32,706 bases of DNA from Patescibacteria group bacterium. GTDB lineage: Bacteria > Patescibacteriota > Patescibacteriia > JAGVFQ01. Each line of letters starts with the position of its first letter. Position 1 is the first letter of the stretch. Positions 1 to 32,706 of the stretch are shown one piece after another. The notes below the pieces were generated by a model. The model was not told the origin of the DNA and made no database searches. It was given only the letters and a program-made list of their open reading frames with translations. The stretch is from NCBI GenBank assembly GCA_020057505.1, contig JAGVFQ010000023.1, positions 1 to 32,706 on the forward strand. Reading direction: 5' to 3'. Made by a program: the position numbers and the translations under genes.

Positions 1-1
1 A

Positions 2-118
2 GAAAAAGTCGGCAAAGCGAAAAAGATGCTTGTTGCCGGTATCATCGGATTGATTATTGTTGTCGCGGCCTACGCTATCGCGAGATTCGCGGTTGGCAGC
101 ATTATCAACGCGACCTAA
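2..118 (+). CDS. T4SS/TrbC-VirB2-like pilin subunit, 3' end only (truncated at window start)
   Basis: Open frame from base 2, translating to EKVGKAKKMLVAGIIGLIIVVAAYAIARFAVGSIINAT*. It matches the C-terminal half of the four following paralogs (VKKAKKW..N.VIGLIIVLAAYAIT.FV). Confidence 0.75.
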   Translation, partial: EKVGKAKKMLVAGIIGLIIVVAAYAIARFAVGSIINAT

Positions 119-146
119 GAATCATTTTTAAGATCTTAAAAATGCC

Positions 147-218
147 TTTATCCCCCCTCCGATATTCGTCGGAGTCCTGACTTTAGTCGGGAGACCTAAA
201 ATCGGAGGGCGGGATAAA
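147..218. repeat. Composite palindromic element between pilin genes
   Basis: Outer arms TTTATCCC-CCCTCCGAT / ATCGGAGGGCGGGATAAA are near-perfect inverse complements. Inner hairpins are CTCCGA..TCGGAG and TCCTGAC-TTTA-GTCGGGA. Confidence 0.7.
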
Positions 219-287
219 AGATAAATATTCAAATTAGTTTTGAATGCCTTCAAATTTAATTTAAAAATTTATCTTTAAAAAATTAAT

Positions 288-785
288 ATGAATTTATTTT
301 TGATAAATCCGGCAATGCTTAATAAAGTTAAATTATTAAAATTACATATTATCTCTTTTTTAATTCTCCTCGCCATAGCTGCGGGATTTTTTTTAATCAA
401 TCCGCCTCAATTGGCCTTGGCGCAACCGGTAAGAATTATTGACGGTGGAAGCAGCGCTCCGGCCACACCAGCTTCATCGGATCCGGATTATGGTCTGACC
501 GCTGTTGCCCAAAAAGCCGGTCTGACATCAGGCGCATCCGCGACTACTCTGCCGCAGCTATTAGGCAGAATTGTGGGCGCGGTACTCGCTCTCGTCGGCG
601 TAATTTTTCTGATTTTAATCGTCTATGGCGGCATAATGTGGATGACCGCCGGCGGCAATGACGAAAAAGTCAAAAAATCCCGCGGCATAATCATCAATTC
701 GACCATTGGATTGATTATAATTCTCGCGGCCTATGCTATAGTCAATTTTGTCTTTACTACGGTTTTAACCGCCACTAAAAAATAA
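288..785 (+). CDS. T4SS/TrbC-VirB2-like pilin subunit (paralog 2)
   Basis: N-terminal signal peptide ending LALAQ, two C-terminal TM segments, and the conserved GVIFLILIVYGGIMWMTAGGNDEKVKKSRG core. Confidence 0.75.
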   Translation: MNLFLINPAMLNKVKLLKLHIISFLILLAIAAGFFLINPPQLALAQPVRIIDGGSSAPATPASSDPDYGLTAVAQKAGLTSGASATTLPQLLGRIVGAVLALVGVIFLILIVYGGIMWMTAGGNDEKVKKSRGIIINSTIGLIIILAAYAIVNFVFTTVLTATKK

Positions 786-801
786 ATTCAAATCCTCTGA
801 C

Positions 802-1236
802 ATGAAAAAAAATCATTACAAACTAATAATTATGCCTCTTTTATCTATAATTTTCGTAATGGGCCTTTCTTTAGCGCTTCTCCAGCCTGAAATATCTTCG
901 GCGGCAACAGCTACTCCACCGGCAACACTTCAAAATGCGGCTGGATTCTTGGGTGAAGCGGCCGGCGCGCAAGGAGCCGGCTATGCCGCGCCCAAATCGC
1001 CATCGATTATTATCGGCACGATTATTAATGATGTTTTAATCTTCCTTGGCGTTATTTTTCTTATTTTGACTATCTACGGCGGCTTCCTCTGGATGACGGC
1101 TGGTGGCAACGAGGAAACCTTGAAAAAAGCTAAGAAGTGGATTATAAATGCCGTGATAGGTTTGATTATAGTATTAGCGGCTTATTCAATCACCAGCTTT
1201 GTGGTTGGCCAAATAATAAGCAGCACTACAAAATAA
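802..1236 (+). CDS. T4SS/TrbC-VirB2-like pilin subunit (paralog 3)
   Basis: Signal peptide plus GVIFLILTIYGGFLWMTAGGNEETLKKAKKWIINAVIGLIIVLAAYSIT core. Confidence 0.78.
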   Translation: MKKNHYKLIIMPLLSIIFVMGLSLALLQPEISSAATATPPATLQNAAGFLGEAAGAQGAGYAAPKSPSIIIGTIINDVLIFLGVIFLILTIYGGFLWMTAGGNEETLKKAKKWIINAVIGLIIVLAAYSITSFVVGQIISSTTK

Positions 1237-1239
1237 AAC

Positions 1240-1647
1240 ATGGACAAGAATTATAATTTAAAAATAAAAAAATATTTAATCATTTTTGTTTTTGCCCTTT
1301 TAATCTCTTTGCCAGCAATCGCCATCGCCCAATCAGCGTTCGCGCAGAGTCAAGATACTTATGGACTGAAAACTGCGGCCAAGGAAGCCGGCTTTAATGA
1401 AAAACCCCAAACCCCGAGAATAATCATCGGTAAAATCATTAATTACGCCTTAACCTTCGTCGGAGTAATTTTTCTCGTTCTGACCATCTACGCCGGTTTT
1501 CTCTGGATGACGGCCGGGGGCAACGAAGAGACAGTGAAAAAAGCCAAGAAATGGCTCGTAAATTCCGTCGTCGGTTTGGCTATTGTTCTCGCTGCTTATT
1601 CTATTACCAATTTTATTCTTCTTCAATTTATAAACGCAACCAAATAA
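1240..1647 (+). CDS. T4SS/TrbC-VirB2-like pilin subunit (paralog 4)
   Basis: Signal peptide (AFAQ) plus GVIFLVLTIYAGFLWMTAGGNEETVKKAKKWLVNSVVGLAIVLAAYSIT core. Confidence 0.78.
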   Translation: MDKNYNLKIKKYLIIFVFALLISLPAIAIAQSAFAQSQDTYGLKTAAKEAGFNEKPQTPRIIIGKIINYALTFVGVIFLVLTIYAGFLWMTAGGNEETVKKAKKWLVNSVVGLAIVLAAYSITNFILLQFINATK

Positions 1648-1662
1648 ACTAAATTTAAATTT

Positions 1663-2061
1663 ATGAAAAAAAACTTTATTATTTTTATATCTCTTCTCGT
1701 TATTATTAATTTTTTTATAATCGGCAATTTAGCTTTAGCCGCAACCGCCGATCTTAACACATCAATTATTGGACAATTGGGCAACACCGGCGTCGCGGCC
1801 GGCTATAGCGCCAACTTCACTCCGCTGCCGGAAATGATTGGAAAAATTATTTATATTATTCTCTCGTTTTTAGGAATTATCTTTGTGGTTTTAACCGTCT
1901 ACGCCGGTTTTCTTTGGATGACGGCCGGTGGTAACGAAGAAACCGTGAAAAAAGCCAAGAAGTGGCTCGAAAACGCGGTGATTGGCCTTGTTATTATTCT
2001 CGCCGCTTATGCCATTACCAGTTTCGTAATTTCGCAAATTATCAAATCCACTACAACTTAA
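1663..2061 (+). CDS. T4SS/TrbC-VirB2-like pilin subunit (paralog 5)
   Basis: Signal peptide (LALAA) plus GIIFVVLTVYAGFLWMTAGGNEETVKKAKKWLENAVIGLVIILAAYAIT core. Confidence 0.78.
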   Translation: MKKNFIIFISLLVIINFFIIGNLALAATADLNTSIIGQLGNTGVAAGYSANFTPLPEMIGKIIYIILSFLGIIFVVLTVYAGFLWMTAGGNEETVKKAKKWLENAVIGLVIILAAYAITSFVISQIIKSTTT

Positions 2062-2082
2062 AATTAAATTTAACAAAAAAAG

Positions 2083-2108
2083 ACAGGCGCAAATTTCTTT
2101 GCGCCTGT
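2083..2108. terminator. Bidirectional Rho-independent terminator between convergent pilin array and lipoprotein gene
   Basis: Perfect 11-bp stem ACAGGCGCAAA / TTTGCGCCTGT with 4-nt loop. T-run follows on + strand; A-run precedes it (T-run on - strand). Confidence 0.85.
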
Positions 2109-2139
2109 TTTGTTTTTTATCCTCCTAAAGAATTGTTAC

Positions 2140-2565
2140 CTACCTGCAGCCCGGCTGATTGGGGTTGCGCCGACAAGAATCTTGCATCGCCCGACGAAGC
2201 CCATCGTCAAAACCTTGATTCCCGTAGTTAGAACCGCCGCAATTCCCCTTGCAATCGCCTCGCTCGTTGTAGTTATATGTCCCAACGAAACGGACGTCGT
2301 TCGGATTGCCCGGAATCGGGACGTCTCGGAGCAAACTCGGATCCTTCCGGATAGCCTCGGCGGCGGCGCGATTGACTTCAGCTTGCGCGTGAACCTTATC
2401 CGCTTCGGCCGCCGACATGCGATCGAGATAGACCGCCCGAGACAACTCGGTCAGGTCGGTTTTGCCGTCGTAGCTGCCTTCGTTGCTTCGGTAACTGACT
2501 TGGCCGTAAGTGCAGCCGGAAAAGAACATGGCCGCCGCGAACATTGTGATAACTATTACTTTCAT
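2140..2565 (-). CDS. Putative secreted lipoprotein, unknown function
   Basis: Signal peptide with lipobox FFSGC, strong GGAGG ribosome-binding site upstream, C-terminal Cys-rich tail (GDCKGNCGG...DSCRRNPNQPGCR). Confidence 0.7.
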   Translation of the reverse strand: MKVIVITMFAAAMFFSGCTYGQVSYRSNEGSYDGKTDLTELSRAVYLDRMSAAEADKVHAQAEVNRAAAEAIRKDPSLLRDVPIPGNPNDVRFVGTYNYNERGDCKGNCGGSNYGNQGFDDGLRRAMQDSCRRNPNQPGCR

Positions 2566-2723
2566 TTTATCCTCCGTGTGGTTAAATTTGAGCTATTTTA
2601 GCTCGTTTTTAGTCTATTTGCCTTAAAAAGAACTTCATACTATCATAGCACTTCACCATAAAGTTGTCAAGTATCAATTTTCCTTATTTTAAATTACAAT
2701 AAAATTATACTAATATTTATAAA

Positions 2724-4838
2724 ATGATTTTATTTTTGTCTAAATTAAAAAAGATTATCCAGAACCATCCCTTAATAATTCTTGGTCTTGCAATTTTAAT
2801 TTATATTGTTTTTTTTGTCTCACTCACTGTCTGGAAATATAACAACTTCGGCTATAATGGCATTGATCTTGGAATTTACAATCAAGTCTTTTGGAATACG
2901 GCGCACGGACACTTTTTTGAATCATCAATTCAGGCTCAATCATATCTCGGCGATCATTTTGAGTTATTTATTTTATTATTATTGCCCTTTTATTTAATTT
3001 TCCAGCATCCGATCACTCTCTTAGTTTTACAAACCATCTTTCTCGCGCTCGGCGCAATACCAATTTTTTTAATCAGCAAAGAAGTTTTAAAATCCCCCCT
3101 ACCCCCCTTTAACAAGGGGGCAGAGTCTAACATCCCCCTTTCGATAAAAGAGGGCTGGGCGGATTCTTTACCGCTCCTCTTGTCTCTCATCTATCTTCTA
3201 AACCCTTTCATCCAAAACATCAATCTCTTTGAATTTCACATTCTGCCGTTTGCCATTCCCCTTCTCCTCTTCGCCTTTTATTTTTACCAAAAGAAAAAAG
3301 CTCTGCCTTTTTATATTTTTATAATTCTTTCTCTCTTGGTCCGCGAAGACGTGGCTTTAGTTGTTTTTATGTTCGGAATTTTGGCTTTAATCAATTCTCG
3401 GCAAGAAAGAAAAGACACTACCAGATACCAAATACCAGATACCAGCTACTTCTTAAGATGGATCCTCCCGCCAATAATTCTATCCATCGCTTGGTTTATT
3501 ATCGCCACAAAAATCAGCGGCGCGCTCAACCCCAGCGGCGATTATAAATTTCTGGTTTATTATTCTTGGCTCGGCCAAACCTTTCCCCAAATAATTGCTA
3601 ACTTCTTTCTGCACCCCCTGATTGTGCTGAGAAAAATTTTAACAATTTATAATTTAGGTTTTATTATAGGTATATTAATACCCTTTGGCTTTTTGTCTCT
3701 CTTGAAGCCAAGATATTTGATTCTGCTCCTTCCACCCCTGCTCCAAACTGTCCTCGGCATGGGCGGCGGCGAGGAAATAATCCTCACGCATTATTGCTCG
3801 CTTTTTTTGCCGGCGCTCTTTATCGCCCTAATTTTTGCCATCAAAGATGTAATGAATGAAAAAATAATTGCTAAATGGCAAGCAGGATTATTAAAAGCTC
3901 TCTCTATTGAAGAAAAACGAACTTTCGCGATTATTCTTCTCATTATTGCCGCTATTTATTCTTTTTTTACTCTCGGTCCAGTCGCAGGTTCAACCAGAAT
4001 TATCGCCAACTATGATCAAAAAAATACAACTATAAGAAATTACTTTTTAGAGCAGATACCGGCCGATGCGCCAACGCTCACTTCGCTTGATTTTCTGCCT
4101 TATCTTTCCTCGCGAGAAAGCATCTATGCGCTCCATTATATCTATCTCGGGCAAAAACAATTTGGCAATGGCGACTATACTCTCCCGGATGATACGGAAT
4201 ATTTGTTAATCAATTTTGACGATATTATCAATTATGATTTTGAATTCCAAAAACAATCAGGCTACAGCAAGTATCTCTCCTCCGCTCCGGACCGCCTGAG
4301 AAATATTTTGACTGAGAAAAACTTTGGCTTAGTTGATATCATCGACTCCATCGCTTTGCTGAAAAAAAATTATGTTCCTGAAAAAAATTTCTTTGAGCTG
4401 AATACTTCTGCCTACCCCATTGCCAACAAGCAAGAGATTAATCTTGATAATAAAATAAAATTCCTCGGCTATGCCAAGGAATTAGTCAAAAAACGAATAA
4501 ATAATCTTGATTTAACTCTTTACAATCTCAATCTTTCCTGGCAGGCAATGGGTCAAATGACAGAAAATTACCAGCTTAAATTAACAGCTTTGGATAAAAA
4601 TAATAAACCAATTTACAAAAAATATTACCCGCTGGCCTATGGCATTTATCCGACGAGCGAGTGGAAAATCAATGAAATTATCCAAACGAATTATTGGTTT
4701 TTGCTGCCGAATAATGCTCTGAGTATTGAATTCAATTTAGTAAAGATTTATGGCGCCAGTGAATTAAATGATCTGAGGTCAGGAATTATTGTAATTGATA
4801 GAGAAGAGCAGCTAGGCGAGACGATTAAAATTGAATAA
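2724..4838 (+). CDS. DUF2079-family multi-pass membrane protein
   Basis: 704-aa multi-TM protein with N-terminal YNNFGYNGIDLGIYNQVFWNTAHGHFFESS...YLGDHFE motif typical of DUF2079. Confidence 0.8.
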   Translation: MILFLSKLKKIIQNHPLIILGLAILIYIVFFVSLTVWKYNNFGYNGIDLGIYNQVFWNTAHGHFFESSIQAQSYLGDHFELFILLLLPFYLIFQHPITLLVLQTIFLALGAIPIFLISKEVLKSPLPPFNKGAESNIPLSIKEGWADSLPLLLSLIYLLNPFIQNINLFEFHILPFAIPLLLFAFYFYQKKKALPFYIFIILSLLVREDVALVVFMFGILALINSRQERKDTTRYQIPDTSYFLRWILPPIILSIAWFIIATKISGALNPSGDYKFLVYYSWLGQTFPQIIANFFLHPLIVLRKILTIYNLGFIIGILIPFGFLSLLKPRYLILLLPPLLQTVLGMGGGEEIILTHYCSLFLPALFIALIFAIKDVMNEKIIAKWQAGLLKALSIEEKRTFAIILLIIAAIYSFFTLGPVAGSTRIIANYDQKNTTIRNYFLEQIPADAPTLTSLDFLPYLSSRESIYALHYIYLGQKQFGNGDYTLPDDTEYLLINFDDIINYDFEFQKQSGYSKYLSSAPDRLRNILTEKNFGLVDIIDSIALLKKNYVPEKNFFELNTSAYPIANKQEINLDNKIKFLGYAKELVKKRINNLDLTLYNLNLSWQAMGQMTENYQLKLTALDKNNKPIYKKYYPLAYGIYPTSEWKINEIIQTNYWFLLPNNALSIEFNLVKIYGASELNDLRSGIIVIDREEQLGETIKIE
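3091..3165. repeat. C-rich/G-rich palindromic element inserted in frame in the DUF2079 CDS
   Basis: AATCCCCCCTACCCCCCTTT ... AAAAGAGGGCTGGGCGGATT imperfect inverted arms (15/20 by hand) with internal CCCCCTTTAACAAGGGGG hairpin. Length is 75 bp, or 25 codons. Confidence 0.75.
3421..3448. repeat. 7-nt tandem repeat (4 units) within DUF2079 CDS
   Basis: CCAGATA|CCAAATA|CCAGATA|CCAGCTA read directly. Confidence 0.75.
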
Positions 4839-4875
4839 CAATAATGCAGGCACAAAAATCTTTTACCTCTAAATT

Positions 4876-6519
4876 TTATAACACCTTATAAATCTCAACC
4901 TCATTATTGCTATAAACTTTTTCTAGAAAATTTGCTTTTTGCGGCTCAAAGCTGCTTTTAGATCTCTCGTCTTTGCCCCAATATAAATATTTAATCTTAT
5001 TCGCCTTCAAAAACCGTGCTCTAGCTTCATCACTCTTGGTATTTAAAAACCAATCTATATTTTGAATTTTTGTATAAAAATAGGCTGTCTCGACGCTATG
5101 GCCAAGATAAACTGTCTTGCCAGTTTGGCCCGGAATCAAATTCCCTGTTCGCCAATAAGAAAAAATTGGCTGACTTTCTCCCACATTGGACTTGATCCAA
5201 GCAAAAGCTTCTTTTTCGGCAGCAGGAATATAAAGGAGATTATTTTTTGTTTTAAATAATCCAATGTCATCGGCCATCACAAAGAGATTGGACGTGAAAA
5301 AAAACACAATGAATAGAAAGCCAAGCAAAAATATATTTCTATTTATTACTGAAAATAATTTTAATTTATCCAACTTTGATTTTACAAAATACAATCCCGA
5401 TATCGCGAGCAAAATCAAAGGTATTTGCCAGCCCTCAATCATCCGACGCTCGAAATTAACCGGAGAATAAATCAGAAAAAATTGAAAAACTGCCCAGATA
5501 ATAAGAAAAAGCCAGGGGCTGTTTTTTATTTCCTTATTTTTAGATAATGAGTAATAGCCAAAAATCGCCAAAGGGATGATCAGTCCATAACCGATAATAA
5601 CAAGAAATAAGGCCGGCGTGAGGCACAAATTCTCTCTGCCCGATTCAATGGTAAGCCAATCAAATTTTAAAAGATATAAATAATAAATAATAGATGGCAC
5701 TGACAAAAGGCCAAAAATTACATAATGCTTAATAAATTGCCATCTGATCTTTTTTTGGATTAAACATAAAGCTGCAATATACAAGCCCAAAGCGCCAAAA
5801 ATTACAAAAATATTGAAAGGATGAAATTGGAAAAGCGCCAACCCAGCGAGGCCGGCAGCAATGCTATATTTAATTTTGTTATTTTCAAAGGCTAAAAGCA
5901 TTAAGAGAAATATAAGAACAACTAAAGTCACAGAAGCAATAAAATGCGGCGATTGGTAGAGAGTAAGAAAAGTATTTGATTCAGGCACCCAAAGATCAGG
6001 TGGCCAGTGGCTATACCCTGCTTTTTCAAAATAAAATTTTTCCAATAGCTGCGAAAAAATTCCGCCCCAGCCAGAAGCGAAGATTAAAAACAAATAACCG
6101 ATTTTTCTCTTGGCTTTGTCAAGAAAAAAATAACTCAAAAATAGATAAGCCACAAAGCCAAAGACTGGAATCAATAATATCCGCGCCAAATGAAAGGTCA
6201 AAATATCGGGCAAATTAAAAATTTGGCCGAATAAACCTATACCCAGCCAAAAAATATTCAATCGCCCGGCACCTTGAAATTCTGATGTATATAAATCTTT
6301 AAATAAAAAATGGCCTTGCTTGACCTGCTCCAGATAAGAATAATAAACGGAAATATCGCCGGATGACAGCGAATGAAAGCCCAAAAAGTAATCATTGCCT
6401 CGAACGAGCCAGCCATAGAGATACGGCAAAGAAGTCAAAAGAATAGCTATAATTGTTATCGCGCCAACAAAATGCCATTCTCGCTTACTTATGCTTTGAT
6501 ATAATTCCTTTAGAGTCAT
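4876..6519 (-). CDS. Multi-pass membrane protein, probable GT-C-type glycosyltransferase
   Basis: 547 aa, about 12 hydrophobic segments, acidic first extracytoplasmic loop (SSGDISVYYSYLEQVKQG), soluble C-terminal tail. Confidence 0.6.
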   Translation of the reverse strand: MTLKELYQSISKREWHFVGAITIIAILLTSLPYLYGWLVRGNDYFLGFHSLSSGDISVYYSYLEQVKQGHFLFKDLYTSEFQGAGRLNIFWLGIGLFGQIFNLPDILTFHLARILLIPVFGFVAYLFLSYFFLDKAKRKIGYLFLIFASGWGGIFSQLLEKFYFEKAGYSHWPPDLWVPESNTFLTLYQSPHFIASVTLVVLIFLLMLLAFENNKIKYSIAAGLAGLALFQFHPFNIFVIFGALGLYIAALCLIQKKIRWQFIKHYVIFGLLSVPSIIYYLYLLKFDWLTIESGRENLCLTPALFLVIIGYGLIIPLAIFGYYSLSKNKEIKNSPWLFLIIWAVFQFFLIYSPVNFERRMIEGWQIPLILLAISGLYFVKSKLDKLKLFSVINRNIFLLGFLFIVFFFTSNLFVMADDIGLFKTKNNLLYIPAAEKEAFAWIKSNVGESQPIFSYWRTGNLIPGQTGKTVYLGHSVETAYFYTKIQNIDWFLNTKSDEARARFLKANKIKYLYWGKDERSKSSFEPQKANFLEKVYSNNEVEIYKVL

Positions 6520-6520
6520 G

Positions 6521-7222
6521 CTATTTTTTGAATCTCAAAGTTAAGACTTTAATGAAGGCTTCAAAGAAAATTTTAAAATTAAACTTTGATTTGCCTAATT
6601 TTCTTTCGGTAAAAATAATAGGTATTTCTTTGATTTTAAACCCATTTTTATAAGCCCAATAAGTTGTTTCAATTTGAAAAACATAGCCCTCAGAATCTAA
6701 TTTTTCCAAATTAATACTTTCAATTACTTTTCTTTTATAACACTTGAATCCGCCAGTTAAATCTTGGAAAGAAAGATTTAAAATAAGCCTTGCGTAAAAA
6801 TTGCCCAAATAACTGATCAATCTCCTTCCTAAATTCCAATTTTTAATTCCTCCACCTTCAATATAGCGCGAGCCCAGGACCAAATCGTAATTTTCAACTT
6901 CTTCCAAAAATTGCGGCAAATATTTTGGATCATGAGAAAAATCAGCATCCATTTCAAAAATATAATCAGCCCCTAAGACTAGAGCTCTTTTGAAACCATC
7001 GATATAAGCCGATCCAAGACCCATTTTTTTAATTCGGTGGATAATTTCAAGCCGAGTGGTTTCCTCTATGCTTTCCACCAACCCACCAGTTCCATCTGGC
7101 GAATTATCATCAACAATGATGATATTAAGATCAGAAATATTAAATGAAAAAATTTGTTTAATTAATTCTTTAATATTGCTTCTTTCATTGTAAGTTGGGA
7201 TAATAATTGATATTTTAGTCAC
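6521..7222 (-). CDS. Polyprenol-monophosphomannose synthase-like GT2 glycosyltransferase
   Basis: ISIIIPTYNERSNI...IIIVDDNSPDGTG...EMDADFSHDPKYLP...LVLGSRYIEGGGIKNW is the DPM1-like signature. Confidence 0.85.
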   Translation of the reverse strand: MTKISIIIPTYNERSNIKELIKQIFSFNISDLNIIIVDDNSPDGTGGLVESIEETTRLEIIHRIKKMGLGSAYIDGFKRALVLGADYIFEMDADFSHDPKYLPQFLEEVENYDLVLGSRYIEGGGIKNWNLGRRLISYLGNFYARLILNLSFQDLTGGFKCYKRKVIESINLEKLDSEGYVFQIETTYWAYKNGFKIKEIPIIFTERKLGKSKFNFKIFFEAFIKVLTLRFKK

Positions 7223-7252
7223 AAAATTGGCTATACTATAAAATTATTTAAT

Positions 7253-8725
7253 TTATTTTTTGGTATAAAGATAAAAATAAGCATTATAATCGTCATATTC
7301 TATTTTTTCTTCATTATAGTTTTCTTTCAGCCAATCAGCTAAAAATTTCTGGCCTACTTTTTCCGGGCCAGCTTCGGCCGGCGCATATAAGATATATTTC
7401 ACTTGTTTTTGGGCTAGGTCATTTTTTATCTCCTCTTTTGCTTGCTCAGACAAATATTCTCCATATATTATATTATATCTAGTAGGATTTACTTTATTGG
7501 CAAAGCTATAATAATAAACCGAATATGGATAGATAAAAATTTCTTTATCTGGAATATTATTCAAAACTTTTAATACTGATTCTCTAAGCGACCGAGCTGC
7601 TGATTGATAAAAGTATACTTGGCCAATATTTGTATCTAGCGGCTGCCAAAGTTTATAATTTATATATTGGTTAACTGGGAAAGGATAATAAACATAGAGC
7701 GGACAAATCAAAAAAACTGCTAAAAATATTTTATAATTTTTGCCAGCTTCGATATTTAATTTGCTAATCGCATAAAATAATAAAGACAAAGTAAAGCAAG
7801 GATAAATATAAGCTAAATGATTCTGATCAAGCCTATATAGTGAAGATAAGATCATGATTAAACTAAAAGAAAAATAAAACACTATCTGCTCCGAAAACAA
7901 TTTTTTATAGTACAGGATAAAAAATAGAATAAGATAACTTACAAAAACGGCGAAAAGCAATACATTATTTAAGAGAGAAATATAGCCTATTTGAGGATAA
8001 TAATAAGCATTGCTAATTATTAAATCTTCCCAAATCGCTCTCGGTCCGGCAATCAGCAAAAACGGCAACATCAGTAAGGTAAATGACCCAAAAAAGCTCA
8101 AAGAAAAAATCAGACATTTTTTTATTGATATTATCCAAGTATATTTTTTTTGATTGTACCATAGCAAAAATATAGCTATAGCTGCGGCAGCAATTATAGG
8201 CTGGACATGCAGAAAGAAAGCTCCCAGCCCCAAGCTCAGACCGCTTAATACTAGATGATGATCTTTTTCTTGTTTGAGATAATGATTAATTTGCCAGCCA
8301 GCAACTAAAATAAACAACAAGGCCAGCCAATGGAAGGATATGATCAGCTGATTTGGATAAAGCAAAACGATGAATATAATAACCTGTAGAGCTGACCACA
8401 AGCGACTAAGAATTACTCGGCTAGTCAAATAAATAAAAACGCAAATTAGCCAGGCAATCAAAATAATAAGTAAACGGACTATCAAGTAATATTGGCCAAA
8501 AACAGACCAAGCTACTAATAATAAATAGTAGATCCCGGGCGTTATCAAGCTGAAAAAATCGCGATAGATTATCTGCCCAGCCATGATTCTTTGCGTATCA
8601 GCCAGTATCAGCCCTTCATCCCCCATATCTCCAGATCGAAATAAAGATATATATATTAGAAACAATAAAACAGCCAGAAAAAAAACGATAATATACCTAT
8701 TATTTTTTAATTTCGAGGTGAGCAT
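7253..8725 (-). CDS. Multi-pass membrane protein, probable ArnT/GT39-like GT-C glycosyltransferase
   Basis: 490 aa, many TM helices, N-terminal GDMGDEGLILADTQRIMAGQIIYRDFFSLITPG motif typical of the PMT/ArnT-like superfamily. Confidence 0.65.
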   Translation of the reverse strand: MLTSKLKNNRYIIVFFLAVLLFLIYISLFRSGDMGDEGLILADTQRIMAGQIIYRDFFSLITPGIYYLLLVAWSVFGQYYLIVRLLIILIAWLICVFIYLTSRVILSRLWSALQVIIFIVLLYPNQLIISFHWLALLFILVAGWQINHYLKQEKDHHLVLSGLSLGLGAFFLHVQPIIAAAAIAIFLLWYNQKKYTWIISIKKCLIFSLSFFGSFTLLMLPFLLIAGPRAIWEDLIISNAYYYPQIGYISLLNNVLLFAVFVSYLILFFILYYKKLFSEQIVFYFSFSLIMILSSLYRLDQNHLAYIYPCFTLSLLFYAISKLNIEAGKNYKIFLAVFLICPLYVYYPFPVNQYINYKLWQPLDTNIGQVYFYQSAARSLRESVLKVLNNIPDKEIFIYPYSVYYYSFANKVNPTRYNIIYGEYLSEQAKEEIKNDLAQKQVKYILYAPAEAGPEKVGQKFLADWLKENYNEEKIEYDDYNAYFYLYTKK

Positions 8726-9312
8726 ACAAAGACAATATGTTTATATATTCTCCGCGGAGATAGAAAGGTATACACTTTTTCGATTTTTAAGGATTGGCTA
8801 ATCAATTTGGTAAGAACATTTTCTTGTCTAATAAATTTCCCCTGATCCATACTATAGAGAAATCTGGCTAGGAAATTTTTATCATTAGGTGATAAATCAG
8901 CAATAATAATTTTATTTTTAGTTAGTTGGCCCATTCGATCGAGCAACTGCTTGATCTCATCGTCTGGCAAATGATGTAAAAAATTTATAACTATGCTTTG
9001 ATCGAAACTCTTAGCACCAAATTTGATTTCTTTAAAATCTTGACAAATATAATTATTAGCAGGATATTTTTTATTATTATATTGGATATAATTTTTATTA
9101 ATGTCAACACCGGTATAATAACCCTTAATATAAGGAGCAACCATAGATACTCCACAAGCAACATCTAATATATTTTCGTCTGGTTTAATGTCAAATAACT
9201 CCTTAATGAGACTATTGTAATTACCAACCCAAAACTTTTGATTAGCTAAATATACATAAGGGGACTGGAATAATAGACTGACAATATTATTTTTTTTCCA
9301 ATAAGCAAACAT
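8707..9312 (-). CDS. Class I SAM-dependent methyltransferase
   Basis: NILDVACGVSMVAPYIKGYYTGVDIN (motif I) and FDQSIVINFLHHLPDD. Confidence 0.75.
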   Translation of the reverse strand: MFAYWKKNNIVSLLFQSPYVYLANQKFWVGNYNSLIKELFDIKPDENILDVACGVSMVAPYIKGYYTGVDINKNYIQYNNKKYPANNYICQDFKEIKFGAKSFDQSIVINFLHHLPDDEIKQLLDRMGQLTKNKIIIADLSPNDKNFLARFLYSMDQGKFIRQENVLTKLISQSLKIEKVYTFLSPRRIYKHIVFVCSPRN

Positions 9313-9958
9313 AACGCAAAGGCATTAAAAAATTAGGTATAGGTACGATTTTTTTTATAAATAAATATTTTTTAGTCAATTGTTTTAATAAATTCAAATC
9401 AAAATTATGCAAATGCCAATCTTGTATAATAGGAATATCTTTAAAGAAGATATTAAATAATTTTATTTTTATCAACAATTTTTTTATCCTATTAATATGT
9501 TTCTCGTTAGGAATGGTGATAATTATTTTAGCTCCCTTTTTAGCCACTCGTTCAATTTCTTTAATTAATTGTTGAGGATTTAAGGTATGTTCTATTACTT
9601 CGCTGCACAGGACAAAATCAAAAGTATTATCCTGATAAGGTATATTCAAGGCGTCGCCAACTATTATTTCTTTAATATTATTTTTTCTTTCTAGTTTATT
9701 TTTAGCCCGCTCAACAGCGGCCGTTGAAATATCCAACATATAAAGGCAACCGCTGTTAATTTGGTTTTCAATATAACCCTCCCCGCAGCCAATTGATAAA
9801 ATTTTGTCATCAAATTTGACAGATATTAATCTAAGGATAGTTTTGACTCTCAGACTCTCTGTCCATCTAACTATTAAATTGGGATGCAAATAAAGTCTTT
9901 CATTATTATATTTAATGAACATTTTTTCATTCCATTTTTCAAATTCTTTTTGATCCAT
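9287..9958 (-). CDS. Class I SAM-dependent methyltransferase
   Basis: KILSIGCGEGYIENQINSGCLYMLDIS and NTFDFVLCSEVIEHTLNPQQLIKEIERVAKKGAKIIITIPN. Confidence 0.85.
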   Translation of the reverse strand: MDQKEFEKWNEKMFIKYNNERLYLHPNLIVRWTESLRVKTILRLISVKFDDKILSIGCGEGYIENQINSGCLYMLDISTAAVERAKNKLERKNNIKEIIVGDALNIPYQDNTFDFVLCSEVIEHTLNPQQLIKEIERVAKKGAKIIITIPNEKHINRIKKLLIKIKLFNIFFKDIPIIQDWHLHNFDLNLLKQLTKKYLFIKKIVPIPNFLMPLRYVCLLEKK

Positions 9959-10673
9959 TTTTTTTAAAATTAATTAAATTATTAATAAATTGATAAATAG
10001 ATTTGATTAAATCTACTTTACTTTTGCGATTGATATTTCTAGTCTCCATCCAAGTAATCGGTATTTCTTTTATTTTATAACCCTTTCTTTCAGCGAGTAC
10101 TAAGAGCTCGGTATCGAAAAACCATTCCCTATCTTTAGTTTGGGGCACAATATTTTTAATAATAGCTTGATTTATGCCTTTAAAACCGCACTGCAAATCA
10201 GATAGATTAGTGGATAATATAATTCTAGCCATAAAAATATAGCCGCGAGAGACTACTTCCCTCAACAAACTGCGAGCAATCTTTGATTGAGGCAGAAATC
10301 TAGATCCGGTTACTAAATCGTATTTTCCCTCGGCTAAATATTTAATTAAATCCGGCAGTGCTGATAGCTCAGTAGCTAAATCCATATCCATATAAACATA
10401 GTAATCGCCGAGATTGTCAAGGAAGGCTCGCCTCAAAGCTTCGCCGCGGCCTTTTTGGGAAATAAAAAAATATTTTATCCTTTCCTGCTTAGCCAATTCT
10501 TGGCCGATTTGGGCAGTCTGATCTTGGCTGTTATTATCCGCAATGATTATTTGCCAATTATAAGAGGATAAATTATTGGCCAAAAATTCTTTAAGAATAG
10601 TAATGTTTTTTTCCAAAACTAATTCTTCGTTATAAACCGGCAGAATAATATTTATTAGAAAAGAATTGGTCAT
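9939..10673 (-). CDS. GT2 family glycosyltransferase (dolichyl-phosphate glucose/mannose synthase-like)
   Basis: NIILPVYNEELVLEKNI...IIADNNSQDQTAQIG...YVYMDMDLATELSALPDLI...LVTGSRFLPQSK. Confidence 0.82.
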   Translation of the reverse strand: MTNSFLINIILPVYNEELVLEKNITILKEFLANNLSSYNWQIIIADNNSQDQTAQIGQELAKQERIKYFFISQKGRGEALRRAFLDNLGDYYVYMDMDLATELSALPDLIKYLAEGKYDLVTGSRFLPQSKIARSLLREVVSRGYIFMARIILSTNLSDLQCGFKGINQAIIKNIVPQTKDREWFFDTELLVLAERKGYKIKEIPITWMETRNINRKSKVDLIKSIYQFINNLINFKKNGSKRI

Positions 10674-10696
10674 ATTTTTGCTTTAGAAAAATTTGT

Positions 10697-12373
10697 CTAC
10701 AACACTTGATAAATCTTCACTTCATCATCGGAATATAATATTTTAAATCCGAAGCTCTTGGCAAAGCTATCTTCCACTTTGGTCCGTTCCGTGGCCCAGA
10801 GGACATAAGACGCTTTAAAATCACTTTTAACCTTTTGATTTAAATTTTCTTTGTCCTTGCCCACTACAATATTATACCACTCCCAATATAATTCCTTATT
10901 ATAATCGTACATAAAGGTCGGATCAAGGCCAACGATATAAAAATTGTGAGTATTATAGTAAAACAAAAGCGGAAATTCGTCCCAGTTGTTGTGAAAAATA
11001 ATCGAATCTTTGGGCGTATTGCTTGCGAGCCACTGGCCGGCTTTTTCCATTTTGCCCCAAGCAAAACCGCCGGTGAGATCTTTTCTCGCGGAAATAATAT
11101 CTCGCTCCGAAATAAAAACTATAGCTATTACCATGTAGAGAACCAAGACAAACGACAAAAACTTTTTTATTCGCGATAATTTTTTAAACCACGACCAATA
11201 TTCGTAAAAATCGACATAATGGAAAAAATTATTCAGAGCAAAAGCGGAAAAGATCACGACAAAGGGAACAAAATATTCCACATTGCGCCGCGATTTCAAA
11301 GTAAAAATAAAAAAGAAAAGGCTGATAAAAAATAGCGTCCAAGAATAAATATTTTGTTTTTTATAGCCGACAATGAACATGGTCAAGGCCAAAAGAAGCA
11401 AGATAAAAATTAGGTTCGCGCCGGAGACAAAATCAAATAATTTGTAAGGATACCATTCAGCGCCTACGCTGATTGTATTTTGAGCATTAATCAAGCCGAT
11501 TTTGATTGTTTGCTCCCAATAAAAAAATAAATTCTTCGGAAAATAAGGGTTAACAATCAAACTGGCAAGCAAACCGCTAATATTGGCAACTAATAATTTT
11601 AAATTTATTCCAGAAAAAAATCGCGCTAAAAATAAAACAATAAATTCTCTAAAACCAATAGCGGCGGGTATTCTTTCTTCCGATTTAATCAAAATAATTT
11701 CTTGCCCATCGATAATATTATTTTCAATAACTAAATCCAAACTTCTTTGGTTCAATTCATGCCAGAGATCATTGATGGTGTTAACGACCAGAAAAATAAC
11801 TGTGAAAGCCAGCATGAGCGGCCAGCCGCCATAAAGCCAGACATAAAAAATTGATATAAAAAATAATGGCCAAATCTTCCGCCGGAAAAGAAAGGACAAG
11901 GCGATAATCAAAAAAATACTCGACCAAACCGGCGCCTTGGCAAGATTAATCCTAAAAATAAAAGGATTAATTAAGAGAAGCGAAAGGCAATAAAAAATAC
12001 TGCCTTTGATTTTGAAACTTTTTAAGAACCAATGAACTACTGTAATTAGCAAAGCAGCAAACAATACAGAGGCCAATTTAGTGCCAAACAAGGGATCGCC
12101 AAAAATGACAAAAGGGATCAGGAAGACATGATAAAGCAAATGGTGATCGATATACAAATTTTTAAGAGTAGTGAACTGAAGCCAGGGAAAATTCTGGATA
12201 ATGCCTTGATCTTTCATTAATAGCGCCATCTTGGCATGATAAAAAGAATCGGGATCGGCGAAGGTCTGGGAATTCTGCAGCCAGAAAAAAAAGAAAAAAG
12301 CAATCAAAAAAAGCAAAATATAATTTAATTTGTATTTAAAGAAAAAATTATTCATGTGGTCTTTAAAAATCAA
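10697..12373 (-). CDS. Multi-pass membrane protein, STT3/oligosaccharyltransferase-like GT-C candidate
   Basis: First-loop FADPDSFYHAKMALLMKDQG resembles the STT3/AglB acidic motif, and the soluble C-terminus carries HNNWDEFPLLFYYN. The start may be the internal Met (MNNFFFKYKLN). Confidence 0.55.
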   Translation of the reverse strand: MIFKDHMNNFFFKYKLNYILLFLIAFFFFFWLQNSQTFADPDSFYHAKMALLMKDQGIIQNFPWLQFTTLKNLYIDHHLLYHVFLIPFVIFGDPLFGTKLASVLFAALLITVVHWFLKSFKIKGSIFYCLSLLLINPFIFRINLAKAPVWSSIFLIIALSFLFRRKIWPLFFISIFYVWLYGGWPLMLAFTVIFLVVNTINDLWHELNQRSLDLVIENNIIDGQEIILIKSEERIPAAIGFREFIVLFLARFFSGINLKLLVANISGLLASLIVNPYFPKNLFFYWEQTIKIGLINAQNTISVGAEWYPYKLFDFVSGANLIFILLLLALTMFIVGYKKQNIYSWTLFFISLFFFIFTLKSRRNVEYFVPFVVIFSAFALNNFFHYVDFYEYWSWFKKLSRIKKFLSFVLVLYMVIAIVFISERDIISARKDLTGGFAWGKMEKAGQWLASNTPKDSIIFHNNWDEFPLLFYYNTHNFYIVGLDPTFMYDYNKELYWEWYNIVVGKDKENLNQKVKSDFKASYVLWATERTKVEDSFAKSFGFKILYSDDEVKIYQVL

Positions 12374-12375
12374 AT

Positions 12376-12487
12376 ATCCCCCTTAATCCCCCCCCTTCAA
12401 CAAAGCTCAGGACAAGTTTGCTAAGGGGGAATTCCGGATTAACGCACTTTTTTTAGTTCCCTCTTAGTAAAGGGGGCGAGGGGGGAT
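12376..12487. repeat. Long C-rich/G-rich palindromic composite repeat
   Basis: ATCCCCCTTAATCCCCCCCTT ... AAAGGGGGCGAGGGGGGAT outer arms with internal hairpins. It shares TTGCTAAGGGGGAATTC with 13770..13786. Confidence 0.75.
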
Positions 12488-12557
12488 GTTCACTACTTAT
12501 TCTGACTAAATATTAGTATTTTTTATTTCAGCCAAGCATGGATGTTAAAATAAAAAA

Positions 12558-13619
12558 CTACAGATATTTTTGATTTTCTTCCTCTTCTTTCATTTTGGCG
12601 ATTAATTTTTTGACGTTTTGCGATTGATCAATAGGGCAAATAAAAAGAACGTCATCGGTGTCTACCACGACCAAATCTTTGACTCCCACAGTCGCTATTA
12701 GTCGGCTCGAACCGAAAATCAAAGAATTGTTGGAATCAACCCCGATATGCTTGCCCTTAACAACATTGGAATCTTTTTCTTTTTGCAGAGCATTGCGAAG
12801 ATGGAACCAGCTGCCTACGTCGCTCCAGCCGATATCCGCGGGAATCACCACAATATTTTTTTCCTTTTCCATTACGCCATAGTCTATGGAAATATCTTTC
12901 ATTTTAGCATATTCTTCTCTGGTAATTTTTTCTTCTTCCGCCGAGCCAATAGCCAGCATTATTTTCTCCAAAGCCTTATAATTGCCGGGCAAATATTTTT
13001 TGATCCGTTCCAAAATAGTCGAGACGCGCCAAATAAAAATACCGGTATTCCAGAGATATTCCCAGGAAGTGAGAAATTGTTTCGCGGTTTCAAAATCCGG
13101 CTTTTCAATGAACTTTTCAACCTGGAAAAAATTATTTCCCAAATTTTTACCCATTTTGATATAACCGTAGCCTGTCTCGGGATAAGACGGATTAGCGCCA
13201 ATCGTACCCAGCCAATCTTTTTTGAATTTCTTTTCGGCAAGCTTCAAGATTTCAATTAACTTGGGAGAATTTTTAATAAAATGATCCGCTGGCACTACTA
13301 CCATGAGCTCATTCATGAACCCCCGCTTTTTCAAATAAACAGCGCCAAGACCGATCGCTGCGGCAGTATTGCAGCTGGCAGGCTCAATAATAATATTTTT
13401 GCGTGGCAATTGAGGCAATTGCTTTTGCACTTCTTCGCGATAGCCTTGATTGGTAACAATATACAAATCCCTCAAGGCAAAATACGGCCTCAGACGGTTG
13501 AAAGCCTCTTGGAGCAGCGACTTTTTGGATAAAAATTTTTGAAATTGCTTCGGGCTTTCTTCGCGGCTGATCGGCCAAAGCCTGGTGCCCTTACCGCCGG
13601 CGAGAATAAGTATTTTCAT
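12558..13619 (-). CDS. manC: Mannose-1-phosphate guanylyltransferase (GDP-mannose pyrophosphorylase)
   Basis: MKILILAGGKGTRLWPISREESPKQF pyrophosphorylase motif, EKPDF, and DIGWSDVGSW. Confidence 0.92.
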   Translation of the reverse strand: MKILILAGGKGTRLWPISREESPKQFQKFLSKKSLLQEAFNRLRPYFALRDLYIVTNQGYREEVQKQLPQLPRKNIIIEPASCNTAAAIGLGAVYLKKRGFMNELMVVVPADHFIKNSPKLIEILKLAEKKFKKDWLGTIGANPSYPETGYGYIKMGKNLGNNFFQVEKFIEKPDFETAKQFLTSWEYLWNTGIFIWRVSTILERIKKYLPGNYKALEKIMLAIGSAEEEKITREEYAKMKDISIDYGVMEKEKNIVVIPADIGWSDVGSWFHLRNALQKEKDSNVVKGKHIGVDSNNSLIFGSSRLIATVGVKDLVVVDTDDVLFICPIDQSQNVKKLIAKMKEEEENQKYL

Positions 13620-13711
13620 AATTCTACGAATTTACAAATTAATTACCAATTCACCAATTTGCAGGTGCTAAATTTAGTTAAAATATATCACAATTAACAC
13701 TAAAAAACAAG

Positions 13712-13740
13712 TTGAATTTTAATCGATTATTTGCTATAAT
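13712..13740 (+). promoter_or_regulatory. Sigma-70-type promoter upstream of yebC
   Basis: TTGAAT - 17 nt - TATAAT. Confidence 0.65.
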
Positions 13741-13753
13741 TTAATGGAAAAAA

Positions 13754-13786
13754 CAGCCCCCCAGCCCCCTTGCTAAGGGGGAATTC
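13754..13786. repeat. Partial copy of the C-rich/G-rich palindromic element
   Basis: CAGCCCCCCAGCCCCCTTGCTAAGGGGGAATTC. A 17-bp block is identical to 12418..12434. Confidence 0.65.
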
Positions 13787-13800
13787 AAACAATCAGAAAC

Positions 13801-13837
13801 CTAATTTCCTAAAAAGCTATAAGCTAAAACCTAACTT
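13801..13837. repeat. Degenerate 7-8-nt tandem repeat directly upstream of yebC start
   Basis: CTAATTTC|CTAAAAAG|CTATAAG|CTAAAAC|CTAACTT. Confidence 0.55.
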
Positions 13838-14569
13838 ATGTCCGGACACTCAAAGTGGGCCACAACTCACAGGCAAAAAGAAGTTGCCGACGCCAAGCGC
13901 GGAGCTATTTTTACTAAACTCGCTAATGCCATTACAATTGCCGCGAAACAGGGTGGTGGAGATCTCGAAACCAATTTCAAATTAAGAATGGCAATCGACA
14001 AAGCGCGAGATTCCAATATGCCGAAAGACAATATTGAGCGCGCCGTAAAAAAAGGCACGGGTGAACTTGGTGGCGAACAAATCGAGGAAATCGCCTATGA
14101 AGCCTTTGGTCCGGCCGGTACGGCCTTTATCATTGAAACCGTCACGAGTAATCGCAACCGAACTGTTTCCAACTTAAAACATATATTTAATAAATATGGC
14201 GGCAATTTGGGCGGAGCGAATAGCGTCGCCTGGATGTTTGAAAGATCGGGAGTAATCAGAATTATCAATGAAGAATTAAAAGATAAAAATATCGATGAGC
14301 TGGAATTAAAATTAATCGACCTTAACGCCAAGGATGTAAAAAAAGAAACCGAAGGGTTAGTTGTCTATACCGACCCGTTAGATTTACAAAAAATAAAAAA
14401 TGAAATTGAAAAAAATAATATCAATATCGCTAGTGCGGATATTGAATACGTACCAAAAGATAAAATAGAAATAAAAGATAACGTAATAAAAGAAAATTTA
14501 GAAAAAATTCTTGACGAACTCGAATCTGATGAAGATGCCAATAATTATTACTTCAACTTTATAGACTAA
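13838..14569 (+). CDS. yebC: YebC/PmpR family transcriptional/translational regulator
   Basis: MSGHSKWATTHRQKEVADAKRGAIFTKLANAITIAAKQGG...NMPKDNIERAVKKG is canonical. Confidence 0.96.
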   Translation: MSGHSKWATTHRQKEVADAKRGAIFTKLANAITIAAKQGGGDLETNFKLRMAIDKARDSNMPKDNIERAVKKGTGELGGEQIEEIAYEAFGPAGTAFIIETVTSNRNRTVSNLKHIFNKYGGNLGGANSVAWMFERSGVIRIINEELKDKNIDELELKLIDLNAKDVKKETEGLVVYTDPLDLQKIKNEIEKNNINIASADIEYVPKDKIEIKDNVIKENLEKILDELESDEDANNYYFNFID

Positions 14570-14583
14570 GGTCTACAAATTAT

Positions 14584-15087
14584 ATGATAAAATCGCCATC
14601 TCAATTAATCCTCGGCATCGATCCAGGACTCGCCACGACTGGTTATGGATTGGTTTTGAAAGAAAGAAATAAATTGGCGCATATCGCTTTTGGCTGCATC
14701 CTGACGCCAGCCAAGCAAAATTTTATTGAGCGGCTGGAAACAATCCATAATGAGCTCGAAAAAATTATCAAAAAATACCAACCGCAGGCAGTCGCGGTGG
14801 AAGCGTTATTTTTTTGCAAAAATGTGAAAACCGCACTAGATGTCAGTCAAGCTAGGGGCGTAATTCTCCTCACTGCCATTGAAAACAAACTGCCATTATA
14901 TGAATTTACGCCGCTCGAAATAAAACAAGCGGTTACGGGCTACGGCCGGGCGGAAAAAAAACAAATTCAAAAAATGGTGAAAATTATTTTGGATCTGAAG
15001 GAAATACCAGAGCCCGATGATGCGGCTGACGCATTAGCCATTGCGATCTGCGGGGCAAACAGCCAAAAACTTTACAGAAAAATTTAA
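14584..15087 (+). CDS. ruvC: Crossover junction endodeoxyribonuclease RuvC
   Basis: ILGIDPGLATTGYGLV, AVEALFFCKNVKTALDVSQARGVIL, and DDAADALAIAICG. Confidence 0.95.
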   Translation: MIKSPSQLILGIDPGLATTGYGLVLKERNKLAHIAFGCILTPAKQNFIERLETIHNELEKIIKKYQPQAVAVEALFFCKNVKTALDVSQARGVILLTAIENKLPLYEFTPLEIKQAVTGYGRAEKKQIQKMVKIILDLKEIPEPDDAADALAIAICGANSQKLYRKI

Positions 15088-15130
15088 AATAACGCAGATT
15101 TCATTTTTAATTTTCCAAAAATGATAGATT

Positions 15131-15164
15131 AAAAGGAGACTGGCGAAAACCAATCTCTCTTTTT
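15131..15164 (+). terminator. Probable intrinsic terminator downstream of ruvC
   Basis: AAAAGGAGACTGG-cgaaaa-CCAATCTCTCTTTTT imperfect hairpin with T-run. Confidence 0.55.
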
Positions 15165-15197
15165 ATTGGAAAAAATTTTGCCTGTAAACTGACCAAT

Positions 15198-15443
15198 TTA
15201 TTTTTCCGCAAACATGTTGTAGAGCCAGCCAAAAACTATAGCCGCAATAAAGGCCACAATCGCCGCTTCGATCATGCCGGTAATCGTACCTACAATGGTG
15301 ATATCATAAAACATGTGCACCATCATCATTTGCGTGGCCGCCTCCACATAGATGCCCATGTTAGCTAAAATGCTTAGAACTAACATGCAGGCAGCGGCTA
15401 AAATTGCCGCGGCATAGCCCAAAGCCAAGATTTTTAATTTCAT
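15198..15443 (-). CDS. Small multi-TM membrane protein, unknown function
   Basis: MKLKILALGYAAAILAAACMLVLSILANMG... with ending VFGWLYNMFAEK. ORF track start (15491) has an implausible N-terminal extension, so the internal Met is preferred. Confidence 0.6.
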   Translation of the reverse strand: MKLKILALGYAAAILAAACMLVLSILANMGIYVEAATQMMMVHMFYDITIVGTITGMIEAAIVAFIAAIVFGWLYNMFAEK

Positions 15444-15527
15444 AGGCTTGAAATTAATAATTAATATTCTTCTAACGAAGAATTTAATCAAATTAAATCA
15501 CTCAATTGCTAAAACAATCCCAACTTT

Positions 15528-15671
15528 TTAGCTCTTTTTTGCTTTTAAACGTTTGAAGTATTCCACCTGTCTCAGCCGTTTCTTGGCTTCGGCCATGGTC
15601 TTGTAGCTGCCAAACGACCGGCCGGTATGTTCTGATAGCACCGTATATTTGCCCTTAATTTTCTTAATCAT
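15528..15671 (-). CDS. Small conserved basic protein (47 aa), unknown function; missed by ORF track
   Basis: ATG at 15671 to TAA at 15528, translating to MIKKIKGKYTVLSEHTGRSFGSYKTMAEAKKRLRQVEYFKRLKAKKS. It resembles short CPR proteins with a YKTKAEAEKRLKQVEFFK-type pattern (from memory). Confidence 0.65.
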   Translation of the reverse strand: MIKKIKGKYTVLSEHTGRSFGSYKTMAEAKKRLRQVEYFKRLKAKKS

Positions 15672-15824
15672 ATTAAAGAGTTAAAACGCTCTTGCATACC
15701 TCTATTTTATCATATTAAACATTTATTTCAAAACAATTTTCTAATGTCTATTTTTTTGCTATAATAAAGACGTAAACATTCGTTATTGTCATTCTTCGAG
15801 AACCTTAGAATGATAATTAATTTT

Positions 15825-16745
15825 ATGCCCAAAACTTGCATTATTGCATTCGATATCGGCGCTACCAAAATTCACGCCGGACTTGTTAATGAAACCGGCA
15901 AGATATTAACGCGAATAAAAATCCCCACCGAAGCGAAAAAAGTTAAAGCCATTATTCTTAAAAATATTTTTAAAGCCATTAATACGCTCTTAATCGAAGC
16001 CGAAAAGCGCGAATTAAAACCCAGGGCGATCGGCCTTGGCATTGCCGGACAAGTAAATTATGCAAAAGGCATTTTCATGGGCGGACCTAATTTTTCTCCA
16101 AGTTTTAGGCGTATTAATTTGAAAAATATTATAAAGAAAAAATATCGTCTGAATATTTTTTTAGACAACGATGCCCGCCTTTTTACTCTTGGCGAAGCTT
16201 ATTTCGGTGCCGGCAGGAATTATAAAAATATTATCGGCCTTACTTTAGGCACGGGCATCGGCGGCGGATTGATTATTAATAAAAAGCTTTATCGCGGTTT
16301 AGATAACATAGCGGGCGAATTCGGCCATATGATTGTTAGCATGGACAACTGGTACGCCTGCAGCCAATTTAGCTATGGCGAGGCGCTCGCTTCCGGATCA
16401 GCTATGACTCGAATGTACCGAGAGTTAACAGGTAAAAATATTGATGCTTTAGAGCTTGAAATAAAAATAAAAGCTCATGAACAAACAGCCAAAAAAGTCT
16501 TGGCCGTCGCAACTCTGAATCTTTCCTATATCTTGGCTAATCTAGTAAATATTATAAACCCGGAAATAATCATTCTCGGCGGCGGACTGATTCGTTTTAC
16601 GGATTATTGGCAGCCAGCCATAAAGGCAAGCCGCGAGCTAAACCCCTTTGCCTTACCCTTGAAAACTAAAATAATTCGTGCTAAACTAGGCGACGACGCT
16701 AATCTGCTAGGAGCCTATCTTTTAGTAAAAAATTTAAGCGTTTAA
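15825..16745 (+). CDS. ROK family sugar kinase / glucokinase-like protein
   Basis: IIAFDIGATKIHAGLV, LDNDARLFTLGEA, and LTLGTGIGGGLII. Start chosen at MPKTC (15825) because the longer ORF start at 15786 overlaps an upstream hairpin. Confidence 0.88.
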   Translation: MPKTCIIAFDIGATKIHAGLVNETGKILTRIKIPTEAKKVKAIILKNIFKAINTLLIEAEKRELKPRAIGLGIAGQVNYAKGIFMGGPNFSPSFRRINLKNIIKKKYRLNIFLDNDARLFTLGEAYFGAGRNYKNIIGLTLGTGIGGGLIINKKLYRGLDNIAGEFGHMIVSMDNWYACSQFSYGEALASGSAMTRMYRELTGKNIDALELEIKIKAHEQTAKKVLAVATLNLSYILANLVNIINPEIIILGGGLIRFTDYWQPAIKASRELNPFALPLKTKIIRAKLGDDANLLGAYLLVKNLSV

Positions 16746-16778
16746 CTCCTGAGAACTTATAATCTTTATTAAACATCC

Positions 16779-16799
16779 CTAAAACCTAATAGCTAAAAC
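16779..16799. repeat. 7-nt tandem repeat (3 units) directly upstream of PBP1A start
   Basis: CTAAAAC|CTAATAG|CTAAAAC. Confidence 0.6.
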
Positions 16800-16802
16800 A
16801 CC

Positions 16803-19721
16803 ATGTCGCAATATTCACATCTCCAATCGCCCAAACAATGGAGAAATAAAAATCAAGAAAGAAAACCCGCGAGGCTTTATTTAATGAAATTATTTGATAA
16901 AATTTTGCCTTCCAAGTCTCCGGAAAAAAGAAAATCGCATAGGATTAAAAAATTAATTTGGTCCGCTTTTATTATTCTCTTTGTTTCAGGACTTCTTGGC
17001 GGCGTGGCGCTTACCGGCGCCTTTATTTGGTTTGGCCGCAATCTGCCGGATCCGAACAAAATTATCGAAAGAGCAGTGCCTGAGAGCACAAAAATTTATG
17101 ATCGCTCGGGCGAAACTATTATTTATGAAATCCATGGCGATAAAAAAAGAACTCTCGTAAATCTTGAAGATATTACTAATTACGCCAAATGGGCGACCAT
17201 TACTTCCGAAGACAAAGATTTTTATAAACACAGCGGCTTTAATCTGAAAGGAATTCTTCGCGCGATTATTATGGATGTCCTGCAGGGCAGCAAATCCCAG
17301 GGCGGCTCGACCATCACCCAGCAATTGATCAAGAATTCAATTCTTAGCAATGAAAAAAGTTATATTAGAAAAATCAAAGAATTGATTCTCTCTTATCGCA
17401 TTGAGAAGAAATTTTCCAAGGACGAAATTTTAAAAATGTATTTCAATGAAATCCCTTATGGTTCGGTAATCTACGGCATTGAATCGGCCTCCGAGACTTT
17501 CTTTGGCAAAAGCGCTAAAAATCTGACACTCGCCGAATCAGCCACGCTCGCGGTCATTCCTCGCGCCACGACTTTCTATTCGCCTTATGGCACCCATACG
17601 GACGAACTTTTTGCCCGCGAAAAAACTCTCTTGGACCAGATGGCTGAAGCCGGCTATATCACAAAAGACGAAGCTGAAGCGGCTAAGCAAGAAAAAGTCT
17701 CTTTCCGGCTGCAGGATCAGAATATTATCGCCCCGCACTTTGTCATGTACGTGAAAGACTTGCTCGCCCAGGAATACGGCGACAAAGTAGTGGAAGAAGG
17801 CGGACTCAAAGTCTATACCACGCTTGATCTCTACAAACAAAAAATCGCCGAAGAGGCGATCGCTAATCGAGTCGAGGCGAATAAAAAATACAATGCCTAT
17901 AATACAGCGCTTATCTCACTCGATCCGAAAACCGGAGAAATTCTGGCCATGGTCGGATCCAAAGATTATTTTGGCGAATCCGAACCCGAGGGCTGCAATC
18001 CCGGCCTGAATTGCAAATTCGAACCGAATGTGAATGTCACGCTCCGGCCGCGCCAGCCCGGATCTTCTTTCAAGCCGATAGTCTACGCCACGGCTTTCAA
18101 AAAAGGCTACACGCCGGATACTATTCTCTATGATGTGGATACGGTTTTCAAAACCGACACTATGGATTACGAACCGCACAACTACAATGGCAAGGAATAC
18201 GGACCAATCACAATGCGTAACGCTCTCGCCGGCTCTCTTAATATTCCCGCGGTAAAAACTATTTATCTCGCCGGCGTTGATAAGGTATTGGATTTGGCCG
18301 ATGAATTGGGCTATACAACTTTAAAAGATCGCTCCCGCTTTGGCCTGTCGCTCGTATTGGGCGGCGGCGAAGTAAAACTTTTGGAGCATGCCGAGGCGTT
18401 TAGCTCTTTTGCTCGCGAAGGAGAACAACACGAAACCACGGCCATTTTGAAAGTATTGGACAAGAACGGCAAAATTTTGGAAGAGCACCACGATACTTCG
18501 AAAAAAATCTTTGACGCGGAAATCGCCCGGCAAATTAATAGCATTATATCGGATAACGCCGCGAGGTCATTTATCTTTGGCGAGAAAAATTATCTCACCT
18601 TGGGCGATCGCCCCGTCGCGGCAAAAACCGGCACCACGAATGACAATCATGACGCCTGGGCGATGGGCTTTACGCCATCAATCGTCGCTGGCGTCTGGGT
18701 AGGTAACAATGACAACACGGCGATGAAAGCCGGAGCCGACGGCTCAGTGGTCGCCGCGCCTATCTGGCATGAATACATGGATCGCGTTCTCGGCAAAACG
18801 CCCATCGAACAATTCAACGCGCCAAAACCCCTGCAAACGGACAAGCCGATTCTCACGGGCAAAATCGCGGACGAGGTGACGGTAAAAATCGATCGCGCCT
18901 CGGGCAAACTCGCTACCGATCTCACACCGCCGAGCTTTGTCGTTGAAAAATCTTATCGCCAATTGCATGATATTTTGTATTACGTAGAAAAGGACAATCC
19001 GCAAGGTCCCGCGCCCGAACATCCGGAAGACGATCCGCAATATGCCAACTGGGAAGTCGGCGTGCGAAAATGGGCGGAAAAACAAGGAACGCTCACGACC
19101 GAATTGCCGCCGACCGAATACGATGATGTGCACATTCTTGCCAACCAACCGACCATTAACATTATCTCACCCATGAACAACGCCACCGTGAGCGAACCCA
19201 ATATGGAAATCCGCGTTAATGCCGGCGCGCCGCGCGGCATGAGCCGAGTGGAATATTATATTGATGGACAATTAATTGGCTCATCGCGCTTAAGCCCATT
19301 TAATTTATCTTACTTTTTTAGCGGTTTTGACAATGGCTTCCATACTTTGAAAGCTATTGCCCTTGATGACATCGATAACTTCCAATCAACACAAATTGAT
19401 CTTAATCTACTTTTGAAGCAAACCGGCGTTTCCACTCAATGGCTGAATCCGCAAAATAACTCTTCGTTTTATATTTCCAATTTTCCCCTTCTCCTCTCAC
19501 TCTCTGTAATCAATCCGGAGAATATCGAGCGCTTGGATTTTTATTACGCGACTGGCAACGAGATTCACCTGATTAGCTCGGTATATAGCCCCAAAGAGAC
19601 CGCAATCAACCTGGGCTGGCCGAATGCGCCTCTAGCCGGCCAATACCGACTCTATGCCGAGATCATCGACAAGAGCGGCAATCTTCAAAAAAGCCGCGAA
19701 ATTATTTTGGCTATTTTATAA
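16803..19721 (+). CDS. Penicillin-binding protein 1A (bifunctional transglycosylase/transpeptidase) with C-terminal Ig-like domain
   Basis: GT51 motifs (TSEDKDFYKHSGFNLKGILRA, GGSTITQQLIKN), transpeptidase SSFK and KTGTTND, and C-terminal Ig-like stretch (INIISPMNNATVSEPNMEIRV...). Confidence 0.94.
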   Translation: MSQYSHLQSPKQWRNKNQERKPARLYLMKLFDKILPSKSPEKRKSHRIKKLIWSAFIILFVSGLLGGVALTGAFIWFGRNLPDPNKIIERAVPESTKIYDRSGETIIYEIHGDKKRTLVNLEDITNYAKWATITSEDKDFYKHSGFNLKGILRAIIMDVLQGSKSQGGSTITQQLIKNSILSNEKSYIRKIKELILSYRIEKKFSKDEILKMYFNEIPYGSVIYGIESASETFFGKSAKNLTLAESATLAVIPRATTFYSPYGTHTDELFAREKTLLDQMAEAGYITKDEAEAAKQEKVSFRLQDQNIIAPHFVMYVKDLLAQEYGDKVVEEGGLKVYTTLDLYKQKIAEEAIANRVEANKKYNAYNTALISLDPKTGEILAMVGSKDYFGESEPEGCNPGLNCKFEPNVNVTLRPRQPGSSFKPIVYATAFKKGYTPDTILYDVDTVFKTDTMDYEPHNYNGKEYGPITMRNALAGSLNIPAVKTIYLAGVDKVLDLADELGYTTLKDRSRFGLSLVLGGGEVKLLEHAEAFSSFAREGEQHETTAILKVLDKNGKILEEHHDTSKKIFDAEIARQINSIISDNAARSFIFGEKNYLTLGDRPVAAKTGTTNDNHDAWAMGFTPSIVAGVWVGNNDNTAMKAGADGSVVAAPIWHEYMDRVLGKTPIEQFNAPKPLQTDKPILTGKIADEVTVKIDRASGKLATDLTPPSFVVEKSYRQLHDILYYVEKDNPQGPAPEHPEDDPQYANWEVGVRKWAEKQGTLTTELPPTEYDDVHILANQPTINIISPMNNATVSEPNMEIRVNAGAPRGMSRVEYYIDGQLIGSSRLSPFNLSYFFSGFDNGFHTLKAIALDDIDNFQSTQIDLNLLLKQTGVSTQWLNPQNNSSFYISNFPLLLSLSVINPENIERLDFYYATGNEIHLISSVYSPKETAINLGWPNAPLAGQYRLYAEIIDKSGNLQKSREIILAIL

Positions 19722-19825
19722 TCAGTTGAATCGGAAGACTGAATTGTCTTCGCTAACGCATCGATTAAGCCGACAATGTAACAAAAAACACTAATTTTTG
19801 TATTAATATAAAGAAAAACATAGCT

Positions 19826-20335
19826 ATGGCAAAAGGAGATAAAGACGCACAATTTCTAAAAAATTACCAAAACTATAAAAATAAAATTTTAAACTATTTT
19901 TGGTATCGAGTTAATTTTGACCGCGACTTGGCCGAAGATCTGACTTCAGAGATATTTCTTAAGGCTTACGATAAATATAATCAATATGATCCCAGTCGAC
20001 CATTTCAAAGTTGGATTTTCGCAATCGCTCACAACCATTTGGTGAATTTCTATAGATCAAGCAATCGCACCATACCCTTAGACGAAGCGATAGAAATTAT
20101 AAAAGCTGATGATGTAAGCCTTGAAGATCAATTCGATATCAAAAGAATTATCAATGAAATCGCCAATCTGCCGGATTATCAAAAAGAAATTTTGACGCTA
20201 CGCTATATAAACGAACTTAGCCATGGTGAAATCGCGGAAATTATGGAAAGAGACGAAACCACTATCCGTGTCGCCATTCATCGAGCGTTAAAAATGATTA
20301 AAGATAAAATAACTCCGCCCGGCGGGACGGAATAA
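19826..20335 (+). CDS. ECF-type RNA polymerase sigma-70 factor
   Basis: Region 2 (LAEDLTSEIFLKAYDKYNQYDPSRPFQSWIFAIAHNHLVNFYRS) and region 4 (LPDYQKEILTLRYINELSHGEIAEIMERDETTIRVAIHRALKMIK). Confidence 0.93.
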   Translation: MAKGDKDAQFLKNYQNYKNKILNYFWYRVNFDRDLAEDLTSEIFLKAYDKYNQYDPSRPFQSWIFAIAHNHLVNFYRSSNRTIPLDEAIEIIKADDVSLEDQFDIKRIINEIANLPDYQKEILTLRYINELSHGEIAEIMERDETTIRVAIHRALKMIKDKITPPGGTE

Positions 20336-20339
20336 AAAT

Positions 20340-21581
20340 ATGGAATTTGAAGATTTGGAAAAAAAATTAAATCGCTTGCCTCGCGCCAGCCAAAGCCGGC
20401 CAGCTGATTTGAAATTTCGCTTTAAATTATTCAGCTTAAAATTAAGACGGCAACTCGGATATTGGCGCTCGTTTTTCAATTTAAAATTTTTGCCTATGAA
20501 ATTGGTTATTGTCGCGATTGCTCTAATCTTCTTCTTTACTGGCACGGCCAGCTACGCTTATTTCTCGTCAAATGTCACTTACGGCAAAACTCTTTATTCG
20601 TTAAAGAAAACAATGGAGGAAATTAAGCTCTCACAAGCCAAAACTCCTCTGGATCAAGTTGTTGTTTACACCGATCTCGCCGGAAGGCGCCTAGTCGAAG
20701 CCAAAACATTAATGGCAAAACAAAATCAAATCTCACGCTCTTTTATTCCAGCGGCTCAGGCTGCGGATAGGGAAATTGCGAATTCCAACGATCCTCTTTC
20801 AATCACTATCAATGAAATGATTAATAACACGAATAAAGCAATTAAGGTGAGCGAAAAAATAACTGATACCGCCTCCGCCGAAAAGGCCTTAGCGATGATT
20901 GACCAGTCGGAGAACAATCAAAATGAAGGACTGAAAAGCATTGCGGAAGCTATCGGCCCCTCGGCCGAGGCCGCTCCGGTGGTTGCCCAAGCTCTTGATG
21001 AAACAACGGCCAATAACGTAAAAATAAAAAACAATTTAGATCAAGCTAAAATTAAAATCCAGAATAAAGAAAAAGTGATCAGCCTGCGAATCAAAACTCG
21101 CGGAGAAGAAGATAATGATAAAGAAAAAAAAATGGAAGAAGAGGAAAAATCCGGCAAAACTGAACAAATTAAAACAGATTTGAATAATAACCTCGGTGAA
21201 GTGAAAACTAAAATCGCGACTATCAAGGCCGAATTGAATCAAGCCGGCGTGCCTGCCCTGAAAACCGAAAAATTATTCGGCCGCCTTAATGAAAAATTAA
21301 GCCAAGCTAAAGCGGCTTTGGCGAATAATAATCTTCGCCAAGCAAACGGACTGATCCAATCTCTCAAGTCTCTGACTAACAACGCCAAACATTTTTTGAA
21401 ACAAAAAGAAAAAGATATTCTCGAAAAATCCGAAGCAAAAGTTGAAGACGAAAATAAAATTGGAGCAGAATCTGAACAAATAGAAAAATCATCGGACGAT
21501 GATTGGGAAAATCAAGAAAGATTAATTACACCGACGGACAGAGAACAAAGAGAAGGAAACTGGGAAATTAATTACCGATAA
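20340..21581 (+). CDS. DUF5667-type single-TM protein with extracytoplasmic coiled-coil; candidate anti-sigma partner
   Basis: N-terminal ~60 aa cytoplasmic segment, TM (KLVIVAIALIFFFTGTASYAYF), then SNVTYGKTLYSLKKTMEEIKLSQAKTPLDQVVVYTDLAGRRLVEAKTL. It starts 4 nt after the sigma stop. Confidence 0.7.
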   Translation: MEFEDLEKKLNRLPRASQSRPADLKFRFKLFSLKLRRQLGYWRSFFNLKFLPMKLVIVAIALIFFFTGTASYAYFSSNVTYGKTLYSLKKTMEEIKLSQAKTPLDQVVVYTDLAGRRLVEAKTLMAKQNQISRSFIPAAQAADREIANSNDPLSITINEMINNTNKAIKVSEKITDTASAEKALAMIDQSENNQNEGLKSIAEAIGPSAEAAPVVAQALDETTANNVKIKNNLDQAKIKIQNKEKVISLRIKTRGEEDNDKEKKMEEEEKSGKTEQIKTDLNNNLGEVKTKIATIKAELNQAGVPALKTEKLFGRLNEKLSQAKAALANNNLRQANGLIQSLKSLTNNAKHFLKQKEKDILEKSEAKVEDENKIGAESEQIEKSSDDDWENQERLITPTDREQREGNWEINYR

Positions 21582-21621
21582 AATAAAAATGCTAATAAAA
21601 AATAGTGGAATTTTTTTCACC

Positions 21622-21647
21622 AAAAATCGCCCTACCGGGCGATTTTT
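21622..21647. terminator. Bidirectional intrinsic terminator between convergent genes
   Basis: AAAAATCGCCC-TACC-GGGCGATTTTT, an 11-bp perfect stem. Confidence 0.85.
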
Positions 21648-21667
21648 AAATTCTTTTGAACAACGTC

Positions 21668-22234
21668 TCAATATAATAAGCTGTTGTCCTTCAACTCTTT
21701 CCGCCTCGCTCGATAATCCGGCAAAGCGGAAGCGACCAAACGCCAAAATTTCTTTGAATGATTAAATTCCCCGAGATGCGCTAGCTCATGCACTACCACA
21801 TAATCAACGACCTCTAGTGAGAGAAAAATCAACTTAAAATTAAAATTCAAATTCCCCTTTCGCGAACAGCTGCCCCAGCGTGATTTATTATTTTTGATGG
21901 CAATTTTCTTGAAAGAAAAATTTAAAATTTTATTATAATAATCAACTCTTTCTTGAATTAATTTCAAAACTTGAGTTTTTTGTTTCAAAAAATCTTCCCG
22001 GCTAATTTTCTGAACCGGCCTAACGCCGAGATTTTTGAAAAATTCAATCTTCTTTAAAATCCAATCGGCTTTCTCGCGAATAAATTTCTCGACAAAAAAC
22101 TCGCTCGCGCCTCGCGGCATGGTGGCGATGAGACTCCCATCGCGATAGATAGCCAACCGCAGATATCTCGCCAGCCGGCTTTTTCTAACGCTATATTTTA
22201 TTTCTTGATTTTTCAGTTTGATTTGTTTTTGCAT
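21668..22234 (-). CDS. YgjP-like (DUF45/M48-type) zinc metallopeptidase
   Basis: SRWGSCSRKGNLNFNFKLIFLSLEVVDYVVVHELAHLGEFNHSKKFWRLV. It ends in TGA. Confidence 0.9.
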   Translation of the reverse strand: MQKQIKLKNQEIKYSVRKSRLARYLRLAIYRDGSLIATMPRGASEFFVEKFIREKADWILKKIEFFKNLGVRPVQKISREDFLKQKTQVLKLIQERVDYYNKILNFSFKKIAIKNNKSRWGSCSRKGNLNFNFKLIFLSLEVVDYVVVHELAHLGEFNHSKKFWRLVASALPDYRARRKELKDNSLLY

Positions 22235-22258
22235 CGGCTTTAATTTTATATTTTGACT

Positions 22259-24454
22259 TTATAAAAATAATCTGGCCAGCCTTATTTCGTTATAACTATA
22301 TTCCTCTCCCAGTATTTCCCGCACTGGCGAGAGCAAGATTCCGCCGCTCTCGCGAAAGGCCGCTTGAATTTTATCAAATCGCTCCGACAGCGGCTTTAGA
22401 TGATCCAATCTCAAGTCCTTGCCCGCCTGCTTTAAATTTTCCAAATGGGAAATCACCGTGCCGGGAGCCAAATTTCGAGCCAAGGCAATCTGCTCAATAG
22501 TGAGGCCGGCCTGCAACAATTGCATTGTTTCATCATAAGTAGAGCCTAGCCTCCCGGCCGATCGCACGGCCCCCGAGCGGCGGATGCGGGCAAAGTTCGG
22601 CCGCTCCGCAAGATTATGGTTTTTAGCATAGCTAGTGATAACCGACATGAAGGCCTGGCCAAATCTTTGCAGTTTTTCTTTGCCCACGCCATTGATACGC
22701 AGGAAATTCTCAGGGCTTTGCGGCAGATAATAAGCCATCTGTTCCAGCGAGACGTCGCTAAAAATTACAAATGGCGGCACGCCGGCTTCTTGGGCAAGCT
22801 GCTTCCGCAGTGATCTGAGTTCAATAAAAAGTTCTGGCTCATATTCCACACTGCCAAAGGGTTCGCTCTCTTCCGATATTAATTCGGCTTTTCGCGGCCT
22901 CGTTAGGACGATCTTTTGCCGTTCCAATAAAAATTTCCTGCCCGCCTCGGTCAATCTGATAATCGGATATTCATCGCCGATTTTCACGAGCAAGCCTTTA
23001 GTAATGAGCAAACTGATAAAATATTTTATCTCATCGTCGTCGTATTCAGCCATGATACCAAAAACCGAGAGCCGATCATGCCCGAATTCAATTATTCTTC
23101 TTGCGGCTTTGCCTTGCAAAACTCCGGCTAAATGCTTGGCACCAAATCTCTCGCCGGTGCGGATAATAGCGGAAAGTATCTTTTGGGCGACGACAGTGGC
23201 GTCAAATTCTTCTTTGGGCGCGAGGCAATTGTCACAACCACGGCAATTATTCTTTCCGTCATGATTTTCATTAGTTGCCATCTCCCTCTCAGCATCGGGA
23301 AAAGCGGGAATGTTATTTTCGCCAAAATAGCGGAGTAAGTATTCCCGCCGGCAAGTTTTGAGCTCCGAATATTTGATAACTTGATTAAGTTTTTCTTTGG
23401 CCTTGGCGCATTCATCCGCGTCCTCTATTTCGTCGATAAAATAACCATGTTTGTGAATATCGCCGTAAGAAAAAAACAAAACGCATTCACTAGGCAAACC
23501 ATCGCGTCCGGCACGCCCAGTCTCTTGATAATAACCTTCGATTGACTTGGGCAAACTATAGTGGATGACGAGCCGCACGTCCGGCTTGTCGATGCCCATG
23601 CCAAAAGCAATGGTGGCGACGATAATCTGCGCTTCATCGCGGACAAATTTTTCTTGATTCAATCGCCGCAAATTATTATCCAACCCGGCGTGATAGGCGA
23701 ACGCCCGATAGCCCTCCTCGGAGAGATCGGCGGCCAAGTTCTCGGTTTCTTTTCTCGAAAAACAATAAATAATCGCCGACCGGTCTTTGTATTTTTTGAG
23801 CAGCTGAAGCAAGCTATAAAAAGCGTCTTTCTTGGGCTTCACGCTATAAATCAGATTGGGACGATTGAAACTGGAAATAAAAATTTTGGCATTTTTCAAA
23901 CTTAATTGTTCCACAATATCGCGCCGCACTCTTTCGGTAGCCGTGGCGGTAAGCGCAATAATCGACACCTTGGGCCAGTCGCGCCGGAGCATAATAAGAT
24001 TCCGATAATCCGGCCGAAAGTCGTGGCCCCATTCGGAAATGCAATGCGCCTCATCAACGGCGATCAAACTTATTTTTAGGGTTTTTAAAAAATTTTGAAA
24101 ATTAATCAAAGCCAGACGTTCCGGCGCTAGATATAAAATTTTTATTTTACCGGCCCGGACGAGATCTTCCACGCGGCCAATCTCCTTAGGCGAGAGTGAG
24201 CTATTAATAAATTCCGCCGCGATGCCATTAGCCTTGAGCCCGTCCACCTGATCTTTCATGAGAGCGATCAAGGGCGAGATAACCAAAGTGAGGCCAGGGA
24301 GCTTCATGGCCGGCAGTTCATAGCAAAGTGATTTGCCGCCGCCGGTGGGCATTAAAACCAATGAATCGTTTCCAAGAAGGACGTTATTAATAATCTCTTC
24401 TTGTAAAGGACGAAATTCATCATAGCCGAAATAATTTTTAAGCAGTTCAAGCAT
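22259..24454 (-). CDS. recQ: ATP-dependent DNA helicase RecQ
   Basis: FGYDEFRPLQEEIINNVLLGNDSLVLMPTGGGKSLCYELPA, DEAHCISEWGHDFRPDYR, GYYQETGRAGRDG, Zn cysteines CRGCDNC, HRDC and C-terminal HTH-like region. Confidence 0.95.
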   Translation of the reverse strand: MLELLKNYFGYDEFRPLQEEIINNVLLGNDSLVLMPTGGGKSLCYELPAMKLPGLTLVISPLIALMKDQVDGLKANGIAAEFINSSLSPKEIGRVEDLVRAGKIKILYLAPERLALINFQNFLKTLKISLIAVDEAHCISEWGHDFRPDYRNLIMLRRDWPKVSIIALTATATERVRRDIVEQLSLKNAKIFISSFNRPNLIYSVKPKKDAFYSLLQLLKKYKDRSAIIYCFSRKETENLAADLSEEGYRAFAYHAGLDNNLRRLNQEKFVRDEAQIIVATIAFGMGIDKPDVRLVIHYSLPKSIEGYYQETGRAGRDGLPSECVLFFSYGDIHKHGYFIDEIEDADECAKAKEKLNQVIKYSELKTCRREYLLRYFGENNIPAFPDAEREMATNENHDGKNNCRGCDNCLAPKEEFDATVVAQKILSAIIRTGERFGAKHLAGVLQGKAARRIIEFGHDRLSVFGIMAEYDDDEIKYFISLLITKGLLVKIGDEYPIIRLTEAGRKFLLERQKIVLTRPRKAELISEESEPFGSVEYEPELFIELRSLRKQLAQEAGVPPFVIFSDVSLEQMAYYLPQSPENFLRINGVGKEKLQRFGQAFMSVITSYAKNHNLAERPNFARIRRSGAVRSAGRLGSTYDETMQLLQAGLTIEQIALARNLAPGTVISHLENLKQAGKDLRLDHLKPLSERFDKIQAAFRESGGILLSPVREILGEEYSYNEIRLARLFL

Positions 24455-24496
24455 TTTATTTTTTATTAGCGTTTAATCTTAATCATTATAACAAAA

Positions 24497-24514
24497 ATCG
24501 CCCGAAGAGGCGAT
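24497..24514 (-). terminator. Intrinsic terminator downstream of the 65-aa gene
   Basis: On - strand: ATCGCC-tcttcg-GGCGAT followed by TTTTTGTT. Confidence 0.7.
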
Positions 24515-24550
24515 AAAAAAATTTTTTAATAAAAATAATCTTAGAAGAAA

Positions 24551-24575
24551 GGAGGAATACTTTTAATATTCCTCC
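24551..24575 (-). terminator. Hairpin immediately downstream of the 65-aa gene (terminator or 3'-UTR element)
   Basis: GGAGGAATA-cttttaa-TATTCCTCC, a 9-bp perfect stem. Confidence 0.55.
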
Positions 24576-24592
24576 AAGAAAGCGGGAAATGA

Positions 24593-24790
24593 CTAGCTCA
24601 TTTTGAATTGATTTTCCGGGATAGGACCCCCATGGATGATAGGGCCGCCCTCCATTTCACCGTCACATTTTGGACATTTTGGCGGAACTACGCCCAACAT
24701 CAAGAACTCCTCGTCTTGATAGGCAGTTAATATCCCGCCGCAATTCTTGTCCCTGCATTGCCATAAATAATTCGGCGTAGGAAAAAGCAT
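24593..24790 (-). CDS. Small putative zinc-ribbon protein (65 aa), unknown function
   Basis: Two Cys pairs (CRDKNC ... CPKC) and a GGAGG ribosome-binding site just upstream of ATG. Confidence 0.6.
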   Translation of the reverse strand: MLFPTPNYLWQCRDKNCGGILTAYQDEEFLMLGVVPPKCPKCDGEMEGGPIIHGGPIPENQFKMS

Positions 24791-24893
24791 GTCGCCCTCC
24801 TTTCCTTTTTTTGTTTGCCTTCTTCTAAAATTATTTTATAAAAGAACAACGCCTCCAATAACGTCCGAGCATATGCAATATCATGCTAGTAAT

Positions 24894-25520
24894 TTACTCT
24901 ACTCCTTTTATGTACGAAGGAGTAACCAATCCGCCTTTTGAAAAATTTACATTTTTAAACTCTTTGAGAATTTCTTCCAAAAGACTTCTTTTTTCAATCC
25001 ATCTTCGGCGTTCTTCTTCATCTCTTTTTGTCCATCGCTCTTTTTGTTCTCCGACCGCACTTTGGCCCAATTCCGCCTCCATCACTTGATACGGCAAAAC
25101 TTTAAGAGAAGAGAACAAAGAAACGGCTTTCAAAGCTTTCTTCTGATAATTATCTAATAATTTATAATCATCTATTTCCCCAAAATTGGTTTTATCGATA
25201 AATACTACATCATTAATATCGATTCCAATTTCATTTGCTGTTGTCCCTGAAATTAAATTCGTCAGTTCTTTGGCTCTACTGGCTAAATCTACGCCGGCCT
25301 TATCTTCCACTTCTTCCGATACTTCCGTGGTTGGCGTTTCTTTATGTTCATACGCTCCCCGTTTTAATTTTGCCAAAATTTTACTTTTAGCTTTCAAAAC
25401 AACTTGATCGAGCTTCTTAATCTCCTCTTCCCATCTTTTCACGTCTTCAGGATGGCTTTCTTTTGCTTGTTCGTACAAGTCTTTTGGTTTGGTTTCAAAA
25501 TTTTTTTCTTTTGAATCCAT
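24894..25520 (-). CDS. Hypothetical protein, charged/helical, no recognisable domain
   Basis: 208-aa ORF beginning MDSKEKNFETKPKDLYEQAK, rich in charged helical segments; no recognised family. Confidence 0.55.
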   Translation of the reverse strand: MDSKEKNFETKPKDLYEQAKESHPEDVKRWEEEIKKLDQVVLKAKSKILAKLKRGAYEHKETPTTEVSEEVEDKAGVDLASRAKELTNLISGTTANEIGIDINDVVFIDKTNFGEIDDYKLLDNYQKKALKAVSLFSSLKVLPYQVMEAELGQSAVGEQKERWTKRDEEERRRWIEKRSLLEEILKEFKNVNFSKGGLVTPSYIKGVE

Positions 25521-25615
25521 AAGTTTATTTAACTATAATTTTATTCCCCTTTTCAAGTTCTGCTTTAATCCTTGGTTTCACTATTTGATTATAGTGACGT
25601 AAATTTATCCATGTC

Positions 25616-26218
25616 CTAATTAACTGGAATTACTTTTGCCCCAGTGCTTACATCGTCACATTTATGTTCAAGGCGCAAAACAATTTCTTCTTTTTGTGAT
25701 AAGAGGTTTTTCTTGTATATATTAGTTTCATAGGTGCCACCACTGCCTGCGGGACCACAATCTTGCAATGTCACAGCATAGATCAGATTGTTGCCATCTT
25801 CTGACCAACTAAACTGATTCTCAATATTCGCATTGGTAGGAGCAGGAAGAATAGGGCCTATAAATTCTTTGATTTCGGTCCCATCAATATTGGCAACGAA
25901 AATCTGATGTGGCCACGCGGGCTTTTGCATATACGCGACTTTCTTACCGTTCGGAGATAGCGAAGCATATATCTCTTCTGGTAAACCAATAGCATTAGGA
26001 TTAGATTGAACAGCTACATGGAGACCACTAGCTTCTTTTATTCCGCCCTCTTTCACAAAATAAAAAAACCAATCATTCTTTTCGTGCTGGAAAAGACCTA
26101 AAGGTTTTGATAATTGTTCTAACGTTGTTTTTGGAGATGGCTTTGCACTAGCTTGAACAAGGAAATAAACATTGAATCCTACAGAAATAATGAGAAACGC
26201 GATTAGTAGTTTTTTCAT
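25616..26218 (-). CDS. Secreted/anchored protein with TolB-like (PD40) beta-propeller repeats
   Basis: N-terminal signal anchor (KKLLIAFLIISVGFNVYFLVQA) and blades ASLSPNGKKVAYMQ and NQFSWSEDGNNLIYAV. Confidence 0.6.
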   Translation of the reverse strand: MKKLLIAFLIISVGFNVYFLVQASAKPSPKTTLEQLSKPLGLFQHEKNDWFFYFVKEGGIKEASGLHVAVQSNPNAIGLPEEIYASLSPNGKKVAYMQKPAWPHQIFVANIDGTEIKEFIGPILPAPTNANIENQFSWSEDGNNLIYAVTLQDCGPAGSGGTYETNIYKKNLLSQKEEIVLRLEHKCDDVSTGAKVIPVN

Positions 26219-26324
26219 ATAGCTGTATGTTAGTGGATAAATTTATCTCACTTAACTGGTTTTTACGCGGAAACATTTCTCTTTTACTACCTAATTGTTT
26301 AAGAAAAGCGAAAACCACTTCAAC

Positions 26325-27500
26325 CTACTGTTTTATCGGCATAATTATATATAAATAGCCGGGCATCGGCTTGGTTTCACCATCATCCTTGCGGAGCGGG
26401 CGAAGGAGGCAGGCAGTGGAGTCGTTCGTCACCTCAAAGGAAATGAGATCACTGCCAATATTTTGCAGGCCATCGAGCAAATAGCGATAATTGACCGTGA
26501 TTTTGTTATTCTCGCCGGAAATTTCCGTTTCCAGGCGCGTATTGCTCTCACCCAGTTGATTATTCACCGAAGAAATCTCAATTTCCTGATCAGCGGGAAT
26601 AAAGTCCAGATTTATGTCAAAAATGCCGCTTTTGGAGAATAAGCTCGCGGTTTTGACCGTCTTCACAAAGCCCGGGACGCTCAAAATCGCCTTGGTTTTG
26701 TGCTCTGAGGGGATAATCTGGCGATAATTCGGATATTGGCCTTCAATTGTCCGGGAGACGAGCTCCATGCTGTCAAAAGAAAATAAAATCTGATTTTCAC
26801 TCAAATAAACTTCAATCTCATCGCCCTCGGCCAAAGACTTGCCTGTGATCTCATCGCCGCTTTGCGACCGTTTGTAGCCGGAGAGGATGCGCAAGAGCTC
26901 TTGGAGCGTCCTCGCCGGGACAATCACGCTCGCCTCGCTCTTGGCTTCTTTCTTGGTACTAATAATCCTCTCTGCCAAGCGATAGCTGTCCGTCGCCGCT
27001 ATAGCGAGACTGTTTTTGCTAAAACTCATAAACACGCCGCTTAGTTCAAGCCTCGCTTCATTTTGCGAGACCGCGAAAGCGACCTGGTTTACTGCTTTTA
27101 TAAATTCTTCAATCTTATAGACATAAGGATTGGTTTTTTCAATTTTCGGAATCAAGGGAAAATCCGACGCTTCTTGGCCACGGATTTTGGTTTTGAATTT
27201 TTTACACTTAATATCCAGACTTTGGTCTTTTAATTCTATATCCACTTTTTCATTGGGCAGTAAACTCACGTAATCCGAGAAAAGTTTTGACTGGACTGTA
27301 AACTCGCCCGGCTCGTCAATCTTCCCGCGCACGATACAGGTGACGCCAATCTCAAGATTAGTTGCCATCAATTTGAGGACGCCGTCTTCCGCTTTTAAAA
27401 GCACGTTGTTTAATATCGGCAGATTAATATTTTTGGAAGATACGTGGCTTACGACGAATAATCCTTGGTTTAAATTTTCTTGAGTGCAGGATAGTTTCAT
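26325..27500 (-). CDS. dnaN: DNA polymerase III subunit beta (sliding clamp)
   Basis: Full-length clamp: MKLSCTQENLNQGLFVVSHVSSKNINLPILNNVLLKAEDG ... ATDSYRLAERII ... C-terminal YLYIIMPIK. Confidence 0.95.
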   Translation of the reverse strand: MKLSCTQENLNQGLFVVSHVSSKNINLPILNNVLLKAEDGVLKLMATNLEIGVTCIVRGKIDEPGEFTVQSKLFSDYVSLLPNEKVDIELKDQSLDIKCKKFKTKIRGQEASDFPLIPKIEKTNPYVYKIEEFIKAVNQVAFAVSQNEARLELSGVFMSFSKNSLAIAATDSYRLAERIISTKKEAKSEASVIVPARTLQELLRILSGYKRSQSGDEITGKSLAEGDEIEVYLSENQILFSFDSMELVSRTIEGQYPNYRQIIPSEHKTKAILSVPGFVKTVKTASLFSKSGIFDINLDFIPADQEIEISSVNNQLGESNTRLETEISGENNKITVNYRYLLDGLQNIGSDLISFEVTNDSTACLLRPLRKDDGETKPMPGYLYIIMPIKQ

Positions 27501-27731
27501 ATACTATATATTAATTATTAACTATTTATATATAAAGAATAACTATAATAAGGGAGTGGATAAAAAAGTAAGAATGTGATTTTTTGTTTTGGCTTGCGAA
27601 AAATTTGGAAAATTTTCTGTTCACATCTCGCTCGTAAACTGTTCGTAAGTTTGGTATAACTTTTTTTAAAATAAAACTTTTCCCCAGCTGACCAATTTTT
27701 GTGTACAGCTGGTCAAGAGTTTGTGCACACT

Positions 27732-29153
27732 TTAACCGCCGTAAATTCGCTGTCTAATTTGCTCAATTTCTTGTCGCATCTTTTCATCGTTTTCAATATT
27801 TTTCGCAATTTTTTCGTATGCGTGAATCGCGGTCGTATGATCGCGGCCGCCCAACTCCTGGCCGATGGCGGGATAGGAACTTTTGAGCTCCGAGCGCATG
27901 AGATACATGATAATCTGGCGCGGCACAACGAGCCTTTTTTCGCGGCACTTACCCACTATTTCAGCTATAGATACGTCAAAAAATGTTGATACCATAGTTA
28001 TGAGTTGTTTTGGCGTGACTGATCTTTTTTGGCCAGAAAAAGAATCCGTAATGGAGGAAAGCAGTTTTTTTACTTCATCGAGCGTCGGCAGCTTATTACT
28101 CAATTGCTGGTAAGCGATGATGCGATTCAAGGCTCCTTCGAGCTCTCGAATATTATTTTGTACATTCGTGGCGATGTAATTGATAATTTCCGGATCAAGA
28201 TTATAATTTTTTTCTTTGCATTTGCTTTCAAGAATCGCGACTCTCGTCTCAAGGTCGGGTTTGGAAATATCGGCAATCATCCCCCATTCAAAGCGGGTAA
28301 GCAATCGGTGTTCGAGCGCGGGGATGGCTTTGGGCGGACGATCAGAACTGATTACCACTTGTTTGTTATTTTGGTGGAGTTCATTAAAAGTATGGAAAAA
28401 CATTTCCTGCGTCCCCTCTTTGCCGGCGATGAATTGGATATCGTCGATCATCAAGAGATCAATAGAACGATATTTAGTTTTGAATCTTTCCACTTCACCC
28501 GAAGAAAGCGAAGAGGTAAAATCATTCATGAATTTTTCGCAGGTCGTGTAGATTATTTTTTTGTTCGGATATTTTTCGAGCAAGGAATGGCCGATCGCTT
28601 GCATCAAGTGCGTCTTGCCGAGGCCTGCGCCGCCGTAGATAAAAAGCGGATTGTAAATTTTACCCGGGTTCATGGCGACAGCCTGGGCCGCGGCGTGGGC
28701 GAGTTCGTTGCCTTTGCCGACAATGAAATATTTAAAAGTATAGCGAGGATTAAGGCCAAAATAATTAGTATTTTCTTTTTCTTCCGGCATTTCCAGAATT
28801 TTTTCCGACGGCAATTCTTTTTTGAGCGCGGGGTTTACCGGAGCTTGCTTCATCGCGCCGACTTTGTAGACAACCTCTTTTATTTTTCCCTGCGTGGCGT
28901 TTTCCATGGCGAGCAAAATAGCTTTCTGATATTTCTTTTCCAGCCACTCTTTGATAAAAGCACTCGGCACGCCGATCACGGCTTGTTCCGCTTCGACCGA
29001 AGAAATAAAAGTTCCTTTGAACCATGTGGAAAAATTCGCTTTGCTTAAAGTCATCTCCAGTTCGCCAAGTACGGCTTGCCAAAGTTGTTGTAAGTCAGAA
29101 TCCATAATATTTTTTTGCTCTAAATTAGATATTTTTTGTCTGTAGGAAGTCAT
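27732..29153 (-). CDS. dnaA: Chromosomal replication initiator protein DnaA
   Basis: GGAGLGKTHLMQAIGH Walker A, LLMIDDIQFIAGK Walker B, and C-terminal GGRDHTTAIHAYEKI. The true start may be the internal MDSDLQQLWQ (29105). Confidence 0.96.
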   Translation of the reverse strand: MTSYRQKISNLEQKNIMDSDLQQLWQAVLGELEMTLSKANFSTWFKGTFISSVEAEQAVIGVPSAFIKEWLEKKYQKAILLAMENATQGKIKEVVYKVGAMKQAPVNPALKKELPSEKILEMPEEKENTNYFGLNPRYTFKYFIVGKGNELAHAAAQAVAMNPGKIYNPLFIYGGAGLGKTHLMQAIGHSLLEKYPNKKIIYTTCEKFMNDFTSSLSSGEVERFKTKYRSIDLLMIDDIQFIAGKEGTQEMFFHTFNELHQNNKQVVISSDRPPKAIPALEHRLLTRFEWGMIADISKPDLETRVAILESKCKEKNYNLDPEIINYIATNVQNNIRELEGALNRIIAYQQLSNKLPTLDEVKKLLSSITDSFSGQKRSVTPKQLITMVSTFFDVSIAEIVGKCREKRLVVPRQIIMYLMRSELKSSYPAIGQELGGRDHTTAIHAYEKIAKNIENDEKMRQEIEQIRQRIYGG

Positions 29154-29209
29154 AATACTATTCTAGCACAGAAGAAGAATAGCATAAACCAGCGAAAAAG
29201 TGCAACAAG

Positions 29210-29240
29210 TGTGGGTAAGGTGTGGATGAACTGTGGGGAA
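29210..29240 (+). promoter_or_regulatory. Three DnaA-box-like 9-mers at 11-bp spacing
   Basis: TGTGGGTAA (29210), TGTGGATGA (29221) and TGTGGGGAA (29232), versus consensus TGTGGATAA. Confidence 0.6.
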
Positions 29241-29269
29241 CCGGTTTTTCCGAGAATTATCAATTATTA

Positions 29270-29297
29270 TTGCTAAATTTTCATAAATTGGTATAAT
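29270..29297 (+). promoter_or_regulatory. Sigma-70-type promoter for rpmH operon
   Basis: TTGCTA - 16 nt - TATAAT, 33 nt upstream of rpmH. Confidence 0.65.
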
Positions 29298-29330
29298 AAA
29301 GAATAAGTAATTAATATTTTTTAAAAATTT

Positions 29331-29468
29331 ATGCATGTAACGACTTATCATCCAAAAAAGAGAAAAAGAGCTAAAACTCACGGGTTTAGGAAAAGAATGG
29401 CCACAAAAAATGGCCGCAATGTGCTCAAGCGTCGCCGACTGAAGAAACGCTGGAAACTAACCGTCTAA
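29331..29468 (+). CDS. rpmH: 50S ribosomal protein L34; missed by ORF track (45 aa)
   Basis: Translation [45 protein letters not shown] matches the L34 signature. Confidence 0.95.
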
Positions 29469-29499
29469 GATTTTCTTGTTCTTAAATTTTAGCTATTTT

Positions 29500-29847
29500 A
29501 TGCTACAAAAAGTCAATCGTTTAGCGAAAAAAAAGGATTTTGACCGGGTTTTGCGGTTTGGGCAAGGAATAATCTTGAAAGATTTGGGCCTGAAAATCAG
29601 CAAAAATGACCTGCCGATGACCCGTTTTGGCTTTATTGTTAGCAATAAAATCGCCAAGCGGGCGAATAAAAGAAATAAGCTCAAGCGACGATTGAGAGAT
29701 ATAATTAGGCTAAAAATAAAGGAAAAAAGATTGAAAAACGGTTTGGATGCGGTCGTTATCGCTCGCCAGGGTATTTTGGACAGGACTTATTTGGAATTGA
29801 AAGAAGAACTTGAATTTGGCTTAAATAAACTAAAAATTTTGAATTAG
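29500..29847 (+). CDS. rnpA: Ribonuclease P protein component
   Basis: MLQKVNRLAKKKDFDRVLRFGQG ... RFGFIVSNKIAKRANKRNKLKRRLRDIIR. Position after rpmH supports it. Start placed at 29500 rather than 29476. Confidence 0.92.
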   Translation: MLQKVNRLAKKKDFDRVLRFGQGIILKDLGLKISKNDLPMTRFGFIVSNKIAKRANKRNKLKRRLRDIIRLKIKEKRLKNGLDAVVIARQGILDRTYLELKEELEFGLNKLKILN

Positions 29848-29850
29848 CGC

Positions 29851-30108
29851 ATGAATTTTTTCTCCAAAGCGAGCAAAATATTTGTTTTAAATTCGATTCG
29901 GGTTTATCAGCGGACGATTTCGCCGGATCATGGTTTGATCGGGCGGGTTATCTTCCCTTTTGGCGCCTGCCGCTATAAACCCACCTGCTCGGAATACACA
30001 TATCAAGCGATTGATAAATACGGCGTGCTTAAAGGCTCGCTCATGGGTTCTTGGCGGATTTTACGCTGCAACCCTTTTTGCAGGGGCGGCGATGACCCGG
30101 TAAAATAA
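29851..30108 (+). CDS. yidD: Membrane protein insertion efficiency factor YidD
   Basis: [46 protein letters not shown]. Confidence 0.94.
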
Positions 30109-30141
30109 GTGAATTTATAAAAGAGAATTAAACGGTTTGTT

Positions 30142-30180
30142 ATCTGTGTAAATCTGTCCAAAATCTGCGCTAATCTGTTT
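30142..30180. repeat. ATCTG-phased short tandem repeat upstream of proS
   Basis: ATCTG at 30142, 30152, 30163 and 30173 (ATCTGTGTAA ATCTGTCCAAA ATCTGCGCTA ATCTGTTTT). Confidence 0.65.
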
Positions 30181-30188
30181 TTTCAGCC

Positions 30189-30216
30189 TTAAACGCAATA
30201 AACTTTTTTGTATAAT
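30189..30216 (+). promoter_or_regulatory. Sigma-70-type promoter for proS
   Basis: TTAAAC - 16 nt - TATAAT, 16 nt upstream of the ATG. Confidence 0.5.
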
Positions 30217-30231
30217 AAAAAGATATAAATT

Positions 30232-31458
30232 ATGAGACAATCTAAACTCTTCACCAAAACACAAAAAGAAGCGCCAAAAGACGAAGTGAGTATTAATGCG
30301 CAATTATTAATCCGTGCCGGTTTTATCGACAAACTCATGGCTGGGGTCTATACCCTCTTACCCTTAGGTCTCCGCGTGATGAAAAAGATTGAAAATATTA
30401 TCCGGGAGGAAATAAATGCGATGGGCGGCCAGGAAATATTCATGCCCTCACTTCAGCCCAAAGAAAATTGGCAGAAAACCGGGCGTTGGGACGCTATGGA
30501 CGATCTCTACAAAGTCAAAGATTCAAGCGATCGGGAATTTGCTCTGGGACCGACGCACGAAGAAGTGGTTGTGCCTCTGGTTAAACGATTCGCGCAGTCG
30601 TACAAAGATTTGCCTTTTGCTACATATCAATTCCAGAATAAATTCCGCATGGAGCTGCGGTCAAAGTCGGGTATCTTGCGCGGGCGAGAATTTATGATGA
30701 AAGATTTGTATTCTTTTCATCTCACGGAAGAAGATTTAAATGAGTATTACGAAAAATCGCAAAAAGTTTATTTTAAAATTTTTGAGCGTGCGGGCTTGGG
30801 CGGGAAAACTTATCTCACTTTTGCTTTGGGTGGGACCTTTTCTAAATATTCTCATGAATTTCAGACTGTAACTCCGGCCGGCGAAGATACGATTTATATT
30901 TGCAAGAATTGCAGTCAGGCGATTAATAAAGAAATCAAAGGCGATGTGGCAGTTTGCCCAAATTGCAAAGGGGAAGATTTTAATGAAGAAAAAGCCATTG
31001 AAGTCGGCAATATTTTTAAATTGATGAATAAATATACGAAGCCTTTTAATCTCACGGTAAAAAATCAAGAAGGCAAAGAGCAGGAAGTGATTATGGGTTG
31101 CTATGGCATCGGTCTCGGTCGATTGATGGGCACGGTAGTGGAAGTCCATCATGATGACAAAGGAATCATCTGGCCCGAGAGCGTTGCGCCTTTTCAAATC
31201 CATTTATTAAGTCTAAAACAAGACGAAAAAGCCAATGAGATTTATGAATCTTTAGCGGCAAAAGGCATTGAAGCGCTCTATGACGACCGCGATCAGGCCG
31301 CCGGTGAAAAATTTGCCGAAGCGGATTTAATTGGTATTCCTTATCGCGTGGTCGTGAGCGAAAAATCGCTCAAAGCTGGCGGCGTGGAAGTAAAGAAACG
31401 TAACGAAGAGAAAGGCGAAATTGTAGAAATAAAAGATTTAATTGGTAAATTAAAATAA
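30232..31458 (+). CDS. proS: Prolyl-tRNA synthetase, compact form lacking the INS editing domain
   Basis: Class II motifs (LLPLGLRVMKKIENIIREE, FRMELRSKSGILRGREFMMKDLYSFH, GCYGIGLGRLMG). Only a short Cys-pair segment separates SHEFQ from EVGNIFKL. Confidence 0.93.
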   Translation: MRQSKLFTKTQKEAPKDEVSINAQLLIRAGFIDKLMAGVYTLLPLGLRVMKKIENIIREEINAMGGQEIFMPSLQPKENWQKTGRWDAMDDLYKVKDSSDREFALGPTHEEVVVPLVKRFAQSYKDLPFATYQFQNKFRMELRSKSGILRGREFMMKDLYSFHLTEEDLNEYYEKSQKVYFKIFERAGLGGKTYLTFALGGTFSKYSHEFQTVTPAGEDTIYICKNCSQAINKEIKGDVAVCPNCKGEDFNEEKAIEVGNIFKLMNKYTKPFNLTVKNQEGKEQEVIMGCYGIGLGRLMGTVVEVHHDDKGIIWPESVAPFQIHLLSLKQDEKANEIYESLAAKGIEALYDDRDQAAGEKFAEADLIGIPYRVVVSEKSLKAGGVEVKKRNEEKGEIVEIKDLIGKLK

Positions 31459-31477
31459 AATTTTTTCAATATCACGT

Positions 31478-31506
31478 GTAGGGAACGGTTTTAAACCGTT
31501 CCCTAC
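31478..31506. repeat. REP-like perfect palindrome
   Basis: GTAGGGAACGGTTT-T-AAACCGTTCCCTAC, a 14-bp perfect stem. Confidence 0.85.
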
Positions 31507-31513
31507 AAAACGG

Positions 31514-31539
31514 TAGAGACAATTCATAAATTGTCTCTA
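31514..31539. repeat. REP-like palindrome
   Basis: TAGAGACAATT-CATA-AATTGTCTCTA, an 11-bp perfect stem. Confidence 0.8.
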
Positions 31540-31585
31540 TGCGGATTTTTAAAAATAAAAAAACGCCGGTTGATGCCGGTGGTTT

Positions 31586-31819
31586 TTATTTTATTATTCT
31601 CACGATTTTTTCTCTCCCCTTCTCTCCTTTGGTAATCTTAATCGCGCTTTTGGGGATTTTGAATTCTTCAGCAATAAATTTTCGCAGGGCTTCATTAGCC
31701 TTGCCCTTGATTGGCGGAGCGGTCAATTTTATCTTTAGATAATTATCCCCTCTCTCCACAATCTGATTTTTTTTAGAACGAGGAATTACCTTGATTTTGA
31801 ATATTTTTTCTTGAGGCAT
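31586..31819 (-). CDS. DUF167 / YggU family protein
   Basis: KIFKIKVIPRSKKNQIVERGDNYLKIKLTAPPIKGKANEALRKFIAEEFKIPKSAIKITKGEKGREKIVRI. Internal start MPQEKIFKIKV preferred over 31849. Confidence 0.88.
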   Translation of the reverse strand: MPQEKIFKIKVIPRSKKNQIVERGDNYLKIKLTAPPIKGKANEALRKFIAEEFKIPKSAIKITKGEKGREKIVRIIK

Positions 31820-31866
31820 AATAATATATTTATTTTCCTTCAATATCACAGGATATGGTGGACGTT

Positions 31867-31894
31867 GTAGGGACAGGTCGCGACCTGTCCCTAC
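31867..31894. repeat. REP-like perfect palindrome
   Basis: GTAGGGACAGGTCG|CGACCTGTCCCTAC, a 28-bp perfect palindrome. Confidence 0.85.
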
Positions 31895-31947
31895 GTTGAA
31901 TAATATTTTTAAAATCGCAAGGTCAAAAATTTTGGTCCCAATATTGA

Positions 31948-32706
31948 TTATATATTCTTTAAAAATTTCAACAATTTTTTATGAATTTTGCCGTTGCTCG
32001 CGAGCATGTCCTTGGATTTGAGATTCCATTCTTGATTTTTATAATCCGTGACCTTACCGTGGGCTTCGCGGACGAGGAGCACACCGGCGGCCACGTCCCA
32101 GGGATGCGCGCCTGGGATCATAATTGATTCAGTGCGGCCGGAAGCGACAAAACCTAGTTCTAAGGCGGCCGAGCCGAGCTGGCGTGTATCAAAGCCTTTT
32201 AACTTGAAATAGACATAGGATTTAGCCGCGCGCTTGATGTCGTTTGTCCGATGGCCGTGGCAAAAGGTGATAAGTGATTTATGTATATCGTTGGTTTGTG
32301 ATACGTGGATTCTTTTGCCATTGAGCGTGGCTCCCCTGCTTTTTTCCGCGATATATAGCTCTTTCATCGCCGGCGCGTAGATAACGCCGAGAATTATTTC
32401 ATTTTTATAAAATAACGCAATAGAAATACAAAACAAAGGATTTTGCATGGAATAATTTGTTGTGCCGTCCAAAGGATCAACCACCCAAAGATAATCGGAT
32501 TTTTGGCGGTTGTCGCCCGCTTCCTCGGAAAGAATTTCATGATCCGGAAAATTCTTTTTGATCAAACCCAAGATGATTTTTTCCGCGCCCAAATCAGCAG
32601 CCGTGGCAATTTCGTGCTTGCTTTTGAAAAATGCTTTGGCGCGGCGATCGTGTTGGAAATTTTTTAAGAGATATTTTCCGGCCTGTTTGGCAGCGACAAT
32701 GGCGAT
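31948..32706 (-). CDS. Inositol monophosphatase family protein, 5' end beyond window
   Basis: ILSEEAG, WVVDPLDGTTNYSMQNPLFCISIALF and HPWDVAAGVLLVREAHGKVTD. The frame stays open to 32706 (IAIVAAKQAGKYLLKNFQHDRRAKAFFKSKHEIATAADLGAEK), so the ORF-track start at 32592 (TTG) is probably not the real one. Confidence 0.92.
   Translation of the reverse strand: MAIVAAKQAGKYLLKNFQHDRRAKAFFKSKHEIATAADLGAEKIILGLIKKNFPDHEILSEEAGDNRQKSDYLWVVDPLDGTTNYSMQNPLFCISIALFYKNEIILGVIYAPAMKELYIAEKSRGATLNGKRIHVSQTNDIHKSLITFCHGHRTNDIKRAAKSYVYFKLKGFDTRQLGSAALELGFVASGRTESIMIPGAHPWDVAAGVLLVREAHGKVTDYKNQEWNLKSKDMLASNGKIHKKLLKFLKNI

Follow-up and report, generated by a model that had tools for sequence, protein, structure and literature searches.

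Palindromic repeats in frame in a DUF2079 membrane-protein gene and in other conserved genes, and their linkage to DUF559 nuclease genes

The window, i.e., the whole stretch of 32,706 nt that was analysed, is contig C24 of a genome of 1.01 Mb in 66 contigs (C, G and L numbers below designate contigs, genomes and loci). At 2724..4838 (+ strand), it harbors the gene of a 704-aa DUF2079 membrane protein (PF09852, E=1.3e-60), within which a palindromic doublet of 75 bp with outward-facing feet (AATCC...GGATT) is found at 3091..3165 (+). The left unit (3091..3122, +), of which there are copies on C20 and C19, consists of the foot AATCCCCCC, the spacer TA, the hairpin CCCCCCTTTAACAAGGGGG and the tail CA, while the right unit (3132..3165, - strand) is inverted and degenerate (ATCCCCCTTTCGATAAAAGAGGGCTGGGCGGATT), as seen in the sequence and in a double-hairpin copy on C51. 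Both units combine a foot (AATCCCCC) with a C/G hairpin, the two being separated by a short spacer that varies. The element as a whole (AATCCCCCCTACCCCCCTTTAACAAGGGGGCAGAGTCTAACATCCCCCTTTCGATAAAAGAGGGCTGGGCGGATT) is stop-free and translated as SPLPPFNKGAESNIPLSIKEGWADS, i.e., some 25 residues in frame. Its coordinates, length, AATCC/GGATT arms, CCCCCTTTAACAAGGGGG hairpin, open frame and peptide had all been given in a first-pass annotation and are confirmed from the sequence; an antisense ORF of 66 aa (2990..3190, - strand), regarded there as a by-product, indeed merely reads the opposite strand of the repeat (APLLKGGRGD). Related intergenic copies, also claimed there, do exist, namely a doublet of the same kind with two hairpins and outward feet (12376..12486) and a single unit (GCCCCCCAGCCCCCTTGCTAAGGGGG, 13755..13781), although blastn aligns them with the element over short stretches only (83% over 29 nt and 89% over 19 nt). 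No known RNA family was found within positions 2600-14000. Elsewhere in the window, positions 288-2061 are occupied by four tandem paralogous genes of small membrane proteins (132-165 aa; DNA identity 67-75% over 229 and 89 nt).

Regarding DUF2079 homologues, a search matched 26 of 57 genomes of the same class (own genome included), and the nearest relative in a peptide scan is one Komeilibacteria locus with 37% identity. Several alignments to homologues are interrupted exactly at residues 122-124 and 147-151, and in a MAFFT alignment every homologue covering the site (about 25) has 0-7 residues at the insert loop. The 25 added residues of the first-pass annotation are in frame and without a stop, but correspond to a net gain of about 19-24 because of the 0-7 residues that homologues have at this loop; nor do the homologues share an ancestral loop of the same length. 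A chance palindrome in an ancestral DUF2079 loop would agree with a reading frame that is open throughout the insert, but this reading is refuted by the 0-7 residues of all covering homologues and by an exact 32-nt copy (100%) elsewhere in the genome, and its probability is negligible. Shuffled versions of the 75-mer, which are just as rich in G+C, fold about as well as the 75-mer itself when modelled as single-stranded DNA (z = -0.74 for the 75-mer), so that the claim of an inserted repeat is carried by the multi-copy evidence and not by folding energy. In the window sequence itself, no target-site duplication is evident at 3090/3166. With the family multi-copy in the genome and the insert missing from homologues, it is nearly certain that the 75-bp element is a mobile palindrome inserted in frame in the DUF2079 gene, which supports the earlier idea of a mobile repeat turned protein-coding; neither of the two refuting conditions set in the first-pass annotation, a loop of equal length in close homologues and a lack of further copies in the genome, holds.

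The repeat is far more frequent than chance would allow. The pattern AATCCCCC..CCCCCTT has 21 occurrences in the genome (0 for the reversed-pattern control), and for the hairpin CCCCCTT..AAGGGGG there are 69 on either strand (69/69, vs. 0/0 for the reversed-pattern control), which amounts to about 70 hairpin places because nearly all matches are palindromic, some of the entries overlapping. C20:5371-5402 is identical (100%) to the first 32 nt of the window element, which are matched at 97% by C5:1234 and at 94% by C4:10410. Two further matches, at C19:1971-2003 (88%, left unit) and C19:2364-2407 (81%, positions 1-48 of the element), form a pair flanking a DUF559 gene. The copy on C51 (double hairpin at 1750-1799; match at 1755-1805, 80% over 52 nt) spans both hairpins and has the same CCCCCTTTCGATAAAGGGGG hairpin. 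An inverted, REPIN-like architecture of two units is present in the window doublet, in the C51 copy and in the copies of another genome, G025.

Copies were catalogued from stretches around matches, and 65 hairpins were examined. Of the 65, 22 are in frame inside 14 ORFs, an all-in-frame result that owes something to case selection because frame-breaking copies would have looked intergenic. One hairpin each is found in the genes of DUF2079, UvrB, PheT, a 733-aa membrane protein, two glycosyltransferases, PrmC and RecR, two each in UvrA, a reverse transcriptase, CCA/poly(A) polymerase (where one lies at the extreme N-terminus, with an uncertain start) and PriA, and three each in UvrC and a HypF_C carbamoyltransferase; Pfam matches were obtained for 13 of the 14 host ORFs, the 733-aa protein having none. 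Alignments with PDB entries place extra residues at the repeats in UvrB (446-479), UvrA (141-201 and 399-438), RecR (+8), PheT (+19) and CCA-transferase (+10), and likewise in PriA, PrmC and UvrC. The window copy is not exceptional within its own genome, a point missing from the first-pass annotation, whose analogy with Rickettsia palindromes is apt and reaches further than proposed, about one third of the examined hairpins being in frame in conserved genes. In UvrA (L074:3100-5940) and where the HypF_C ORF begins (L091:2754-3995), a second, unrelated in-frame repeat family with peptides like RGATRGSDVAIS / CHCEEPTAGDEAIS can also be seen. Another observation concerns contig C56 (L071), where a sister palindrome (CCACCCCTACCCCTCCTTTGCGGAGGAGGGGATG, peptide TPPLPLLCGGGDEIYM) joins two Nudix-like domains in one ORF, with a RAYT-like Y1 gene some 430 nt away.

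In-frame palindromes are also found in other genomes, among repeats linked to DUF559 genes (see below): in LepA, UDP-glucose dehydrogenase, KsgA and TruB (G251), in RecR, MnmA, FolD and GltX (G066) and in TsaD (G028), the five genes of G066 and G028 being named by eye from sequence. In RecR, two different palindrome families are inserted at one loop in two unrelated families of bacteria (L085:2355-2975 and L221:6864-7592), which suggests that conserved proteins have insertion-tolerant hot spots. Co-option of the inserted peptides for a function, e.g., as a common docking motif, could be read from this repeated use of one RecR loop and from the P-(F/L)-x-K-G motif encoded by 19 of the 22 intragenic copies. 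However, the motif occurs in very different proteins, the shared frame is partly due to the palindrome itself and to stops in other frames, and the stop-free frames of a unit do not exceed those of random genomic DNA (3.6 vs. 3.5 of 6). Such a function is accordingly rated as very improbable, and the inserted peptide is presumed to be neutral.

DUF559 was picked for testing because DUF559 proteins often end in repeat-like peptides. The sole DUF559 gene of the genome (C19:2037-2354) is enclosed by a pair of inverted units from the window family (hairpins at 1973-1990 and 2375-2392), so the same hairpins as in the window bracket a DUF559 nuclease gene, which the first-pass annotation had also missed. 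The feet of these flanking units face inward, whereas those of the window doublet and of the Elp3 element described next face outward. In two other genomes of the class, G249 and G270, a DUF559 ORF lies in frame within the radical-SAM enzyme Elp3. The G249 insert (AAATCCCCC..CCCCCTTTGACGAGGGGG..[DUF559]..CCCCCTCGTCAAAGGGGG..GGGGGATTT) has the architecture and the ends (AATCCC...GGGATT) of the window doublet, with the gene in the middle, and Elp3 is without DUF559 in G243, from the same genus, and in other genera of the family. In G139 (L253), an unrelated palindrome (TGTCATCTCGA..TCGAGATGAC) is found at the loop of Elp3 where G249 and G270 have the DUF559 element.

The Pfam match to DUF559 (PF04480) is well above the curated cut-off (97.4 bits vs. 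20.6), and E63, D65, G66, H69, D78 and R81 are invariant in the aligned DUF559 proteins. A profile of twelve of them matches two solved structures, the endonuclease-like 3hrl (2e-37) and 3r3p (E=2.9e-5, 'mobile intron protein'), the latter being I-Bth0305I, a homing endonuclease that belongs to the EDxHD family. DUF559 thereby displays both hallmarks of the EDxHD/Vsr-like fold, i.e., conserved acidic/His active-site residues and a profile match to a solved member, and its matches to 3hrl and 3r3p suggest an enzyme of mobile type that cuts DNA. I-Bth0305I itself has, in this EDxHD family, a long DNA-binding region (PMC3943268).

Bracketing on both sides is also seen in G251 (hairpin at C2:72031, DUF559 at 72172-72486, hairpin at 72566) and G025 (C16), and a hairpin occurs on at least one side of DUF559 in G037, G066, G184 and G270. 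Among the class's 30 best DUF559 loci, picked solely by DUF559 score with one per genome, 26 are accompanied, on one or both sides, by a C/G-rich hairpin at a distance of up to 200 nt. Hairpins are present in 35 of these 60 flanks (58%) vs. 14 of 227 background windows further out (6%; p=7e-18); since background windows include coding DNA, a fairer control is given by the flanks of other genes (6/38 for DUF2079, 4/26 for Y1). When flanks are compared with each other, the upstream one is more similar to the inverted downstream flank of the same DUF559 locus than to those of other loci (p=1e-4), the hairpin design being constant across lineages while its sequence differs. Over 286 genomes of the class, with related genomes counted as independent, hairpin presence is associated with DUF559 (OR 3.0, p=6e-4) and unrelated to Y1 (OR 1.03, p=1).

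In the sampled stretches, the repeat flanking DUF559 is multi-copy in its own genome in G000, G006, G066 and G028, and was not found elsewhere in G138, G146, G259 and G012. That of G000 has 19 matches in 61 kb (stretches chosen around copies) and none in seven other genomes. Copy number is highest in G025, which has DUF559 and no Y1 and whose copies are nearly all identical. This 1-Mb genome without a Y1 transposase carries about 100 near-identical 95-bp doublets (AACAACAAATCCCCC..GGGATTTGTTGTT; even-numbered loci L138-L166), probably a recent expansion. No DUF559 match was obtained in the high-copy genomes G029, G097 and G234 (and G208), for which reason DUF559 may be lost or unnecessary. Outside the class, nine plasmid-borne DUF559 genes were inspected in Cyanobacteria, Deinococcus, Azospirillum and Photobacterium; 8 of them have such hairpins on at least one side, a count that comes without a background estimate for these genomes. 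On a plasmid of Synechocystis sp. B12 (L239), DUF559 is located in or directly beside a BREX PglX-type methylase gene, and on one of Pseudanabaena galeata (L240), a CDS of 4.9 kb contains it; genes of this sort may be recurrent sites of insertion.

The insertion, the copy number, the in-frame copies in conserved genes, the physical linkage of DUF559 with hairpins and the DUF559 element with the same ends inside Elp3 are direct observations. They are best explained by a non-autonomous mobile palindrome (a REPIN/MITE-like doublet) having entered the DUF2079 gene, where it was tolerated since the frame is kept and the site is a loop that separates two hydrophobic segments. The insert belongs to a genome-wide population whose units, a foot and a C/G hairpin, also bracket the DUF559 gene. 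DUF559, as a Vsr-like/EDxHD-type endonuclease, would recognise the foot-hairpin unit and cut at or near it, and repair would then copy the element into new sites. The short doublets without a gene would be internally deleted or trans-acting derivatives, moving in trans and related to DUF559 as REPINs are to RAYTs, and those of their insertions that keep the frame in loops would survive. This overall explanation, a mobile doublet in DUF2079 spread by DUF559, is mildly favored. Regarding its central step, the case that DUF559 cuts and moves these palindromes as their mobility enzyme is about evenly balanced; DUF559 could alternatively be cargo or itself an insertion target. The wider proposal, that DUF559 proteins are the dedicated mobility enzymes of an undescribed class of mobile elements found well beyond Patescibacteria (inverted foot-hairpin units with or without a nuclease gene between them, capable of in-frame insertion into protein genes, and with short non-autonomous derivatives that spread through the genome), is put forward tentatively, as falling just short of such a balance.

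Two other assignments of the mobility have to be weighed against this. The doublet architecture resembles that of REPINs and the own genome has four Y1_Tnp genes, two of them RAYT-like in length, as would be expected if the palindromes were moved in the classic REPIN manner by a RAYT / Y1 HUH transposase, with DUF559 as an accidental neighbour or cargo. Yet none of the four Y1 genes adjoins a CCCCC-type unit (that on C32 has another repeat at its flanks, and those on C18 and C41 look like IS200-type elements); Y1 flanks carry hairpins at the control rate, there is no association at genome level, and the genome with the highest copy number does without Y1, so that a Y1-driven system is decidedly improbable. 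A homing-type endonuclease hitch-hiking in palindrome elements that are moved by another enzyme, or by recombination at hairpins, would account for the profile match to a homing endonuclease, for the insertions in Elp3, inside the 4.9-kb CDS and next to or within PglX, and for palindrome-rich genomes lacking DUF559. That the linkage recurs in unrelated families whose hairpin sequences differ from one another exceeds what hitch-hiking needs, and this possibility is considered unlikely. As a candidate partner, RAYT/Y1 was rejected after no linkage was found in the own genome, in ten high-copy genomes or among the 286 class members.

The palindromes of Rickettsia (RPEs) and the protein-coding palindromes of Wolbachia are short, multi-copy, tolerated and in frame in unrelated conserved genes (PMC2229807, PMC10969869), and the repeats described here are alike in being multi-copy palindromes in frame in unrelated conserved genes (22/65 hairpins, 14 genes). 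RPEs have been grouped with CGTC repeats, which have no dedicated transposase, and intragenic REPs are frequent in replication and repair genes (PMC3733652). Unlike RPEs, for which no dedicated enzyme is known, the present family is linked to DUF559; it also differs from them in sequence, in its shorter single units (about 8-11 aa) and in its apparently Patescibacteria-like host, and the CGTC tag (PMC3733652) is on neither strand of 3091-3165. REP/REPIN-RAYT systems share with it units of a foot and a hairpin, inverted doublets, a non-autonomous character and an enzyme gene bracketed by the same units, but the gene bracketed here is DUF559 and not a RAYT, there is no conserved GTAG, and what separates foot from hairpin is not constant (TA, AA, TG, CG, AG, TAA, TTAAT). 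Because the CGTC and GTAG tags are lacking, the element is filed neither as an RPE nor as a RAYT-REPIN; in its workings it resembles them. As with I-Bth0305I and other EDxHD homing endonucleases, whose catalytic domain (3r3p) the DUF559 profile matches, DUF559 occurs inside host genes; however, it consists of a single small domain that lacks the long DNA-binding region (PMC3943268), and it is bracketed by palindromes, not by an intron or intein. Like MITEs, the short element shares its ends with a longer, gene-bearing one, here the Elp3 inserts of G249/G270, which belong to other genomes of the class, whereas the units flanking DUF559 in the own genome face the opposite way to the window doublet, and neither a recognised DDE or HUH transposase nor a target-site duplication was seen.

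In-frame palindromes in Rickettsia protein genes have been known since 2000 and RAYT-REP pairs are likewise known, but a DUF559 partner was not found described: no report tying DUF559 to repeats was found in the openly accessible literature consulted. If causal, the DUF559 link would define a new class of mobile element, and the system might serve as a model for the movement of enzyme-less palindromes such as RPEs. With a candidate enzyme physically linked to the repeats, the question of their mobility becomes open to laboratory test. Several unrelated lineages together have dozens of in-frame insertions in UvrA, RecR, PriA, PheT, LepA, GltX and others. This is also a warning that short peptides derived from mobile repeats (P-P-L/F-x-K-G-G) are present in many protein sequences.

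At 152-250 of the window and at L070:1880-2000 (C32), there is another palindrome family, with GGAGTCCTGACTTTAGTCGGGA, adjoining the RAYT-like gene of C32, of which it could be the real REP family. The two related IS200-like Y1 genes of C18 and C41 (L068, L069) have ACCCCNTTAANGGGGTTT-type hairpins at their ends and are likely an ordinary insertion sequence.
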